This document shows, piece by piece, positions 1 through 64,000 of a stretch of 64,000 nt of DNA. Position 1 is the first letter of the stretch, and every line of letters starts with the position of its first letter. The DNA comes from Gemmatimonadota bacterium (lineage in GTDB: Bacteria > Gemmatimonadota > Gemmatimonadetes > Gemmatimonadales > GWC2-71-9): assembly GCA_040388535.1 (NCBI GenBank), contig JAZKBR010000003.1, positions 1 to 64,000 on the forward strand, in the 5' to 3' direction. The notes under the pieces are model-generated. The model was not told where the DNA came from and searched no databases. It saw only the letters and a list, made by a program, of their open reading frames with translations. A program made the position numbers and the translations under genes.

Positions 1-1
1 C

Positions 2-54
2 CGAATCGCGGACGCGCGGATCCTGATCCGACGACCGCGGCTCCTGCGCCGAGC
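2..54. repeat. 53-bp direct repeat, left copy
   Basis: This stretch matches 3531-3583 at 51 of 53 positions (mismatches at positions 6 and 27 of the window). The two copies sit immediately on either side of the VPS10/BNR gene at 60-3137. The left copy may be part of a larger repeat that continues beyond the window edge. Confidence 0.85.
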
Positions 55-59
55 CACCA

Positions 60-3000
60 TCAGGAGGCGACCCGACGCTGCAGCGCATGCCACTTCACCA
101 GCAGGGCCGCGAGCGACGTCGAGGCATCGGCGGCGGCCTTGACCGCGGTCTGCGTCGGCGCCGCGTCTGACCCCTGCAGCACCCCCATCACCGAAGTGAG
201 TTCGCCAACGACACGAGACAGGGTCGGAGGCGCATCGAGACCAGCACCGCCACCGCGGCCGCCACTGGTTCCGGCGAGGGCCGCGAGTTCGCGATCGAGG
301 GCATCGACGGCAGGCATTGCCTTGCGAGGGGCAAGCAGGGCCCGTGCAGCGCGAATCTCATCGAGCGCGCCGCGTGCGGTGGTGATCCCGTCGTACATCT
401 GCAACGAGAGCGTGCTCTGCTGGCGCAAGGCGAGCGCCCGCGTCTTCACGCGCGGATCCATCTTCACCGCCAGCGGTTGCGTCAGCGTCAGGCCACTGGC
501 AGTGAGCCGCACCCGATATTGCCCCGGCGGTGCCCACGGCCCCAGCGGATCAGGCGCGGTATTGTGTGGCACGGCCGACATCGGATACGAGAAGGTGGTC
601 GTCCCCGCAGGTGGGCCGTAGTGCAGGTCCCACACGAAGCGGTGCAACCCGGCACTCGCGCCCAGCAGCAAGGTCGGACGCATCCAGTACGCTGGCGTGT
701 TCCCCTGGTCGGCGATGGTGAGTGCCGTGTCCGTGCTGACGTAGTGCCGCACTACGCGGCCGGTGGCGTCGAGGATATCGAGCGTCACCGGGCCGGTTGC
801 GGGACTCTTGAGCCAGTAGTCGATGATCGCGCCGTCCGGCGGATTCTCGCCGGTCGGCTCATCGGGCGGGAGTGGGGTATCGGTGTTCATGCTCCAGCGC
901 ACTCGCCATGCATCGGCCGGGGCAAAGAGATGACCAGTTGATGCCTGCATCGTCGCCGTGGCCTGACGCAACGGCGTCACATCGTCGAGGATCCAGAAAC
1001 CGCGACCGTGGGTGCCGATCACCAGGTCGTTCTCCTTCACGACGATATCGCGAATGGACGTGATCGGCAGATTGTTCCGCAGCGAGAACCAGTGATCGCC
1101 ATCATCGAGCGATGCGTACACAGTGCGTTCCGTGGCGGCGTAGAGCAGGCCCTTCCGTTTCGGATCCTCGCGTACCGCGTTGACGGTTTCTCCTGCAGGA
1201 ATCCCGGTGGTGATCTCTGTCCATGTCGCCCCACCGTCGTGTGTGCGGTAGATATGCGGCGTGAGATCATCGAGCCGAATGGTGTTGACGGCGGCGTAGG
1301 CGGTCGCGGCGTCGCGCCGTCCGGCGTCGATAACCGATACCTTGGCCCAGGCCGTGAGTGCTGGCGGAGTCACATCCTTCCAGCTCAGGCCACCGTTGCG
1401 CGTCACGTGGATGAGGCCATCATCGGTCCCGGCCCAGAGCGTCCGTGCGTCCAGATACGATGGCGCGAGGGTGTAGACCACACCGCGCTGGGTGACCTTC
1501 GCCCCTGGCGTGCTGCGATAGATGCCGACACTCGCTGGCACCTCCCAGCTCTTGCGCGTGAGGTCGGGCGAGATCCGGGCCCAGCTCGAGCCACCGTTGA
1601 CCGTTTTCCAGACGACGTTCTGCGCGAAATAGAGCGCGTGCGGATCCACCGGTGAGAAGAGAACCGGGGCCGTGCGCACCGCGCGGAAGGCGCCGCCACG
1701 GCCGGTAGAGGGACCCACCTGCTGCGTCTGGCCAGTGGTACGGTCGTAGCGGGAAACCTTGCCGCCGAAGACGATGTCGGGATTCAACGGGTCCGGCGCC
1801 ACGTAGCCGTATTCCTCGACGCCGACCGGGTGCCACTCACGAAAGGTGATCCGGCCATCATTGCCGCGGCTCGCCACGCACGCGGAGCCGCTCTCCTGCT
1901 GCCCGCCGCAAACACGATACGGGAAGGCGTTGTCGGTCGAGACGTGATAGAACTGCGCCGTGGGCTGGTTGTACCACGAGCTCCAGCTCTCGCCGCCATT
2001 GGGTGTGACCACCGCGCCCTGATCGGACGCAATGATGATGATGTCGGGATTGTTCGGGTTGATCCAGATCCGCTGGTAGTCATCGCCTCCGGGCGCGCCA
2101 CGGAAGGCAGCAAAGCTCTTGCCGCCGTCCATCGACTTCCACGCGACGATACTCGCCGTAAAGATGATGTCGGGATTGTTCGGGTGCACCTTGATTTCCG
2201 CCATATCCGAACCGCGCGAAACCACGCGCTGATCCTCGGTCACTCGGACCCAGCTTTCGCCGGCGTCGTCGGAGCGATAGAGCCCCGGGTTCCGCGTCGC
2301 ATCGACCGAGGCATACATCCGCTTCGGATTGCTCGGTGCGATGGCGATCCCGATACGACCCAGTCCGTCCGCCGCAAAGGTCGGCAGGCCCCGCGTGAGT
2401 GGCCGCCAGGTCGTACCACCATCCGTCGACTTGAACATGCCGCTGTTGGCACCGTTCCAGGCCGCATTCTCCCACGGGCCCTGACGTGCCTCCCAGAGCA
2501 CGGCAAATACGGTATTCGCGTCAGTCGGATCGAAGGCAAGATCGACCCCGCCGGTGTTCTCGTCCTTCCCGAGCACCTTGCTGAACGATGCGCCGCCATC
2601 GAGCGAGCGGTAGATCCCGCGCTCGGCGTTGGGCCCGTAGGGATGGCCGAGCACCGCGACGAAGAGTCGGTCAGGATTGCGCGGGTCGATGATGATCTGG
2701 GCGATCTGCTGGCCGTCGCGCAGGCCGAGATGGGTCCAGTGCTTTCCGGCGTCGACCGACTTGTACATCCCGTCGCCCGTCGACAGATCGGGACGCTGCA
2801 GCCCCTCACCACTGCCGACATAGATGATGTCCGGATTGGAGGGTGCCACAGCGATGGCACCGATCGATCCAGTGGGTTGATCATCAAAGATCGGCTTCCA
2901 GGTAATGCCGTAGTCGGTGCTCTTCCACACCCCGCCGTTGGTGGCGCCGATATAGAAGGTATTGGGCTGCGAAGGGACACCCACCGCCGACTTGGTTCGC

Positions 3001-3137
3001 CCGCCCCGGAACGGCCCGATCATCCGCCAGCGCAAGGCTGCGAATTGCGATCCGTCGATTTGTGCGACTGCGGTTGAGGCGGCTCCGAGGAACAGGCAGG
3101 CGAGCGCGAGCAGCGACCGACGACTGGGCAGCAACAT
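60..3137 (-). CDS. Secreted VPS10/BNR beta-propeller protein (sialidase/glycosyl hydrolase-like)
   Basis: A 1025-residue protein with a clear N-terminal signal peptide (basic MLLPSRR start, Leu/Ala core, cleavage near AVAQ). Residues about 30-730 hold many Asp-box style repeats (SxDGGxxW, such as STDYGITW, SVDAGKHW, SLDGGASF, STDGGTTW, SMDGGKSF). These are typical of the VPS10/sortilin and BNR propeller families often annotated as exo-alpha-sialidase or glycosyl hydrolase. The C-terminal 280 residues are a separate beta-rich region with a Gly/Ala-rich tail. It is probably exported or on the cell surface. The family is expanded in Gemmatimonadota and Acidobacteriota and its substrate is rarely known, so I do not assign an enzyme activity. 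The gene stands alone between two copies of a 53-bp direct repeat. Confidence 0.9.
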   Translation of the reverse strand: MLLPSRRSLLALACLFLGAASTAVAQIDGSQFAALRWRMIGPFRGGRTKSAVGVPSQPNTFYIGATNGGVWKSTDYGITWKPIFDDQPTGSIGAIAVAPSNPDIIYVGSGEGLQRPDLSTGDGMYKSVDAGKHWTHLGLRDGQQIAQIIIDPRNPDRLFVAVLGHPYGPNAERGIYRSLDGGASFSKVLGKDENTGGVDLAFDPTDANTVFAVLWEARQGPWENAAWNGANSGMFKSTDGGTTWRPLTRGLPTFAADGLGRIGIAIAPSNPKRMYASVDATRNPGLYRSDDAGESWVRVTEDQRVVSRGSDMAEIKVHPNNPDIIFTASIVAWKSMDGGKSFAAFRGAPGGDDYQRIWINPNNPDIIIIASDQGAVVTPNGGESWSSWYNQPTAQFYHVSTDNAFPYRVCGGQQESGSACVASRGNDGRITFREWHPVGVEEYGYVAPDPLNPDIVFGGKVSRYDRTTGQTQQVGPSTGRGGAFRAVRTAPVLFSPVDPHALYFAQNVVWKTVNGGSSWARISPDLTRKSWEVPASVGIYRSTPGAKVTQRGVVYTLAPSYLDARTLWAGTDDGLIHVTRNGGLSWKDVTPPALTAWAKVSVIDAGRRDAATAYAAVNTIRLDDLTPHIYRTHDGGATWTEITTGIPAGETVNAVREDPKRKGLLYAATERTVYASLDDGDHWFSLRNNLPITSIRDIVVKENDLVIGTHGRGFWILDDVTPLRQATATMQASTGHLFAPADAWRVRWSMNTDTPLPPDEPTGENPPDGAIIDYWLKSPATGPVTLDILDATGRVVRHYVSTDTALTIADQGNTPAYWMRPTLLLGASAGLHRFVWDLHYGPPAGTTTFSYPMSAVPHNTAPDPLGPWAPPGQYRVRLTASGLTLTQPLAVKMDPRVKTRALALRQQSTLSLQMYDGITTARGALDEIRAARALLAPRKAMPAVDALDRELAALAGTSGGRGGGAGLDAPPTLSRVVGELTSVMGVLQGSDAAPTQTAVKAAADASTSLAALLVKWHALQRRVAS

Positions 3138-3241
3138 GCGGGAGAGCTCCGTGGATGGGCGACCTAAGGATATAACGCGCCCTGCCCCTTCTCGCCTATC
3201 GCATCCCGTCTTCCCGCTTCCCGCTCTCCGCTGTGTCTGGA

Positions 3242-3374
3242 TTCGCCAGCGTTGCTCGTGGGCTCCCTCTCCGCGGCTGCATTACGCCGACGGACATTAC
3301 GCTGGCGACTCCGTAGACTCCGCTCGCGGCTTCATGAGGCCGCTGCGAGGCAGCCACGACGCAACGCCCGCGAA
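3242..3374. repeat. Palindromic intergenic element, copy A
   Basis: The element starts TTCGCCAGCGTTGC and ends ACGCAACGCCCGCGAA. The two ends are imperfect inverted repeats of roughly 33 bp, sharing GCGTTGC..CGTGGG against its complement. Copy B at 3605-3736 has the same ends and a different centre. The inner part contains a REP-like hairpin (GCGGCTTCATGAGGCCGC). No coding capacity is apparent, which suits a MITE or REP-type element. Confidence 0.75.
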
Positions 3375-3452
3375 GCCCCGGTATGGCTTGAATTCGTTAT
3401 GGGGGTCGGCGCGGGGGCCGCGGGAGGAGTATCAGTAGGGAGCGCGTCCATA

Positions 3453-3473
3453 GCCGGCGCTCATAGCGCCGGC
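3453..3473. repeat. Perfect hairpin, 9-bp arms
   Basis: GCCGGCGCT and AGCGCCGGC are separated by the triplet CAT. It forms part of the repeat-rich spacer and has no following T-run. Confidence 0.7.
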
Positions 3474-3530
3474 GAGCGATTCGCAGGAGCGACCGCCGAG
3501 CGGGCGGGCGCGCCCGCCGCCGGACGCGAC

Positions 3531-3583
3531 CGAAGCGCGGACGCGCGGATCCTGAGCCGACGACCGCGGCTCCTGCGCCGAGC
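3531..3583. repeat. 53-bp direct repeat, right copy
   Basis: Matches positions 2-54 at 51 of 53 bases. It lies between palindromic element copies A and B, which suggests the left copy is part of a similar composite outside the window. Confidence 0.85.
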
Positions 3584-3604
3584 TCCCGCCAGGATAGTCG
3601 CGGC

Positions 3605-3736
3605 TTCGCCAGCGTTGCGCCGTGGGCTCCCTCTCCGCGGCTGGTACAGCCGCCCGCGATCGCGCTAGCGGCGCCGGCATTCGTGTGCGGCGGCTGTAAA
3701 GGCCGCTGCGAGGCACCCACGACGCAACGCCCGCGA
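3605..3736. repeat. Palindromic intergenic element, copy B
   Basis: Shares both ends with copy A (3242-3374). In this copy the terminal inverted repeats extend inward: ACAGCCGCC near 3645 is complementary to GGCGGCTGT near 3690, so most of the element could fold into one long imperfect stem. Confidence 0.75.
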
Positions 3737-3794
3737 ATCTCCGCCGTTAGTACGTTCGGGCTCTTCTCCTTCTCCCTTCTCGCTTCTCCCTTCT

Positions 3795-6479
3795 CTACTC
3801 TGACCTCAACGCAACAACGGGCTCAATCCGTGACGCGCGGTGCGCCGGTATCCAGGCGGCCACGACGGCGACGCCGACGAGCAGCACCGCAACAATGGCG
3901 AAGGAAAGTGGATCACGACCGCTCACGCCGAGGAGGAGTGACTCAAGCACCCGCGCGAGCGCCCAGGCACCAGCCAGTCCCGCCACCGCTCCGCCACCGA
4001 CCAGTACGAGTCCTTGCCCGACGACCTGACGGCGGACGAGGTCGCGATCGGCACCGAGCGCCATGCGAAGGCCGATCTCGGCGGTCCGTTGCGAGACCGT
4101 GTACGAGAGGACGCCGTAGATCCCGATGGCCGCCAGCAGCAGTGCCGTCATTGCGAACAGGGTGAGTAGCGCCGCGTTGAACGTCGGCTCCGCGACTGCG
4201 TCGCCCATCAGGCCGCGCAGCGAGACGATCGGGTCAACCGGGAGCAACGGATCGATCCGCCAGATCCGGCTCCGGATATCAGGGTAGAGCGACGCCGCCG
4301 ACCGCTCCGATGTCACGACGAGCCACATCTCGTTGAAGGGAAACTGCGCGTGCGGGAAGTACATCGCCGGGTCGGCAGGTCGGCCGATACCGAGGAACGG
4401 CTCGTCGGCAACCACGCCGACGATCTCGAAGTGCGTTGGCTGTCCAGGCCACCACGGCGAGCCGCGGTCGATCGCCTGTCCGACTGCGGACTTGCCGGGA
4501 AAATGCCGTCGCGCGAACGACTGGTTCACCACCATCACACCCGGCATTCCGATCCTGTCTCGGTCAGTGACGTCGCGTCCTTCCAGCAACTTCAAGCCGA
4601 TGGCGCCAAAATAGCCCGGCGTCACCGGCCGGATGCGCGCCTCGGGTTCGAGGCCGGCCGCGACGACATCGCCTCCAGTCACGTGATAAGACGAGGTCCA
4701 TCCTTCCGAGAGCGGATGCTGATAGGCGAATGCGACCGAATGGATGCCGGGAATCGCGGCCACTTCGTCGCGCAACCGGCGATAGAACTCCAGTGTCCTG
4801 GTGCCTCCGTCGGGGCCCGCCTGCGCATAACGGGTGGTCGGCAGCTGTATCTGCGTGGTGTACACCGCGTCCGGCTGGATCGAGAGTGGCGCGTGCTGCA
4901 TCCGGTAGAGGTTCTTCACCAGCAGCGCCGATCCGATCGCGAGCACGGTGGCCAGGGCTACTTCCGCCACGACGAGCGCACTGCGAATTCCGCGCTTCCG
5001 GCGCCCTTCGGTGCTGCTCCGGCCACTCGAGCGCAGCGCACCGAACGCGCCATCACGCCGACGCTGGATCGCAGGGAGAATTCCGAACAGCAAACCCGCA
5101 GCACAGCTCACGACCGCGAGGAAGAGCAGCACCGGCAGATCGAGCCCGATCTCCGACGCGCGGGGCAACGAAGCAGGCGCCGCGCTGAGCAGGGCGTGCA
5201 TCCCGAGCCAGGCCACGATCACACCGCTCACGGCGCCCGCCGTCGTCAGCAGGAAACTTTCCGCCGCCCACTGCCGCGCCAGCTGCGTTCGATTCGCGCC
5301 GAGGGCCTCGCGAACGGCCATTTCGCGCTCACGCGAGGCGGCGCGTGTGATGAAGAGTGCCGCAAGATTGGTACAGGCAATCAGCAGCAGCAGCACGATC
5401 GCGCCGAAGAGCACCAGGATCGACGTCTCGGCCGGACCGACAAGCTGTTCCTGCATCGGGAGCAACCGGGCACTCCGTTTCGAGTTGTTCTCGGGATACT
5501 GCTGCTCGAGTTGCCGCGCGACGAGACGCACCTCGCCCTCGGCCTGACCGATCGTCACCCCTTCGCGGAGCTGGCCAACCACCGTCAGGCGATGCGCACC
5601 ACGGGCGTCTTCCATCGGACCGCGCGCAATCGGTTGCACCAGATCGCCATCGTCGATGGCACGCAGCGCACCGGGAAGGACACCAACGACTTCGGTCGGT
5701 ACGCCGTCGAGCAGGACACGCTGCCCCACGATGCCGCGATCGCTCTGGAAACGACCACGCCAGAGCTGCTCGCTCAGCAGTGCGACCGCCGGTGCACCCG
5801 GCTCGGCATCGGCCATCCGGAAATTCCGGCCGAGCACCGGCACCAGACCGAGAGCGCTGGCAAAATTGGCCGTGGTGTAGCTCACGTTCAGCCGCGCAGG
5901 CTCGGCGTCGCGCGTGGTGAGCGTCACCTGCCAACTGCGTCGCGCGGCCAGCTGATCGAACGACCGGGTTCGATCACGCAGGTCGACGTAGTCAGGGTAG
6001 GAAGTCCACCGATTGACCTTCTCGACGTCGCCATCGGTCGGCTGCCCTTCCAGTGCGACCAGCCGTTTGACGTGCGGGATCGGCAAAGGCCGCAGCAGGA
6101 CGCCGTTGACTACGGAGAACACTGCCGTAGTGCCGCCGATACCGAGTGCCAGCGTCAGCACCACTACCGCGACGAAGCCCGGCCGATGACGGAGTGAGCG
6201 GGCTGCCTGTCTGAGATCGGTTCCGAGCACGAGAGGTTCTCCGTGGTGATGGCGCATCCAGAGGGCGTCCGTGGTGGCGCCGAGGGTCCGTCGCCACGAG
6301 CGCAGGGCAGTGACGGTGGTGGCCTCCTGGCGCAGCGCGCCTTGCTGCGCGGTGGCGAAGAGTTCACCGTGCCACTCGGCGAGCCACTCCTCGCGACAAT
6401 CGTGCGGCACCAGCCACGACAGCAGGCGCACCAGCGCACTGCCGGGGGGATCGCGAGGAACGCGCGGCGGCGTGCTCAT
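3795..6479 (-). CDS. ADOP-family FtsX/MacB-type permease with N-terminal prefix domain
   Basis: An 894-residue protein of the Acidobacterial Duplicated Orphan Permease type. The first ~100 residues are a permease prefix domain (WLVPHDCREEWLAEW). Then come two tandem MacB periplasmic-core plus FtsX permease units. The first unit opens with the family hallmark TLALGIGGTTAVFS (about residue 115), and each unit ends with three membrane helices. No ABC ATPase is nearby, as usual for orphan permeases. The ATG at 6479 overlaps the stop of the PadR gene by 4 nt (ATGA), so translation is probably coupled. Longer upstream starts would run through PadR in another frame. The transported molecule is unknown; MacB relatives export peptides, lipids or antibiotics. 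Confidence 0.93.
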   Translation of the reverse strand: MSTPPRVPRDPPGSALVRLLSWLVPHDCREEWLAEWHGELFATAQQGALRQEATTVTALRSWRRTLGATTDALWMRHHHGEPLVLGTDLRQAARSLRHRPGFVAVVVLTLALGIGGTTAVFSVVNGVLLRPLPIPHVKRLVALEGQPTDGDVEKVNRWTSYPDYVDLRDRTRSFDQLAARRSWQVTLTTRDAEPARLNVSYTTANFASALGLVPVLGRNFRMADAEPGAPAVALLSEQLWRGRFQSDRGIVGQRVLLDGVPTEVVGVLPGALRAIDDGDLVQPIARGPMEDARGAHRLTVVGQLREGVTIGQAEGEVRLVARQLEQQYPENNSKRSARLLPMQEQLVGPAETSILVLFGAIVLLLLIACTNLAALFITRAASREREMAVREALGANRTQLARQWAAESFLLTTAGAVSGVIVAWLGMHALLSAAPASLPRASEIGLDLPVLLFLAVVSCAAGLLFGILPAIQRRRDGAFGALRSSGRSSTEGRRKRGIRSALVVAEVALATVLAIGSALLVKNLYRMQHAPLSIQPDAVYTTQIQLPTTRYAQAGPDGGTRTLEFYRRLRDEVAAIPGIHSVAFAYQHPLSEGWTSSYHVTGGDVVAAGLEPEARIRPVTPGYFGAIGLKLLEGRDVTDRDRIGMPGVMVVNQSFARRHFPGKSAVGQAIDRGSPWWPGQPTHFEIVGVVADEPFLGIGRPADPAMYFPHAQFPFNEMWLVVTSERSAASLYPDIRSRIWRIDPLLPVDPIVSLRGLMGDAVAEPTFNAALLTLFAMTALLLAAIGIYGVLSYTVSQRTAEIGLRMALGADRDLVRRQVVGQGLVLVGGGAVAGLAGAWALARVLESLLLGVSGRDPLSFAIVAVLLVGVAVVAAWIPAHRASRIEPVVALRSE

Positions 6480-6796
6480 CGTGGATGCGGCACGAGGGAA
6501 TGCGTCGGCGCGAATTGCGTTGAGGTGTCGGGGTGGATTCTCAGCGCGGCTCGCAGCGCGTCGGCCCCGGCGCCGGTGAGTTCGTAGTTGCGTCGCGGCG
6601 GACGGCCTTCGCCTTGCGCCTTGCGAGCATCCTCCCAGCGGGAGCGCACGCAACCGGCCTCTTCAAGTCGTCGGAGAATCGGGTAGACGGTGCCGCTTTC
6701 GAGCCCGGTGGCATCGAGAATGTCGAAGCCATGCCGAACGCCGCGTGAGAGCGCGAAGAGCACGAGTGTCGTGGCCGGAGTCAGGCGAGGAGGCAT
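6476..6796 (-). CDS. PadR family transcriptional regulator
   Basis: A 106-residue winged-helix protein. The pattern ATTLVLFALSRG..HGFDIL..TGLESGTVYPILRRLEEAG, followed by a wing with GRPPRRNYELTGAG, is diagnostic of PadR. The ATG at 6796 has a good ribosome site (GGAGGG 8 nt upstream). A longer start at 6868 would invade the neighbouring amidohydrolase and lacks family similarity. It overlaps the downstream ADOP permease by 4 nt. PadR-ADOP pairs are a recurring arrangement in Acidobacteriota and Gemmatimonadota, so it probably represses its own operon. The ligand is unknown. Confidence 0.93.
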   Translation of the reverse strand: MPPRLTPATTLVLFALSRGVRHGFDILDATGLESGTVYPILRRLEEAGCVRSRWEDARKAQGEGRPPRRNYELTGAGADALRAALRIHPDTSTQFAPTHSLVPHPR

Positions 6797-6800
6797 CGGG

Positions 6801-7748
6801 TTACCCTCCGCAGACGCGGGGTATGGTCGTCGATCGCGGCGGCGCGAGTCGGAAGAAGCGCATCGCATTGTGGTAGAGAATGTCCCGCTTCTGGCTCTCG
6901 CTCAGGAACGGTGCCTGTTCGATCGCGTCGATGCCCATCGCGAGAAAGCGCGGGCCGCCATCAGAGCCGAACATGACCCGGTCGGAGAGTCCGGCCTCGA
7001 CCAGCGTACGGAGCGCGGTGTAGTACGCCGGACGCGCGATCGCATACTGCAATACGGAGATGTCAACGTAGAGGCGTGGGAACATGCACATCAGGTAGAG
7101 CATCCGGTCGATGCTGGGCCACGCCGCGTGCATGACGTAGAGACGCAGTTTCGGGTGTCGCACCAGCACGTCTTCGAGCAGGTACGGGTCGCCTGCGGCC
7201 CCACGATAATTCGGGGACTTCTTGGCGTAGTAGGGATTGTCACTGGCGGAGATGGCCGGAGGGCCGATGCCGAGATGAATTCCGACGGGCACGTCGAGCT
7301 CTTCGGCGAGCGCGAAGTACGGCTCGAGTCGCGGATCGTTCGGCGCGATCCCCAGATACTGCGCGCCAAGTTCGCCGAAGACACGAACCCGACCCTGCGT
7401 CACCTGCGAGCGCAGCCAGCCCAGGTCGGGGAGCATGGCGGTGTCCGCTGGAAAACATTGCACCCCGGCGTTCATCATCTTTCCCCCGTCACACGGAAAG
7501 GGGAGCGCCGGGATAAGTCGATCGCGCGTCGTGTCGGGCAGAGCGGCGATCTGGTCGAATGCCCCGATGTAGATCGCGTGCTGGACATTGAGGCTGTCCA
7601 TCGCCGCCATCATCGCCTTGACGTTGGCTGGAGTGAATGTCGCATGGTTATGGACGTCGAAGACGGGGCCCCGCGGAGCAGCCGGGGACCCCTGAGCAAC
7701 GAGCGGGACGGTAGCAAAGGCGAAGAGGGCGAGGAACCGACGTGTCAC
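6801..7748 (-). CDS. Secreted amidohydrolase (amidohydrolase_2 family)
   Basis: A 315-residue protein with a short signal peptide (MTRRFLALFAFATVPLVAQG). The mature part begins with the metal-binding motif DVHNH and continues with GIHLG (about residue 170), a conserved His in YVMHAAWP, and GSDGG (about residue 265). This is the layout of TIM-barrel metal-dependent hydrolases of the amidohydrolase_2 group, which include decarboxylases and lactonases. The substrate cannot be read from the sequence. It stops 4 bp before the PadR start and may share a transcript with the PadR-ADOP pair. A palindrome at 7771-7790 lies just upstream of its start. A second secreted amidohydrolase lies at 23538-24686. 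Confidence 0.88.
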   Translation of the reverse strand: MTRRFLALFAFATVPLVAQGSPAAPRGPVFDVHNHATFTPANVKAMMAAMDSLNVQHAIYIGAFDQIAALPDTTRDRLIPALPFPCDGGKMMNAGVQCFPADTAMLPDLGWLRSQVTQGRVRVFGELGAQYLGIAPNDPRLEPYFALAEELDVPVGIHLGIGPPAISASDNPYYAKKSPNYRGAAGDPYLLEDVLVRHPKLRLYVMHAAWPSIDRMLYLMCMFPRLYVDISVLQYAIARPAYYTALRTLVEAGLSDRVMFGSDGGPRFLAMGIDAIEQAPFLSESQKRDILYHNAMRFFRLAPPRSTTIPRVCGG

Positions 7749-7770
7749 GAAGGGAACCTCCGCAGGGCCG

Positions 7771-7790
7771 AACTCTACCTATGTAGAGTT
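7771..7790 (-). promoter_or_regulatory. 20-bp operator-like palindrome upstream of amidohydrolase
   Basis: A perfect inverted repeat, AACTCTAC-CTAT-GTAGAGTT, 23 bp upstream of the amidohydrolase ATG. It is too close and too symmetric to be a typical terminator, has no T-run, and could bind a dimeric repressor (perhaps the downstream PadR). The regulator is a guess. Confidence 0.5.
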
Positions 7791-7824
7791 CCTCCCGCTC
7801 CTACGCCCCAGGCGGCCGCCGGTT

Positions 7825-8970
7825 TCAGCCAATGAAATCGGCGAGCAGCTCGCTATGGCCTCGCACCAGTTGCTGGGCGACCCCGCGACCACAAATGGCT
7901 CCTACCACGTTGCCGGTGCCATTGTAGCCGCCCAGTGCCCAGACGCGGGGCCGCACCTCGGCCACAATCGGCAGACCCGATTCGGTATAGGTCACCACCC
8001 CGGCCCAGCGATGGGTCACCGGGGCCAGGACCCCGAGCTGGGCTCGAAGGAGTGTCTCCAGGCGATCCTGCAGTTCCGGACTCGGCATGGCCACATCGGT
8101 CCATTCGCTCTCGCCGCCGACGTCTCGGAAACCACCGAGGGCGATCGAGTGATCGGCGAGTTGCTGGAAATATTCATAGCCGTAGCGGTAGTACACCGGG
8201 CGCGGGAAGGTGACCTCGGGCGCGGGCGCCGTGGCGAGCATCTGCAATCGGGCGCTACGAGCGACACTGGCAAGTTCGGGGAAGATCCGGGTGAGCCCGC
8301 CATCGATGGCGACGACGACGTGCGATGCGCGGACCGTGCCCTGGGCGGTCTGGACCGCCCCGGTGGCCACTTCGAGGACGGTCGTCGCTTCGAAGAGGCG
8401 TGCGCCAGCGACGCTCGCCCGGGTGGCGAGTTCGCGACAGCGTCGCAGCGGGTTGAAGACCCCGTCACCCGGAAAGAGGAGACCGCGTCCCTCGTGTCCG
8501 AGGTAGCGCTCGACGGCCAGGCCGTCGGAGCGCATTCGTTCGAACTGCGTCTCGCAGTCTGCCAGCTCTTCACTTGAGGCAGCGATCCGCAACGACCCGG
8601 TGCGACGAATCACCGACGGCGTCTCGGCGCTCATCCGGTCCATTTCGCTCTGGGTGCGGCGATAGAGCCGCACGGCGCGCTCGACGCCCAGTGCTTCACA
8701 GGCATCGTGATGAAAGTCGGCAATCCCCGCGAGGAAGAAGCCGCCATTGCGGCCGCCTGCACCGCCCCCCACGGTTCCGGCATCGAGCCCCGCAACGCGG
8801 AGGCCGTGCGCCAGCAGTTCGTGAATGCACGCGAGCCCGCTGCCACCGAGCCCGACCACACAGACGTCAACCGCGAGATCACCGCGCAGTGGTGCGAAGC
8901 CAAGCCACTGGCCGTCTTCCCACACCGGTGGTGTGGCGAAGTCGGGCGGCGGCCAGCCGGGCGTAGACAA
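7825..8970 (-). CDS. FAD-dependent oxidoreductase (DAO / gamma-glutamylputrescine oxidase-like)
   Basis: A protein of about 381 residues. The N-terminal dinucleotide-binding strand DVCVVGLGGSG, then GRNGGFF around residue 75 and a C-terminal GYNGTGNVVG, match the D-amino-acid oxidase / glycine oxidase superfamily with covalent or tightly bound FAD. It probably oxidises a secondary or primary amine and yields hydrogen peroxide; the substrate is unknown. There is no signal peptide. The start is uncertain: a TTG at 8970 lies 8 nt past the end of the upstream peptidase gene, while the next in-frame candidate (TTG at 9054) would overlap that gene by 76 nt and add residues unlike the family. Confidence 0.85.
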   Translation of the reverse strand: MSTPGWPPPDFATPPVWEDGQWLGFAPLRGDLAVDVCVVGLGGSGLACIHELLAHGLRVAGLDAGTVGGGAGGRNGGFFLAGIADFHHDACEALGVERAVRLYRRTQSEMDRMSAETPSVIRRTGSLRIAASSEELADCETQFERMRSDGLAVERYLGHEGRGLLFPGDGVFNPLRRCRELATRASVAGARLFEATTVLEVATGAVQTAQGTVRASHVVVAIDGGLTRIFPELASVARSARLQMLATAPAPEVTFPRPVYYRYGYEYFQQLADHSIALGGFRDVGGESEWTDVAMPSPELQDRLETLLRAQLGVLAPVTHRWAGVVTYTESGLPIVAEVRPRVWALGGYNGTGNVVGAICGRGVAQQLVRGHSELLADFIG

Positions 8971-8978
8971 TGTTCCGT

Positions 8979-10265
8979 TCAGACGAAGGGGCGATCGATC
9001 GCAGGACTTTGCGGCGTGAAGAATCGCGGCCCGGCTTCGGTGATGTAGAGACAATCCTCCAGGCGTACCCCGAACTCGCCGTACATCACGATGGTCGGCT
9101 CATCGCTGAAGCACATTCCCGGCGCGAGAATCGCCGGATTCCCCTTCACGAAGTTGGTCCATTCGTGGCCGTCGAGTCCGATGCCGTGACCAGTGCGATG
9201 CGGCAGCCCCGGCACCTTGTACCCAGGTCCGAAGCCGGCATCGGTCAGTACCTTGCGCGCTGCGGCATCGACGGAGCCACAGGTGGCACCGGGTTGTGCC
9301 GCCGCAAACGCTGCGTCCTGTGCCTTGCGCTCGAGATTCCAGATCTCGGTCTGGCGCGAGGTCGGCTTGCCGAACACTGTGGTCCGGGTGATATCCGCGA
9401 CGTATCCCTCAATGGAACAGCCCGCATCGAGGAGCACGATGTCGCCCTCGCGAAGGTGCTGCGGCTGCACCGATCCGTGCGGGAACGCCGACGCCACGCC
9501 GAATCCGGCGAGGGCACCCGCGTCGCTGCCGCCGAGCCGGACCAGCGCCGACTCCATCAGTCCGGTGAGATCGTGTTGCGTCATTCCTTCACGCAACGAT
9601 GCCAGCGTCGCCTTGTGTGCCGCGAGCGTGATGTCGTTGGCACGCTGCAGCAGGGCAATTTCGGCGGCCGACTTGTACATCCGGCAGCCGGCAGTCACCG
9701 GATCGGCGCTGGTGAACTGCAGCGTGGGCGCGACCTTGCGCACGCCGTCCATCACGAAGAATCGCAGCCGTTCCTCGACACCGACCCGCCCTGCTCGCAC
9801 GCCGCGGTCCCGCAGCAACTGGGCGATGACCCGGTAGGGGCTCTCGTCTTCCTGCCAGACCCGAACATCCGCAGGGAAGCGGAGCAGTTCGCGCGCGCGT
9901 GCCTCTTCAAACCCGGGGCAGACGAACGCCACTTCACCGTGGGCCGGCAGCACGGCGATGAAGGGGCGCTCCGAGAGTCCCCAGTTCATTCCGGTGAAGT
10001 AGTGCATGCTCGAGCCGCCCTCGAGCAGCACCGCACCCAGCCCGTGCTGGATCATCAGGCGTCGCGCCTTGGCCATCCGCTCGCGACGTTCGTCGAGCGA
10101 GATCGGCACGACGCCGCTCGTCATCGGCGTGAGCGCCTGGATCGCTGGCGGGAGATTGCACGGGTCGGCAGTGCGCGTTGGGGCGGCCACGAGATCGCGG
10201 GGGAGGGCGGTCCCGCCGACCAGCCCGGCGAAGAGACCCGTGAAGCGGCGACGGTCAATCAGCAT
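8979..10265 (-). CDS. Tat-exported M24 family Xaa-Pro aminopeptidase-like metallopeptidase
   Basis: A 428-residue creatinase/prolidase-fold protein. The N-terminus reads MLIDRRRFTGLFAGLVGG, a twin-arginine signal. The C-terminal pita-bread domain carries all five metal ligands: Asp in LLDAG, Asp in ADITRT, His in RTGHGIG, Glu in SDEPT and Glu in VRLED. It should cleave X-Pro peptides with a dinuclear metal centre outside the cytoplasm. The ATG at 10265 was chosen because the twin-arginine motif follows directly. The FAD oxidase starts just downstream, so the two are likely cotranscribed and may act together in peptide or amino-acid catabolism (inference). Confidence 0.92.
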   Translation of the reverse strand: MLIDRRRFTGLFAGLVGGTALPRDLVAAPTRTADPCNLPPAIQALTPMTSGVVPISLDERRERMAKARRLMIQHGLGAVLLEGGSSMHYFTGMNWGLSERPFIAVLPAHGEVAFVCPGFEEARARELLRFPADVRVWQEDESPYRVIAQLLRDRGVRAGRVGVEERLRFFVMDGVRKVAPTLQFTSADPVTAGCRMYKSAAEIALLQRANDITLAAHKATLASLREGMTQHDLTGLMESALVRLGGSDAGALAGFGVASAFPHGSVQPQHLREGDIVLLDAGCSIEGYVADITRTTVFGKPTSRQTEIWNLERKAQDAAFAAAQPGATCGSVDAAARKVLTDAGFGPGYKVPGLPHRTGHGIGLDGHEWTNFVKGNPAILAPGMCFSDEPTIVMYGEFGVRLEDCLYITEAGPRFFTPQSPAIDRPFV

Positions 10266-10330
10266 CGCAATGACCTGTAGGTGGGTGAGGCGCGAAAGAT
10301 ACGCCGACCACGCATCTCCCGGATACAGCA

Positions 10331-10362
10331 CACCCCACCGCGGGGATTCCCGTGGCGGGGTG
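10331..10362 (-). terminator. GC-rich hairpin terminator
   Basis: ACCCCACCGCGGG and CCGTGGCGGGGT pair with one mismatch and one G-T wobble around a short loop. It lies after the stop of the lipoprotein gene (10386-10706) and before the peptidase start at 10265, so it probably separates the two transcripts. There is no U-tract. Confidence 0.6.
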
Positions 10363-10385
10363 GGCATGCGAAATCGCGGTGCGAA

Positions 10386-10706
10386 CTACTCGCGCTTCAC
10401 CGTCACGCTGCCACCGGCAACGAGCAGGGTGTAGTTGTCGGTTCCGACAGCGGTGAACGTCGCGCCAGTCACCGTGGCGCTACCGACGGTCCACGCGCCG
10501 AGCGGGAGGTCGACGAACTCGGACATCGTCCCCGGCGCCACAGCATTGATGCTGACCGTGCCCCCACCGGTATTGGTGAGCACCACGCTCACCGGCGAGG
10601 AGGAGTCGTTCTGGACCCGAACATTGGCATGATCGGGAACATCGCCGCAGCTCATCAGGAAAGCAGCGCCCAGGAGTGCGGCGAGACGTAGACCGGCGGT
10701 ACGCAT
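10386..10706 (-). CDS. Small lipoprotein of unknown function
   Basis: A 106-residue protein that begins MRTAGLRLAALLGAAFLMSC, a lipoprotein signal peptide with a lipobox-like LMSC. The mature part is Val/Thr/Gly-rich with alternating hydrophobic residues and looks all-beta, like a small immunoglobulin-like or stalk domain. The ATG at 10706 has AGAGG 7 nt upstream. I recognise no family. It diverges from the S9 peptidase gene across a spacer that contains a large palindrome. Confidence 0.75.
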   Translation of the reverse strand: MRTAGLRLAALLGAAFLMSCGDVPDHANVRVQNDSSSPVSVVLTNTGGGTVSINAVAPGTMSEFVDLPLGAWTVGSATVTGATFTAVGTDNYTLLVAGGSVTVKRE

Positions 10707-10750
10707 AGCGACCTCTGATTCAGGTGGGTGGGGCCAGGAACAGGTACTAA

Positions 10751-10792
10751 TGAAACGTCCCTCCCCGTTCTTGCCTAGGGAGGGACGTTTCA
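10751..10792. promoter_or_regulatory. Perfect 15-bp-arm inverted repeat in a divergent promoter region
   Basis: TGAAACGTCCCTCCC and GGGAGGGACGTTTCA are separated by 12 nt. The element sits between the divergent lipoprotein (starts 10706, minus) and S9 peptidase (starts 10948, plus) genes. It could be a bidirectional operator or an upstream gene fragment terminator; the divergent position favours regulation. Confidence 0.6.
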
Positions 10793-10947
10793 CTTCAGTT
10801 CGTCGCCACAGGGGGGCGGGGATCCGGCTGAGCAGAACTACCCCGCCGGGGTTCGGGGTTGCCCTGCCCCGCCTCGTCCTTAATGTTGATGTGCTCCCCC
10901 ATACTGCTCCTCCGCCCCAACCGTCGGTTATCCGAGCAAGGATTGCC

Positions 10948-13323
10948 ATGCCCGTCATGCAACGCACCGCCCTCGTTTCGTCGCTCCTGACCGCTCTCGC
11001 CCTCACCGGCGCTGGCGCCCAGCAGACGGCCGTGACCGCTGCCGATTACGCCCGGGCCGAGAAGTTTCTGGCACCGGCCGTGACCCCGCTCGTCAACGGA
11101 ACGTCGGTCCGCGGGACCTGGGCTCCAGGTGACCGCTACTGGTATCGCAACGTGACGCCGGCCGGGAGCGAATTCATCCTCGCCGATCCGGTGACGAAGA
11201 AGCGCACTCCGCTCTTCGATCACGCCAAGGTGGCGACCGCACTCACGGTGGTCGCGGGTGGCAACTACGACGCGGGCCACCTCCCGTTCACGACGCTCGA
11301 ATTGGCGGCTGATGGCAAAAGCTTTGTGGTCAACCTCACCGGCAAGCGGTACTCGTGCGATGTGCGTGGCATCAGCTGCGTGACGGTGGCGGGCGTCGCT
11401 CCGGTGCCGGCGACCGGCGGACGTGGTGCCGGTCCTCGGGGCGCCGGGGCCGCGCTCGCCGTGCTCTCGCCCGATGGCAAGCGGTCGGCCTTCATTCGCG
11501 ACTGGAATCTCTGGGTTCGCGATGTGGCCAGCAATCAGGAGACGCAGCTCACCACCGATGGCGTCAAGGACTTCGGCTACGCGACCGACAACGCCGGCTG
11601 GGCCAACTCCGATCGCGCCATCCTGCTCTGGTCGCCCGACTCGCGGAAACTTGCGACTTATCAGCAGGATCAGCGCAACGTGGGCGATATGTACCTGGTG
11701 ACGACCACGGCGGGCCATCCAACATTGCGCGCCTGGAAGTATCCGCTGCCGGGTGACAGCGTGGTCACCATGCTGCAGCGCGTCGTGGTGGATGTCGATG
11801 CGAAGCGGGTGATTCGCTTCCAGATGGCTCCCGACCAGCATCGCTCGACCAACGGCGACAACATCAGCATGGGTGATGTGCAGTGGAGCCCGGACGCGAG
11901 CCAGGTCGCTTTTGTCTCCGTGACCCGCGACCACAAGACCGCCACCCTGCGCGTGGCCGATGCCGCCAGCGGTACGGTGCGCACGGTGATGAGCGAGTCG
12001 GTGCCGAAGTCACATTTCGAATCTGGCATGGGGAAGATCAACTGGCAGATGCTCTGGCCCACCAAGGAAGTGCTCTGGTGGTCGCAGCGCGACAACTGGG
12101 GTCAGCTCTATCTCTACGATGCCACCACGGGCGCGCTCAAGAATCAGATCACCACGGGCGAGGGCAACGTCGCCACAGTCGTGAAGCTCGATGAGAAGAC
12201 GCGCACGATCTGGTTTACCGGCGTCGGCCGGGAAGCCGGTCGTGACCCGTATTTCCGGCATCTCTACCGGATCGGGATGGACGGCAAGGGTTACACGTTG
12301 CTGACGCCGGACAACGGCGACCATGATGTCCAGCTTTCGCCCAGCGGCAACATGCTGGTCGACACCTGGTCGCGTCCTGATGCCCCGCAGGTCACTTCGT
12401 TCCGGAGTGGTGTGACGGGCAAGGAGATCGTGGCCCTCGAGAAGGCCGACATCTCGCGCCTCGTGGCCACTGGCTGGAAGCCACCGATCCCGATCACGAT
12501 GAAGGGACGCGATGGCACGACCGACATCTATGGCCTGATGTTCCGGCCGAGCAACTTCGACTCGACGCGCAAGTACCCGATCATCAACCAGATCTACCCG
12601 GGGCCGCAGACCGGTAGCGTTGGCGGCCGCGCCTTCACCGCCGCCCGCGGTGATGCGCAGGCCCTCGCCGAACTCGGCTTCATTGTCGTCGAGATCGACG
12701 GGATGGGGACGCCGAACCGGTCGAAGAGTTTCCACGAGGCCTACTACGCCAACATGGGCGACAACACGCTTCCCGATCAGATCACCGGGATGAAGCAACT
12801 CGCCGCGAAGTATCCCTGGATCGATCTGACGCGCGTGGGGATCTGGGGTCACTCGGGCGGTGGCTTTGCGACGGCCGACGCGATGTTCCGCTATCCGGAT
12901 TTCTTCAAGGTCGGCATCGCCGAGTCGGGCAACCACGACAACCGCGTCTACGAGGACGACTGGGGCGAGCGCTATCAAGGGCTGCTGGTGAAGAATGCCG
13001 ATGGTTCCAGCAACTACGACGACCAGGCCAACCAGAGCCTCGCGAAGAACCTCAAGGGGCACCTGCTGCTCGCGCACGGCACGATGGACAACAACGTGCC
13101 GCCGTACAACACGCTGCTGGTGGCCGATGCGCTCATCAGGGCCAACAAGGACTTCGATCTCCTGCTGCTGCCGAACCAGCCGCACGGCTATGGATCGATG
13201 TCGACCTACATGATGCGCCGTCGCTGGGACTACTTCGTGCGCTGGCTGCAGGGCGTGGAGCCGCCGAAGGAATTCCAGTTTGCGCCGCCCACTCCCGCGC
13301 CGGGCGGGCCCGGGGGGAACTAG
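10948..13323 (+). CDS. Secreted S9 prolyl oligopeptidase / dipeptidyl peptidase IV-like protein
   Basis: A 791-residue protein. After a signal peptide (cleavage near ALTGAGAQ) come a DPPIV-type N-terminal eight-bladed propeller (about residues 60-530) and an alpha/beta-hydrolase catalytic domain. The nucleophile elbow is WGHSGGG, the acid Asp lies in AHGTMDNNVPP and the His in NQPHGYG. It should release dipeptides or cleave after Pro in extracellular peptides. The ATG at 10948 follows AAGGA with 7-nt spacing; longer starts lack an RBS and place residues ahead of the signal peptide. It complements the M24 peptidase upstream in proline-peptide use. A convergent terminator follows. Confidence 0.95.
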   Translation: MPVMQRTALVSSLLTALALTGAGAQQTAVTAADYARAEKFLAPAVTPLVNGTSVRGTWAPGDRYWYRNVTPAGSEFILADPVTKKRTPLFDHAKVATALTVVAGGNYDAGHLPFTTLELAADGKSFVVNLTGKRYSCDVRGISCVTVAGVAPVPATGGRGAGPRGAGAALAVLSPDGKRSAFIRDWNLWVRDVASNQETQLTTDGVKDFGYATDNAGWANSDRAILLWSPDSRKLATYQQDQRNVGDMYLVTTTAGHPTLRAWKYPLPGDSVVTMLQRVVVDVDAKRVIRFQMAPDQHRSTNGDNISMGDVQWSPDASQVAFVSVTRDHKTATLRVADAASGTVRTVMSESVPKSHFESGMGKINWQMLWPTKEVLWWSQRDNWGQLYLYDATTGALKNQITTGEGNVATVVKLDEKTRTIWFTGVGREAGRDPYFRHLYRIGMDGKGYTLLTPDNGDHDVQLSPSGNMLVDTWSRPDAPQVTSFRSGVTGKEIVALEKADISRLVATGWKPPIPITMKGRDGTTDIYGLMFRPSNFDSTRKYPIINQIYPGPQTGSVGGRAFTAARGDAQALAELGFIVVEIDGMGTPNRSKSFHEAYYANMGDNTLPDQITGMKQLAAKYPWIDLTRVGIWGHSGGGFATADAMFRYPDFFKVGIAESGNHDNRVYEDDWGERYQGLLVKNADGSSNYDDQANQSLAKNLKGHLLLAHGTMDNNVPPYNTLLVADALIRANKDFDLLLLPNQPHGYGSMSTYMMRRRWDYFVRWLQGVEPPKEFQFAPPTPAPGGPGGN

Positions 13324-13367
13324 TCTGGTGGCGCCGCGCTCGCGTGGCGCGGATATTCGATAAGCAT

Positions 13368-13397
13368 GAAGCCCCGAGTCTCGCGACTCGGGGCTTC
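13368..13397. terminator. Bidirectional hairpin terminator
   Basis: GAAGCCCCGAGTC, loop TCGC, GACTCGGGGCTTC: a perfect 13-bp stem between two convergent genes (S9 peptidase and dihaem cytochrome). No strong T-run on either side. Confidence 0.85.
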
Positions 13398-13461
13398 GTC
13401 TTCGGGCGCGGCGCAAGGCACCGCGCCAGCGGGTGTCAGGGCAGATCGCGATGCGGGCGGG

Positions 13462-14205
13462 CTAGGGCGTCTTCCCGATGTCGCGGAGCCGACCCTTGGC
13501 CTCCTGACCACCATTCGCGTCGCGCTTCACCGCTTCACGGAACGCCGCTTCCGCAGCGGTGGTATCTCCCCGCAACAGCTCGACATTCCCGCGCGTAAGT
13601 GCTGCGGCCGATGACGTGGGGAAGAACTCCTCATTGAGCTTGATAAGCGAAAATGCCTCGGCGAACTTGCTCGACCGACCCACTCGGAGTGCCGCGCTGT
13701 TGAGCGAGAACTCGGTGAAGTCGAAGGTATCCTTGCCGTAGTAGCGCTCACGCAGGGCACGGTAGGCCCGCATGGCGGAGTCGGCCGAGACGTTCGCCGC
13801 GTCGGCGACGATCGTCGCGAGTGGCACCGGTCGGTTGGTGCCGCGGTGGCAGGTATTGCAGGTGACCTGCAGTCCGGTGGTCATTCGCCCGGGAAGGGTG
13901 TCAAGCCGACGGTTGATCTCGGCCACCATCCGCATCATCTGGCGCGCCACCAGCTTGGTGCGCTTCTGGTCGCTCGCAAAATCGAACTTGTCGAGCGGCA
14001 TCCCCTCCTCGCCCACGTGGCAGAACTGACAGCGGACGCCGAGCGCGCCCGTGAAGTTGCGCATCTGCCCGATCGCCTGCATCACCGGCGTGCCGTGAGG
14101 AATGACCTGCGTGTTCACCAGCGAATCCGGCGGGAACTTGCCGGCCTGCGCTCCGAGCGCCATCGGGGCCAGCACGGCGAGGAGGAGGGTGAGCAGACGT
14201 CGCAT
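13462..14205 (-). CDS. Dihaem cytochrome c, photosynthetic reaction-centre cytochrome subunit-like
   Basis: A 247-residue exported protein (signal peptide to about residue 20). It has two covalent haem motifs, CQFCH (59-63) and CNTCH (116-120), separated by a helix with MM at 90-91 that could supply the axial Met. This arrangement is that of the CytoC_RC domain, which in purple bacteria occurs as a four-haem subunit; here only a two-haem unit is present. The last 110 residues look like helical repeats (TPR-like). No reaction-centre or pigment genes are in the window, so the protein is more likely a periplasmic electron carrier. The ATG at 14205 directly precedes the signal peptide. Confidence 0.88.
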   Translation of the reverse strand: MRRLLTLLLAVLAPMALGAQAGKFPPDSLVNTQVIPHGTPVMQAIGQMRNFTGALGVRCQFCHVGEEGMPLDKFDFASDQKRTKLVARQMMRMVAEINRRLDTLPGRMTTGLQVTCNTCHRGTNRPVPLATIVADAANVSADSAMRAYRALRERYYGKDTFDFTEFSLNSAALRVGRSSKFAEAFSLIKLNEEFFPTSSAAALTRGNVELLRGDTTAAEAAFREAVKRDANGGQEAKGRLRDIGKTP

Positions 14206-14421
14206 CAGGCGGGCTCCAGGGCGGAAGGTGTGGGAATCATAGCGTCAGATTGTAGCATCCCGACGCGGGGTGGGGCCCAGGCGTTCCACTCTCCTGACCG
14301 GTTACTGACCTGGCTTTGCCCCGACTCCACGGGAGGGCCAGTTACCACACTTCGTGAAAAAACCTTTAACTTGTTGGGTACCTGACTGCGCCTGCCCCCT
14401 ACAGTTGCGAGAAAGGTCCCA

Positions 14422-16803
14422 ATGGAGTCCCCCATCCGCCCCCCCGATGAGGCCGAACGCCTCAGGGCCCTGCAGCGCTACGCCGTCCTCGATACCCTGC
14501 CTGAGCAGGCACTCGATGACATCACCACCCTTGCGTCGCAGATCTGCAACACCCCAACCTCCCTGATCTCTTTCGTCGATCGCGACCGCCAGTGGTTCAA
14601 GTCGCGGGTCGGGATGACCCTGACCGAGACGCCGCGGGATGTGTCGTTCTGCGGCCATGCGATCCTTTCCCCCGAGCTCTTCATCGTCCGGGACACGACC
14701 GCCGACCCGCGGTTCGCCGACAATCCCCTCGTCACGGGGGACCCGCACATCCGCTTCTACGCCGGCGCCCCACTGATCACCCCCGAAGGGCAGGCCGTCG
14801 GCTCGCTCTGTGTCACCGATCGGGTGCCACGGGAACTGACGCCGGCACAGCAGGAGGCGTTACAGGCCCTGAGCCGTCAGGTGATCGCCCAGCTCGAACT
14901 CCGGCTGCGGGCCCACGAGCTCGAGGAAAGTGAAGGGCGCCTGTTGCACGTCTTTCAGAGCTGCCCCGTTGCTATCTCGATTCACCGCTGGGGCGACCGC
15001 CAATTCGTCGACGTCAACAGCGCGTTCGTGAGGATGCTCGGGTGGCACAGGGAGGAACTCCTCGGACGCACCACCACCGAGGTCGGCATCATCGATGAGG
15101 CGGGATCGGCCGTGCTCCGGGCGCAACTCGCCGCAACAGGGATGGTTCGCGACACCATGCTCGAAGTGCACTCGCGCGACGGGACCACGCGGACCGTGCT
15201 GGTGGGGATCGAACTGGTGGAGCTGCGGCGCGAACAGCATGCGCTCACGACCTTTGTCGACATGACCGACCGACGCACGGCCGAGGTCGCGATGCGCGAA
15301 AGCGAGGCGCGCTATCGAGCGCTCTTCGAGTATGCGCCAGATGGGATCCTCATCGCCGATGCCCAGAGCACCTACCTCGATGCCAATGAAAGCATCTGCC
15401 GGATGCTCGGCTACACGCGCGAGGAACTGATCGGCAAGAATGCCACCGACATCGTGACGCCAGTGGAGACCAGACATATCGAGTCGGCACTCGATGCCAT
15501 TGCCTCCACGACCACCTATCACCGGGAGTGGCAGTTCCGTCGCAGCGATGGGAGTACCTTCCCGGCCGAAGTGATGGCCACGCTGATGCCGGACGGACGG
15601 ATCCTCGCAATGATCCGCGATCTCACCGACCGGAAGCAGCTGGAACAGCAGTTCCTGCGCGCCCAGCGGCTCGAGAGCATCGGCACCCTCGCCGGAGGCA
15701 TTGCGCACGATCTCAACAACGTGCTCGCACCGATTCTCCTCTCGATCGAACTCCTGCGGGACGAGGTCGCCAGCGCTGATGCAGCAGCCCTGCTGGATAC
15801 CCTGCAGGGGAGTGCCGAACGCGGCTCGAATCTGGTCAAACAGGTGCTCTCGTTCGCACGCGGCGTCGAAGGCCAGCGGATCCCCGTGAATCCGACGCAC
15901 CTGATGCGGGACCTGCTCACCGTGATGCGGGACACGTTCCCCAAGACCATCGACCTCCGCTTCCACCCACCCCGCGATCTCTGGACCGTGATCGGCGATC
16001 CGACCCAGCTCCACCAGGTCTTTCTCAACCTCTGCGTCAACGCCCGGGACGCGATGCCGGGGGGCGGCGCACTGACGGTGACGATGGACAATGTGACCCT
16101 GGACGAGACCTATGCCGGGATGAATCTCGATGCCCTCCCGGGAGATTATGTCGTGATCCGGGTCGAGGACACCGGCGTCGGGATCCCGCCAGAGATTCGC
16201 GATCGCATCCTCGAACCCTTCTTCACCACCAAGGAAGTCGGCAAGGGGACCGGCCTCGGCCTCTCCACCGCCCTCGCCATCGTGAAGAGCCACGGCGGAT
16301 TCATTCATCTCTACAGTGAGGTCAACAAGGGCACCAAGTTCAAGGTCTACCTCCCGGCCGACCCGTCCGGAGCCTCGGTGGAACGCGCGGTCGCCGAACG
16401 TCCCTCGCTACCGCGCGGCTCGGGCGAGCTGATCCTCGTGGTGGACGATGAAGAGGCAATCCGGCGCATTGCCCGGCGATCGCTGGAACAGTTTGGCTAC
16501 CGGGTCGTGCTCGCTTCACACGGTGCGGAAGCGGTGGCGATCTATGCGCAGCAGATGGGACAGATCGCCGCCGTGATCACCGACATGGCGATGCCGATCA
16601 TGGACGGCCCCGCGCTGATCATGGCGCTGACGTCGATGAATCCCGAGGTGAAGATCATCGGGAGCAGCGGCCTGCCCTCCAATGACGGCGTCGCGCGGGC
16701 ACTCGGCGCGGGGGTCGCCTATTTCGTTCCCAAGCCCTACACGGCCGAAATTCTCCTCCGGGTCCTGCAGCGAGTGCTCGTGGGAGAGCGCGACTCCTCC
16801 TAG
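14422..16803 (+). CDS. Hybrid sensor histidine kinase (GAF-PAS-PAS-HisKA-HATPase-REC)
   Basis: A 793-residue cytoplasmic kinase with no membrane segment. Order: GAF (about 20-165, FCGHAI..FYAGAPL), two PAS domains (about 175-290 and 295-415), HisKA with phospho-acceptor H429 in GGIAHDLNN, HATPase with N, G1, F and G2 boxes (NLCVNARDAMP, DTGVGIP, FFTTK, GTGLGLS), and a C-terminal receiver with phospho-acceptor D721 in ITDMAMP. GAF and PAS suggest sensing of small molecules or redox. The output receiver implies a phosphorelay, but no HPt or partner regulator is adjacent. RBS AAAGGT lies 7 nt before the ATG. Its TAG stop shares a CTAG with the convergent FMN reductase gene. Confidence 0.95.
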   Translation: MESPIRPPDEAERLRALQRYAVLDTLPEQALDDITTLASQICNTPTSLISFVDRDRQWFKSRVGMTLTETPRDVSFCGHAILSPELFIVRDTTADPRFADNPLVTGDPHIRFYAGAPLITPEGQAVGSLCVTDRVPRELTPAQQEALQALSRQVIAQLELRLRAHELEESEGRLLHVFQSCPVAISIHRWGDRQFVDVNSAFVRMLGWHREELLGRTTTEVGIIDEAGSAVLRAQLAATGMVRDTMLEVHSRDGTTRTVLVGIELVELRREQHALTTFVDMTDRRTAEVAMRESEARYRALFEYAPDGILIADAQSTYLDANESICRMLGYTREELIGKNATDIVTPVETRHIESALDAIASTTTYHREWQFRRSDGSTFPAEVMATLMPDGRILAMIRDLTDRKQLEQQFLRAQRLESIGTLAGGIAHDLNNVLAPILLSIELLRDEVASADAAALLDTLQGSAERGSNLVKQVLSFARGVEGQRIPVNPTHLMRDLLTVMRDTFPKTIDLRFHPPRDLWTVIGDPTQLHQVFLNLCVNARDAMPGGGALTVTMDNVTLDETYAGMNLDALPGDYVVIRVEDTGVGIPPEIRDRILEPFFTTKEVGKGTGLGLSTALAIVKSHGGFIHLYSEVNKGTKFKVYLPADPSGASVERAVAERPSLPRGSGELILVVDDEEAIRRIARRSLEQFGYRVVLASHGAEAVAIYAQQMGQIAAVITDMAMPIMDGPALIMALTSMNPEVKIIGSSGLPSNDGVARALGAGVAYFVPKPYTAEILLRVLQRVLVGERDSS

Positions 16804-17342
16804 CGCACCGCAGCCACGAGGCCAGCGAGCGACTCACGGAGCAGCGGCGCCAGCACCGGATCCGCCGCCATCGCCTCCGCGCTCAGCCGCCGGCCCGAGA
16901 GCGGCAAGGCGAGCGACGCCTCGGAAATCACCCGGGTCGACATCGTGGTGAGAATTTCCCGCAGTGATTCCTGGGCATGCGTCGATCTCGGCGAGAGGTT
17001 CAGCAGGCCGATCGGTTTCCCCGGCAAGTGCAGATCACTGACGAGCCAGTCGAGCCCGTTCTTGAGCGAACCAGGGACGCCGTGCGCGTATTCCGGCGAA
17101 CAGATCATCACGGCATCGGCCGCCATGACCGCGGCGCGCAGGAGTGCGACTGATGACGGCGGCGTCATCCCTTCGGCGTCGAGGTCGGGATTGAAGTGAA
17201 GGAGCTCGCCCAGCCCACGATAGTGGCTGATTCGCACCGCTGGCGGTGCCAGCAGTTCCACTGCATCGAGCGCGTTGCGATTCGACGAAGCCGCTCGCAG
17301 GCTCCCCGAAATCGTCAAGACCGAAATCACACCGGAAGTCAC
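16800..17342 (-). CDS. NADPH-dependent FMN reductase
   Basis: A 180-residue flavodoxin-like protein. The N-terminal phosphate loop GSLRAASSN and the motif SPEYAHGVPGSLKNGLDW are signatures of the NADPH-dependent FMN reductase/chromate reductase group. It would reduce free or bound FMN and thereby quinones or metals. The start is a GTG at 17342 that overlaps the stop of the upstream DinB gene by 4 nt (GTGA). Its stop overlaps that of the convergent histidine kinase gene by 4 bp. Confidence 0.92.
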   Translation of the reverse strand: MTSGVISVLTISGSLRAASSNRNALDAVELLAPPAVRISHYRGLGELLHFNPDLDAEGMTPPSSVALLRAAVMAADAVMICSPEYAHGVPGSLKNGLDWLVSDLHLPGKPIGLLNLSPRSTHAQESLREILTTMSTRVISEASLALPLSGRRLSAEAMAADPVLAPLLRESLAGLVAAVR

Positions 17343-17845
17343 CTGGCGGCTTTCGCCTTGAGCGCGCGCCGCAACAGGAATAGCTGCCCGACGTGATAGG
17401 CGTCGTGTTGTGCCAGGCCCACGAGCATTCCAGCGACAGTGGTACCGGTGCCGAGCGGTGGCGAGGGTACCGTGCCGACGATCCGGGCGAGCCGAGCGCT
17501 GCTGAGCTCGGCAGCCGCCGCCACAAGCTCGGCGTGCGCCGCGGCGAGGTCAGCCTTCGCCTGGGTCCAGGCACGGGCACTCACGGTGCCGACCTTGGGC
17601 CAGTCACCGTCGGCAGGCGCGCCTGGCGCCGCGCCCTCGAGCCGCTGCGCCACCTCACGCGTCCACGAGGTCATGTGGAGCACCAGCTCCCAGATCGATG
17701 GCGCGCCGTTGATCGGGTGCTTGGCGGCATCGCTGAACGAAATCCCCTTGAGCGCCTGCTCGCGTGATGAGCCATACCATGGCTCACCCTGCTGCGTGCG
17801 TTCAAGTTGCGTGAGCAGTGCCGCGGTCACGGCGTCTTTGGGCAT
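17339..17845 (-). CDS. DinB-family protein
   Basis: A 168-residue four-helix-bundle protein. The pattern INGAPSIWELVLHMTSWT at about residues 50-65, with a C-terminal AQHDAYHVGQL, fits the DinB/YfiT superfamily. The three metal-binding His come from HMTSW, QHDAYH and nearby. These proteins often act as thiol-dependent S-transferases or have unknown roles. The ATG at 17845 has GGGGAG about 9 nt upstream; a longer frame adds unrelated residues. It is coupled to the FMN reductase by a 4-nt overlap. Confidence 0.85.
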   Translation of the reverse strand: MPKDAVTAALLTQLERTQQGEPWYGSSREQALKGISFSDAAKHPINGAPSIWELVLHMTSWTREVAQRLEGAAPGAPADGDWPKVGTVSARAWTQAKADLAAAHAELVAAAAELSSARLARIVGTVPSPPLGTGTTVAGMLVGLAQHDAYHVGQLFLLRRALKAKAAR

Positions 17846-17882
17846 CAGTTGGGCTCCCCTTGATGTGATGACCTGCGAGAGA

Positions 17883-18389
17883 TCATCGAATGTCGCGAAA
17901 GTGTCCGAAGCCGGAACCAACCAGGGCACCGATCCCAGCGAAGAAGAGCCCGGTAACCAGCCCTCCGGCGATGGCACCACGAGTCGGTCCGCCGCACGGG
18001 GAGTCACACAGTCCGGTCAACAGATAGCCCAGATAGCCGCCACCCACGGCACCAATGGTTCCTCCGATGATGGCCCCTCGACGAGCGTAGCTCCCGACCT
18101 GACGTTCGAGCCGCGACAGGGAAACAACCTCGATACTCAGCGCTCTGGTGGTGTCCGAGACCGCGCCGCACGGCAGCGCCGGATAGCGGCAATAACGAAG
18201 CACCGCCTGCCCCGGCAGAAGACCCGACAGCAGCCGGCCGCGAAATCGTGGCGAGCCCGCCACCGTCATCCGCACCAGACTGCCACTGTCGACCCGCTCC
18301 CGCATGGTGACCTGCGCCGTTGCCGGAGAGGCGGCGCTGGCAGCGAGCAGCAGGAGGAGCAGGGCCCCGCGATGCCAGCAACTGGTCAT
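17883..18389 (-). CDS. Hypothetical exported protein with glycine-rich hydrophobic segment
   Basis: A 168-residue protein with a signal peptide (MTSCWHRGALLLLLLAASA, cleavage near ATAQ). The middle is a short beta-rich region with two Cys (YCRYPALPC). The C-terminal third has two Gly-rich hydrophobic stretches (GGTIGAVGGGYLGYLL and a second GAIAGG..GIGALVGSG) resembling glycine-zipper membrane anchors. The ATG at 18389 follows GAGGGG. I recognise no family beyond the glycine-zipper look. Confidence 0.75.
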   Translation of the reverse strand: MTSCWHRGALLLLLLAASAASPATAQVTMRERVDSGSLVRMTVAGSPRFRGRLLSGLLPGQAVLRYCRYPALPCGAVSDTTRALSIEVVSLSRLERQVGSYARRGAIIGGTIGAVGGGYLGYLLTGLCDSPCGGPTRGAIAGGLVTGLFFAGIGALVGSGFGHFRDIR

Positions 18390-18495
18390 GGTCCCCTCGA
18401 ATGAATGCGCAGCCTTCTGCTGATGCCCGACGGTCAACGTCGAGCTTCGCCGCGGAGTTCCTTCACCCGGAAATAAACAGGGGGCCGCGTCGGCC

Positions 18496-18540
18496 CCCTT
18501 CTCCCTTCTCCCTTCTCCCTTCTCCCTTCTCCCTTCTCCC
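18496..18540. repeat. Heptanucleotide tandem repeat (CCCTTCT)n
   Basis: Six perfect copies of CCCTTCT and one partial copy, ending just before the stop codon of the acyl-CoA dehydrogenase gene at 18545. Slippage here would alter the 3' untranslated region, not a protein. Confidence 0.95.
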
Positions 18541-18544
18541 TTTC

Positions 18545-19687
18545 TCACATCGCCAGCAACGCCCTCGCAATCACCATCCGCTGGATTTCGCTGGTGCCCT
18601 CGCCGATGGTGCAGAGCATCACGTCGCGATAGAACTTTTCCGCGGGGTACTCCTTGATGAAGCCGTAGCCGCCGAAGATCTGCACGCTCTTCTGGGTGCA
18701 GCGGACCGCAACCTCAGAGGCGTAAAGCTTCGCCATTGACGACCAGAGCGTCGTCTTCTCGCCGGCATCCTTCATCGCGGCAGCGCGGTAGCAGAGCAGG
18801 CGTGCTGCTTCGATTTCGGTCGCCATGTCGGAGAGCATGAACTGGATCGCCTGGAAACCGGAGATCGGCTGTCCGAAGGCGCTCCGCTCCTTGGAGTACT
18901 TCCGCGCGGCCTCGTACGCGCCGCGCGCAATCCCCACCGCGAGCGCTCCGATCGAAATGCGGCCGCCATCGAGCACCTTCATCGCATCGATGAAGCCATA
19001 GCCCACCTTGCCAAGCACATTCGCGGCTGGCACCCGGCAATTCTCGAGCACCAGCTCGGCCGTATCGGAGGTCCGCATCCCGAGCTTGTTCTCTTTCTTG
19101 CCGGCGCGGATTCCGGGCGTGCTCATATCGATCACGAACGCGGTGATGCCGTGTTTCTTGTCGTGCTTGTCACTCACCGCGAGCACCACAGCCACCTGGG
19201 CGTAGGTCGTGTTGGTGATGAAGTTCTTGGTGCCGTTGAGGACCCAGTGGTCGCCGTCCTGCACCGCGCTGCAACGCAGACCGGCGGCATCGCTCCCTGA
19301 GGCCGGCTCGGTCAGCGCCCAGCAGCCGATCCACTCGCCGCTTGCAAGCTTGGGCAGATACTTCTGCCGCTGCTCTTCGTTGCCGCCGAGGTAGATGTGA
19401 CCCGAGGCCAGCGAGTTATGCGCGGCCACCGCCAGGGCAACACCCGATTCGACCGCGCCGAGTTCCTCGATGATGTTGACGTAGTCGACGTAGCTGAGAC
19501 CCGATCCGCCATAGGCTTCCGGCAGGATGGCGCCGAGCATGCCCAGCTCACCGAGCTGCTTGATGGTATCGAGTGGGAAGTGCTGCGCTTCATCCCACTC
19601 CATCACGTGCGGCTGGATCTCGCGCTGAGCGAAGTCGCGCACCATCTGCTTGACCTGTTCCTGTTCCTCGGTCAGACGAAAATCCAT
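18545..19687 (-). CDS. Acyl-CoA dehydrogenase
   Basis: A 380-residue protein covering the whole acyl-CoA dehydrogenase fold: N-terminal helices, central beta-domain with the signatures CWALTEPASGSDA and FITNTTYA, and a C-terminal helical domain. The FAD-binding QIFGGYGF is present, and the catalytic Glu is probably that of IGEGTSEIQ. This is a short/medium-chain type of FAD-dependent enzyme that makes trans-2-enoyl-CoA in fatty-acid or branched amino-acid breakdown; electrons go to ETF. The ATG at 19687 has AGGAG 10 nt upstream. No other beta-oxidation gene is adjacent. Confidence 0.97.
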   Translation of the reverse strand: MDFRLTEEQEQVKQMVRDFAQREIQPHVMEWDEAQHFPLDTIKQLGELGMLGAILPEAYGGSGLSYVDYVNIIEELGAVESGVALAVAAHNSLASGHIYLGGNEEQRQKYLPKLASGEWIGCWALTEPASGSDAAGLRCSAVQDGDHWVLNGTKNFITNTTYAQVAVVLAVSDKHDKKHGITAFVIDMSTPGIRAGKKENKLGMRTSDTAELVLENCRVPAANVLGKVGYGFIDAMKVLDGGRISIGALAVGIARGAYEAARKYSKERSAFGQPISGFQAIQFMLSDMATEIEAARLLCYRAAAMKDAGEKTTLWSSMAKLYASEVAVRCTQKSVQIFGGYGFIKEYPAEKFYRDVMLCTIGEGTSEIQRMVIARALLAM

Positions 19688-19848
19688 GACGTAACCACTC
19701 CTGGGGGAAACCGTTCATTGGGTCGCGGGAAGCGGGAGTTTCGTGGATCCCCGGCCCGTGCGCCGGGGAGAAGATCGCCGACTCCCCCGGCTGGAGCCAC
19801 CCCCCATCACCGAATTCTTGTTCTGTTGCGAACCGGAACGTCTTTGAC

Positions 19849-20361
19849 TCAGGCCGGTCGCATCCCGCGGTAGACCACCACTGGGGTGCCGTCGAGCAGC
19901 ATCTCGCGCTCGAACTGCATCCCGACCTTCTTCATCACACCCTGGGAGCCGTAGTTCTTGGGGTCGGTGAGGGCCACGAGCGACGGAGCTTCGAGCAAGC
20001 CGAATCCCAGATCGAGGCAGGCCTGCGCCACTTCGGTACCGAGTCCCTGCCCCCAGTACTGCTTGAAGAAGAGGTAGCCGATTTCGATCTCGGGAACGCC
20101 CTCGAGGTCGAGGTTGCGAAGGCAGCCGAGGCCCGCGACCGTGTCGCTGTCCCGTTCGCGCAGCAGGTAGACGCCGTGACCGTGGCGCTCCCAGTGGGCG
20201 AGGTTGCGAACCATGTAGGCCGCCGTCTTCGCTTCGTCACGCGGACCGCCCAGCAACGCCATCACATCGGGGTCGCTCTGGATGCGGCGAATGTCGGGCT
20301 CGTGCTCGGCGAGAAGTCGCTCGCCGCGGAGCCGGGCCGTGGTGAAGTGGTCGAGGGTCAT
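19849..20361 (-). CDS. GNAT N-acetyltransferase (RimJ/RimL-like)
   Basis: A protein of about 170 residues with the GNAT layout of ribosomal-protein acetyltransferases: TARLRGERL at the start, EIEIGYLFFKQYWGQGLGTEVAQACL as the acetyl-CoA-binding motif A, and a final segment with KNYGSQGVMKKVGM. The target could be a protein N-terminus, an antibiotic or a metabolite. I chose the ATG at 20361 because it lies just past the upstream gene; ATGs at 20385-20394 are in frame and would overlap that gene slightly. It ends 161 bp before the acyl-CoA dehydrogenase start. Confidence 0.88.
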   Translation of the reverse strand: MTLDHFTTARLRGERLLAEHEPDIRRIQSDPDVMALLGGPRDEAKTAAYMVRNLAHWERHGHGVYLLRERDSDTVAGLGCLRNLDLEGVPEIEIGYLFFKQYWGQGLGTEVAQACLDLGFGLLEAPSLVALTDPKNYGSQGVMKKVGMQFEREMLLDGTPVVVYRGMRPA

Positions 20362-20371
20362 CAGATCACGC

Positions 20372-22309
20372 CTATCGTTTGACATAGTCATCAATCAATC
20401 GCTGCAGTAGCGCCTGTCCGTGCCGGATCTCGCGCGACCCGCCGTTGCCACTCTGGGCGATGATCCGCTTGCCAACGTTGTCCCACGCCACGGCGCCGGA
20501 GTCCGTGACCACACCGAAGCCATCGGTGAAGGTGAACCAGCTCCACTGCGCTGCGCCCGCTGCGAGCAGGTCCCGGCTCCAGCCGAAGCGCGATCCGTCG
20601 AGTCCGAGCTGGGCCAGCAGCGTGGCCGGGAGATCCGCCTGCCCGCCGACCTGATGGATGACCGTGTCTCGCACCGCGAGGGCACCACCGAGCCAGAGCA
20701 TCGGGATGGCAAAGGTCTCCCATTTCCGCGACGGTTGCAGGGAATCGAGCATAGGAAGGCGATGCCCGTGATCGGCGAGGATGACGATCAGCGTACTGTC
20801 CCACCACGGCATCGTGCGCGCCTGACGGACGAAATCCCCGATGCTTTGATCGGTATAGCGATGCGCGTTGAGGAACCGACTCGTCTCATCGCTTCCCGGG
20901 ATCACCGTTTTCATCGGGACCACGAATGGCTCGTGACTGCTGAGCGTGAACAAGGTCACGAAGAATGGTCGTGGCATCTGCACCAGGTCGGCTTGCAGCC
21001 GACCCAGCACCACGTGATCGTCGGCACCCCAGCTCGAGTGCCGATCTCCCGGGCGGAACGCCTCTGCCGTGACGAGGGAATCGAACTCGGCCTGGAGCAG
21101 GAACGACTTGAAGTTGGTGAACTCGGGGTCGCCGCCGTAGTAGAAGGTCGCCCGATAGCCCGCGTGCTTGAGTTCGCGCGACAACGCCGGCAGCGAAGCG
21201 CTCTTCCGGGGGTGCTGGATGATTTCGGTGGTGGGCTGCGCTGGATAGCCGCCGAGGATCGCGGTGAGCCCCTCAGGACTGCGGTCGCCACTCGCGTAGA
21301 AGTGATCGAAGAGCACGCCGTCCCGGATCAGTGAATCGACGTTCGGCGTCACGCCGGCGACGCCACCGAGCCGCTCGACGACCTTGGCCGAAAAGCTCTC
21401 CCACAGGATGACGATGACGTTCGGGCGAGCCACGCGGAGCAGCGACCGTGTCGGCCCGCCGCGCTGCAGCAATGAATCGACCGTGGCCGCGGCCTCCTCA
21501 GCTGGCAGGACCCGGTAGGCATTGGTCGTGTCGTAGGTCCGCCAGAAGACCGCGTCGAAAAAATTCCACGATGCGTTGATGGCGGCCTGATTCGCAAAGG
21601 CATCACGGGAGAAATAGACCGTGCTCTGCGTCATCGGCATCTTCTGGAACCCGCCGCGCGCCGGGTAGTAGAGAAACCAGCAGAGTCCGCCGAGCAGGGC
21701 GAAGGCCGGAATCGCGACCGGCCACCAGACTCGCTGCCACCCCCGCAACTCCGCGCGGAAGAAGTGCCGGAAGCCCAGGCGCGCCACGATCAGCAGCACC
21801 ACGAGCAGCGGCAGCAGCAACCAGATCGGCGACGCGCCGGCCGACGCAAACATTTCCTTCGGCGTATTGAGATAGCGCAGGATCGAGGCATCGATCCGGT
21901 AGCCCCACGCCCGGAACAGTTCGAGATCGAGCACCGAGATGAACGTGAGCAGCGTCACCATCAGCGCGGTGAACCAGCGCACCAGCCACGCGCCAGTGCG
22001 CGGCAGGAAGAGCGAGAGTGCCGTGAACGCGAACACCACCACCGCGGGATAGGCGGTCGCGGCCATGTCCATCCGGGCACCGTGGAAGAAGGTGCCCCAG
22101 GCGATTGCGACACCAGCGTGGCGCGCCGCCGCGAAATGATAGAGGAGAAACGCGGCGCGCAGGATGGCGAAATAGAGCATCCACGCCGCGAAGTACGCGA
22201 AACAGAAGCCGATGCGTCGCACGCCGGCACGCAGCGCGCTGGCGAACGCCCGCGAGTCAGTCAGGTGCGGCCCCAGTGCGAGGCGTGATCGAGAAAATCC
22301 TGGCCACAC
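20372..22309 (-). CDS. LTA synthase-like sulfatase-superfamily membrane enzyme
   Basis: A protein of about 645 residues. About five membrane helices occupy residues 30-215, followed by a periplasmic alkaline-phosphatase-fold domain. Metal-site and nucleophile motifs are visible: VIVILWES, RSPEGLTAILGGYP (Thr nucleophile region) and ILADHGH. Relatives in Gram-negative bacteria transfer phosphoglycerol to glucans or modify lipids. The start is unclear: GTG 22309 overlaps the cupin gene by 49 nt; a GTG at 22222 would also keep all membrane segments. The GNAT gene begins 10 nt after its stop. Confidence 0.88.
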   Translation of the reverse strand: MWPGFSRSRLALGPHLTDSRAFASALRAGVRRIGFCFAYFAAWMLYFAILRAAFLLYHFAAARHAGVAIAWGTFFHGARMDMAATAYPAVVVFAFTALSLFLPRTGAWLVRWFTALMVTLLTFISVLDLELFRAWGYRIDASILRYLNTPKEMFASAGASPIWLLLPLLVVLLIVARLGFRHFFRAELRGWQRVWWPVAIPAFALLGGLCWFLYYPARGGFQKMPMTQSTVYFSRDAFANQAAINASWNFFDAVFWRTYDTTNAYRVLPAEEAAATVDSLLQRGGPTRSLLRVARPNVIVILWESFSAKVVERLGGVAGVTPNVDSLIRDGVLFDHFYASGDRSPEGLTAILGGYPAQPTTEIIQHPRKSASLPALSRELKHAGYRATFYYGGDPEFTNFKSFLLQAEFDSLVTAEAFRPGDRHSSWGADDHVVLGRLQADLVQMPRPFFVTLFTLSSHEPFVVPMKTVIPGSDETSRFLNAHRYTDQSIGDFVRQARTMPWWDSTLIVILADHGHRLPMLDSLQPSRKWETFAIPMLWLGGALAVRDTVIHQVGGQADLPATLLAQLGLDGSRFGWSRDLLAAGAAQWSWFTFTDGFGVVTDSGAVAWDNVGKRIIAQSGNGGSREIRHGQALLQRLIDDYVKR

Positions 22310-22692
22310 TCGCTCGCGATGGCGGCCTCTTCCTCAAAGCTGAGTTGCCCCTCGACGAGCCTGGCGCCCACGCGTTCAAAGTACGCTTCGAGCCCCGGCG
22401 GCACGATGACCAGCGCGCGGCCACCCGCCGCACCAACCACGTAGCGATGCGGCACGCCGGCTGGAACGGTCACAGCGTCACCCGGGCCTGCCACGATGGT
22501 CTCGTCACCGCGAGTGAAGGTGTACTCCCCCGCGAGGACGTAGAAGCTCTCCGGTCCGCGGGGATGGATATGCAGGGCGGGGCCGACCAGCGGGGGATGC
22601 TCCATTTCGATCAGGGCATAGACACCACCGGTTTCGGCCGTCGTCAGGCGAATGGTCATCCGGGTACCGCGGAAGAGCAACGTCGATGTCAT
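22261..22692 (-). CDS. Cupin-domain protein
   Basis: A 143-residue single-domain cupin. Motif 1 appears as ALHIHPRGPESFYVLAGEY (two His and a Glu) and motif 2 as PAGVPHRY (His), so the metal site is complete. The function could be a dioxygenase, isomerase or simple sensor; nothing in the context decides. The ATG at 22692 is preceded by GGTGGG. It overlaps the start of the LTA synthase-like gene and probably shares its transcript. Confidence 0.9.
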   Translation of the reverse strand: MTSTLLFRGTRMTIRLTTAETGGVYALIEMEHPPLVGPALHIHPRGPESFYVLAGEYTFTRGDETIVAGPGDAVTVPAGVPHRYVVGAAGGRALVIVPPGLEAYFERVGARLVEGQLSFEEEAAIASECGQDFLDHASHWGRT

Positions 22693-22833
22693 AGGCCCAC
22701 CAAGCTAGGCACCCTCCTGACCGCCGTCCATCATCCGGCGTCCGGATCGGCTACCTTCCCTGCCGGACAGCACAGCTGGTGCGCACCCGGAGGGCCGGGC
22801 GCCGTCCGCTCACTGACGGACGGGGGTACGCCG

Positions 22834-23541
22834 ATGGCGAAAAGACAGAACTACGGATTCGAGAAGCGACAGAAGGATCTCAAGAAGCAGCAGAAGCGCG
22901 ACGAAAAGGCCGAGAAGAAGCGGCTCCGCGAACAGTTGACCGATCCGTCGGCGCCGCTCGATGCCGGCACCGAAGAAGCCGTGCGTGCGCTCTGCGCTGA
23001 AGGGTGGGAGTTGTTCGAGAAGTTCAGCGCGAAGGCCGGCACCGGCGAGTTCCATCCTTTCATTGCCGCCGACTACGAGACCGTGCTCGCGGCACTGCTG
23101 CCGCGTCGCGGCGCCGGGCTCAAGTTTCTCGAATGGGGCTCGGCCACCGGCGTGATCGCCATCATGGCCGACCTGCTCGGCTTCGAGTCGTTCGGTATCG
23201 AGATCGACATCGAGCTGGTGCACACCGCTCGCGATCTGGCCGAGCGCCACTACTCCGAAGCCCGTTTCGCTGCAGGGAGTTTCCTCCCCGCCGGATACGA
23301 GTGGCGGCCGGCGAGTGGCGACGGGCGCACCGCGACCATCGGCACCGGCACATCGGGCTATCTCGAGCTGGCGACGCCGCTCGATGAATTCGACGTGGTT
23401 TTCGGCTACCCGTGGAGTGGTGAAGAGCCGATGATGCTCGACCTGATGCGCGCCTACGGCCGCCCCGACGCCTATCTGCTGCTCAACACCGTCAACAACG
23501 GTGTCCAGACCTATCAGGGCGGACGGCTGCTGCCGGCCTAG
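22834..23541 (+). CDS. SAM-dependent methyltransferase-like protein with lysine-rich N-terminal segment
   Basis: A 235-residue protein. Residues 1-35 are strongly basic (MAKRQNYGFEKRQKDLKKQQ and onward, rich in Lys/Arg/Glu) and resemble small stand-alone basic proteins of many Gram-negative bacteria. Residues 95-180 form a class I methyltransferase core with motif I LEWGSATG (99-106) and an acidic motif II (GIEIDIEL). The last part reads DEFDVVFGYPWSGEEP, similar to the catalytic region of these enzymes. The substrate is unknown; the basic tail suggests nucleic-acid or ribosome contact (inference). The ATG at 22834 has GGGGG 7 nt upstream. Its TAG stop shares CTAG with the convergent amidohydrolase gene. 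Confidence 0.82.
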   Translation: MAKRQNYGFEKRQKDLKKQQKRDEKAEKKRLREQLTDPSAPLDAGTEEAVRALCAEGWELFEKFSAKAGTGEFHPFIAADYETVLAALLPRRGAGLKFLEWGSATGVIAIMADLLGFESFGIEIDIELVHTARDLAERHYSEARFAAGSFLPAGYEWRPASGDGRTATIGTGTSGYLELATPLDEFDVVFGYPWSGEEPMMLDLMRAYGRPDAYLLLNTVNNGVQTYQGGRLLPA

Positions 23542-24686
23542 TTCGGAAAACCGGCGCGCGCGATCCCCGGAATGATCTTGAGCGCGTTGCCGTAGTACAG
23601 CTTCTTCAGTGCCGCATCTGGAAGCCCGATGCCGTAGAGCTTCCAGAAGGCGTGGTAGTCGCGGTAGTAGTCGAAGTAGTCGTCGTTGGTCTCGAACACG
23701 CGCCAGTAGTACGGGTATTCATCCGGCTGATAACTGTCCTTGCCGAAGATCAGCCGGTCCTGGTACTTGATGAAGAAGTCGTGGGCCACCCGCGGCTGCC
23801 GTCCGATGTCGTAGAGCACTGCTCCGACTTCCGCATACAGATTCGGCATGCTGTCGAACATCCGGCCGAGCCGCGCGAGATCCTGCGCGTGCCAGCCGAG
23901 GTGCGCCAGCACCCAGATGGTGTTGGGGTGCTTCCTCAGCATCCGGTCGCGCTCGGCCATCAGCTCCTCGAACGCCGGGAAACGTGAACGGTCCTGGTAG
24001 CGCCGCTCCGGATAGATCGCCTGCTCGAGCCAGCGCTCGTTCTGGAAGTCGAGAGGCGACCAGAATTCCGCCGGATCGCCGGTGTGAATGAAAATGGGGA
24101 TCTTGAGGCGTGCCGCAGTCTCCCAGACGATATCGAGTTCGGGATCGTCAAGCTTGAGGCGACTGCCGTCGGCCTTCTTGTTGCTCATCCCGAAGCCTTT
24201 CATGATCTCGCCCACCCCGACCGCGCCCGCCTTCACGTCGGCTTCGAGCTGGGCGGCGATCTTCGCGCCCGACCCTGAGCCGACATCACGCAAGTTGAGG
24301 GTCGTGAACATCACGAAACGGTCCTTGTAGCGGCTCGCCTTGATCGCGGCGAGTTGCTGGGTGAGGCGCTCGCCGGAGGTGCCGTTTGCGTTGACCATCA
24401 CCCGCAGGTTCAGCGAGTCCATTCCCGCGCCAACCAGGTTGATGACCTCATTGCTGATGAGTGCGGGCGGATGTCCGTGAATGTCGATGACCGGATATTT
24501 CGCGCGAGGCACCTTGTGCACCGGCACCACCAGCGTCGAACGCGGCTTGTATTCGCGGATGCTCGGCACCGGCAGCGATGGCTCGCGCCCTTCGGCCGGA
24601 CGCGGAACCACCTGCCCCGGCGTCTGCTGGGCGAGAACAGGCGTAGTGAGCGTAACGAGGAATGCGAGGGCGAGCCAGCGACGCAT
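23538..24686 (-). CDS. Secreted amidohydrolase (TIM-barrel metal hydrolase)
   Basis: A 382-residue exported protein (signal peptide MRRWLALAFLVTLTTPVLAQ). The mature part holds DIHGHPP (first metal motif, about residue 68), FIHTGDPAEFW (about 190), LAHLGWH (about 265) and FGKDSY (about 325), which together make an amidohydrolase_2-like active site. It is longer than and diverged from the amidohydrolase at 6801-7748. The ATG at 24686 follows GGAG. The substrate is unknown. Confidence 0.9.
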   Translation of the reverse strand: MRRWLALAFLVTLTTPVLAQQTPGQVVPRPAEGREPSLPVPSIREYKPRSTLVVPVHKVPRAKYPVIDIHGHPPALISNEVINLVGAGMDSLNLRVMVNANGTSGERLTQQLAAIKASRYKDRFVMFTTLNLRDVGSGSGAKIAAQLEADVKAGAVGVGEIMKGFGMSNKKADGSRLKLDDPELDIVWETAARLKIPIFIHTGDPAEFWSPLDFQNERWLEQAIYPERRYQDRSRFPAFEELMAERDRMLRKHPNTIWVLAHLGWHAQDLARLGRMFDSMPNLYAEVGAVLYDIGRQPRVAHDFFIKYQDRLIFGKDSYQPDEYPYYWRVFETNDDYFDYYRDYHAFWKLYGIGLPDAALKKLYYGNALKIIPGIARAGFPN

Positions 24687-24784
24687 CGATCGACTCCGGT
24701 GGGTCAGGGACGAAGCGCAGTGAGGATCCCGACAGTACGACGGCGGGCGTGGCGGAGTTCCCGGCCACCACGCCCCGGCTGCGG

Positions 24785-26359
24785 CTACCAGTCGGTAGGC
24801 TGGTAGTCCTTGAGGAACTGCCCCCAGATATGTTCGCCGGTGTTGAAGCCGACCATGATCGGATCGACGATGCGCGCGGCGCCGTCGATGATGTCGAGCG
24901 GGGGATGGAAGCGGTGCTCCTTGGTCTTCCGTGCGGCGATCTCCACCGGATCTTCGTCGGTGACCCAGCCAGTGTCGATGGCGTTCATGTGAATGCCGTC
25001 GCCGTGGTAATCCGTGGCGGCGGTGCGCGTCATCATGTTCAGTGCGGCCTTTGCCATGTTGGTGTGCGGATGGCGCGTGGTCTTCCAGCGGCGGTAGAAC
25101 TGCCCCTCGACCGCCGACACGTTCACGATGTGCTTGTCGCGCTCCGGCGTCCGCATCATCAATGGCTTGAGACGGGCATTGATGATGAACGGCGCGATAG
25201 CGTTCACCAACTGGACTTCGAGCAACTCCACCGAAGGCACTTCGGCCATCAGCAGGCGCCACGAATTGCGGCCCCGCAGGTCGACCTGCTGCAGGTCCTG
25301 ATCGAGCCGCCCTTGCGGGAAGAGGTCATTCTGGGCCTGCAACTCTTCCGGCAGCAGCGGCACTTGCGACAGCTCGGCCGCGTGCGTGAGCCCTGCCACT
25401 TCGGAGATCCGCTTGTCGAACGTCGCGGGCAGCGTGCTCGATGCGTCGGCCTCGGGAAGCATATGGTAACCGCGCAGCCCTTCGTAACGACCGAGCAGCT
25501 TGCGTACCGGTTCCGGCATCGTGTGCAGCGCCGCCGTCTCGCCCTCCATCATGTGCTGATAGAAGTCGGGCGGACGACGCACCGTCTGGCAGGCGTTGTT
25601 GACGATGAAATCGAGCCGGTCGTGTGTCTCGAGCAGTTCCTTGCAGAAGGCCTCGACGCTCGGCGTGTGTCGCAGATCGAGTCCGAAGATCTCGAGCCGA
25701 TCACCCCATTCACCGAAATCGGGCTCCTCCGCGTAGCGCGCCGCCGAATCACGCGGGAAGCGCGTGGTGACGATGAGGCGCGCACCGGCGCGGAGCAACT
25801 TGAGGCCGGCCTGGTAGCCGATCTTGACGCGACCGCCGGTGAGCAGTGCCACCCGACCGCGCAGATCAGCGAGTTCGGTGCGCTTGCGATAGTTCAACTC
25901 GGCGCAGCTGGGGCAGAGCTGATCGTAGAAGTGGTGAATCAGCGAATAGTCCTGCTTGCAGACATAGCAGTGTTGCGGCTCGACCTGTTCGCGGAACTCG
26001 GGGTCGGCGACGTCCTGCTGAGAGAAATCCCCAGGCGGGAAAAAGTTCGGGGTGGTGAATACTTCCTGCCGGCGGAGGGCACGGATCCCGGTGCCAGCGA
26101 GGACCTTGTCGTCACGCTGGATCCGCTTCGCCTTCCGGTCACGAATGGTGGCCTTCACCATCTGACGGCGGGCGGCCGTGTCGGGATTGTAGACCAGCCC
26201 GGCCGCGTTGAGGAGGCGGTGCCGTTCCTTTTCCGGGAGGGAGGCCAGAACCCCTCGGTCGGAGGCGATCAGCTCAAGGGTTTCGGCGGCGGCACGAAGG
26301 CGCTCCACCAGCGCGGGATCACGGGTTTCATCCAGTGACGTTGAATCAGGCGTCTGCAT
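24785..26359 (-). CDS. SDR-family protein with N-terminal extension and zinc ribbon; catalytic Tyr replaced
   Basis: A 524-residue protein, twice the usual SDR length. Residues 1-125 are a helical extension. A Cys4 cluster follows (C131, C134, C149, C152). The Rossmann domain starts near 168 with TGGRVKIG at 174-181 and has NNA at 254-256. About 110 residues are inserted before VNAIAPF (385-391). The active-site Ser is S415 (NVSA) and the Lys K437, but the position of the catalytic Tyr is Thr433 (TNMAK). Members of this extended SDR group that I recall share HPHTNMAKAAL, so this looks like a family trait. It may still bind NAD(P) without classic redox chemistry. The start codon abuts a hairpin (26360-26385), so its true start is less certain than usual. 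Confidence 0.85.
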   Translation of the reverse strand: MQTPDSTSLDETRDPALVERLRAAAETLELIASDRGVLASLPEKERHRLLNAAGLVYNPDTAARRQMVKATIRDRKAKRIQRDDKVLAGTGIRALRRQEVFTTPNFFPPGDFSQQDVADPEFREQVEPQHCYVCKQDYSLIHHFYDQLCPSCAELNYRKRTELADLRGRVALLTGGRVKIGYQAGLKLLRAGARLIVTTRFPRDSAARYAEEPDFGEWGDRLEIFGLDLRHTPSVEAFCKELLETHDRLDFIVNNACQTVRRPPDFYQHMMEGETAALHTMPEPVRKLLGRYEGLRGYHMLPEADASSTLPATFDKRISEVAGLTHAAELSQVPLLPEELQAQNDLFPQGRLDQDLQQVDLRGRNSWRLLMAEVPSVELLEVQLVNAIAPFIINARLKPLMMRTPERDKHIVNVSAVEGQFYRRWKTTRHPHTNMAKAALNMMTRTAATDYHGDGIHMNAIDTGWVTDEDPVEIAARKTKEHRFHPPLDIIDGAARIVDPIMVGFNTGEHIWGQFLKDYQPTDW

Positions 26360-26385
26360 GGGGCCAAGGGTAATCCCTTGGCCCC
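26360..26385 (-). terminator. Hairpin directly upstream of the SDR start codon
   Basis: GGGGCCAAGGG, loop TAAT, CCCTTGGCCCC: a perfect 11-bp stem whose last base adjoins the ATG of the SDR gene at 26359. It follows the lipoprotein gene stop (26399) by 13 bp, so it may be that gene's terminator. The only Shine-Dalgarno-like AAGGG for the SDR gene is inside the stem. Confidence 0.75.
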
Positions 26386-26398
26386 CGAGGTCAATCGG

Positions 26399-26800
26399 TC
26401 AGTAGTTGCAGACCAGCGGGTCCCGATTGGTCCCCGGCACCAGGGAAATGAGAACCGGATCGTTCATCGGCGGGGTGCTGCGCAGGATCAGGAACTGGAG
26501 CTTCAGGGTATCGCCCTCGAAACGTCCCTGAAGCCGCATCCGGTCGGTGGGGTCAGTACGGATGTTCCCAGTGATCTCCAGGGCGTCCGATTCGACCGAG
26601 AAGGAGCCGGCGCTGTCGAGGGTGATGGGCGGGAACTTGGCCCGGAGGCAGCGCTGCGCGAAGGTCACCTGGGAGTTTCCGGCGGTGAGCTGGGCGCCAG
26701 CAGTCGCCCATTTGCCGCTGACCAGATCGCCCGGTCCGGCGGGGGAGCTGCCGCCACATCCGGCGACGAGCAGCAGGAGTAGCAACGGGCGGAACGACAT
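26399..26800 (-). CDS. Small lipoprotein of unknown function
   Basis: A 133-residue protein with signal peptide MSFRPLLLLLLVAGC, a lipobox, then a Gly/Ser linker. The mature part looks like a compact beta-sandwich or calycin-like fold (alternating polar and hydrophobic strands) with two Cys that may form a disulfide (RCLRAK and the C-terminal VCNY). No family recognised. The ATG at 26800 is preferred to a GTG at 26812, which would add four basic residues. Confidence 0.78.
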   Translation of the reverse strand: MSFRPLLLLLLVAGCGGSSPAGPGDLVSGKWATAGAQLTAGNSQVTFAQRCLRAKFPPITLDSAGSFSVESDALEITGNIRTDPTDRMRLQGRFEGDTLKLQFLILRSTPPMNDPVLISLVPGTNRDPLVCNY

Positions 26801-26869
26801 CGGGCGCCTCACGGACAGGGTGGTACGAAAGATTCGGCTATCGGTGCGACCCGGCCACTCGGTGGATTG

Positions 26870-27373
26870 TCACTTCCCTCGAGCGAGCAGTTCGGGCCCT
26901 GCTGCCCCGGATGAGAGCGCTTCGCGTTCCTCTGCAGGCGCCTGTCGCGCGAGTTGCAGCGTCGCAACGGCCGACCCCGCGCCGACCAGTGCCCCCACGG
27001 TCGCCACAGCAGCACCGGTGAGGAAGCCGGTCACCGTGCCATTGACGAGCGCGGCCACGGCGACGGCACCGAGCGGGAGTGCCACGCCAGCCACCGCGCC
27101 CATCCGGGCGATGCGCCGGGTCTCGAGCGCGGTCACGGCCGCAGCGTTGCGGTTGCTGGAGAGCGCGAGCGCGAACACCAGGCCACTGATGGCTCCGAGA
27201 GTCGCGCCGATCCCGGCGAACATTTTCGCGAAGACCCACGCGCCGAGATAGAACTGCAGCGAGGAGTTCGCGAGGACGAGTGCCCCGGCGAGCAGCCCTG
27301 CGGCCGCACCCCACACCAGGGCCCAGAGGCCGGCCAGTACCAGAGCCGCACGGAATTGGCGGAAGATTTTCAC
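26870..27373 (-). CDS. Small membrane protein of unknown function
   Basis: A 167-residue protein with about four hydrophobic segments (starting WALVWGAAAGLLAGALVLA) rich in Gly and Ala. It ends in a charged tail (APAEEREALSS). I recognise no family. The start is a GTG at 27373 that overlaps the stop of the acyltransferase gene by 4 nt (GTGA); a longer frame would run inside that gene. Coupling suggests it works with or stabilises the acyltransferase-like protein (inference). Confidence 0.75.
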   Translation of the reverse strand: MKIFRQFRAALVLAGLWALVWGAAAGLLAGALVLANSSLQFYLGAWVFAKMFAGIGATLGAISGLVFALALSSNRNAAAVTALETRRIARMGAVAGVALPLGAVAVAALVNGTVTGFLTGAAVATVGALVGAGSAVATLQLARQAPAEEREALSSGAAGPELLARGK

Positions 27374-28557
27374 AGGTAGCTCAACCAGGGATCGCTGCGT
27401 CGCTGCTTGATGGCCGCGAACCAGCGACAGAGAGGATAAAGGGCGACCACCACCGAGAACCAGATCAGGTAGATCCACGGGAGCGCCAGCGGCCAGCCCT
27501 CTGGCTGGGTCACCGGGAAGTTCGCGATGGTCGGCGACTCGAACATCCAGTGCACTCCGCCAAACCTGGCATAGCAGACGACCACGGCGATCGTGTGCAG
27601 CAGTACCACGTGACAGATGTAGTAGAACATCGGCACTCTTCCAAAGACGAGCGCCGGGCGGAGGAGTTTCGGGGTGCCACCGTCGAAGAGTCGCAGGAGC
27701 AGAAGCGCCGGACCCAGCGTCATCAACAGGTAGAGCAGCGACGGGGGATACTTGGTCGTGTTGAGAAACGACAGCACGGTAAAGAGCGGCGACGCCTGAC
27801 CGCTCCAGCGCGACGGATCGCCATAGACGTTGAGCCAGCGCAACGCGACAAACGCCAGGGTAAATGCGCTCCCGAGTCGAAGCAGCAGTCGCCGGCGACG
27901 ATCAGGGTCGAGCGCGAAGATTCCACCGAGGCCGTATCCCACCGCCGTCACGCCGACCCAGGGTATCAGCACATAGGCGGCGAAGATGGTGTGTTCCCCG
28001 CCGTTGTAGACGAAGCCAGGCTGGTGCAGGATCGTCCAGAGCGGCGCGAGCGCGCCGAGGGTCGCAGGCGTGATCCCATCGAGCAGGTTGTGTCCCGCGA
28101 TCATCACGGCGCCAATTGTGGTCACCGCCCACGCTGGCAGGCGCATCAGCAGCGAGAGCAGGATCATCGCCCAGCCGAGCGCCCAGAGCACGGTCAGCAT
28201 CGTGACGCGGAAATCAAGGTTGAACTGCCAGCCGAGCGAGCGGACCAGCACTACTTCGAGGACGATGAGCCAGAGCCCGCGCGTGAGCAGGAAGCGCGAC
28301 AGTTCCGCCGGCGACTTGCGACGCAACGCGAGCCGGGCCCCGGTACCGGTGAGCAGGAAGAAAACTGGCGCACAGAAATGAGTGATCCAGCGGGTGAAGA
28401 AGAGCGCCACGGTGGTGGTGGCCGGATTCGTGGGATTGATACTCAGATCACCGAAGAAATCGCGCGTGTGATCGATGGCCATCAGGATCATGATGATGCC
28501 GCGGAGCAGATCGACGGAATCGAGGCGCGGGCGAGCGCTGCTGGCAGATGCGGCCAT
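27370..28557 (-). CDS. HGSNAT-like membrane acyltransferase (DUF1624-type)
   Basis: A 395-residue polytopic protein. The N-terminal SVDLLRGIIMILMAIDHTRDFF motif region (about residues 13-35, with His30) is the hallmark of the DUF1624/heparan-alpha-glucosaminide acetyltransferase group. About ten membrane helices follow. Human HGSNAT passes acetyl groups across a membrane to glucosamine; bacterial members are presumed to acylate envelope glycans, but the acceptor here is unknown. The ATG at 28557 gives the expected family N-terminus. It is coupled to the small membrane protein downstream. Confidence 0.88.
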   Translation of the reverse strand: MAASASSARPRLDSVDLLRGIIMILMAIDHTRDFFGDLSINPTNPATTTVALFFTRWITHFCAPVFFLLTGTGARLALRRKSPAELSRFLLTRGLWLIVLEVVLVRSLGWQFNLDFRVTMLTVLWALGWAMILLSLLMRLPAWAVTTIGAVMIAGHNLLDGITPATLGALAPLWTILHQPGFVYNGGEHTIFAAYVLIPWVGVTAVGYGLGGIFALDPDRRRRLLLRLGSAFTLAFVALRWLNVYGDPSRWSGQASPLFTVLSFLNTTKYPPSLLYLLMTLGPALLLLRLFDGGTPKLLRPALVFGRVPMFYYICHVVLLHTIAVVVCYARFGGVHWMFESPTIANFPVTQPEGWPLALPWIYLIWFSVVVALYPLCRWFAAIKQRRSDPWLSYL

Positions 28558-28665
28558 CTAGGGGATTCCGCGTGACGGGAAAATTCGAGCGTTCCGAAAC
28601 GCCTTCCCCCAGTCGCGGGAGAGGCGCTCCGGAACATATGCCGTCGTCGACGGTGCGGTCTACCC

Positions 28666-29049
28666 TTACGAACCCGGTCGCCCTGAATTCAACTCGCCGT
28701 GGCTGGCGATCAGGACGGGGACGGGGTTGCTCCTGCGCCGGGGCCGGAGTCGTTCGATCGCTGCGATCCGGCGTGCCTCGTCCTCGGCGAAGAGGCGATC
28801 AAATAGCAGCCCGGCCCGACCTGCGCGAAGCGGCATGGGAGCGGCGGCGATCTCGTAGAGCTCGGCGATCAGCCTTCGTCGCTCCTCCTCAAGCCTTGAT
28901 GCATGGCGAGAGGCAGTTGGCTTGGCCGCGACGCGACCGTGAATCGTTCCGGTAGCAGTCTGAGCAGCGAGCCGTGCGGTGAAACCCTCCGAAAGGGTGA
29001 TGAGCGTAAACAGCGTGACGACGAGTACTCCCCAACGAGTCTTGGTCAT
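28666..29049 (-). CDS. Hypothetical exported protein
   Basis: A 127-residue protein with a signal peptide (MTKTRWGVLVVTLFTLITL, possible cleavage at LAAQ). The mature part is highly charged and helical (EEERRRLIAELYEIAAAPM), perhaps a short coiled coil, with an Arg-rich stretch near the end (RLRPRRRS). No family recognised. The ATG at 29049 follows GGAGGAG, a strong ribosome site, which supports a real gene. Confidence 0.65.
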   Translation of the reverse strand: MTKTRWGVLVVTLFTLITLSEGFTARLAAQTATGTIHGRVAAKPTASRHASRLEEERRRLIAELYEIAAAPMPLRAGRAGLLFDRLFAEDEARRIAAIERLRPRRRSNPVPVLIASHGELNSGRPGS

Positions 29050-29267
29050 GGTTCTCCTCCGAAGTGAATTACGGGGAACTGCGCGAACCAGCCTGGTCGG
29101 ACGAGGTCTGATGGGTTGAAGCGCCGGGGTGCCCGGGGCTCCGGAATTCCTCCTTGTTATGGGTACACGACCCCGAGGGAGTCTCCATGGGGCTATTCTG
29201 AATGCGATGGGGTTTCGTACGTAGACGCCAGCGAAGTGGTTTTAGTCACACCCACCCGGGAGTTCAC

Positions 29268-29894
29268 GTGCTGGCCAACTGGATCACCCTCTCCCGTTTT
29301 CCGCTGCTCCTGCTCAACATCCTGATTCTCTATCGCGGGAGCCCTGAACTGCGACTGGCGGGGGTCGGGCTGCTCTTCGTAGGGTTGATGCTCGACACGG
29401 TGGATGGCGTCGTGGCGCGGAAAACCGGCCAGACCTCGCTGTTCGGTTCGGTGCTCGACATCGCGGCCGACCGCACCTACGAGCTGGTGCTCTGGACCGC
29501 CTTCGCCGATCTCGACCTGATTCCGGTGGTCATTCCGCTGGTGGTGATCGCGCGGACCACTCTTACCGATGCCTTACGTAGCATCGGCGTCGCGCAGGGG
29601 ATTCCGCCCTTCGACCAGCACCGCTCGAAGCTGGGGAAGTTCCTGGTCGGCTCGCCCCCGATGCGCACCGGCTATTCGGTGAGCAAGGTGGTGACCTTCT
29701 GCGGGCTGGCGCTCGCCCAGGCCTTCAGTGGCTACGCCGCCGATTCCCGCTTCGGCGTGCTCGCCCCGAAGATGCTCGACGCCTTCCAGATCACCGCGTG
29801 GATCGCCCTCGGCTTCTGCGTCTTCCGCGGTCTGCCGGTGATCGTTGCCAATCTGCGTCGCTACTGGGGAACCCCCGCGGATGCGCGAGGGTAG
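29268..29894 (+). CDS. CDP-alcohol phosphatidyltransferase
   Basis: A 208-residue membrane protein with the complete active-site motif: DG-AR-8 residues-G-3-D-3-D (DGVVAR..FGSVLDIAAD). It condenses a CDP-diacylglycerol or other CDP-alcohol with a polyol or phosphate alcohol. PgsA, which makes phosphatidylglycerol phosphate, is the nearest well-known relative, but the acceptor is not certain. About six membrane helices. The start is a GTG at 29268 preceded by GGGAG; an ATG at 29202 would add 22 residues that do not fit the family. Confidence 0.9.
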   Translation: MLANWITLSRFPLLLLNILILYRGSPELRLAGVGLLFVGLMLDTVDGVVARKTGQTSLFGSVLDIAADRTYELVLWTAFADLDLIPVVIPLVVIARTTLTDALRSIGVAQGIPPFDQHRSKLGKFLVGSPPMRTGYSVSKVVTFCGLALAQAFSGYAADSRFGVLAPKMLDAFQITAWIALGFCVFRGLPVIVANLRRYWGTPADARG

Positions 29895-29909
29895 CTCACC
29901 TGCGCGCGG

Positions 29910-30311
29910 TCAGTGGCCGCCGGCGAGGGAGTAGGAGAATTCGTAGGAGTGCTTGCCATCGGCGATGATGATCAGGAAGGCGCCGGTGAGGCCGACCAGC
30001 TCGTCGGTGCCCGAGTCGGGGATCACCGTGATGGTCATCGCCTGCTTGCCGCCCGCCATCCACGCACTGTGCTGCAGCGAAAATGACCCCCGCTTGCCGT
30101 GCAGCGTGCCGGTGACGCGCTCCAGCGCGACATAGCCGGCAGAGCCCTGCACCGCCGTACTGGTGGCCAGCATCTGCCCCTTGCTGCTCCCCTCGATATC
30201 GCCATGAAAGGTCTTGTCGATCGACATCCGGCCAATCAGCGCCGCATCGGCGATAGCATCCGACGGCAACGCGCCCATCTTCACTTCAAAGGTCCCGCGC
30301 GCAGCAGTCAT
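29910..30311 (-). CDS. DUF3224 domain-containing protein
   Basis: A 133-residue soluble beta-barrel-like protein: the order GTFEVKM, IDKTFHGDIEGSSKG, YVALERVTGTL, GSFSLQHSAW, IPDSGTDELVGLTG, YEFSYSL is that of the DUF3224 family (allene-oxide-cyclase-like barrel fold). The function is unknown, although similar barrels bind small lipophilic ligands. The ATG at 30311 has a strong site GAGGGAGA. A heptanucleotide repeat separates it from the LVIVD lipoprotein gene. Confidence 0.88.
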   Translation of the reverse strand: MTAARGTFEVKMGALPSDAIADAALIGRMSIDKTFHGDIEGSSKGQMLATSTAVQGSAGYVALERVTGTLHGKRGSFSLQHSAWMAGGKQAMTITVIPDSGTDELVGLTGAFLIIIADGKHSYEFSYSLAGGH

Positions 30312-30380
30312 TGCACTTCTCCCTCGGCAGGAATCGAAACGGCGAGCCGGACCTCCCGACTCGCCGCATCGATCATCCAT

Positions 30381-30415
30381 CATCTGTCATCTGTCATCTG
30401 TCATCTGTCATCTGT
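30381..30415. repeat. Heptanucleotide tandem repeat (CATCTGT)5
   Basis: Five perfect copies of CATCTGT plus a partial copy, in the 116-bp spacer between the DUF3224 start and the end of the LVIVD lipoprotein gene. It has the same period as the repeat at 18496-18540 but a different unit. Confidence 0.95.
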
Positions 30416-30427
30416 CATCCTGCTGTT

Positions 30428-32461
30428 CTACTTCGCGAGCTCCCCAATCGACCCGGCCAGCATGTGCGCCTTGGTCTGATCGACGGCCTTCGTCGCATCG
30501 CTGTGCAGCTGGGTTGCCAGTGCGCTCAGCGCGGTCTTGCGAGCGCTGCCCGACATCTTCTCGGCGCTCGCGAGTGCCGCGCGCGTCGAGGCGATCTTGT
30601 CGGACGAGAGGCCGTTGTTCCGCTCAAGCTGATCGAGGTAGGCGCGGCTCAGCGAGAAGGAGGCCGGCCAGACGAACTGCGGCTGGCCCTGCGCGTTCAG
30701 GTAGTCGAGGTGCACCGACTTGGCCGCATCGATCTCGTTCTTGCTGATCAGCGCGCTCGGCGTCAGCTCGAAGATGTCGAGCCCGCGGCCGATTTCCGAC
30801 GACACGATCGACCCGTTGTACCAGTACACCGACCACGAGCCGGCGTTGCCCTGCCGGGTGCCGTCGATCGGGCCGCGGTCGAAGAAGGCGATTTCCTTCG
30901 CGTGGGCGACGTCGCTCCAGTCGAATACGGAAATGCCGCCCTGGTACCACGCCTGCACCATCACGTCACGACCCGGGATCGGGATCATCGAGCCGTTGTG
31001 GGCCACGCAGTTCTCGAGCGTGGTCTGGGCCGCCGGCATCTTGTAGTAGCTCTGCATCTGCAGCTTGCGATTGCGGATGTTGAAGAGCGCGTCGGCGCCC
31101 CACTCCATCTTGTCCGTCGCGCGGCACTTCGGCTGGCCACCGCCGCCCCACTCGTCGGAGAAGAGCATCTTGCTGCCGTCATTGCTGAACGTCGCCGAAT
31201 GCCAGTAGGAGAAGTTCGAGTCGGCCGCCGCATCGATGCGCACCGGATGCGCCGGATCGCGGATGTCGAGCAGCAGGCCGTAGCCGCCGCAGGCACCGCC
31301 GGCCAGCCCGATCGCCGGGTAGACCGTGATGTCGTGGCACTGATCGGGGCCGGTCGGCGCGCGACGCGGCGCCCCCGGGCGCGGTGCGCCGGTCATCGCG
31401 GCAATCATGTTCGGCAGCCCCGCGCGGAGCGCGGCACTGTCGGCGCCGGTCGGCGCGCCGGAACCGCCACGCGCCTTGACGATGCTGTCGAGCATCGGGC
31501 GAGTGAACTGGGCCGGGAGCACCTGCTCCACGCCGCCGAAGGTGGCGGTGAAGGCACCCGACTTCTTGGCAGCGGCGAGGGCCGTCGCACGAGCAGCGGC
31601 ATCAGCCGGTGCTTCGCCGTGAGTCGGCGGCGCCGCGAGGTCATTGAAGATGCGCGGCGACGAAACGATCGCAGCCTGCTCGGGATGCGCGAGCGGCACC
31701 TTGATCACTTCGATGCGGAAGTGAGCGGAGTTGGGATCTTCGCTAGGCGCCAGGTTGGAGCAGCCCGCGAGTTCATCGGCCGAGCGAACGCCGGAAGAGC
31801 CCGAGATGTAGACGTAGACATTTTCCTTGTCGTTCGGATCGACCAGCACCGTGTGGGTATGCGAGCCACGGCAGGTCTGCACGTTGCCGACATTCTTCGG
31901 CTTGGTGATATCGGTGATGTCGAAGATGCGAATGCCGCGGAGGCGATCCTTGCTGACCGGCGCGGGAACACCCTGGGCGCCGCAGTCGATACGACCCGTG
32001 AGGCCCTCACCCGAGACGAACAGCAGATTGCCATACACCGAGACATCGCTCTGCGAGGCCGGGCAGAAGTAGGCCGTCTTCAGCGTCGGCTTGGCGGTGT
32101 TCGCGATGTCCCAGATCTGGTAGCCGCTGTAGCTCCCCTGGATGGCGAGCGTGCCCTTGAAGGCCAGGTCGGAGTTGGTCGCGCCGATGAACTGGTCGCT
32201 CGGCGGCGTGTTCGAGACCAGGCGCATGTTCCACGCGGCCTCACCAGCCGGCGAACCGATCACCATCTTCGTGCTGTCCTTGCTCCAGCGAACCATCGTC
32301 CCGGGGCGGAGGCCGACGCGCGGATCCGGCGAAGGCGCCGACATCGACATCGAGCCGCCTTGCGAGGGAGCAGGCGTGGTGCCCGCAGTCGAGGACGACG
32401 AAGCGCACGCGGCGAGTGCGAGCGCTCCGGTCGCGAGCGATGCTCTGTACAGGAGGGTCAT
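30428..32461 (-). CDS. LVIVD-repeat lipoprotein (beta-propeller)
   Basis: A 677-residue lipoprotein (MTLLYRASLATGALALAAC, lipobox LAAC). The mature protein has propeller-type repeats of the LVIVD kind (GYQIWDIANTAKP, GIRIFDITDITKP, GGISVFDWSDVAHA, GRGLDIFELT). A Cys-containing linker (GGACGGYG) and His-containing sites (SHTHTVLV, YWHSATF) could bind metal. The C-terminal 90 residues are helical. It probably sits on the outer-membrane or periplasmic face; the partner is unknown. The ATG at 32461 has GGAAG nearby. The DUF305 gene lies 50 bp upstream on the same strand. Confidence 0.88.
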   Translation of the reverse strand: MTLLYRASLATGALALAACASSSSTAGTTPAPSQGGSMSMSAPSPDPRVGLRPGTMVRWSKDSTKMVIGSPAGEAAWNMRLVSNTPPSDQFIGATNSDLAFKGTLAIQGSYSGYQIWDIANTAKPTLKTAYFCPASQSDVSVYGNLLFVSGEGLTGRIDCGAQGVPAPVSKDRLRGIRIFDITDITKPKNVGNVQTCRGSHTHTVLVDPNDKENVYVYISGSSGVRSADELAGCSNLAPSEDPNSAHFRIEVIKVPLAHPEQAAIVSSPRIFNDLAAPPTHGEAPADAAARATALAAAKKSGAFTATFGGVEQVLPAQFTRPMLDSIVKARGGSGAPTGADSAALRAGLPNMIAAMTGAPRPGAPRRAPTGPDQCHDITVYPAIGLAGGACGGYGLLLDIRDPAHPVRIDAAADSNFSYWHSATFSNDGSKMLFSDEWGGGGQPKCRATDKMEWGADALFNIRNRKLQMQSYYKMPAAQTTLENCVAHNGSMIPIPGRDVMVQAWYQGGISVFDWSDVAHAKEIAFFDRGPIDGTRQGNAGSWSVYWYNGSIVSSEIGRGLDIFELTPSALISKNEIDAAKSVHLDYLNAQGQPQFVWPASFSLSRAYLDQLERNNGLSSDKIASTRAALASAEKMSGSARKTALSALATQLHSDATKAVDQTKAHMLAGSIGELAK

Positions 32462-32511
32462 GGTGTACTTCCGGGAAAGGGACGGGGTCAGGCAGCGGGG
32501 GCGAACGGGCA

Positions 32512-33168
32512 TCAGGGCTTCGCGGACGTGGCCGGCAATGCGTCGAGCATCTTGTTCATCCGGTCGATCTCGGAACCCTGGTCGGCACTCACATCGTTGG
32601 CAAACTTGAACACCACTTCATCCTGCGCGGCACCGTAACTGCCGAAGAGCTTCTCGACCATGGTGAGCGCGCCGGTGTGGTGCTGGATCATGAAGGTGAG
32701 GAAGCGACGGTCGAATTCCACTCCGCGCGAAGCATCGAGCTGCTTCATCTGTTCTTCGGTGAGCATCCCGGGCATCAGCATCACGTGGTCCATGCCATCC
32801 ATCTTCATCTTCATCCCCATCGTGCCCGCATCGGGGACCGGCAGATTGTGATCGCGCAGCCAGCGCTGCATCGTCACGATCTCGTCTTCCTGGGCATTGA
32901 TGATGCGCGCCGCCATGATCTGGAGCGAAGGACTCGCCCCGTGCGTGGGCGCCCACTTCGCCATCACGATCGCCTGGGAGTGGTGACCGATCATCCCGGA
33001 CATGAATTCCACATCGGGTGCTGCGGGCGCGCGTGCGGCGCTCGCTCCGATGGGTCGGGTCGACGGCGCGGGTGCTGACGCCGGAGTGGTTCCGTAGGAA
33101 TGACTGCAGCTGGAAAGGAAGACGCCGAGGGCGAGAATCACACTCGCCCGGGAAGTATCGGTACGCAT
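32512..33168 (-). CDS. DUF305 lipoprotein, probable metal-related
   Basis: A 218-residue lipoprotein (MRTDTSRASVILALGVFLSSC). Two ferritin-like DUF305 halves carry the motifs MSGMIGHHSQAIVMA and MIQHHTGALTMVE (HH pairs), separated by a Met-rich stretch (GTMGMKMKMDGMDHVMLMPGM). Met and His richness suggests copper or another soft metal as ligand (inference). The ATG at 33168 follows GGAGG. It lies upstream of the LVIVD lipoprotein gene and may be cotranscribed with it. Confidence 0.93.
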   Translation of the reverse strand: MRTDTSRASVILALGVFLSSCSHSYGTTPASAPAPSTRPIGASAARAPAAPDVEFMSGMIGHHSQAIVMAKWAPTHGASPSLQIMAARIINAQEDEIVTMQRWLRDHNLPVPDAGTMGMKMKMDGMDHVMLMPGMLTEEQMKQLDASRGVEFDRRFLTFMIQHHTGALTMVEKLFGSYGAAQDEVVFKFANDVSADQGSEIDRMNKMLDALPATSAKP

Positions 33169-33253
33169 CGTACGACCTCCGGTAGCAATTCTGTGCGAGC
33201 AACGATAGTACGGTCTCGCCACGGCTCGGGGCAAGTCCACTCGTTGCAGGCCG

Positions 33254-34606
33254 TTACGCCGATGTTTGGCCCGCCAACAGCAGATCGGCCTCCGGATACC
33301 CCGTCGGCAGGGTGACTCCGGCTGTCGTCGCCCCGGCCGCGAGGAGCGCGACGATCGATTCAGTGGTGCGTCGCGCCGACCAGTACGAGTCGACGCAGGC
33401 CCGGATGGCGAGCGCCAGCGGGGTGCGGCCATTCGCATCGGGGAGGTCGACCGGAGAGCCGCGCTCGAGGAGGAGCCGGACGACCTCCGGGCGGCCGCGC
33501 CAGGCTGCAACGTGGATGGCGAGCGAACCGCGGGGCTCGTCGAAATAGGCGTCCCCGGCGGTGAAAGGTGCGGCGACCGGCACGCCCAGGTCGAGCAGCC
33601 GGGCCACGCCCGCACGGTTGTTCGTCCCGGCGAAGCGCGCCAGGAGGTCGCCCCCCATCGCGAGCACTTCGGCCAGCAGCTCCGGCTCGGCCTCGGCGAT
33701 CGCGTGCGCTGCCGCGCCCTCGTCGCCCGCGCAGGCGGCGATGAGCCGGTCGACGCCTTCGAGTTCGGGCACAAACCCTCGCTCTGCGAAGAGCGTGAGC
33801 ACATCCCCACGGCCCGTTCGTGCGGCCGCGGCGAAGCCGTTATATCCCCGCGCGACGATGCGCGGATCGGCGCCGTGATCGAGTAGCAGGGCGATCATCT
33901 CGAGCGAGTTGTTGCGCGCCAGCGCATGCAGCAATGCGGTGTTGACGTGTGCCACCGCCAGATTCGGATCGGCGCCGTGCGTCAGGAGCAGTCGCGCTCC
34001 GTCGATGTCGTGCCAGTCGTGCTTGCGGACCAGCATCCACGCCAGACTCTCCGCAGTCAGGGCACCAGTCGCGAGCAACAGCTCGAGGGCACGATTGTCG
34101 TAACTCTCCGGCGTGTGGTAGACCACTTCGATGTCGTTGACGTCGGCACCGTGCGCAATCAGGAGCGCAGTGAGCGCCGGGTGATGTGCCACGCCGGCCG
34201 CACCATACAGGGCGGATTCCCACTCGGGTCTCGGCTGGTGCTCCGCTTCGAGCCAGCCGGTATTCGCACTCGCGCCCGCGGAGAGCAACGCGGTCGCCGT
34301 GGCAACGAAGGCGTCGGAGCGCGACGGATCGCACTTGAGATAGTTCGAGAAGCAGAGGTGCGTCAGCGGATCCCAGTGGTAGGGCCCGGCCTTCGCTGTC
34401 GCGAGGGTGCGGTCCGCGGCAAGGAAGGACGCGACCGCCGCGACATCGCCGACAATTGCCGCCGTGTGGATGCTGGCCGCCGCGAGCTCGGGGTGATCAG
34501 CGAGCATCGCATCAGCGCGCGCGGTCGTGCCCGTCGCGTGCGACCCCTCGCGTGGCACGCACGCGGCGCGAATGAAGCTGTCGGTCAGTCCGGGGAATTC
34601 GTTCAT
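33254..34606 (-). CDS. Ankyrin-repeat protein
   Basis: A 450-residue soluble protein made mostly of ankyrin repeats: examples LTALLIAHGADVND, GARLLLTHGADPNLA, LEMIALLLDHGADPR, PEVVRLLLERGSPVDLPDANGRTPLALAI. The first 60 residues are not repeats. It is a protein-binding scaffold; the partner is unknown. The ATG at 34606 overlaps the stop of the ATL gene by 4 nt (ATGA), so the two are translationally coupled. The repeats at the C-terminus are the most regular. Confidence 0.92.
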   Translation of the reverse strand: MNEFPGLTDSFIRAACVPREGSHATGTTARADAMLADHPELAAASIHTAAIVGDVAAVASFLAADRTLATAKAGPYHWDPLTHLCFSNYLKCDPSRSDAFVATATALLSAGASANTGWLEAEHQPRPEWESALYGAAGVAHHPALTALLIAHGADVNDIEVVYHTPESYDNRALELLLATGALTAESLAWMLVRKHDWHDIDGARLLLTHGADPNLAVAHVNTALLHALARNNSLEMIALLLDHGADPRIVARGYNGFAAAARTGRGDVLTLFAERGFVPELEGVDRLIAACAGDEGAAAHAIAEAEPELLAEVLAMGGDLLARFAGTNNRAGVARLLDLGVPVAAPFTAGDAYFDEPRGSLAIHVAAWRGRPEVVRLLLERGSPVDLPDANGRTPLALAIRACVDSYWSARRTTESIVALLAAGATTAGVTLPTGYPEADLLLAGQTSA

Positions 34607-34953
34607 CGGGTATGCCTCGCAGGGGACACTCGCGGCCGCCATTGAAATTCCTTGAGCGCGATCCGGCCATTCGCGAAGCGAACCCCCTCATCGCCGAGCA
34701 GCATTCGCTGCAGGTCGTCGTGCCCTCGCCCATCGGAGCGCAGCGAGACCGCGCCCTGGGCGTTCACCACGCGATGCCACGGCAGGCGGCTCCCCTCGGG
34801 CAGCGCATTGAGCGCGTACCCGGCGAGCCGGGCGTGTCGCGGGAGTCCGGCGAGTGTCGCCACCTGGCCGTAAGTCGCGACCCGGCCGCGCGGGATCCGG
34901 CGCACGACGGCGTAGATCCGATCGTAGGAAGTGCCTGGGTGATTCGACGCCAT
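34603..34953 (-). CDS. Alkyltransferase-like (ATL) protein, MGMT homologue without the reactive Cys
   Basis: A 116-residue protein matching the DNA-binding C-terminal half of O6-methylguanine-DNA methyltransferase (YDRIYAVVRRIPRGRVATYGQVA and a helix-turn-helix). The family active-site PCHRV is PWHRV here, so Cys is replaced by Trp and no alkyl transfer is expected. Known ATL proteins flag O6-alkylguanine for nucleotide-excision repair. It lies upstream of the ankyrin gene and is coupled to it. Upstream, two BlaI/CopY-like boxes (35032-35069) lie between this gene and the divergent DUF5916 gene and could affect both. Confidence 0.93.
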   Translation of the reverse strand: MASNHPGTSYDRIYAVVRRIPRGRVATYGQVATLAGLPRHARLAGYALNALPEGSRLPWHRVVNAQGAVSLRSDGRGHDDLQRMLLGDEGVRFANGRIALKEFQWRPRVSPARHTR

Positions 34954-35017
34954 TGGACCATCGAACGAAGTGGGAAGCCGGGTGGAGACCAGAAAAGTAT
35001 CCCGTTTCGGGCTCGGC

Positions 35018-35069
35018 TTGACTTTGTAAACTACAAGTGTAGATCTACAGGCGTAGTTTTACACTTGTA
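35018..35069 (+). promoter_or_regulatory. Promoter with two BlaI/CopY-like operator boxes
   Basis: TTGACT (35018-35023) is a good -35 hexamer; a weak -10 (TAGATC, 35040-35045) lies 16 nt on. Two TACANNTGTA boxes follow: TACAAGTGTA (35032-35041) and TACACTTGTA (35060-35069), flanked by CTA/TAG symmetry, centres 28 bp apart. Between them lies a further palindrome TGTAGATCTACA. TACANNTGTA is the known operator of the CopY/BlaI/MecI repressors. No gene of that family is in this window. Confidence 0.7.
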
Positions 35070-35160
35070 GACTGGGAAGCAAGCCCGGAAAATCGGCTGC
35101 AACCCTTCGACCTCTACAGGTGTCAAAGCCGGAGTCATCCCTCTCTGTGGAGTCTGCGTC

Positions 35161-37698
35161 ATGATGGTCCTTGCTGGGCTTCTCCTCGCCGTCCAGGCGC
35201 AGGCCAACACCCCACTCACCGCCACCGCCGCCACTTCGTCCATTCGGGCGACACATACTGCCGAGCCGATGGTGCTCGATGGCCGCGACGACGAACCTTC
35301 GTGGCGGACGGCGCAGATGGTGGACCAGTTCCAGGAGGCCCGGCCGAGCGAAGGTGCCGCCCCGAAGCAGCGGACCGAAATGCGCGTCCTCTATGATGCC
35401 CGCAATCTCTATGTCTTCGTACGCGCGTGGGACACCCACCCCGACAGCATTGTCCAGCTCCTCTCGCGCCGCGACGACCAGACCGCCTCCGATCAGATCA
35501 TCGTGATGATCGATTCGTACCGCGATCGCCGCACCGGCTTCGAATTCGTGGTGAATCCCGCGGGCGTGAAGTCCGATTACGCCATCTTCAATGACGGCAA
35601 CGAGGACTCGGCCTGGGATGGCGTCTGGGATGTCGCGACCAGGGTCGATTCGCTCGGCTGGACAGCCGAGTATCGCATTCCGTTCTCCCAGCTCCGATTC
35701 GCCGCCAGCGACAATGTCACGTTCGGATTCGCCGTCTGGCGCGCGATCCAGCGGCACACCGCCCAGGCCACCTGGCCACTCTACCGTCGATCGAAGTCCG
35801 GCTTCGTCTCTCAGTTCGGTGAACTCACCGGCTTGCAGGGCCTCGCGACCCCGCGTCGTGCCGAGATCGCGCCGTATGTCGTGACGAAGAACGAACCGCT
35901 GCGATCTGCGCGTGGCCTCGAACGCGATCAGGCCGTCTCGATCGGCGGCGACCTCAAGTACGCCGTCGCCTCGAACCTGACCCTCAACGCCACGGTGAAT
36001 CCCGACTTCGGTCAGGTCGAGGCCGACCCCGGCGTGCTCAACCTCTCGGCCTTCGAAACATTCTTCAGTGAGCGGCGCCCGTTCTTCGTCGAGGGGAAGG
36101 GTCTCTTCACCATGAACCTCAACTGCTTCGTGGTGATCGATTGCAGCAGCGGTGAAGAACTCTTCTATTCGCGCCGCATCGGCCGGTCGCCCCAACTCGC
36201 CGGTGAATACGGTGACGCGTCGTCGCCCACCTCCACCAGAATTCTTGGGGCAGCGAAACTCACCGGGCGACTCCCGGGCGGACTCTCGGTCGGTGTGGTC
36301 GATGCCGTGACGGATCGCGTCGGCGCTTCGGGGGGTCGCACGCTGGAGCCGACCACCAACTACGCCGTGGTCCGCGCCAATCAGGACTTCAGCGGTGGCA
36401 CCGGCAGTGTGGGCGTGATGCTCACCAGTGTGAATCGTTCGCTCGACAACTCGACCGAAGACTTTCTCCACCGCTCTGCCCAGGTCGCCGGCTTCGATGC
36501 TCGCCGACGCCTCGGTCGCTTCGAGGTCTCCGGCTCACTCGCATTCTCGCGAGTCGCCGGCAGCGCCACCGCCATTGCCGCCACCCAGCGCGATCCGGTG
36601 CACTACTTCCAGCGCCCCGACGATGAGATCTCCCTCGACCCGACCCGCACATCACTCACAGGTAACTCCGAGGAGTTTCGCTTCGCGAAGGTCGGTGGCA
36701 AACGGTCGCGATTCGAGACCGGCTTCGGTCGCAAGTCGGCCGGGTTCGAGGTCAACGACCTCGGCTTCCTGCAACAGGCTGACAAGTTGAGCTGGACCAA
36801 CTGGTTCGCGCTCCAGTTCAACACCCCGAACAAGGTGTACCAGCGGCTCAACTGGAATTTCAACAACTGGGAATACTGGACGACGAGCGGCCTCGCCACG
36901 GATCGCGCGTTCAACACGAACGTGCACGCCCAATTCACCAACCGCTGGTGGCTCCATCTCGGTGGCACGGTCGGCAGCCTGGGCACTGTCTATTGCACCA
37001 ACGATTGCACTCGCGGCGGACCCGCATTGCGTGTCGAACCGTACTTCGCGCCCTGGGGTGGAATTCAGGGCGACGATCGCCATCGCCTCGTGCCGAGTCT
37101 CTGGTTCAACTACTCGCGGACGGATGGCGGGCGTACCCACAGCTTCAATGTGAACCCGCAGGTGAATCTCAAGGTCTCCGATCGCTTCTCGAGCTCGATC
37201 GGCGTGAACCGCACGACCCGGATCGACGACACGCAGTGGTTCGGCAATTTCACCGACGCGGTCGACGTGACCCACTATACCTTTGCGCGCCTCGACCAGA
37301 AGACGGTGGGGATGACGCTGCGGATGGACTACACCTTCACGCCAACCGCCTCGCTCCAGCTCTATGCCAACCCCTTTCTCACCAAGGGGACCTACGCCAA
37401 CGTGCGCGAGTTGAGCGATCCGAGAGCGAGCGACTACAACGATCGCTTCAAGCCGTACGCCGATCAGTCCGTGGCGGCCAACCCGGGCGGCTTCAACTTC
37501 AAGCAGTTCCGCTCCAACGCGGTATTCCGTTGGGAATACCGCCCCGGCTCGACGCTCTTTGTGGTGTGGAGTCAGGGACGCCAGGCGTTCGATCCGACGC
37601 AAGGACGGGAGACCTTCGGCGGTGATCTCTCGGCCCTCTTCGACCAGCGCGCCGAAGACACCTTCCTGGTGAAGATGTCCTACTGGCTCAACCGGTAG
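35161..37698 (+). CDS. DUF5916 protein: N-terminal CBM9-like domain plus outer-membrane beta-barrel
   Basis: An 845-residue protein with a signal peptide (cleavage near AQANTP). The first ~200 residues resemble a CBM9-like binding domain (VLDGRDDEPSW, MRVLYDARNLYVFVRAWD, FEFVVNPAGVKSDY). The remainder is the DUF5916 domain with FGQVEADPGVLNLS and SERRPFFVEGKG, then many beta-strands ending in an aromatic C-terminus (LVKMSYWLNR) typical of outer-membrane barrels. It probably binds and passes an exported substrate, perhaps carbohydrate. The ATG at 35161 has GGAG 9 nt upstream and is the first start after the operator boxes. A strong terminator follows. Confidence 0.93.
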   Translation: MMVLAGLLLAVQAQANTPLTATAATSSIRATHTAEPMVLDGRDDEPSWRTAQMVDQFQEARPSEGAAPKQRTEMRVLYDARNLYVFVRAWDTHPDSIVQLLSRRDDQTASDQIIVMIDSYRDRRTGFEFVVNPAGVKSDYAIFNDGNEDSAWDGVWDVATRVDSLGWTAEYRIPFSQLRFAASDNVTFGFAVWRAIQRHTAQATWPLYRRSKSGFVSQFGELTGLQGLATPRRAEIAPYVVTKNEPLRSARGLERDQAVSIGGDLKYAVASNLTLNATVNPDFGQVEADPGVLNLSAFETFFSERRPFFVEGKGLFTMNLNCFVVIDCSSGEELFYSRRIGRSPQLAGEYGDASSPTSTRILGAAKLTGRLPGGLSVGVVDAVTDRVGASGGRTLEPTTNYAVVRANQDFSGGTGSVGVMLTSVNRSLDNSTEDFLHRSAQVAGFDARRRLGRFEVSGSLAFSRVAGSATAIAATQRDPVHYFQRPDDEISLDPTRTSLTGNSEEFRFAKVGGKRSRFETGFGRKSAGFEVNDLGFLQQADKLSWTNWFALQFNTPNKVYQRLNWNFNNWEYWTTSGLATDRAFNTNVHAQFTNRWWLHLGGTVGSLGTVYCTNDCTRGGPALRVEPYFAPWGGIQGDDRHRLVPSLWFNYSRTDGGRTHSFNVNPQVNLKVSDRFSSSIGVNRTTRIDDTQWFGNFTDAVDVTHYTFARLDQKTVGMTLRMDYTFTPTASLQLYANPFLTKGTYANVRELSDPRASDYNDRFKPYADQSVAANPGGFNFKQFRSNAVFRWEYRPGSTLFVVWSQGRQAFDPTQGRETFGGDLSALFDQRAEDTFLVKMSYWLNR

Positions 37699-37717
37699 CG
37701 CGCATCGGCTGGAACAT

Positions 37718-37754
37718 CGAAGCGGCACGCTCCAGCTCGGAGCGTGCCGCTTCG
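37718..37754. terminator. Bidirectional hairpin terminator
   Basis: CGAAGCGGCACGCTCC, loop AGCTC, GGAGCGTGCCGCTTCG: a perfect 16-bp stem between the convergent DUF5916 and YCII genes. Confidence 0.9.
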
Positions 37755-37774
37755 CGTCGTCACTCGTCGAGCTG

Positions 37775-38197
37775 CTACCCGTGCTGCTTACGAAGCTCCT
37801 CTTCCCGCTCGAGCACGGCGCGCCCGGCGTCGGTCTTGATCACCGGTTCGAAATCGGCGCTGTCGAAGACCTGGCGGATCTCGAGCTCACCCACATCGGG
37901 CGGGCAGCGCTTGAACAACTCGATGACTTCATCCTTCGACTTGGCCTGCACCATCCAGAAGCCGGCGATCAACTCCCTGGTTTCGCTGAACGGGCCGTCG
38001 ATCACCGTCGGCTTGCCATCCGCGGAAAAGCGAATGCGCGCCCCCTTGGAGCTGGCCTGCAAGCCCTCACCGGCGAGCATCACGCCGCTCTTGATCAGTT
38101 CCTCATTGAACTTTCCCATCTCGATCAGCGCCGCCTCGTCGGGGAGCACGCCAGCCTCCGAGTCGGCGTTCGCCTTCACCAGGACCATGAATCGCAT
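37775..38197 (-). CDS. YCII-related (DGPF) protein
   Basis: A 140-residue ferredoxin-fold protein. The pattern MRFMVLVKANADSE, KFNEELIKSGVMLAGEGL, VIDGPFSETRELIAGFW and the KDEVIELFKRCP helix are those of the DGPF/YCII family. These are frequently encoded next to ECF sigma factors, but none is nearby here. The ATG at 38197 has AAGGAG 10 nt upstream. The biochemical role is unknown. Confidence 0.95.
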   Translation of the reverse strand: MRFMVLVKANADSEAGVLPDEAALIEMGKFNEELIKSGVMLAGEGLQASSKGARIRFSADGKPTVIDGPFSETRELIAGFWMVQAKSKDEVIELFKRCPPDVGELEIRQVFDSADFEPVIKTDAGRAVLEREEELRKQHG

Positions 38198-38321
38198 CGG
38201 AACTGCTCCTTCACTTTCGGGTTTCGGGCCGGTTGGGAGGGGCCGCCCTGGTGGCGATTCTCCCGGCTCCATGAAGACGACGAACGAACCCGCCTGATTT
38301 CGACAGCCGCCGGCGGGCCGC

Positions 38322-40769
38322 TCAGGAACCGGCCCGCAGCGCCACACCCGGGTCGATCCGCGAAGCCCGCAATGCCGGCACCCAGCAGGCCACGATGCCG
38401 ACCGTGGCCATCACCGCGACCACCGCCATCAGGGTCACCGGATCATAGGGCGCCACGCCAAACAGCAGCCCCTGCATCAGGCGTGAGAGCAGCACCGCGC
38501 CAACCAGCCCAAGCACCAGTCCAATCGCCACCAGCACGCCCCCTTCACTGATAACCATTCGCTGCACCCGCCCGGAGTCGGCACCGAGACTCATCCGGAT
38601 CCCGATCTCGTTGGTGCGGGCGCTCACCGAGAAGGCGAGCACGGCCGCGATACCGATTGCCGCAACGATCAAAGCGAGGATACCGAACGACGCGACCAGC
38701 ACGGCGTTGAGTCGCCGGGGTGCCACGCTCTCATCGCGAATCTGATCGATGGTCAGCACCTTCTCCACCGGCTGCTGCGCCGAAATCGATCGAATCGTCC
38801 GCAGTGCGGCAGGTCCGAGTGCGGCCGCATCGCCCCTGGTACGGATCACGAAACTCCCGGTCGGGAAGTCCCCCTGCGCAAACGGGAGGAAGAGGGCTGG
38901 CATCGCGGGCGCATCGAGCCCGCCATCTCTGGTGTTGCCCACCACGCCCACCACAGTGCGCCACTCGCCAGAGATGCCAGTGAACTTCAGCACCTCGCCG
39001 GTCCAGGCCACATTGCGCCCCAGGGGGTCCACACCTGGAAAGAGCAGGTCCGCCAGGGTCTTGTTGATGATGACGACCTTCTGGCTCCCGGCGCGATCCG
39101 TGGCTGCGAATTCGCGCCCCTTCAGCAGCGGAATGCCCGACGCCTTGAAGTAGTTCGGAGCCGCTGTCCGGTATTCTGACTGCGGCACCGGTTCGCCCGG
39201 GGTCACTTGCCTCCCTTCGGCCTTGATCTCGAGCAGGATCCCGGCGACACGGAGCGGGACGGTGGAGCCGAGTCCGACGTCGGTGACGCCGGGCATCGCG
39301 GCAAGCTGCGCCTGCATCTGTTCGTACTGCGCGACCGCCGTCGCGTTGTCTCCGCCGCCAAAGTCGCGTGGGACTTCCATCGTCAGCAACTTGTCACTCG
39401 TGAGCCCGGTGTCGACAACCGATAGCCGTTGCATCGTGCGGGTCAGCAGGCCGGCGCCGGTGAGGAGGACGACCGATACCGCGATCTGCGCCACCACGAG
39501 CGACTGCTGCAGGCGCTGCCGCTTGACGCCGCCACTGGTACGCCGCCCTCCAGCGGTGAGGGCCGCCCCCAGGGCATTCTCGCGGGTGAGCTTCGGGGCG
39601 TAGGAGAGCAGCACTGCGACCACCAGCACGAGGAGCATCGTGAAGCCGAGCACCATGCCATCGATCCGGATCTCGTCGGCGCGCGGGGAGTACCGCGCGG
39701 CGAAGGCGCTCAGCATTCCCACGCCGCCGAAGGCGAGCGCCAGGCCGAGCACGCCTCCGAGGAAGGCAAGGATCAGGTTCTCGGTGAGCAGTAGCCGGCG
39801 CAGCACGCCAGTCCCGGCGCCGAGCGCGGCGCGCACGACGAGTTCGTGTTCGCGACGCACCGCGCGCATCAGCGTGAGATTGGTGACATTGGCGCAAGCA
39901 ATCACCAGAACGAAGGCAGCGGCGGCCATCAGCAGCCAGAGCGTGAGCTTCGCCTTCTGCCCGAGCACTTCCTGGAACGGCGTCAGGGTGACGTGGTAGC
40001 CCGAGGCGGCGTCATACGCTTCAGGGTGATCGGCGTGCGCCGTCTTCGTGATCCGGTCGACATCGGCGCGCGCCTGATCGACCGTCGCCCCTGGAGCGAG
40101 GCGGGCGATCATCTCCGTCATCCGGTGCGTGCGTCCGGTCACCATCATGGCGCTGAGGTGATGTTCGCTGTTCACCATGTTCATGATCGCGTCGATGCGC
40201 GCTGGGAAATACGGCGCCGGCTGCAATACCCCGACCACCGTCACCGACTTCCCGGCCACGCGGAGCGACTTCCCGACGATGGTGCTGTCCCCGCCGTAGC
40301 GACGAGTCCAGTAGTCGTGGGTCAGTATCATCACGGGAGCGGCGCCGGCACCGTCATCCCCCTGATTGAATGCGCGCCCCAGAATCGGGGAGAGACCCAT
40401 CACCGCGAAATAGTTGCCGGTGACCAGCGCGACATCGATGCGGGTGGCATCGTTCTCGGTGACCAGGGAAAAGGTGATCGGCGAATACTCGGCGATCTCC
40501 TTGAGGGTGGTGGAGCCGGTACGGAAGTCGTTGATCTCCGGCACCGAGAAGGCGACGTTCTCCCGTCCTGGTCCGTCGGCAGACTGGCGGAGGTACATCA
40601 AGCGTCCGCCATCCTTGTGCGGCAGCGGTCGCAGCATCACCCCGCGCACCACGCTGAAGATCGCGGTGTTGGCACCGATGCCGAGGCCGAGCGTGACGAT
40701 CACGGCGAAGGCAAAGCCGCGGGCCCGCGACAGCGAGTACCAGGCGTAGCGAAGGTCGAGGCGGGGCAT
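38322..40769 (-). CDS. ADOP-family FtsX/MacB-type permease without prefix domain
   Basis: An 815-residue tandem permease. It begins directly with the first membrane helix (ARGFAFAVIVTLGLGIGANTAIFSV) and has two MacB-core/FtsX units. It lacks the ~100-residue prefix found in the ADOP at 3795-6479. The ATG at 40769 is one base past the stop of the ArsR gene and has AGGAAG upstream; earlier in-frame starts would run through ArsR. The ArsR-permease pair has a promoter and operator (41131-41178). The cargo is unknown. Confidence 0.95.
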   Translation of the reverse strand: MPRLDLRYAWYSLSRARGFAFAVIVTLGLGIGANTAIFSVVRGVMLRPLPHKDGGRLMYLRQSADGPGRENVAFSVPEINDFRTGSTTLKEIAEYSPITFSLVTENDATRIDVALVTGNYFAVMGLSPILGRAFNQGDDGAGAAPVMILTHDYWTRRYGGDSTIVGKSLRVAGKSVTVVGVLQPAPYFPARIDAIMNMVNSEHHLSAMMVTGRTHRMTEMIARLAPGATVDQARADVDRITKTAHADHPEAYDAASGYHVTLTPFQEVLGQKAKLTLWLLMAAAAFVLVIACANVTNLTLMRAVRREHELVVRAALGAGTGVLRRLLLTENLILAFLGGVLGLALAFGGVGMLSAFAARYSPRADEIRIDGMVLGFTMLLVLVVAVLLSYAPKLTRENALGAALTAGGRRTSGGVKRQRLQQSLVVAQIAVSVVLLTGAGLLTRTMQRLSVVDTGLTSDKLLTMEVPRDFGGGDNATAVAQYEQMQAQLAAMPGVTDVGLGSTVPLRVAGILLEIKAEGRQVTPGEPVPQSEYRTAAPNYFKASGIPLLKGREFAATDRAGSQKVVIINKTLADLLFPGVDPLGRNVAWTGEVLKFTGISGEWRTVVGVVGNTRDGGLDAPAMPALFLPFAQGDFPTGSFVIRTRGDAAALGPAALRTIRSISAQQPVEKVLTIDQIRDESVAPRRLNAVLVASFGILALIVAAIGIAAVLAFSVSARTNEIGIRMSLGADSGRVQRMVISEGGVLVAIGLVLGLVGAVLLSRLMQGLLFGVAPYDPVTLMAVVAVMATVGIVACWVPALRASRIDPGVALRAGS

Positions 40770-40770
40770 G

Positions 40771-41115
40771 TCAGCGCTTCCTGTTGGTTTTTTGCAGGCC
40801 ATGGAGGTAATCCTCGAGTCGATCGAGGCGCGCCTCCCAGAATCGGCGGTAGCTGTTGGCGTAATTTGCCACTTCACGCAGCGGTTTGGCGTCGAGGCGG
40901 CAAGGGCGCCATTGGGCATCGCGCCCACGGGAGATCAACCCGGCCCGTTCGAGCGTCTTCAAGTGCTTCGACACGGCCGGCAACGAGATTTCGTGGGGTT
41001 CGGCGAGTTCGTTCACCGTGGCATCGCCCTTCATCAGCTGCGCCAGGATCGCGCGCCGGGTCGGATCGGCGAGGGCGGCAAAGGTGGCGCTGAGCTGATC
41101 TGTCGCGACGACCAT
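40771..41115 (-). CDS. ArsR/SmtB family transcriptional regulator
   Basis: A 114-residue winged-helix protein: FAALADPTRRAILAQLMKGDATVNELAEP, followed by the recognition helix LPAVSKHLKTLERAGLI and a C-terminal aromatic helix. No Cys or acidic/His metal site typical of metal sensors is evident, so it may use another signal. The ATG at 41115 lies downstream of a clear promoter. The GGTTAATTAACC palindrome at 41131-41142 is a likely autoregulatory operator. It is cotranscribed with the ADOP permease. Confidence 0.95.
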   Translation of the reverse strand: MVVATDQLSATFAALADPTRRAILAQLMKGDATVNELAEPHEISLPAVSKHLKTLERAGLISRGRDAQWRPCRLDAKPLREVANYANSYRRFWEARLDRLEDYLHGLQKTNRKR

Positions 41116-41130
41116 GACATTACACCCGTT

Positions 41131-41178
41131 GGTTAATTAACCCACAAGATAAGTACAGCACGGAACCTCATTGGTCAA
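41131..41178 (-). promoter_or_regulatory. ArsR-ADOP promoter and operator
   Basis: On the minus strand, TTGACC (complement of 41173-41178), a 17-nt spacer and TACTTA (complement of 41150-41155) form a near-consensus promoter. Just downstream, around the expected transcription start, is a perfect 12-bp palindrome GGTTAATTAACC (41131-41142), 16 bp before the ArsR ATG. AT-rich palindromes of this kind are usual ArsR-family operators. Confidence 0.85.
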
Positions 41179-41301
41179 GCCCCCTCTGAATCCCGGGTCG
41201 GGCATGGCTTCACCCCGCCAGGCCGCTGTTCGCCCCTCCGCGGATTCCCGACCGACCGGAACCCTCTCAACCTTACCGCGTGCTTGCGACCCCCTCCACC
41301 A

Positions 41302-42021
41302 ATGGAGCCCATCGTGCTGATCGTCTGTTCCCTCTTCGCCATGCTCGCCGTCGCCCCGGCGCCTGTCGATACGTTACGCCCAGGGCATCGCGCCCTTGAA
41401 CGTCTCACCCTGCGGCCCTCGCTCGACACCGTGGACGTGACCCTCGTGAGCGGCACCACGAAGCGGCCGCTGGTGCAAACCGTCACCTCAATCACCGAGA
41501 CGACGCTCGGCCACACTGCGGCGTTCCTTGTGACGTTTGTCAATGCGAGCCCGCGCGGCGCCGCGTGGGACAGCGTGTGGGTCGATCGCAAATCATTCAC
41601 CCCGCTGCGCCACGAGGCCGGCGCCCCCGGCAACGAGCTGCACGTCCGGCGCGAAGGCGATCGCTACGTCGGCACCGCCGTCGACAGTGGCAAGACCACG
41701 CCCGTCAACACCACCTTCGCGCAGCCGCTGCTTGATTTCTCGGTCCTCACCATCGTGGCGGGCTACCTGCCACTGGCACCCGGCTATCGGACCTGGCTGG
41801 CGGCTTGGGATTTTGCCCAGGGAAATGAGCGCATCGTGAGCGTGCAGGTCATCGGCGAGGAGTCGATCGCCGGAACCGGGAAGGCGTGGAAGGTACAGCT
41901 CGATTTTGGCACCCACTCGGTGACCAGCTGGTACAGTGACCGCAGTCGCCTCATGGTGCGGGGCAGCGTTGCCATGGGGAGCCGCGGCGAGATGCAGATG
42001 GAAGCACGTCACGGAACCTGA
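41302..42021 (+). CDS. Hypothetical exported protein, DUF3108-like
   Basis: A 239-residue protein with a short signal peptide ([20 protein letters not shown]). The mature part is all-beta with repeated strand patterns ([54 protein letters not shown]) similar in look to DUF3108-type proteins, though I cannot confirm the family. The ATG at 41302 is chosen because it starts the signal peptide; no strong RBS is visible. It precedes the BNR propeller gene by 74 bp. Confidence 0.7.
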
Positions 42022-42095
42022 CGCTGACATCGGGACCCTTCCGCAAAGGCCGGGTGGTGGCCATCCTTGATTTCGTCCATCACCCGGAGAATGCA

Positions 42096-43211
42096 ATGAG
42101 CGGAGTCCGTGTCCTGGTGGGAACCCGGAAGGGCGCCTTTGTCCTGACGGCCGATGGCAAGCGCGACAAATGGCACGTCGCCGGGCCGCACTTTCCTGGC
42201 TGGGAGGCCTATCACATCAAGGGCTCCCCGGTGAACCCGGATCGAATCTATGCCTCGCAGACCTCGGCGTGGTTCGGGCAGCTGATCCAGCGTTCCGATG
42301 ATGGCGGCGTTACCTGGAATCCGGTCGGCAACACGTTCGCCTACGACGGCGACCCCGGCACCCATCAATGGTACGACGGCACCCCGCATCCGTGGGAGTT
42401 CAAGCGCGTGTGGCATCTCGAGCCCTCGCTCACCGACCCCGACACCGTCTACGCCGGGGTCGAGGATGCGGCGCTCTTCAAGTCGACCGACGGTGGCGAG
42501 AACTGGACCGAACTCTCGGGGCTGCGCCACCACGGCTCCGGACCGAAGTGGGCGCCCGGGGCGGGCGGAATGTGCCTCCACACCATCATCCTCGACCCGA
42601 CCAATCCCGACCGCATCTACATCGCGATCTCGGCAGCCGGAGCGTTTCGCACCGATGATGGCGGCAAGACGTGGAAGGCGATCACCAAGGGACTCAGCTC
42701 GCTGTACATCCCTGACCCGACGGCCGAGGTGGGGCACTGCGTGCACCATATCGCGATGCATCCCTCGCGCCCCGACGTGCTCTTCATGCAGAAGCACTGG
42801 GACGTCATGCGCAGCGACAACGCCGGCGACCTCTGGCACGAGATCAGCGGCAATCTGCCCACTGATTTCGGATTCGTGATCGATGTCCACGCGCACGAGC
42901 CCGAGACGATTTACGTGGTGCCGATCAAGAGTGACGCCGAGCACTTTCCGCTCGATGGCAAGCTGCAGGTCTTCCGCAGCCGGAGCGGCGGCAACGAGTG
43001 GGAGGCACTGACGAAGGGGTTGCCGCAGTCGGACTGCTACGTCAACGTGCTGCGTGATGCGATGGCGGTCGATTCGCTCGAGGGGTGCGGGGTCTACTTC
43101 GGCACGACGGGTGGCCAGGTCTACGCCTCGAAGGATGGCGGCGATCACTGGGAGGCGATCGTGCGCGACTTGCCGCCGGTGCTCTCGATCGAAGTCCAGA
43201 CGCTCGGATGA
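42096..43211 (+). CDS. BNR/VPS10-type beta-propeller (exo-alpha-sialidase-like)
   Basis: A 371-residue cytoplasmic-looking propeller without a signal peptide. Asp-box repeats are plain: [34 protein letters not shown] and ASKDGGDHW. There is also a His-rich loop ([15 protein letters not shown]). It differs from the large secreted VPS10 protein at 60-3137 in lacking a signal and the extra C-terminal region. The ATG at 42096 has GGAGA 6 nt upstream. Its stop overlaps the start of the following ubiquitin-like gene by 4 nt (ATGA). Confidence 0.9.
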
Positions 43212-43507
43212 TCCGGGTCCAGCTCCCCGCGCCGCTGCGGGCGATCGCGAAGATCCCGGGCGACGAAGTCACCTTCGACCTGAGCGGAATCGTCACGCCG
43301 ACGATGGTCGTCGATGCGATCGAGGCGGCCTATCCGATGCTTCGCGGCACCATTCGCGATGCCGCAACGCGCCAACGACGCGCTTTTGTCCGCTACTACG
43401 CCTGCGAGCGCGACCTCTCCCACGATTCGCCCGATGCCTCACTGCCCATCGAGGTGACGAGTGGCGAGGAGCCGTTCCTGATCATCGGGGCGATGTCGGG
43501 GGGGTGA
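43208..43507 (+). CDS. MoaD/ThiS-like ubiquitin-fold protein ending in Gly-Gly
   Basis: A 99-residue beta-grasp protein. It begins [21 protein letters not shown], as sulfur-carrier proteins do, contains [17 protein letters not shown] and ends [11 protein letters not shown]-terminal Gly-Gly is the site of adenylation and thiocarboxylation in MoaD and ThiS. Here it is coupled (ATGA) to a BNR propeller instead of to MoaE, ThiG or an E1-like gene, none of which lies in the window. Whether it carries sulfur or is attached to a protein is open. Confidence 0.88.
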
Positions 43508-43544
43508 TGCTCCCGGCTCGTCGCTAAAGCGACGGCTCGGCTAC

Positions 43545-43596
43545 CGCGGCTGAAGCCGCTTGGGTCGGCGGCGCTGCTGGGCCGGCTTCAGCCGCG
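43545..43596. terminator. Long REP-like inverted repeat between convergent genes
   Basis: CGCGGCTGAAGCCG (43545-43558) and CGGCTTCAGCCGCG (43583-43596) are perfect complements separated by 24 nt. The right arm includes the OsmC stop codon. A smaller hairpin (CGTCGCTAAAGCGACG) lies just upstream. It sits between the converging ubiquitin-like and OsmC genes and may stop both transcripts. Confidence 0.75.
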
Positions 43597-44073
43597 AGAT
43601 TCGCGATCAGGGTAAACCGCCTCACAGCGGACGTCGGTCTTCACCGAGTTCGCGATGTAGCACTCGCCGTGCGATGCGTGGTGCAGCTCGTCGATCTCTG
43701 CGCGCGAGGGGTGTCGCTCCCCCGAGAATGTCACCTCGGGGTGCAACGTCACCACACTGATCCATTCCCTGCCATCGCTTTCCTTCGCCATCACGCCGAC
43801 GGCCGTGTCCGCGTAGCGGTCAACGCGGAAGCCACGCTTCACGGCGAGGTAGAGGAAGGTGAGCATGTGACAGCTCGAGAGCGCCGAGACGAACGCTTCT
43901 TCGGGGTCGACCGCGGCGGGATCGGAGAACGGCGGGCGCACGTGCAACGGCGACGCCGAGCCCGGCACCTGCGCTCCACCATCGAAGGAGAGCAGGTGCC
44001 GGCGCGAATAACGATTGTCGGTGAAGAGATCGTCGCCGCGGGTCCAGAGCAGGGAGGCGGTGTATTCGGCCAT
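43588..44073 (-). CDS. OsmC family protein
   Basis: A 161-residue OsmC-type peroxidase-like protein. The first conserved Cys is in SALSSCHMLTF (about residue 68) and the second in HGECYIANSVKTDV (about residue 137). Both belong to the redox-active pair of the family, which reduces organic hydroperoxides. The mature start MAEYTASLLWTRG is the expected N-terminus; a good RBS is not obvious. It ends inside the REP-like inverted repeat. Confidence 0.95.
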   Translation of the reverse strand: MAEYTASLLWTRGDDLFTDNRYSRRHLLSFDGGAQVPGSASPLHVRPPFSDPAAVDPEEAFVSALSSCHMLTFLYLAVKRGFRVDRYADTAVGVMAKESDGREWISVVTLHPEVTFSGERHPSRAEIDELHHASHGECYIANSVKTDVRCEAVYPDRESRG

Positions 44074-44078
44074 CCGGG

Positions 44079-45371
44079 CTACTGCACGGTCGGCAGGGTG
44101 AAGCGCCAGAAGCGACGGCTCAATTCATCGTACAGGTACAACCCCCGACGCCCGCTCAATGCCATTCCGGGATAGAAAGGACGCATCCCCGGGGCCGGAG
44201 CACGCATCCGTCCGAGCAACTCGAACGGCGCGCGCCGGAATACCAGGATGGAGACCTCACTCGAGACAGTGTCGATCTGTGCGACGTAGAGGACCGGCCG
44301 GACCCGATCCATGCGCAGCCCGAGGGCGAAACCGGCAAGGGAGGTGTCCTTCAGGACGGCACCCGAGGTGGCATCAAAGAGCAACAAATGGTTGTCCTGA
44401 AACGCGGGCGGAGTCCGTGCCCCGAGCAGCGCCAGCACGGTGCCGTCTGGCGAGAAGTCCACCCCCTGCGCATTTCGAGTCGGTGCCCGGAACGCAACAT
44501 CGCCCGACGGGAGGGAGTAGACGGGAATGCCCGGCGCGGACCCATAACCGCTGATCGTCGCCCGATCGCCGCGGGGCGAGAAGTGAATACCCCAAGCGAC
44601 AGTCCCTAAGTCCTCCTTCCAGTCCACGAGCTTGGTACCATCAGTCCGGAGGATCCAGGTCCCGCGATCATCGCCAATGAACCATGTGTTTGGCCCGAAC
44701 TGGGCCCGGTTGTAGTACCAGATATCGTCTTTCAACCAGCCGATTTCAGGATGTTCGGCAATCTTCGTCGGCACAGGTGTGGTCACCCACGACTCCAGTA
44801 CTCCTCCCGGAGGGAGGTAGAGCACGGTGCCCGGCAAATAGGTCGGCCCAGGCCCGGTCTGGGGATAGGCTCGACCCGGCGGCCCAATGCTCCTGGTCGT
44901 GCCGGTTTCGAGTTCAACGATGACCGGATATCCAAGGATGTTCATTCCATAGATGGCGGCGGTGTTGTCTCCCGTCCACTGGTACGGCTCGGTCCAGAGC
45001 GACATACCAGGATCCGCGTACACCCCGCCGTCCGCGAACCCTGCGATGCTGATTGCCGGCAACAGAAAGTGGTATCCGTCGACGTCCAGCGAGACCGAGA
45101 GCTGCCCAGTGGCTGCAGCGGGCAGCTTCCCGCTCATCACGGTGTCGCTGACCCGCGCGAGATTCACGGTGAAGGTGTCGGCCTTCAGCACCGCCGTTCC
45201 GGTGGTGTGCCGGAAATCGGCGGACGTCACCCGCACCTCGGCGCCGGGCCACGGATCGGGGACACTGATCGCGAAGGTGCCGGACGGTCCAGCGTCGGCG
45301 ATGGTGCCGCAACCAGGGAGCAGGACCGAAGCTGCAATGACAGCGAGGGAGCGCAGCAGAGCGCGGGGCAT
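44079..45371 (-). CDS. Lipoprotein with beta-propeller-like region
   Basis: A 430-residue lipoprotein (MPRALLRSLAVIAASVLLPGC). Residues 20-100 look like a beta-sandwich domain. The rest consists of strands with WD40-like character (GIHFSPRGDRATISGYGS, GVDFSPDGTVLALLGAR, LLFDATSGAVLKDTS), so a seven-bladed propeller is likely. Ligand unknown. The ATG at 45371 has GGAGG 5 nt upstream. It begins 101 bp past the end of the DUF4142 gene and stops 5 bp before the OsmC start. Confidence 0.82.
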   Translation of the reverse strand: MPRALLRSLAVIAASVLLPGCGTIADAGPSGTFAISVPDPWPGAEVRVTSADFRHTTGTAVLKADTFTVNLARVSDTVMSGKLPAAATGQLSVSLDVDGYHFLLPAISIAGFADGGVYADPGMSLWTEPYQWTGDNTAAIYGMNILGYPVIVELETGTTRSIGPPGRAYPQTGPGPTYLPGTVLYLPPGGVLESWVTTPVPTKIAEHPEIGWLKDDIWYYNRAQFGPNTWFIGDDRGTWILRTDGTKLVDWKEDLGTVAWGIHFSPRGDRATISGYGSAPGIPVYSLPSGDVAFRAPTRNAQGVDFSPDGTVLALLGARTPPAFQDNHLLLFDATSGAVLKDTSLAGFALGLRMDRVRPVLYVAQIDTVSSEVSILVFRRAPFELLGRMRAPAPGMRPFYPGMALSGRRGLYLYDELSRRFWRFTLPTVQ

Positions 45372-45472
45372 ATCGTACCTCCGGGGGGCGCACGATCGAG
45401 GCCGAGCTGCCTCCCGATCGGGACACAACTCGACCTCAATATTACGACCGGCGGCGGCCTGACGCCAACGCC

Positions 45473-46030
45473 TTACTTCTTGAGCAACTTCTCGCCAGCC
45501 TCTTCGTGCGCGCGCAGCATCTTCTGCCGATCGGCGAGGAAGATCCGGACCTCGCTCCGCTGCGCCTTGGCCGGCAGGGCGGCCACGTCCTTCTTGAGCA
45601 AGGCATCGTGGGCATCGATCGTGTAGCGCAGGTACGCCTGGTCAAAGGCCACGCCGGTGAGCAGGTTGAGCTTGTCCATCGCCGCTTTCTGCGCCCGCGC
45701 CATCATCGAATCCGATGGCAGCACCCGCACCACATTCAGCGCCTTGGCGAGGTTGGCGCCGTCGGTGAGCGACTTCTGATGATCCTTGAGCACCGTGGCG
45801 GCATAGCCCTTCACCGCGCCGTTGCTCCCCTTCGTCGTCGCCAGCGTCGACGCCTCGATCATGTTGGCATCAGCAGCGTTGATGGTGCCGAGTACCACCG
45901 CATCGCCGGTGCGCGGCATCACCTTGGCCTGCTGCACCGAATTCACCGGGCGCCCTTCCGTCACCGCGGGGGGCGGCGTGGGTGCCTGGGTCTGCATCAT
46001 CATCAGAATGGTCATCATTCCAGCCAGCAT
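45473..46030 (-). CDS. DUF4142 family exported protein
   Basis: A 185-residue protein. The start MLAGMMTILMMMQTQAPT looks like a short, Met-rich signal peptide. The mature part matches DUF4142, a ferritin-like four-helix bundle (ADANMIEASTLATTKGSNGAVKGYAATV, DHQKSLTDGANL, AYLRYTIDAHDALLKK), with His near the usual positions. The function is unknown; often periplasmic and stress related. The ATG at 46030 has GAGG 5 nt upstream. It lies 15 bp after the phosphoesterase gene, at the end of the overlapping operon that begins at 51643. Confidence 0.9.
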   Translation of the reverse strand: MLAGMMTILMMMQTQAPTPPPAVTEGRPVNSVQQAKVMPRTGDAVVLGTINAADANMIEASTLATTKGSNGAVKGYAATVLKDHQKSLTDGANLAKALNVVRVLPSDSMMARAQKAAMDKLNLLTGVAFDQAYLRYTIDAHDALLKKDVAALPAKAQRSEVRIFLADRQKMLRAHEEAGEKLLKK

Positions 46031-46045
46031 GGCACACCTCGTCCT

Positions 46046-47044
46046 TCAAGGAGACTGCTTGGGAGCTGCCGTGGAGTCCTGGTGGCACTTGCCGCCTGCC
46101 GGATCCCAGACACGGCCGTTGACATCGATGAATGCGGAACGGAACTCGCCTTTGCCGAGCGTGAGCTTGAGGACACCGAAATAGCCCTGGACGCGCGCCG
46201 CGCTCGTGGGCCGCGGGTTATCACGGAAGCCGCGCAAATCGCCGCCTCCGGTTCCGACGACAAACTCCACCATGCCCTTGGTCGAATCGATGACGCCGAA
46301 AGCCGTCTGCGGATGGAAGCGCTCGTAATCGTGGTCGTGACCATTGAGGATCAGGTCGACACCGCCGTCCTGCAGCAATTGCCACATCGGGCGCACCGAA
46401 GGAGAATCACCGTGCCAGCCGGTGCTGAAGAGCGGCTGGTGCCAGTAGGCCATCGAGCAGAACTTCTGCGGCCCCTTCAATTCATTCCGGACCCAATCCT
46501 CCTGCGCCTTCCGCTCGGCATCGCTGAATGACGGGTTCACGATGATCTCGCCGTTGATCACGATCACGTGCCACTCACCCACGTCGTAGCTGTAGTAGCC
46601 CTTCTTGGACGAGCCGGCCTTGTTGCCGAAGTACTGGTAGTACGGCGCCGCACCGACGGTCTGGTGTTCGTGGTTGCCCGGCGTCGGGTGGATCTTCTTC
46701 AGGATCCGCTTGGTGGAGTCCCCCCACGACGGCGCGAAGCAGAGTGCGAAGTTGCTCGCCGAGCCCTCCGGGTAGGCATTGTCGCCGAGGGTGAAGACCT
46801 CGTCGGAGGCCACCTTCGCAGCACTGTCGGCCTTGAGGACACTGTCGACGATGCGGGCGGTTTGTTCATCGCCATCGGTGCCGCAGACGGCGATGTCGCC
46901 GACCCCGATCATCACCGAGGCCCCCGACAGTGCGACCTGCTCGGCGGTAGCGGTGGCCGGTGCCGGCGTGATGTTCACCGGAATCTTGCAGGCGAGCACC
47001 ACGATGGTGCCGAGAATGACAAGTGTGACGACGCGCGATTTCAT
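46046..47044 (-). CDS. Metallophosphoesterase lipoprotein (calcineurin/purple acid phosphatase-like)
   Basis: A 332-residue lipoprotein (MKSRVVTLVILGTIVVLAC). All metal-site motifs of the calcineurin-like fold are present: GVGDIAVCGT (Asp), TLGDNAYPEG, PTPGNHEHQ, WHQPLF and NGHDHDYERF. It should hydrolyse phosphomonoesters or diesters on the outer face of a membrane. It overlaps the upstream Omp85-like gene by 4 nt. In some Bacteroidota I recall a phosphoesterase fused to this type of barrel protein; here they are separate coupled genes. Confidence 0.95.
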   Translation of the reverse strand: MKSRVVTLVILGTIVVLACKIPVNITPAPATATAEQVALSGASVMIGVGDIAVCGTDGDEQTARIVDSVLKADSAAKVASDEVFTLGDNAYPEGSASNFALCFAPSWGDSTKRILKKIHPTPGNHEHQTVGAAPYYQYFGNKAGSSKKGYYSYDVGEWHVIVINGEIIVNPSFSDAERKAQEDWVRNELKGPQKFCSMAYWHQPLFSTGWHGDSPSVRPMWQLLQDGGVDLILNGHDHDYERFHPQTAFGVIDSTKGMVEFVVGTGGGDLRGFRDNPRPTSAARVQGYFGVLKLTLGKGEFRSAFIDVNGRVWDPAGGKCHQDSTAAPKQSP

Positions 47045-49656
47045 GGAAACATCCCTTCAGGAACGATGCGAAGCGTGATGACACCGGCGTGGCCGGCATC
47101 ATTCGCGCGCATCACCCTGACATCTAGTGTGAGATCGTGGAACCCGACCCAGAACCCGGCGCCGAGGGCATTGTGCCAGCCGAAGGGAGAATTCCCCTTC
47201 ACATAGACGCGTCCCGCGTCGGCGGTGGCGAGCAGACCGGTATTCACCGGCAACAGGAGGTTGAACGTGAACAACGGAATGCGGAGTTCGGCGGTGCCAT
47301 AGAGCGAGGCATCGCCGGCGTAGCGCTGCAAGTCCAGTGTGCGGACATCATTGCGCCCGCCGATGAAGGCCGACTCCTGGAAGGGGAATTCGCCGAACAC
47401 CTTCTTGCCGCCAAGGCGCAGGCCCAGGTAGGGATGCAACGGCAGCGGTAGCGTGACGTACTGCGCCACCAGCGCACTGATGTTGCCGAATGAGTGCTCG
47501 ACATCCCACACCGCGGGGAAGTAGCTCGCGCTCAGGTCGATAATATTGCCGCGCTTGGCGTGGCGCGTCGGCACGCGGTTGTCGTGATAGAGCGACCAGC
47601 GCACGCCCGCCTCGCCGAACTTGCCGGCGCCATAGGGCAGCGATGCCGAGATGAATCTCCCAGGCGTGCTGTCGGTGATGGAGTACTGGGCTACCGGTCC
47701 GATGCCCATCGTGGTGGACTTGCTGAGCTCGATGGCCAGCGCCGGCTGGAACAGCCACTGCCGCTGATTCAGGGCGTAGAAATCAGTGCGCGGAGCCGAG
47801 GTTCCGATCACGATCCCATCGCTCTGGGGCGAAAGATTCCCCTGACCGTGATAGTTGAGCATCTCGAGGTCCGACACCCGGGCGAGGGTCGTGATATGGA
47901 GCGCCGAACTCTCGAAGCGCTTGTCGTGATTGAGCGCGACCGCAAAGCCCTTGGCCTTGAACGAGTAGCGGCCCTCGAGGGCGATCCTGCTGCTGTACGG
48001 TTCGTCCCGAAAGCCATAGCTCGTGCGGGCAAAGCCCAGGCGCGGCGCAACACCGAAATCGTGGTTGAGGCCGAGCCCTGCCGTCGGGCCGCTCTTGCCA
48101 CCGTAATCCTTGTGCGGCTCGACCGGGCCGCCCGCCTGGTCCACCAGCGGTCGGCGATTGAACAGGGTGTCAGGGCCGTAGGAGACGCCCGTGGTGGCGC
48201 CGGAGTCGTAAAACCGGGTCGGGTGATGATTGCCCCCGACGACCGAGGAATCCACCAGCAGGTTGGTGCCGTTGCCGCCGATGACGCGCAGCGCGATGCT
48301 CGACCTCGCGGTGCCGCGCACCACGGCGGCATCATCGCCGCCATGGAGGTAGAGCCGCAGCTGCGTGGTCTCGGCCGCATCGAAGCGGCGGTAGAAATAG
48401 CGCTGGCCCGTGGCGTCGTCGAGCTCGACATCGACGTGACGTTCATCGACCCTGGTCACGATGGCCCGGTCGGCCGCGTCCGTCGCATGAATGTCGACGA
48501 CGCCAGCGAGGTAGGCGTACAGGCGATCGGCCTCGGCCGGGAGCGAATCACGTCGCACGCGCAGCCGGCCACGAAGCGCCGGCACGCTGGCGTGATATTC
48601 CGCCGGCATCGCGGCAATCGCGTTGTCGATGGCCGCGTCACTGAGCTGCCGCGTCGTCGCCTGCGCGACCGAATCCCAGGTGCGCTTGTCGAGCCCGGCC
48701 AGCAGCCGGCGGTCGAACTGGAGCGAATTCCAGGTCAGGCCGCGGAGCGATGGATAGCCGCTGTCGAAGACCATCAGGTTGGCGGACATCTTCCGACTGA
48801 TACTCGGCAGCAAGCCGCGCACCGAGATGAAGGCCTTGTCGTAGTCGCGCGAGATCGGCCGCCATGCAGCGCCGGTGGCGTCCTTGGCACGCGCCCACTT
48901 CCACTGCCCCGGATGCCGATCCCAGTTGTTCACGAGCATGTCGACGAGGCGTGCCGCGAGGAACGCCGTGGTGTCGATCCGCGTCGCCGGGTCGCGGTCC
49001 AGTCGCTGCAGCAGCGTGTCGCTGTCGATCACATCGATCGGACCGGGGAATCCCTCCGCGCCGCCAGCGTGCTTGCCGGGCACACGCGCGAAGCCGCCAA
49101 CCCGGTGCGCGAACTCCTTGCGGAACTTGCCGAGCGCCGGATCATCGGGCATCGCAACGAGCACGGGCGTGTCGTGGTGCACCCCGACGGCTTCGAGCAA
49201 TCGTGGCACGACAAGGTTCGCCGCCGGATGACTGTTGCTGATCTGATCCTGCGCCGTCCGGCGGGCCACGCCGACATCCGCCATGCCACCGGGGACCTCG
49301 ACATGATCCTTGTCGAAGGAGCGGAAGACGAACTCCTCACCCGCCGGATTGGAGAACTGCAACGACTTGGTCTGCTTGCCGCCGCCGGCCTTTTCTGGCG
49401 TCAGTCCGCCCTCCGCGTGCTGCAGATCGAGCACCGGAATGCGCACCGGCTGGGTCCAGAGATCCCGGTAGGTACCACCCAGGAGGAACCGATGGAAGCC
49501 GCCGGCCTGATAGTGCTTGCCGACCGCCACGGTGACGCTGTCGTGGCTGCGAAGGTCGAGCGCCGTGCCCTGGGCGCGGAGTGCGAGAGGCGCGCCGAGC
49601 AGCAGCGCGAACGGCATCAGGGGGAAATGGCGGAAGCGCACGCGAAAGCTCCTCAT
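47041..49656 (-). CDS. Kinase-like domain fused to an Omp85/BamA-type barrel
   Basis: An 871-residue exported protein (signal peptide to about residue 28). The N-terminal half resembles an atypical kinase fold of the HipA/CotH/Fam20C kind: a possible nucleotide-strand FVFRSFDKD (109-117), a catalytic-loop-like NNWDRHPGQW (243-252) and a metal-site-like PISRDYDKAF (267-276). Residues from about 540 form a BamA/surface-antigen-like barrel, with Gly-aromatic strands and GVRWSLYHDN, YLGLRLGGKKVF, LLPVNTGLLATADAGRVY. The kinase reading is inference from these motifs. Both ends overlap neighbours by 4 nt (ATGA), coupling it to the propeller lipoprotein upstream and the phosphoesterase downstream. 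Confidence 0.85.
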   Translation of the reverse strand: MRSFRVRFRHFPLMPFALLLGAPLALRAQGTALDLRSHDSVTVAVGKHYQAGGFHRFLLGGTYRDLWTQPVRIPVLDLQHAEGGLTPEKAGGGKQTKSLQFSNPAGEEFVFRSFDKDHVEVPGGMADVGVARRTAQDQISNSHPAANLVVPRLLEAVGVHHDTPVLVAMPDDPALGKFRKEFAHRVGGFARVPGKHAGGAEGFPGPIDVIDSDTLLQRLDRDPATRIDTTAFLAARLVDMLVNNWDRHPGQWKWARAKDATGAAWRPISRDYDKAFISVRGLLPSISRKMSANLMVFDSGYPSLRGLTWNSLQFDRRLLAGLDKRTWDSVAQATTRQLSDAAIDNAIAAMPAEYHASVPALRGRLRVRRDSLPAEADRLYAYLAGVVDIHATDAADRAIVTRVDERHVDVELDDATGQRYFYRRFDAAETTQLRLYLHGGDDAAVVRGTARSSIALRVIGGNGTNLLVDSSVVGGNHHPTRFYDSGATTGVSYGPDTLFNRRPLVDQAGGPVEPHKDYGGKSGPTAGLGLNHDFGVAPRLGFARTSYGFRDEPYSSRIALEGRYSFKAKGFAVALNHDKRFESSALHITTLARVSDLEMLNYHGQGNLSPQSDGIVIGTSAPRTDFYALNQRQWLFQPALAIELSKSTTMGIGPVAQYSITDSTPGRFISASLPYGAGKFGEAGVRWSLYHDNRVPTRHAKRGNIIDLSASYFPAVWDVEHSFGNISALVAQYVTLPLPLHPYLGLRLGGKKVFGEFPFQESAFIGGRNDVRTLDLQRYAGDASLYGTAELRIPLFTFNLLLPVNTGLLATADAGRVYVKGNSPFGWHNALGAGFWVGFHDLTLDVRVMRANDAGHAGVITLRIVPEGMFP

Positions 49657-50558
49657 GGCCGGCGATAGAGGGTGAGGCGAGCGGCATCCTGCTTCGCTTC
49701 ATCGCCAATGATGAGAATGTGGTCGCTGGTGATGGCAAGTCCCTCGGCCTGTTCGTGCCCCTTGGGCAGCTCGCGCACCGATACCACGGCGCCAGCCGGG
49801 GTCACCTCGAGCAGGCCCTTCTCGATCGAGCCCACCAGGAGGTAATTGCCGTTGGCCGGATCGATGGCGATGTCGGAAGGATGAAAAGTTTTCCAACCCA
49901 CTGATTCGGTCACCTCGGACATCGGGATGCGGAGGGCATTCGCCTTCTGGGCGGCGACGTCACCGATGCTGTCCACGGGCACCCGGAAGATCACCACGGC
50001 ATCGCGCAGCGCCTTGTCGTGCACCGTCTTGCACGCGAGGAGCAGGGTGCGGTGCGCGGCGTCATACGTCATCGACTCGAATTCGCACTCGGCGCCGAGG
50101 CCGGTGTTGGTCATGGTGAACGGCACGGCGGTCTTGTCGGCACCTTCGAGGAAGCGGAAGAGCTTACCGTCACTCGTCAGCAACAACACCGTGTCGCCGA
50201 TGGTCGTGATCGCCTCGAAATCACCCTGCACGCGCGGCGTGCCGACCGTGAACTTCTTCACGATCAGGCCGCTCTTGTAATCGATCTCGAATACCCGACC
50301 CTGCTCATCGCCGTGCGCGAGCAGCCGCCCATTGCCGGTGAGCGCCAGCCCGGACAGCTCCTTGAGCTGCTCGGGCATAATCCAGAGGGCGATTGGCTTG
50401 TCGGGGTTGCCGGTGCTGTCCGCCAGGGCGCTGTCGATTCTCGCCCGGCGTGCCGTCATGACGGCGCTGTCGCCGGTGGCGGCACCGGCGCTCGCACCGT
50501 GCCCGCACGCCGCGAGGAGCGCCAGCCCAAGCAAGCCACCGACCTTCACGACACTCAC
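49653..50558 (-). CDS. SdiA-regulated/phytase-like beta-propeller lipoprotein
   Basis: A 301-residue lipoprotein (VKVGGLLGLALLAACGHG). After a linker, residues 60-300 form a propeller with ELSGLALTGNGRLLAHGDEQGRVFEIDY, GDFEAITTIGDTVLLLTSDGKLF and PSDIAIDPANGNYLLVGS. These are hallmarks of SdiA-regulated and 3-phytase-type propellers; acidic residues in the blades may bind Ca2+ and a phosphate ester. The start is a GTG at 50558 overlapping the DUF4956 stop (GTGA). Its stop overlaps the start of the kinase-like barrel gene. Confidence 0.88.
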   Translation of the reverse strand: MSVVKVGGLLGLALLAACGHGASAGAATGDSAVMTARRARIDSALADSTGNPDKPIALWIMPEQLKELSGLALTGNGRLLAHGDEQGRVFEIDYKSGLIVKKFTVGTPRVQGDFEAITTIGDTVLLLTSDGKLFRFLEGADKTAVPFTMTNTGLGAECEFESMTYDAAHRTLLLACKTVHDKALRDAVVIFRVPVDSIGDVAAQKANALRIPMSEVTESVGWKTFHPSDIAIDPANGNYLLVGSIEKGLLEVTPAGAVVSVRELPKGHEQAEGLAITSDHILIIGDEAKQDAARLTLYRRP

Positions 50559-51643
50559 TTGGCGGCCTGCTTTTCGTGCGATGCGGCTTCGCCGACTTCG
50601 AGGTCGACCGCATTCACCGCATCGCCTGCCCCTTCACGAATCGCCGTGAGCATCTTGTCGCGCGTGACGCTCTTCCGGATCCCCACCAGGTAGTACAGTT
50701 CGGCTGGCTTGCCTTCGGTGGTGATCACCTGATCGAGGCGCCAGCGGCGGGCGAGGACGTTGAGGACGAGCTCGATCCGCTTCTGCGCTTCGGCCACGGA
50801 TTCGGTCGTGACCGTGAGCACGGCATTGAAGCGGGGCTTCTTCTGTGTGGGCCCCAGCGCCTTGCTGACGCGATCGAAGCGCTTGGCGAGGACGGCGGCC
50901 TTCTTGGGGGAGAGCGCCAGAATCAGGTCGCGGTCGGGCACGCCCAGTGCAGTATCGCGTTCGGCGAGATCGCCCAGCGGCTCGGACCACTGTGAGGCCG
51001 CGGTTGGTTCGAGCACGTTTCGGCCGAAATCGTACCGCCAGATCATCAATACGACGAAGTTGAATGTCACCGAGAGGACCGCAGCAACAATCAGCGACTG
51101 CACCCCGGCGGCGAGGCCGACGCCGATGCCGAGGAAGATGTAGACCATGTCGCGGACGTCCTGCGTCGTGGTCCGGAAGCGCAACCCCGCCACGATCCCG
51201 CCCAGCGAGAAGGCGAGTGCGAGGGAGGTCCGCACCACGAGCACGATCCCCGCGACGACCAGTGGCAGGATCACGAGGGTTTGCACGACGCTCTGGGAGA
51301 AGTCGCGTGCGCGTCGCGCCGACATGAAGACCCAGCTCACCGGCAGCATCAGGGCGAGGGTGCTGAACATCACGATGAGGGTGGTGATGACCAGGTCGAG
51401 TCCACCCTCGACCGCGACACTCCCGCCTTTCACCGCGGGAGCGAGTCCATCCGCAAGGAGATCGGGATTCCCGGTCAGCGCGGCGACGTGCCCTCCACCG
51501 AAGAGGAGTGCCGCCGCCCCGGGCACGAAATAGCAGACCACGAAGATCACGGCGCCGAGGAAGAGATAGTATGCGACCAGACGCTGGATCGGTTTCGCTG
51601 ACCCGAGGGTGAGCGCATCCATCATCCGCTTGAAGAATCCCAT
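50555..51643 (-). CDS. DUF4956 membrane protein
   Basis: A 362-residue protein with about five membrane helices (residues 25-210), including the DUF4956 core SLGGIVAGLRFRTTTQDVRDMVYIFLGIGVGLAAGV. The C-terminal 150 residues are a cytoplasmic ferredoxin-like domain (VLTVTTESVAEAQKRIELVLN). From what I know, DUF4956 often co-occurs with VTC-type polyphosphate polymerase and CotH-kinase genes, which fits the phosphate-related neighbours here. First gene of the 4-nt-overlap operon. A fold-back sequence (51662-51720) lies just upstream of the ATG. Confidence 0.93.
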   Translation of the reverse strand: MGFFKRMMDALTLGSAKPIQRLVAYYLFLGAVIFVVCYFVPGAAALLFGGGHVAALTGNPDLLADGLAPAVKGGSVAVEGGLDLVITTLIVMFSTLALMLPVSWVFMSARRARDFSQSVVQTLVILPLVVAGIVLVVRTSLALAFSLGGIVAGLRFRTTTQDVRDMVYIFLGIGVGLAAGVQSLIVAAVLSVTFNFVVLMIWRYDFGRNVLEPTAASQWSEPLGDLAERDTALGVPDRDLILALSPKKAAVLAKRFDRVSKALGPTQKKPRFNAVLTVTTESVAEAQKRIELVLNVLARRWRLDQVITTEGKPAELYYLVGIRKSVTRDKMLTAIREGAGDAVNAVDLEVGEAASHEKQAAK

Positions 51644-51661
51644 CTCGCCGTCCGTGGAGGG

Positions 51662-51720
51662 TGTGGTGTCTCGATCCTGTCACGCTGGAAGACGGACTAG
51701 TCCTTCCGGGAGACACCACA
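51662..51720 (-). promoter_or_regulatory. Inverted repeat upstream of the DUF4956 operon
   Basis: TGTGGTGTCTC (51662-51672) and GAGACACCACA (51710-51720) are perfect complements; between them is a palindromic GGACTAGTCC (51694-51703). It ends 18 bp before the operon's first ATG, so it is either an operator for the promoter or a structured leader. It has no T-run. Confidence 0.6.
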
Positions 51721-51805
51721 TTGGGACGTGCGTGCAAACGCTGCAGGGTGCGTCGTCTACCCCGCGATCACCTTTGCTCCATCTTCCGGGTGAGGGGGCG
51801 GCGCC

Positions 51806-52819
51806 TCACTGTGCGCGAAAGACCCCCACTGCCCCCTTCGTCGCATCCGCGAAGGCGTGGCTCACGAACGGATACAGGCCTGCCTCGACCAGTCGCAGTT
51901 CGAAGATGGCGCCCCCACCCACCGGCACATTCCAGGTCTGCATCCCTTCAAACGGCCGCCCGAATCCATCGGCGATGACACGATCGAAGATCCCGCCGAC
52001 CACGTGGAAGGATGAGATGCGATTCGGCCCCGCGTTTACGACATAGAGCCGGATCGGCTTGTTCAGGGCGGCCGGAATGGGATGCGTTGCGTAGCGGGAG
52101 GCGACGCCATTGAACACGACGTAGTCGGGCGAGGCGTTGAGGACCTTGTCCCAGTTCATCCCGTGAATCGAATCGGCTCCCGCCGCCGGCCCGAGATAGA
52201 ACTCGCTCTGCACCAGCACGAACTCCTGCGCCGGGGAGCGCGCCACACGTGGGTCGATGATCAACGCGCCATACATCCCGTTGGCAATATGACTCGCGAC
52301 CGGTGCCGTGCCGCAGTGGTACATGAACACGCCAGGGACCCGTGGCACGAACCGGAATTGCACGCTGTCGTGGGGCATCACATTGCGATAGGCACGATCC
52401 GGTGCCAGCTCGGCCGCATGAAAATCGATGGAGTGGGGCATCGGCGCGCCGTTGACGAGCGTGACATCGACGGTGTCCCCGACGGTGAAGCGCATTGTGG
52501 GGCCCGGGACAATGGAATCGAAGGTCCAGGCATCGTACATCACGCCCGGTGCAATCTCGTGGCGGATATGCACGGTCACGAGCCGCACGGTGCGGTGCCG
52601 GCTCGCGGTGCGAGCCGGTGCGTCGGCTGCACGATCGGGGGAGGTGCTGGGTGTCCCGATCGGGGCCTCCCCGTGCGAGACGGCGGCCGGGGAGGCCGCC
52701 GGGGCCGCCGGGGCCGCCGCCGGCTTCGTGCTCGCGGGCGGGGCGGCTGGAGTCGTGCGTGGGGTATCGCAGGCGCTGATGGTGAGCGTGGCGATCAGGA
52801 GCAGCGAGATCTGACGCAT
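51806..52819 (-). CDS. Two-domain multicopper oxidase, copper nitrite reductase (NirK)-like
   Basis: A 337-residue lipoprotein-like protein (MRQISLLLIATLTISAC) with an Ala/Pro-rich linker up to about residue 70. Two cupredoxin domains follow. NirK-type motifs: PHSIDFHAAE (two His, plus the catalytic-type Asp; residues about 128-137), MYHCGTAP with the Type 1 Cu Cys and His, and a possible Met in HIANGMYG. The second domain has SSFHVVGGIFD and FVSHAF, which could complete the Type 2 site. It might reduce nitrite to NO; other two-domain laccase-like oxidases remain possible. Confidence 0.85.
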   Translation of the reverse strand: MRQISLLLIATLTISACDTPRTTPAAPPASTKPAAAPAAPAASPAAVSHGEAPIGTPSTSPDRAADAPARTASRHRTVRLVTVHIRHEIAPGVMYDAWTFDSIVPGPTMRFTVGDTVDVTLVNGAPMPHSIDFHAAELAPDRAYRNVMPHDSVQFRFVPRVPGVFMYHCGTAPVASHIANGMYGALIIDPRVARSPAQEFVLVQSEFYLGPAAGADSIHGMNWDKVLNASPDYVVFNGVASRYATHPIPAALNKPIRLYVVNAGPNRISSFHVVGGIFDRVIADGFGRPFEGMQTWNVPVGGGAIFELRLVEAGLYPFVSHAFADATKGAVGVFRAQ

Positions 52820-52889
52820 CCGGGACCTGCGAAGAGGGGAGATGGTGAGAGTACTCGTCTGTCCCCCCGGGCGTAACTCCTCCGAAGGA

Positions 52890-53507
52890 CTACTCCATCC
52901 CCTCGAAGAACTCCACGACCCCGGTCTCGAGCGAATATTCGGCCCCCACGACCCGCAACCCTTCCTTCTGCGAGAGCCGCTCGACCAGCTCGGATCCGTG
53001 TCGCAACTGGTTGACGGAGGCGCGCACGTTGGCTCGAACGGCCTGGCGGACGAGCGCCTCGTGATCGTGACGCAATTCGGTTTCCAGCAATGGTGCCACC
53101 GACGGCCGCACGCGATCGACGATCGAATGGAGGTTGCGGTACTTCTGCTCGGTGTGATTCAGGAGTTCATCGAGGGTGGCGAGGATCGCCCCGCACTGCG
53201 AGTGCCCCAGGACAACCACGAGCCGAGTGTTGTACTGGGCCGCCGCAAACTCGACGCTGCCGACCTGCGATGGCGCGACGATATTGCCGGCGACCCGGAT
53301 CACGAAGAGGTCGCCCAGCCCCTGATCGAAGACGATTTCTGCCGGGACGCGCGAGTCGGAGCAACCGAGGATGATGGCGAATGGCTCCTGCGCGGCGGCG
53401 ACCTCGTGACGGCGCGTCTCACCGGCACGGCTCTGCGCCCGAACCTCGTGTACGAAACGGTGGTTGCCGTCCTGGAGTCGCTGGAGCGCTTCAGCTGCGG
53501 GAATCAC
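52890..53507 (-). CDS. Beta-carbonic anhydrase
   Basis: A protein of about 205 residues. Zinc ligands are plain: Cys in ILGCSDSRVPAEIVFDQGLGD (with the catalytic CxDSR dyad) and GHSQCGAI (His and Cys). It interconverts CO2 and bicarbonate in the cytoplasm. The start is probably the GTG at 53507, which has AAAGGA 9 nt upstream; a GTG at 53534 adds nine residues and lacks an RBS. Confidence 0.95.
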   Translation of the reverse strand: MIPAAEALQRLQDGNHRFVHEVRAQSRAGETRRHEVAAAQEPFAIILGCSDSRVPAEIVFDQGLGDLFVIRVAGNIVAPSQVGSVEFAAAQYNTRLVVVLGHSQCGAILATLDELLNHTEQKYRNLHSIVDRVRPSVAPLLETELRHDHEALVRQAVRANVRASVNQLRHGSELVERLSQKEGLRVVGAEYSLETGVVEFFEGME

Positions 53508-53620
53508 GTGGCGGGATCCTTTCCTGTTGAGCACGCGGGAATCGCGTGCGTTGCCGTCGGAAATAATACACTCCTCGGCAACCCTGCCCTGCGCCTCTCT
53601 GGGTGAGCGTCAGAGGGACG

Positions 53621-54046
53621 CTAGAAGCTCATCGAGAGAGAATTCCAATCCTCGACCCGGCACCCACGGTAGCGAGCAGGATGGAACCGGTACGCTTTCA
53701 TCATCGCGACCCACCGAGGACGGTATCGCTCGTCGAACGGCGGGCCCACGATCAGCACGCTGTCGACCGCTCCCCCACGGGTAAGGTGCAGCTGGACCGT
53801 ATAGTGCTTCCCCTTCATGCTGCTGGGGTACCCGTCGGTCGGCAACACGAGCTGCAGGGGTTCGGACGCTTGAAAAGTCGTGTCTCGCGGCACCGGCGAG
53901 CGCACCAGCGAATCCGCGGCACACTCCGCGTCCGAGCGGAGCGGGTACGGCTTCGGCTCCGAGGCGAGATCGCGCAATTTGAGTTGGGCTTGGGCGGCCG
54001 AAGGGTTCATGGCCAGCGCGAGAGCGAAGAGGAGGGGGATCCTCAC
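53621..54046 (-). CDS. Small exported protein with TonB C-terminal-like domain
   Basis: A 141-residue protein with a signal peptide (GTG-initiated RIPLLFALALAMNPSAAQAQ). The last 60 residues read VQLHLTRGGAVDSVLIVGPPFDERY, MKAYRFHPARYRGCRVEDW, which follow the TonB_C pattern (beta-strand, helix, YRFxPA). Some TonB-C-like proteins act alone in the periplasm. The GTG at 54046 has GGAG 7 nt upstream. A longer frame extends into the XRE region without similarity. Confidence 0.78.
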   Translation of the reverse strand: MRIPLLFALALAMNPSAAQAQLKLRDLASEPKPYPLRSDAECAADSLVRSPVPRDTTFQASEPLQLVLPTDGYPSSMKGKHYTVQLHLTRGGAVDSVLIVGPPFDERYRPRWVAMMKAYRFHPARYRGCRVEDWNSLSMSF

Positions 54047-54068
54047 GAGAAGCTCCGTCGGGGAGGGA

Positions 54069-54275
54069 CTAGGGAATCCACTCCAGCAATTTACCGGGTT
54101 GCAGCTCGAAATAGGTACAGAGGATATCCAGGGTATCGGAGTGCAGGCGACCAAACTCGCCGCCGGGGCGCGAGAGGCGATACGCGGTCGGGTAACTCAG
54201 GTTGGTGGCCTTGCTGAGGGCGTAGGCCGAGATCTTGCGCGCTTTCATGATTTCGTGAATGCGAAGCCGTACCAT
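54069..54275 (-). CDS. XRE/Cro-type helix-turn-helix regulator
   Basis: A 68-residue protein consisting of a single HTH: RIHEIMKARKISAYALSKATNLSYPTAYRLSRPGG, followed by SDTLDILCTYFELQPGKLLEW. This matches the Cro/C1 group of minimal regulators. The ATG at 54275 has GGAAGG 6 nt upstream; a longer start adds no fold. The target is unknown. It precedes the TonB-C-like gene by 22 bp and may regulate it. Confidence 0.9.
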   Translation of the reverse strand: MVRLRIHEIMKARKISAYALSKATNLSYPTAYRLSRPGGEFGRLHSDTLDILCTYFELQPGKLLEWIP

Positions 54276-54634
54276 GAGATACCTTCCGGCTGGTCCGCGT
54301 GATCCTGGCAACGGGTCTGGCGGCGTAGCTCACGACAATAGAACGGACTGACTCGAATAGCTATCGCTCCACCCCTCTCACCGCGAGTGTTCGGGCGGTT
54401 TTTCCGTCTCCACCCTTAGATTGATTGCACTCGCCAGCCGGATACCCGAAATTGTGAAGGCGCGTCGCGGGCTCGGCGGAGTGGGCGATTTTCGACCGAC
54501 GGCCCTCGCTCGAGGCCTTGGGTGAGGAGCCAGCGAGATATACCGTAGCGGTATACCTCGCTGGCCTCTATGGTTAGCGGGCGAAGGCGCTCGGCACGCG
54601 CATCGTCCCCCTGCGTCACCTCCAAGGAGGGCAC
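54276..54634. other. Intergenic region with long inverted repeat
   Basis: No gene is evident. It separates the minus-strand XRE gene from the plus-strand response regulator genes and should hold both promoters. Its main feature is the 37-bp inverted repeat at 54529-54565; nothing else stands out. Confidence 0.75.
54529..54565. promoter_or_regulatory. 37-bp inverted repeat upstream of response regulator pair
   Basis: GCCAGCGAGATATACCG and CGGTATACCTCGCTGGC pair over 17 bp with one mismatch and a 3-nt centre. It lies 70 bp before the TTG start of the first response regulator. The size and symmetry fit a dimer-binding operator or a transcribed hairpin. Confidence 0.65.
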
Positions 54635-55345
54635 TTGCCCCCTGCGAAGCCGGACCCGTCGGTCGCTCCTCCAGGCACCCCATCGATTTCCCTCGTCCTC
54701 ATCGACGACAATCGCCTGCTCCGTGAGGGGCTGGTCACGATGATCCATACACAGCCCGGCTTCAAGGTGCTGGCGGCCTTTGCCGACGTCGAAGAGGCGG
54801 TGGAAAAGGTGCGTGAAGTGCGCCCCGATGTGGTGCTACTCGACTTCGGCCTCGCCGATCACGACTCCCTCGCACTTGCGGCCTCGGTGCACAGTGAGGT
54901 CCCCTCGGCCTACGTCATCATGATGGGGTTGCTCCCGCTCCAGGACGATGTCGCCGACTACGTTCGTGCGGGGGCCTCGGGCTTCATCATGAAGGACGCC
55001 TCGTTCGAGGAGTTCTTCCGGACCATTCGTGAAGTCGCCGCTGGCCGGGAGATCCTCCCCCCGGCGCTCACCAATTCGCTCTTCGCCCAGATTGCCCGGA
55101 ACGCGGTCCGGACCAGCAAGGCGAGAGTGCTGGAGGGGGTCCGGCTCACGGCCCGTGAACGGCAGGTCATCGATCTCCTCGGCGAAGGGCTCAGCAACAA
55201 GGAGATCGCTGCCCGTCTGCACATCGCCGTGCACACGGTAAAGAGTCACGTCCACAACGTGCTGGAAAAGCTGGCGCTACGGAGCCGCCTTGAAGTCGCG
55301 GCGTTTACCCACGGAGGAGGGGGAGTCTCGGGTAGCGACTCGTAG
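54635..55345 (+). CDS. NarL-type response regulator (REC-LuxR HTH)
   Basis: A 236-residue regulator. Receiver (residues about 18-135): acidic pair in LVLIDDN, phospho-acceptor D70 in VLLDFGL, Lys120 in FIMKDAS; the usual Ser/Thr of the switch is Met (IMMG). The HTH (residues about 165-230) reads LTARERQVIDLLGEGLSNKEIA..VHTVKSHVHNVLEKL. It should bind DNA when phosphorylated. The start is a TTG at 54635 with AAGGAGG 5 nt upstream. The second regulator follows 140 bp downstream and is a paralogue. Confidence 0.94.
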   Translation: MPPAKPDPSVAPPGTPSISLVLIDDNRLLREGLVTMIHTQPGFKVLAAFADVEEAVEKVREVRPDVVLLDFGLADHDSLALAASVHSEVPSAYVIMMGLLPLQDDVADYVRAGASGFIMKDASFEEFFRTIREVAAGREILPPALTNSLFAQIARNAVRTSKARVLEGVRLTARERQVIDLLGEGLSNKEIAARLHIAVHTVKSHVHNVLEKLALRSRLEVAAFTHGGGGVSGSDS

Positions 55346-55485
55346 GAATTCCCCGGCCCTTCCCGATCGGGGCGGCTCTGGTCTGGTCACAACGAGCGAT
55401 TGTCCCCGCTCTGACGGACCCCCACCTTCAATGAAGCATCTCTCACCCCCCATACGCGCGGAGGACAGAGCAACTCAAACGGCGG

Positions 55486-56178
55486 ATGGTTCAGGTCGAC
55501 AAGCGTGTTTCCATGGTACTCCTCGATGACGACCGCCTCTCCCGCGATGGTGTCCTCGCCCTGATCCGCGCGGAACCTGGCTTCAAAGTCCTCGCCACGT
55601 CTGCCGCGCTCGATGTCGCCCTCGAAACTATCGGCTCCACCAAACCCGACTTGGTTCTCATATATCTGTCGCAGGATGACGAGGATGCCGTAATGCTCGC
55701 CGGCGCCCTGCACGGCGAGTACCCGAAGTCGCGGACCATCGTACTCGGTCTCCGGCTCCCGAATGAGAACGTGGCCCGCCTCATCCGTGCCGGCAGCTCG
55801 GGGTTTGTGATGCACGACGCCTCCTTCTCGACCCTGCTCGATACCATCCACGCAGTGGCCGCTGGCACGCAGGTCCTTCCCGAACAGCTTGCTGGGGCAC
55901 TCTTCCGGCAGCTCAAGCATCACGCCGCGACTGGGCGGGCCCAACGCCGCCTCGACACCTCGCGACTGACCCAGCGCGAACGCGACGTGACAGCACTGAT
56001 CGTGCAGGGGCTCAGCAATCGGGCCATCGCGGAACGGCTGAAGATTGCACTCCACACGGTGAAGAGTCACGTTCACCAGGTGCTCTCGAAATTGTCGGTG
56101 AACAGCCGGCTCGAGGTGGCAGCCTATTCGCGCGACAACGCGAGCCACCCAGAGGATGGCCGAAGCAACACGGCGTGA
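55486..56178 (+). CDS. NarL-type regulator with degenerate receiver domain
   Basis: A 230-residue paralogue of the preceding regulator (shared GFKVLA, SGF-M-DAS, VHTVKSHVH-like HTH). The receiver keeps the acidic pocket (VLLDDDR) but the phospho-acceptor position is Tyr60 (DLVLIYLS) and the conserved Lys is His110 (FVMHDAS). Standard phosphorylation therefore looks impossible. The HTH (LTQRERDVTALIVQGLSNRAIA) is intact, so DNA binding is likely and may be controlled otherwise or by pairing with the first regulator. The ATG at 55486 has no strong RBS nearby. Confidence 0.92.
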   Translation: MVQVDKRVSMVLLDDDRLSRDGVLALIRAEPGFKVLATSAALDVALETIGSTKPDLVLIYLSQDDEDAVMLAGALHGEYPKSRTIVLGLRLPNENVARLIRAGSSGFVMHDASFSTLLDTIHAVAAGTQVLPEQLAGALFRQLKHHAATGRAQRRLDTSRLTQRERDVTALIVQGLSNRAIAERLKIALHTVKSHVHQVLSKLSVNSRLEVAAYSRDNASHPEDGRSNTA

Positions 56179-56340
56179 GCTGGCGTGACTGTGTAAGGAA
56201 TTGAGGACCCGGCGTCTCACATTCAACCTGCCGCTGGAGACGCAGTCCGACAGCGCTGCACTCGGCCTCCAGTACGAACCGACGGCCGGCCGAATCTGGA
56301 CTCGATCCCACGGGCGAGGGAATCGCCCAGAGAATGGCAT

Positions 56341-56523
56341 ATGACCAAGCTACTGCAGGCGATGCATACCCTGGCCGAAGAGTTCAGGAGCGCGGTGGAG
56401 TTGATCGCCGAACGTGATGGGGAGCCACTCGATGCTGGAAGATCGCCGCCAGCCAAGGGCGATGCGTCCCCCCCGAATGAGGAAGGATCGTCTTCGTACA
56501 TCTGGCAATCGCCCTGGTCCTGA
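56341..56523 (+). CDS. Possible small protein, 60 residues
   Basis: MTKLLQAMHTLAEEFRSAVELIAERDGEPLD would form one amphipathic helix; the rest is Pro/Ser-rich and disordered. No family, no strong ribosome site, and no neighbour on the same transcript. It fills a gap between the regulator and the GGDEF gene and has coding-like codon use. Treat as tentative. Confidence 0.35.
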   Translation: MTKLLQAMHTLAEEFRSAVELIAERDGEPLDAGRSPPAKGDASPPNEEGSSSYIWQSPWS

Positions 56524-56553
56524 ACTGGACTCCGGAGGGGTCTCGCGGGGAAC

Positions 56554-58782
56554 TCAGGCCCGGTGAGTTCGGCCCGCAATGGTCAGGCGTCCGTCCGCTT
56601 CAGGCACCAGCATTTCGGGGAGCACCAGGTTTCCTGCTTCGTCCGTGAGCGGAACCGGCGGTACGAATGCCCGCCCTTGCGCGTAGTCGACGCCAAGCGT
56701 CTGCAAGACGCGCACAGCGTTCTCATTCCCCACCTGCTTCGCGATCGTCGGGATTCCGACACTTCGGCCGATCTGCGTCACCGCATGCACGATGCTGCGG
56801 TACATCGGATCGCCAGCGACCTCGTTGACGAACGACCCGCCAATTTTCAGAAAATCCACGGGCAAGGTCCGCAGGTAGGTAAGCGACGTCACACCGGTCC
56901 CGAAGTCCTCGAGCGCCATGCCGCAGCCGGTCGTGCGCATGTTGGTGAAGAAGCGGACCGTGCGCGAGAGATTAACGAGGGCGGCCCGCTCCCCCACTTC
57001 GAAACAGAGCGATCCCGGTGCGACGTCGTGTCGGGTCAGTTCCTCCACGATCGTGGGAATCAGCGAGTCGTCGGCGAGTGCGGATGCACTCAGGTTGATC
57101 GAGAAGACCGGCAGCGGCGAGCGCGTGTGCTGGCGGCGCCACTCGCGGAGCAGTCCGATGGCGCGTCGAATCACCCAGAGGTCGATCGCCGGCATCAGGC
57201 GATAACGCTCGGCCTGCGGCAGGAAATCGGCGGCCTTCTGCATCCGCCCGTGGCCATCGGGGAGGCGGAGCAGGATCTCGTAACGTCGCGCCAGCTTGAG
57301 TGCCGGTTGCAGCGGCACGATCGACTGGCCGTAGAGCTCGAATTGACCCTCCTCGATCGCGCGCATCAGCCGAGTCACCTGACGATCCATTCCGACCAGC
57401 CGGCTCGCTTGCTCCGCGAGCACTGGCTGACGATGAATGCGATTGCCACCGCCTTCCTTCGCGGCGTAGCACGCGGCATCGGCGAGCCGCAGCACCCCCG
57501 CAATCCCGCCGCTCCCCGCGGTGACCGGCACCATGCCGATGCTCACGCCGATGGTGAAGCGGTTCCCGGCCCACTCGAAGTGGTAGTTGTCAAATTCGCG
57601 CCGGATCGACTCCGCAATCCGTTCGGCCTCAGCCATCTCGCAATTCTCGAGCAGCACACCGAACTCGTCGCCGCCGATCCGCGCCAGCGTATCGTGCTTG
57701 CGGAGCTGGCCGTTGAGTAGGGGGCCAAGGCTTCGCAGCAGCGCGTCACCAGCATCGTGCCCGCAACTGTCATTCACGGCCTTGAAGCGATCAAGGTCAA
57801 GGCAGAGGAGGGCGTGCTCACCATCCATCTGGGCAAGCCCGGCCAGCGTGTGCGTCAGCCGTCGTTCGAATTCGCGGCGGTTGAGCAGGCCGGTGAGCAA
57901 ATCGTGGCTCGCCTCGTAGGAAAGCCGGTGTCCGACGCGCCGCTTCTCGCTCTCGTCCTGGATGACCATCACGACGCCGGTCATGACCCCGTTTCGATCG
58001 TTGATCGGGGCAGCGGAGTCCCCGACGGGTACTTCCGTTCCATCGCGGCGCAACAGGAGCAGCCCTTCCTCGAGTTCGACGGCCCGTCCTTCAGCGAAGC
58101 AGCGCACGGCAGTGTTGGGGACCGGGAGCCGGCTGATCTCCGAAATCAGGGGGAGCACGGCGTCGAGTGATTGTCCGATCGCTTCGCTTCCTGTCCAGCC
58201 GGTCAGACGTTCCGCCACCGGATTGAGGTAGGTGATGCTGCCGCTTTCGTCGGTGGTGATAACCGCGTCGCCAATCGCCTCGAGAGCGCTGTGCGCCCCC
58301 TCGTTATTGCGAGAGCGCGACTCCTGCGCGCGCCGCCATTGCGTCAGATCGCGCACCATCACGAGCGACCGGGCCTCGGGCCCCTGTCCGAGTGGCCTGC
58401 GACTCAACTCGACCGGGAATTCGCTTCCGTCGCGACGTCGGGCGAAACAGTTCACCGACTCGCCAGCCAGGGAGACCGGTGGCCAGCCGCCTTCCTCCCG
58501 GCGATCGGCACCGAGGAGTCGCTGGAATCGATCAGGAATGAAGCGGCCCATCTCTTCACCGAAAAGCTGCTGTTCCGTCCAGCCAAAGAAATGTTCGGCC
58601 TCGGCGTTGAGAGCGATCACCAGGCCGCTCGCGTCGAGCACCACGAGCGCATCAGGCGCGGCATCCAGCAGGTCGCGGAATTCAGTGGTAATGGCTGACA
58701 GGAAGTCTCTCGATCGCTGCGTCGACTCCGCAGCCAGGAAGCACTCTCGTGGAACCGTCGACGACCCCGCCGACTCCAGCAT
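56554..58782 (-). CDS. PAS-PAS-GGDEF-EAL protein with degenerate EAL
   Basis: A 742-residue cytoplasmic protein. Two PAS domains occupy about 30-165 and 165-290. The GGDEF domain has an intact active site (GGDEF at 370-374) and an inhibitory RxxD site (RKHD) five residues before it, so it can be a diguanylate cyclase with feedback inhibition. The EAL domain (about 485-735) lacks key residues: EAL is EIL, DDFG is EDFG, KID is KIG and the EGVE-like glutamate motif is KQVG. Phosphodiesterase activity is unlikely; it may bind c-di-GMP or regulate the cyclase. The ATG at 58782 has no Shine-Dalgarno-like sequence. Confidence 0.93.
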   Translation of the reverse strand: MLESAGSSTVPRECFLAAESTQRSRDFLSAITTEFRDLLDAAPDALVVLDASGLVIALNAEAEHFFGWTEQQLFGEEMGRFIPDRFQRLLGADRREEGGWPPVSLAGESVNCFARRRDGSEFPVELSRRPLGQGPEARSLVMVRDLTQWRRAQESRSRNNEGAHSALEAIGDAVITTDESGSITYLNPVAERLTGWTGSEAIGQSLDAVLPLISEISRLPVPNTAVRCFAEGRAVELEEGLLLLRRDGTEVPVGDSAAPINDRNGVMTGVVMVIQDESEKRRVGHRLSYEASHDLLTGLLNRREFERRLTHTLAGLAQMDGEHALLCLDLDRFKAVNDSCGHDAGDALLRSLGPLLNGQLRKHDTLARIGGDEFGVLLENCEMAEAERIAESIRREFDNYHFEWAGNRFTIGVSIGMVPVTAGSGGIAGVLRLADAACYAAKEGGGNRIHRQPVLAEQASRLVGMDRQVTRLMRAIEEGQFELYGQSIVPLQPALKLARRYEILLRLPDGHGRMQKAADFLPQAERYRLMPAIDLWVIRRAIGLLREWRRQHTRSPLPVFSINLSASALADDSLIPTIVEELTRHDVAPGSLCFEVGERAALVNLSRTVRFFTNMRTTGCGMALEDFGTGVTSLTYLRTLPVDFLKIGGSFVNEVAGDPMYRSIVHAVTQIGRSVGIPTIAKQVGNENAVRVLQTLGVDYAQGRAFVPPVPLTDEAGNLVLPEMLVPEADGRLTIAGRTHRA

Positions 58783-58886
58783 TGGGGGAAAGTTATGGTC
58801 TGCCCTGCAACAGGAACATCCGTCTTTGGGTGGGGTTTTGCCCTAGCTCCGGATGATGAAGGAGTCTTCGGGAAGCGAGGTGGTAC

Positions 58887-59381
58887 TCAGGGGCCGGCGG
58901 TGGTGTGAGTGCCGATCACTGGAGTGCTGCATCCCGCGGCGCCGAAGAGTGGCGGCAGTCCGGCGTAGGGATCCGTGAACTGGGCGATGAGCATTCTGGT
59001 ATTGAGGGTGTCCCTGAGGGTGCCTTCGACCGAAGCGGCCTGATCGACGCCCACTGGTCCGAAGAGTCGGAGGACAACCGATCTGGTGCTGAGATTGACC
59101 GTACCGTAGAGACGGCCGCCAGCACTCTGCCCGCTCCAGGTGGACGCGAAAGTCAGTGAACCACCGGGCTGAACCTCATCCGAGGAGCCCGTGAAGGTCA
59201 GCAGGAAGGGACCGCTCACACAGCCCGTCGCCTTGGGAGCCACGCTCCACACGCCGACAACTTCCGACGCCGATAGCGCTCCACCGGCGCTGCCGGTCGC
59301 GCCGCCGCCGCACGCTGCCAGCAACATCAGCATCAAACACAACGGGTTCAGTTGGCGACAATTCGGCACAAGGCGGGCCAC
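58887..59381 (-). CDS. Small lipoprotein of unknown function
   Basis: A 164-residue lipoprotein (NPLCLMLMLLAAC, lipobox LAAC) with a Gly/Ser linker. The mature part looks like a beta-rich domain with two Cys (KATGCVSGPF, AAGCSTPV) that may form a disulfide. It resembles in build the lipoprotein at 26399-26800. The start is a GTG at 59381 with GGAG 6 nt upstream. No family recognised. Confidence 0.78.
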   Translation of the reverse strand: MARLVPNCRQLNPLCLMLMLLAACGGGATGSAGGALSASEVVGVWSVAPKATGCVSGPFLLTFTGSSDEVQPGGSLTFASTWSGQSAGGRLYGTVNLSTRSVVLRLFGPVGVDQAASVEGTLRDTLNTRMLIAQFTDPYAGLPPLFGAAGCSTPVIGTHTTAGP

Positions 59382-59438
59382 GGGAGACTCCAGGCGGGGG
59401 ACAAGGAACCCAGATACGACACACGACGAAGGGAGCGC

Positions 59439-60035
59439 TCAGGTCGAGCGAACGTCGCCCACGACGACAGCACCAGCGTCGGAATCTTCGAGTGCGCCAA
59501 GTAGAATGGTGGAACACGAGGGGCACATGCCGTGCGTCAGCTGCGGCAATGGCGCGCCACCGAAGAGGCCTAGCACCGTCACCGCGGCCTCGATTTCGAC
59601 CCAGCTATCGTCCCCGAGGCGCACGCGCTTGCACCAGCCGCAGATCGTCAGGAGCGTGTCGGCCCGGGGATGGTCGCTGTCGAGCAGGAGCATCGCGGCA
59701 CGCCCCTGCTCCCAGACCGAGGTGACCTGGAACACCACGCCCCCTTCGCCATCGGCGGTGATCTCCATCGCCAAACCGCGACGGGTCGATGGCGCGTCAC
59801 AGCGAAACTGGAAGCGCACCGGGAGCCCGCCATCGCGCACCCGTTTTACCATACCGCGGTAGAGGGCAATGGTGGTGGGGTCGGCGAAGAAGTCCCAGAG
59901 CGGTCGCCCCAGCACGCGCGCAGGTTCCAGCATCCCGCCGCCATTCTCGGCCGCGAAGATGCTCCACCCTTCATTGACGTCGGTCAGGCAATCATTGAAG
60001 TCGATGCGATAGCGGACCGGGGAATTACTTGGCAT
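59439..60035 (-). CDS. PAS-like protein with C-terminal Cys cluster
   Basis: A 198-residue protein. Residues about 10-120 look like a PAS-type sensor domain (VNEGWSIFAAENGG, GRPLWDFFADPTT). The C-terminal part has ICGWCKRVR, DDSWVEIEA and LTHGMCPSC, the Cys motif (CGWCK-x-HGxCPxC) that often follows PAS and response-regulator modules. Four Cys and one His could bind zinc or an iron-sulfur cluster. No kinase or output domain is attached, so it may be a partner of another signalling protein. The ATG at 60035 has GAGGAT upstream. Confidence 0.82.
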   Translation of the reverse strand: MPSNSPVRYRIDFNDCLTDVNEGWSIFAAENGGGMLEPARVLGRPLWDFFADPTTIALYRGMVKRVRDGGLPVRFQFRCDAPSTRRGLAMEITADGEGGVVFQVTSVWEQGRAAMLLLDSDHPRADTLLTICGWCKRVRLGDDSWVEIEAAVTVLGLFGGAPLPQLTHGMCPSCSTILLGALEDSDAGAVVVGDVRST

Positions 60036-60072
60036 TCCAGAAAGGTATCCTCTGGTACGGTGCGGCGACCGG

Positions 60073-60303
60073 CTACTTCCAGCCGCGCTTCTCCTGGCGG
60101 CGCAGATTGAACCAGGTGAGCGCTGCGAACAACGCCACCTGCCCCGCCCCGAAGCCCCACCCGCCCCAATGGAACGCGAAGAGGGTGATGATCCCGATGA
60201 TCAGCGATAGCCCGGCCACCGTGAAGCCGGCACCATACTCGTGGTCGCCAAGGCGATAGTAGAACACGCCGGTGACGACCAGGAGGAAGACGACGAGTGG
60301 CAC
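60073..60303 (-). CDS. Small membrane protein
   Basis: A 76-residue protein with two clear hydrophobic helices (VPLVVFLLVVTGVFYY, FTVAGLSLIIGIITLFAFHW) and a basic C-terminus (LRRQEKRGWK). The likely start is a GTG at 60303 that lies two bases after the DUF2007 gene; an RBS is not obvious. Function unknown. Confidence 0.7.
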   Translation of the reverse strand: MPLVVFLLVVTGVFYYRLGDHEYGAGFTVAGLSLIIGIITLFAFHWGGWGFGAGQVALFAALTWFNLRRQEKRGWK

Positions 60304-60305
60304 GA

Positions 60306-60533
60306 TCAGGCTGGCGGGAGATCGAGGAGCTCGAGTGCTCGCGAAGCGTCGGGGTTCGGAACCGCGATCGTGGCGCCACCCGGCGCCCACCCCGCGAAGC
60401 CCGCTCCGAAGATGCCGGCCTGATCACCACGCAGGATCACTTGCACCCCGGCGCCCTCGAGCGTCGCTCGCGCGATGTCGGCTTCGATCCGGGTGCCGTA
60501 GGTGACGATGTTGGTCCAGGCGGATTCGGGCAT
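60306..60533 (-). CDS. DUF2007 domain protein
   Basis: A 75-residue protein. WTNIVTYGTRIEADIARATLEGAGVQVILRGDQAG and a final PNPDASRALELL match the DUF2007 (putative prokaryotic signal transducing) fold, a small ferredoxin-like domain. Its exact role is unknown. It overlaps no neighbour but directly precedes the small membrane protein, so a shared transcript is likely. Confidence 0.88.
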   Translation of the reverse strand: MPESAWTNIVTYGTRIEADIARATLEGAGVQVILRGDQAGIFGAGFAGWAPGGATIAVPNPDASRALELLDLPPA

Positions 60534-60571
60534 GGGGGCTCCGGTCTTGAGAATGTTGACGCGTCCACCAG

Positions 60572-61408
60572 CTATGGCTTAGGCCATCCCGCACTCAGCT
60601 CGACGATCCCCACCGCGAGTCGTGGCCGCCACCACTCCTCGCCGTGGTTGCCGTTGGGCACCTCAGTGTAACTCACGGAGTAGCCGTTGGTGACGAGCGC
60701 GTCGCGGAAGCGTCGCGTCGCCTCGATGAAGACCGGTCCGCTACCGCCGAGGGTCGCGTGGGTCTCGAGTGCGCCGACGTCGAGCACAAAACGGATTGGC
60801 TGCCGCGCCGCGGTGCGGACCTTCCGGGCGAGCCATTCGTACGGCGCCCCGTTCGACCCGTTGGCACCGCGCCAGAACGCACCGCTCTGCGACCAGACAT
60901 TGCCAAAGAGATCGGGTCGCGCGAATGCCGCGAAGGCCGCACCCACACCGCCGGCGCTCGACCCCGTCACGATGACGCGCGCAGGGTCGCGCGTCACGCG
61001 CCACCCTCGTTGCAGCCACGGCATCAGCTGCGACCCGAGGAAGGTGGCCATGCGCGGTGCATTGCCGAGGTCGGCGATGCGTACCGCGCCGGCGGAATCG
61101 TCAACGAGGAGCGCCACGAAGGCCGGGGCGTACTTTCCGGCCGCGAGCGAATCCAGGACGCGCGGCAACGGCATCGTGTCCTGATAGCTGCTGCCGTCGA
61201 ACGCCACGATCACCGGGTAGGGAGTGGCCCGCCGGGCATCGTACCCGGGTGGCGTGTACACCCAGACTCGACGGAGGCGCTGGTAGCTGGAATCGTAGAG
61301 GGTGTGCAGTTCCACCCGGCTGCCGGCCGATGCAGGCCGTTGAGCCGCTGCGGTCGAGAGCGCAGCGGGGAGCAGGGTGACAAGCAGCAGCGCGACGCGA
61401 GACGTCAT
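60572..61408 (-). CDS. Secreted esterase-D-type alpha/beta hydrolase
   Basis: A 278-residue exported protein (signal peptide cleaved near STAAAQ). The fold is that of the esterase family including enterochelin esterases and antigen 85: VWVYTPPGYD near the start, the nucleophile GSSAGG (about residue 150), Asp in FVLDVGALE, and His in PNGNHGEEWW. It hydrolyses an ester or amide outside the cytoplasm; the substrate is unknown. It is single in its transcript context. Confidence 0.93.
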   Translation of the reverse strand: MTSRVALLLVTLLPAALSTAAAQRPASAGSRVELHTLYDSSYQRLRRVWVYTPPGYDARRATPYPVIVAFDGSSYQDTMPLPRVLDSLAAGKYAPAFVALLVDDSAGAVRIADLGNAPRMATFLGSQLMPWLQRGWRVTRDPARVIVTGSSAGGVGAAFAAFARPDLFGNVWSQSGAFWRGANGSNGAPYEWLARKVRTAARQPIRFVLDVGALETHATLGGSGPVFIEATRRFRDALVTNGYSVSYTEVPNGNHGEEWWRPRLAVGIVELSAGWPKP

Positions 61409-61453
61409 GGCTGACCCCGGGTGGTCGTGGCCGACTCGGCGGACCCCCGAAGA

Positions 61454-61888
61454 CTAGCCGATCGCGAGCGTCCCCGCCCCGGCGTCGTAGGTCGCAGCGA
61501 ACTTCGCGAGTCCGCTGGTCTTCTGCCCCCCGGTCCAGCTCCCCGACCCGGCGAAGGTGGCCCCGTGCCCGCTGCAGTAGAACGAACTCCCGTTCACGCT
61601 TACGGTGACACCGCGGTGCGGACAGACCAGCGAGAGCGCGAGGTAGCTCGTCTCGCCGGTCCGGCTCACCGCGATCGGCGTCCCGCTTCGGGAGCCATTG
61701 TCGACCAGGGCGATTCCCCCGACGGTGGCGAGTGCGGGGTAATCGGCGAGCCGTACGGTGAATTTCGTGATGGCGGGCGTCGTCGGCAGCGAGGCCCCGC
61801 ACGCGGCGAGGCCGGCCGCCCCCATCGCCAGCAGCGTCTGCCCGAGGAAGGCGCGCCGGTCGATGCCGGTACAGCCATCGCAGGGCAC
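61454..61888 (-). CDS. Tat-exported Rieske 2Fe-2S lipoprotein
   Basis: A 144-residue protein. The N-terminus has a twin-arginine motif (DRRAFLGQTLLAMGAAGLAAC) ending in a lipobox. The Rieske cluster is bound by CPHRG and CSGHG (2 Cys, 2 His). Without catalytic or cytochrome partners nearby, it is probably a soluble/anchored electron carrier. The GTG start at 61888 has GGGAG 8 nt upstream and lies two bases after the previous Rieske gene. Confidence 0.88.
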   Translation of the reverse strand: MPCDGCTGIDRRAFLGQTLLAMGAAGLAACGASLPTTPAITKFTVRLADYPALATVGGIALVDNGSRSGTPIAVSRTGETSYLALSLVCPHRGVTVSVNGSSFYCSGHGATFAGSGSWTGGQKTSGLAKFAATYDAGAGTLAIG

Positions 61889-61890
61889 AC

Positions 61891-62430
61891 TTACGCTCCC
61901 TTGGACAGCAGCACCACCGACGCGCTCCACCCCGAGGGATCCTTGTCGTTCTTGTGCATTGCCTCGACGTTCACGACGATCTCGTCTCCCTGACGCGCGA
62001 TGCTGAAGCGATCCATGTTGCGCGTCGCGCGCCCCGAGATGAACGTGCCATCGGGCTTGTACTTCGAGTGATGCTTCGGGCACTGGAACTGGCTGTCGCC
62101 CTCGTTCCAGCGTAGCGCAGTGTTCTGGTGCGGGCACGAGAGGTTGAAGGCGTAGATCTCGTTTTGCCAGCGGACGAGAATCACGTCGTTCTCCTTGTCG
62201 ATTTGCACCCCGTCCTTCGCGGGCACGGGATAGCTCGGGTTCTTGCCGACCCAGCGACGCAGGCGCAGAGCGGTTGGTGCGGCGGCCGACAGCCCGGACG
62301 GCATCCCGACCATGATCAGGGCGCCCAGGGTGGCGAGTCCGGCATGCTTCACGAACGCACGACGCCCGGCGAGCGGGCAGTCGTTGCATTCGGGGTGTTC
62401 GTCGTTGGCACGATCATCAGACTGCGACAT
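61891..62430 (-). CDS. Tat-exported Rieske 2Fe-2S protein
   Basis: A 179-residue protein with a short Cys-containing N-terminal region (ECNDCPL), then a twin-arginine signal (GRRAFVKHAGLATLGALIM). The Rieske site is CPHQN and CPKHHSKY. It resembles QcrA-like subunits but lacks a membrane anchor past the signal. The ATG at 62430 has GGAGG 6 nt upstream. It follows the membrane protein gene by 25 bp and directly precedes the second Rieske gene. Confidence 0.88.
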   Translation of the reverse strand: MSQSDDRANDEHPECNDCPLAGRRAFVKHAGLATLGALIMVGMPSGLSAAAPTALRLRRWVGKNPSYPVPAKDGVQIDKENDVILVRWQNEIYAFNLSCPHQNTALRWNEGDSQFQCPKHHSKYKPDGTFISGRATRNMDRFSIARQGDEIVVNVEAMHKNDKDPSGWSASVVLLSKGA

Positions 62431-62455
62431 CGGCACCTCCAGGGTCAGCTTGAAC

Positions 62456-62959
62456 TCAACCGGCATTCACGAGTGCGGCGCCGGCGATCGCGGTACAGGT
62501 CCAGAGAAAGAGCGAGAAGACGGTCGATCGGTGGAGCCGCCGCCAGAGCCAGGGCAGATCCTCGCCACGACGCAGCCGCCGTTCGGTGAGCATCAGGACC
62601 ACTCCATTCAGGAGCAGCAGCGTCACCAGCGTGAGCTTGACGAGAAAGACCGGTGACTTGGCGAAGGTCTCGACATCGGCGGCCGCGAGCGCGAACCCGC
62701 TCGCGAAGAGGAAGACGAGCGCAATCATCACTGGTCGGTGCGTCGAGTGCAGCCGGCGCAGCACGTCATCGCCGGTCTCCTCGCGATGTCGCTTGGCTCG
62801 CAGCGTATCACGATCCGCCGCGATGGCGATTCCGCCCCCGAGCAGCATCGCCACCAGATGCACCGAGGTCACGCCCGTCTCGAGCAGCTTCGAATCGGCG
62901 TAGAGTGCATTCCATGGTGCAAAGAAGTCGGTCAGGGTCGCTATCAGCGTTGCAAGCAT
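62456..62959 (-). CDS. Multi-pass membrane protein
   Basis: A 167-residue protein with about four hydrophobic helices (VHLVAMLLGGGIAIAAD, VMIALVFLFASGFALAAAD, VKLTLVTLLLLNGVVLML, STVFSLFLWTCTAIAGAAL) and two short basic loops. Histidines at helix ends (VHLVA, STHRPV, LHRST) could hold haem, as in cytochrome b-like proteins, but this is unproven. The ATG at 62959 shares one base with the previous stop and has GGAGAG upstream. It probably works with the downstream Rieske proteins. Confidence 0.82.
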   Translation of the reverse strand: MLATLIATLTDFFAPWNALYADSKLLETGVTSVHLVAMLLGGGIAIAADRDTLRAKRHREETGDDVLRRLHSTHRPVMIALVFLFASGFALAAADVETFAKSPVFLVKLTLVTLLLLNGVVLMLTERRLRRGEDLPWLWRRLHRSTVFSLFLWTCTAIAGAALVNAG

Positions 62960-63585
62960 CAATCTCTCCAGAGCCACATCATGACTGTCGAAGCAACCGA
63001 GAGACTCATCGACCCGACGGCGAGTGCGCGGTGCGTGTTGGCGCCGCCGTCGGACTCTCGTGCCGATTCGGCCGAGGCGGCGGTGGCGAGAAAGCCGGCA
63101 TCGGCCACCAGCATCGCGATGCTGTGCACCCAGCGCCGCGTCTTCCCCGTCGGTTCTTTCCGCGATGCCACCAGGTTGTACACCCCGGTCACGGTATTGA
63201 CGGTGAAGAGCACACCGAGGCCGGCGGCGATCGCCGAGTGCGGCCCCTTGAGGCTCGAGCGTTGGTTACCGAGCGTCTGCTCATCCTTCAGCAGCTTCTG
63301 GCCCACGAAATATTCGGCGATGAATACCGGTAACTCGAGGTAGCTGCCGATCTTGTGGACCGTGAGCGAGGTGTGGTAAAGACTGCTGTATTCGATCGCC
63401 TTCCGTCGCGTCGTATCGCCGGATTCGCCGCGCGGTTGCGGTGCGAGACCCGCGCGCGATGCGCCCGCGCAACTACTGCACGCCGGCGCGCTGGTGCGCG
63501 AGAGGGTATCCTGCGTTTGCCCGGACAACGGCGCCGCAATGAGCACGGCGGTGACGAGCAGAGGGGTAAGTCGGTAACCAATCAT
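62959..63585 (-). CDS. Hypothetical exported membrane protein
   Basis: A 208-residue protein: signal peptide (MIGYRLTPLLVTAVLIAAPL), then a CSSC motif (about residue 36) that could be redox-active or bind haem with nearby His, and about four further hydrophobic segments (LPVFIAEYFVGQKLL, SAIAAGLGVLFTVNTVTGVY, VHSIAMLVADAGFLAT, VGSMSLSVASTVMMWL). Several conserved-looking His (LYHTSLTVHKIG). Family unknown. The start overlaps the previous gene by 4 nt. Confidence 0.8.
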   Translation of the reverse strand: MIGYRLTPLLVTAVLIAAPLSGQTQDTLSRTSAPACSSCAGASRAGLAPQPRGESGDTTRRKAIEYSSLYHTSLTVHKIGSYLELPVFIAEYFVGQKLLKDEQTLGNQRSSLKGPHSAIAAGLGVLFTVNTVTGVYNLVASRKEPTGKTRRWVHSIAMLVADAGFLATAASAESARESDGGANTHRALAVGSMSLSVASTVMMWLWRD

Positions 63586-64000
63586 CGGGCAGCTCCGTGC
63601 CGAAGCGGAATACTGGCCCGCAGTGGATGCAGTGACACGGTGAAACGCACTGAATCCTCCGGCCAGCGTAGCAAGACGACACCCGCGGCGGCGACCTGCA
63701 CACGCTGCACACCGGCCGGCAGTTCGATGCGATACCGCTCGGCCGGCACCTGATTGTCGATGATCACCTGGTCCGTGGCGACGGCATACGCCGTAACTCC
63801 GCCTTCGGAATGGAAGGCAATGTCATTCCCCTCCGAGCGCACCAGCTCCACCACGCCGCCACCCTGCGACCGCGTGAACTCCACCCGGAGACTCGGGTGA
63901 GCCGCCACGGCGATCCCTGATGCGGCCGGGCTCCGGCTCACGATGGCGGGCGTGACGGGTGGTGAGGAGCGGATTTCCCGTGCCTGGGGAGCCGCGTCGC
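63582..64000 (-). CDS. Partial gene, hypothetical protein; start lies beyond the window
   Basis: The reading frame stays open to the window's right end, so only the last ~138 residues are visible. They are beta-rich with runs such as HPSLRVEFTRSQGGGVVELV and YRIELPAGVQRVQVAAAGVV, similar in look to FecR or anti-sigma-factor periplasmic parts, but I cannot assign a family. It overlaps the next gene by 4 nt, so it heads or continues the operon running through to the Rieske genes. Confidence 0.7.
   Translation of the reverse strand, partial: DAAPQAREIRSSPPVTPAIVSRSPAASGIAVAAHPSLRVEFTRSQGGGVVELVRSEGNDIAFHSEGGVTAYAVATDQVIIDNQVPAERYRIELPAGVQRVQVAAAGVVLLRWPEDSVRFTVSLHPLRASIPLRHGAAR

Follow-up and report, generated by a model that had tools for sequence, protein, structure and literature searches.

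What do five closely packed genes on the minus strand of a Gemmatimonadota bacterium do together? The genes occupy positions 45473-51643 of the window, as we call the whole 64,000-nucleotide stretch of contig JAZKBR010000003.1 that was analysed, and an earlier note on this DNA had proposed that their products phosphorylate or dephosphorylate an envelope or secreted target. That proposal is partly supported but missed the best-supported connection, which is to polyphosphate (PPK1, CYTH-PPK1, exopolyphosphatase and DUF4956-PPK1 fusions). With moderate confidence, we read the operon as the form that a conserved, polyphosphate-linked envelope module takes in Gemmatimonadota, because a widely conserved four-gene set recurs beside polyphosphate-making and polyphosphate-cutting genes. 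The module is probably a previously undescribed system for making, moving or using polyphosphate chains across both envelope membranes.

Operon layout and the smaller proteins

All five ORFs lie on the minus strand:

50555..51643, minus strand: DUF4956 inner-membrane protein, 362 aa (Pfam PF16316, alignment A4, AF2)
49653..50558, minus strand: beta-propeller lipoprotein of the SdiA-regulated family (Pfam PF06977, invariant acidic residues)
47041..49656, minus strand: kinase-like Omp85 barrel protein, 871 aa (AF2, Foldseek, alignments A1, A2 and A6)
46046..47044, minus strand: purple-acid-phosphatase-like phosphoesterase lipoprotein (PF00149, phmmer, motifs)
45473..46030, minus strand: DUF4142 protein (PF13628, 6.7e-20)

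The DUF4956, propeller, barrel and phosphoesterase genes overlap by 4 nt at each junction, as had been described, through GTGA at 50555-50558 and ATGA at both 49653-49656 and 47041-47044, and the 15 bp given for the gap to the DUF4142 gene is exact (46030 to 46046). We consider all five ORFs to be coding, since they have in common a strong third-position GC bias (0.83-0.87). The signal from a promoter and terminator scan barely exceeded chance.

The claimed DUF4956 core is recovered by PF16316 at 1.1e-10 (42 bits against a gathering cut-off of 30.6). Its membrane helices include an invariant F156-R157 motif, and the protein also has conserved positively charged residues in its core and a ferredoxin/ACT-like C-terminal domain (271-356). 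The AF2 model has a pLDDT of 72 overall, with values above 90 across most of 271-351 and low confidence in the membrane part. Assignment as an MgtC-type protein was rejected: although MgtC matches the C-terminal domain at Z 9.0, many ferredoxin-like folds tie with it.

The propeller lipoprotein starts with GTG and has the lipobox LLAAC. The propeller itself was correctly called, but its ‘phytase-like’ label is imprecise, because the cut-off of the SdiA-regulated family PF06977 is reached (3.7e-5, 23.5 bits against 21) while that of Phytase-like PF13449 is missed (15 bits against 27.6), so that Pfam fits an SdiA-regulated (YjiK-type) protein. A Bacteroidota relative matches PF06977 at 2.7e-12, and one Bacteroidota relative reaches 31.6 bits against PF13449. 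Acidic positions E67, D84, D113, E115, E161, E272 and E287 are invariant among 35 relatives; a phmmer search of the PDB with the propeller gave no match.

The phosphoesterase (lipobox VVLAC) matches Metallophos PF00149 at 1.3e-12 and purple acid phosphatases at 7e-6 by phmmer. Its site was said to be complete, and five of five metal-binding motifs of the calcineurin-like/purple-acid-phosphatase type are indeed present (GD49, LGDNxY86, GNHE123, WHxP201, GHDH235). The DUF4142 protein, also counted in the module by the earlier note, has the right family and spacing and lies near the operon at loci L052, L053 and L054, but it is a conserved neighbour at genus-level loci only.

The barrel protein and its N-terminal domain

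The barrel protein gives weak Pfam scores only and no PDB match by phmmer. Its AF2 model (pLDDT 86.9, pTM 0.85) comprises a signal peptide, a kinase-like domain (~80-390), an all-beta region (~386-500) and a 16-stranded barrel (520-865). Foldseek and VIA place the barrel closest to TamA/BamA (Z ~26), and the family profile matches BamA structure chains at ~1e-6, as befits the Omp85 barrel first recognized from sequence. No Pfam POTRA model matched the protein, whose pre-barrel region consists of the kinase-like and all-beta parts. An enzyme domain on the periplasmic side of the barrel is likewise found in PlpD-type patatin Omp85 proteins (PMC11116518), though PlpD is a phospholipase with a POTRA domain and the window protein is kinase-like.

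Whole-model PDB searches listed solely barrels and are uninformative either way on the kinase-like domain. Against a viral Foldseek library, the whole model gave, among its best hits, E 1.5e-6 over 328 columns and a match annotated as PI3/4-kinase at 4.0e-6 over 334 columns (prob 1.00), which were placed on the N-terminal domain by size and annotation. Structure prediction did not show the domain to be anything other than kinase-like, as the earlier note had proposed; on the model, the N-terminal domain is kinase-like in fold. It also contains a motif resembling a catalytic loop:

48829..48930 (residues 243-276), minus strand: N243-W-W/D246-R-H-P-G-Q251-W to R-D271-Y-D273

Across 69 sequences from several phyla, D239, R247, Q251, W252, W254 and D271 are invariant, and D246, H248 and D273 are kept in at least 90%. 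Assigned by motif alone, the candidates for the catalytic Asp (D246) and second metal-binding Asp (D271/D273) are conserved, and the metal-binding Asn position of related kinases is the invariant Gln251. The predicted fold and the DxxxxNxDRHxxN-like loop followed by an Asp motif agree with HipA/CtkA/CotH/PI4K-like kinases; the differences are sub-cut-off sequence similarity, Gln for Asn and an outer-membrane location. A kinase-domain profile reached CtkA in the PDB at E 0.09, aligned at the catalytic loop, with other rows weaker and unrelated. CotH (PF08757) was the most frequent weak Pfam match (3 of 51 members, best 0.0025), below the gathering cut-off and with no match in the window protein. 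Comparison with CotH and HipA by hhalign, using thin alignments, was non-significant and scarcely above controls.

Conservation and the polyphosphate link

The barrel is present in 79 of 249 Gemmatimonadota genomes, with further relatives across several other phyla. The order DUF4956-propeller-barrel-phosphoesterase is shared by the genus and by a sister family; co-occurrence of the families, suggested earlier as a check, thus extends beyond one strain. The overlaps reappear in relatives, L052 (-4/-10/-4), L053 (-4/+3/-4), L059 and L061 (-4/-4 each) being examples. In Bacteroidota, the barrel protein has an extra N-terminal domain at 32 of 33 loci, which Pfam identified as Metallophos in 3 of 3 checked, bearing out the phosphoesterase-barrel fusion that the earlier note had named. 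Apparent fusions in Gemmatimonadota were mostly upstream reading-frame overshoot and were set aside; L065 alone retains a phosphoesterase profile match on the barrel ORF, unconfirmed by Pfam.

In passages of Heinz and Lithgow 2014 (PMC4104836), an Omp85 ‘Metallo’ subfamily is a barrel with N-terminal PF00149, termed a metalloprotease. The Bacteroidota relatives match this architecture, whereas the window encodes its phosphoesterase in a gene of its own; the passages cited do not mention the kinase-like domain, propeller, DUF4956 or a polyphosphate link.

Among 68 barrel-bearing Gemmatimonadota genomes, PPK1 lies within 8 kb of 26 of 91 barrel genes (~0.6 expected) and DUF4956 near 42, counts that overstate independence because many loci are phylogenetically related. 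At least 18 genomes have a CYTH-like extension on a PPK1 adjoining or almost adjoining the barrel gene, and two genera carry DUF4956-PPK1 fusions in a single ORF. In the sister-family operon, Ppx/GppA (exopolyphosphatase) follows 53 bp further on, beside a convergent PPK1, and PPK1 and SixA also occur near the barrel in Ignavibacteria and Bacteroidota. On the tree of barrel proteins the PPK1 linkage is scattered, changing state at least 19 times, and it varies even within the 16-row clade holding the window barrel. The genomic link of the module to polyphosphate enzymes is well supported.

Several observations count against the module reading. The remaining 65 of 91 Gemmatimonadota barrel loci have no nearby PPK1, and the loci from Bacteroidota, Ignavibacteria and Chlorobi showed no DUF4956 close to the barrel. 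In the window genome, PPK1 lies on another contig, unlinked to the operon, and neither a VTC catalytic domain nor a CYTH-PPK1 extension was found; the polyphosphate polymerase that adjoins DUF4956 in relatives, as PPK1, is absent in the window. We also know of no Omp85 barrel that moves polyphosphate. Literature searches, covering open-licence papers, found no published polyphosphate-Omp85 link.

VTC was rejected as the missing polymerase, being present in 1 of 69 genomes only. In favour of the module reading, DUF4956 pairs with VTC in that sole VTC-bearing Gemmatimonadota genome, and the two both match in the same three control genomes; Gemmatimonas is also among listed polyphosphate accumulators (PMC7888455).

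Gram-positives have a contiguous gene set made up of CotH, a polyphosphate polymerase and DUF4956 (PMC7112168), in support of the association that the earlier note had named for DUF4956. That pel-locus accessory set resembles the module in its kinase-like protein, polymerase and DUF4956 roles; it differs in that the module's kinase-like domain sits in an outer-membrane barrel and its polymerase is PPK1, often CYTH-PPK1, rather than VTC, and is off-locus in the window.

Possible roles of the module

In eukaryotes, VTC couples polyphosphate synthesis to translocation. Like VTC, the module combines a tunnel-type (CYTH/VTC) domain with a membrane partner linked to polyphosphate synthesis, but its outer-membrane part has no VTC counterpart, and DUF4956 is a candidate channel only by analogy. 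The analysis shows the operon's conservation, the fusions, the folds and the genomic association with polyphosphate enzymes; we infer where each part would sit, whether and in which direction transport would run, on what substrate, and with what catalytic (kinase) activity. DUF4956, a PPK1 neighbour or fusion elsewhere, would serve a polyphosphate synthase as its partner in the inner membrane and, by analogy with VTC, probably hands PPK1-made polyphosphate to the periplasm. The periplasmic kinase-like domain of the outer-membrane protein may bind polyphosphate or transfer its phosphate, the tethered phosphoesterase may trim or take off phosphate, and the propeller lipoprotein may bind substrate or couple the parts, with the Omp85 barrel as a candidate exit or anchor point. 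A full trans-envelope machine, in which cytosolic polyphosphate passes through DUF4956 as periplasmic donor for the kinase-like barrel, or for surface export, with the phosphoesterase as off-switch, is a tentative picture and on the unlikely side.

Phosphate scavenging would account for a purple-acid-phosphatase-like enzyme and for PPK1, PPX, SixA and PAP2 among the neighbours: the phosphoesterase and propeller would hydrolyse extracellular organic phosphates, with the barrel secreting or anchoring them. We find this doubtful, as it leaves unexplained the conserved kinase-like domain on the barrel protein, the DUF4956-PPK1 fusions and the CYTH-PPK1 beside the barrel. On this reading PPK1/PPX would be neighbours solely through common phosphate-starvation regulation. 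Shared Pho regulation also counts against the module reading, as it could likewise cluster these genes.

An envelope kinase-phosphatase pair of the kind proposed in the earlier note, acting on protein, lipid or glycan, with polyphosphate as donor at most, would draw on the kinase-like fold with conserved D246, R247, Q251 and D271, the CotH-like hints and the frequent pairing of kinase-like barrel and phosphoesterase. Gln stands where related kinases have their metal-binding Asn, the locus has no conserved substrate gene, and ATP is, as generally known, not expected in the periplasm; we judge such a pair quite unlikely. An ordinary Omp85 assembly or translocation factor with regulatory or inactive enzyme domains, though suggested by the TamA/BamA-like barrel and by assembly or quality-control roles proposed for ‘Metallo’ and ‘noNterm’ subfamilies in passages of PMC4104836, is very improbable given the lack of a POTRA match in Pfam, the active-site motifs kept across phyla and the neighbouring polyphosphate genes.

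The polyphosphate-linked module bears on two wider questions. To our knowledge, the mechanism by which bacteria place polyphosphate beyond the inner membrane is not settled, and kinases would not be expected to function in an ATP-free periplasm; the module supplies concrete genes for both. Given the direct PPK1 fusions, a role is suggested for DUF4956 as membrane partner of polyphosphate synthases, and the ‘metalloprotease’ Omp85 subfamily may be re-read as a phosphoesterase-plus-kinase-like protein. As the family spans many phyla, including cultivable Bacteroidota, these proposals are practical to test.

Operon layout and gene products

The five open reading frames all lie on the minus strand:

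50555-51643 (-), DUF4956 protein
49653-50558 (-), propeller protein
47041-49656 (-), 871-aa Omp85 barrel protein with an N-terminal kinase-like domain
46046-47044 (-), phosphoesterase
45473-46030 (-), DUF4142 protein

Re-reading of the sequence bore out the five frames of the earlier note, with three exact 4-nt overlaps and a 15-bp gap, and third-position GC bias is strong and alike across all five. Pfam returned the DUF4956, phosphoesterase (Metallophos) and DUF4142 families that had been proposed, and the phosphoesterase site, described as complete, carries the full set of five purple-acid-phosphatase-type metal-site motifs. The ‘phytase-like propeller’ stood as a propeller but not as phytase-like, Pfam assigning it to SdiA-regulated rather than Phytase-like. 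N-terminal sequences suggest that the propeller (LLAAC) and phosphoesterase (VVLAC) are lipoproteins and that the barrel protein starts with a signal peptide. Immediately upstream of the operon is a copper-oxidase gene (51806-52819, -) resembling Cu nitrite reductase, which matches TIGR02376 at 3.2e-50, yet under the family cut-off. Elsewhere in the window are two Sortilin-Vps10/BNR-repeat proteins (60-3137, -, 1025 aa; 42054-43211, +, 385 aa) and a 694-aa ORF (30428-32512, -) with no Pfam match at 0.001, which is possibly non-coding, as a second long ORF occupies the opposite strand.

The kinase-like domain of the barrel protein

The AlphaFold2 model of the barrel protein (alignment of 69 sequences) reached pLDDT 86.9 and pTM 0.85, with modelled residues ~502-865 resembling TamA/BamA (Z ~26); the DUF4956 model was reliable solely in its C-terminal ferredoxin/ACT-like domain. 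Because barrels filled the PDB match lists, we searched a viral structure library containing few of them. The best two matches were phage proteins (E 1.5e-6 over 328 columns; 4.0e-6 over 334), whose placement on the N-terminal domain rests on alignment length and annotation, as the search gives no ranges. The 334-column match is annotated with a PI3/4-kinase catalytic domain, and structure prediction left the kinase-like reading standing. Invariant residues of the domain are D239, R247, Q251, W252, W254 and D271, while D244, D246, H248 and D273 are near-invariant; the pattern across 239-273 fits a putative ‘DRH’ loop of HipA/CtkA/PI4K type. The nearest PDB sequence match, kinase CtkA (E 0.09), aligns at this loop, and CotH is the family's most common weak Pfam match. 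Catalytic activity is not assured, since the usual loop Asn is replaced by Gln.

Conservation of the gene set

The barrel protein is present in 79/249 sampled Gemmatimonadota genomes. The order DUF4956-propeller-barrel-phosphoesterase, overlapping or closely spaced, extends beyond this strain, being retained in the window's genus (loci L052 and L053; L054, which lacks the propeller) and in a sister family (L058, L059, L061, L062). DUF4142 adjoins the operon almost exclusively in genus-level loci; L052, L053 and L054 have one such gene on either side, the window the downstream one only. A GTDB scan found at least 585 stretches encoding barrel relatives, the best 80 spanning Gemmatimonadota, Acidobacteriota, KSB1, Latescibacterota, Poribacteria, Ignavibacteria, Chlorobi, Bacteroidota and others. 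Across 113 de-duplicated barrel loci, DUF4956 is nearby in 33, the propeller in 42, and a phosphoesterase nearby or fused in 60. The examined loci of Bacteroidota, Ignavibacteria and Chlorobi had no DUF4956 close to the barrel. The barrel protein bears ~400 additional N-terminal residues in 32 of 33 Bacteroidota loci, and these were Metallophos by Pfam in 3/3 tested, matching the fusion given in the earlier note; outside Bacteroidota, a stand-alone Metallophos-type phosphoesterase immediately precedes the barrel gene. In its architecture the barrel protein partly coincides with the ‘Metallo’ and ‘noNterm’ subfamilies of Omp85 (PMC4104836).

Association with polyphosphate metabolism

Neighbour families of barrel loci were clustered without prior selection, and PPK1 was then tested directly. 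PPK1 was the joint commonest additional neighbour family (29 loci); SixA (9 loci), PAP2 and Ppx/GppA also occurred. Among 68 barrel-bearing Gemmatimonadota genomes, PPK1 lies within 8 kb of 26/91 barrel genes (~0.6 expected from genome size), and 19/91 have both PPK1 and DUF4956 nearby. Loci from one genus are not independent observations; on the barrel tree, PPK1 linkage switches state at least 19 times and also occurs inside the 16-row clade containing the window protein. The linked PPK1 is in large part a second and longer form, extended at its N terminus by a CYTH-like domain (profile against triphosphatase 5a60, 1.5e-5); this form adjoins the barrel gene, directly or nearly, in at least 18 genomes. 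The tied neighbour family, an HD protein with a PycTM (Pycsar-type) membrane domain, is encoded close to the barrel, likewise in 29 loci, including those of Bacteroidota and Ignavibacteria; PPK1 and SixA are frequent companions.

PPK1 forms and the HD-PycTM gene in other genomes
L069:3472-6684 (-), CYTH-like PPK1, domain above Pfam cut-off
L082:11472-14645 (+), CYTH-like PPK1, domain above Pfam cut-off
L174:9358-12552 (-), CYTH-like PPK1, domain above Pfam cut-off
L183:6957-9878 (-), DUF4956-PPK1 single-ORF fusion, 973 aa, DUF4956 and PPK1 each above Pfam cut-off
L191:5926-8721 (-), DUF4956-PPK1 single-ORF fusion, 931 aa, DUF4956 and PPK1 each above Pfam cut-off
L145:6086-7468 (-), HD-PycTM gene, Bacteroidota/Ignavibacteria example

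The three CYTH-like proteins contain a further ~200-residue region without a Pfam match, which by eye looks putatively Nudix-like. The two fusions, each with a complete PPK1, belong to different Gemmatimonadota genera and point to DUF4956 as a probable membrane partner of polyphosphate synthesis. In L073, a sister-family locus with the window's operon, Ppx/GppA lies 53 bp further on, facing a PPK1 gene. A VTC domain directly adjoins a DUF4956 gene in L192 (genome G147, contig C18:4500-5787), the sole VTC-bearing genome among sampled barrel-bearing genomes.

The tie of DUF4956 to a polyphosphate polymerase and a kinase-like protein is published for Gram-positive loci, where the trio's function is not settled (PMC7112168). 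Our search of open-licence papers found none joining an Omp85 barrel to polyphosphate. In the window's genome PPK1 sits on a different contig from the operon, and neither VTC nor a CYTH extension of PPK1 was found; the operon's polyphosphate link is therefore indirect, through family membership and sister-family orthologues.

Most likely, PPK1 would synthesize polyphosphate in the cytosol, DUF4956 would couple this synthesis to the inner membrane by analogy with VTC, and the outer-membrane barrel protein, with its kinase-like domain in the periplasm, would together with the phosphoesterase and propeller bind, trim, anchor or use the polymer, transport and catalysis being predicted functions of the module. 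To our knowledge, ATP is not expected in the periplasm. In PlpD, another Omp85 protein, the patatin domain remains periplasmic (PMC11116518), and these two points together make polyphosphate an attractive candidate phosphate donor.
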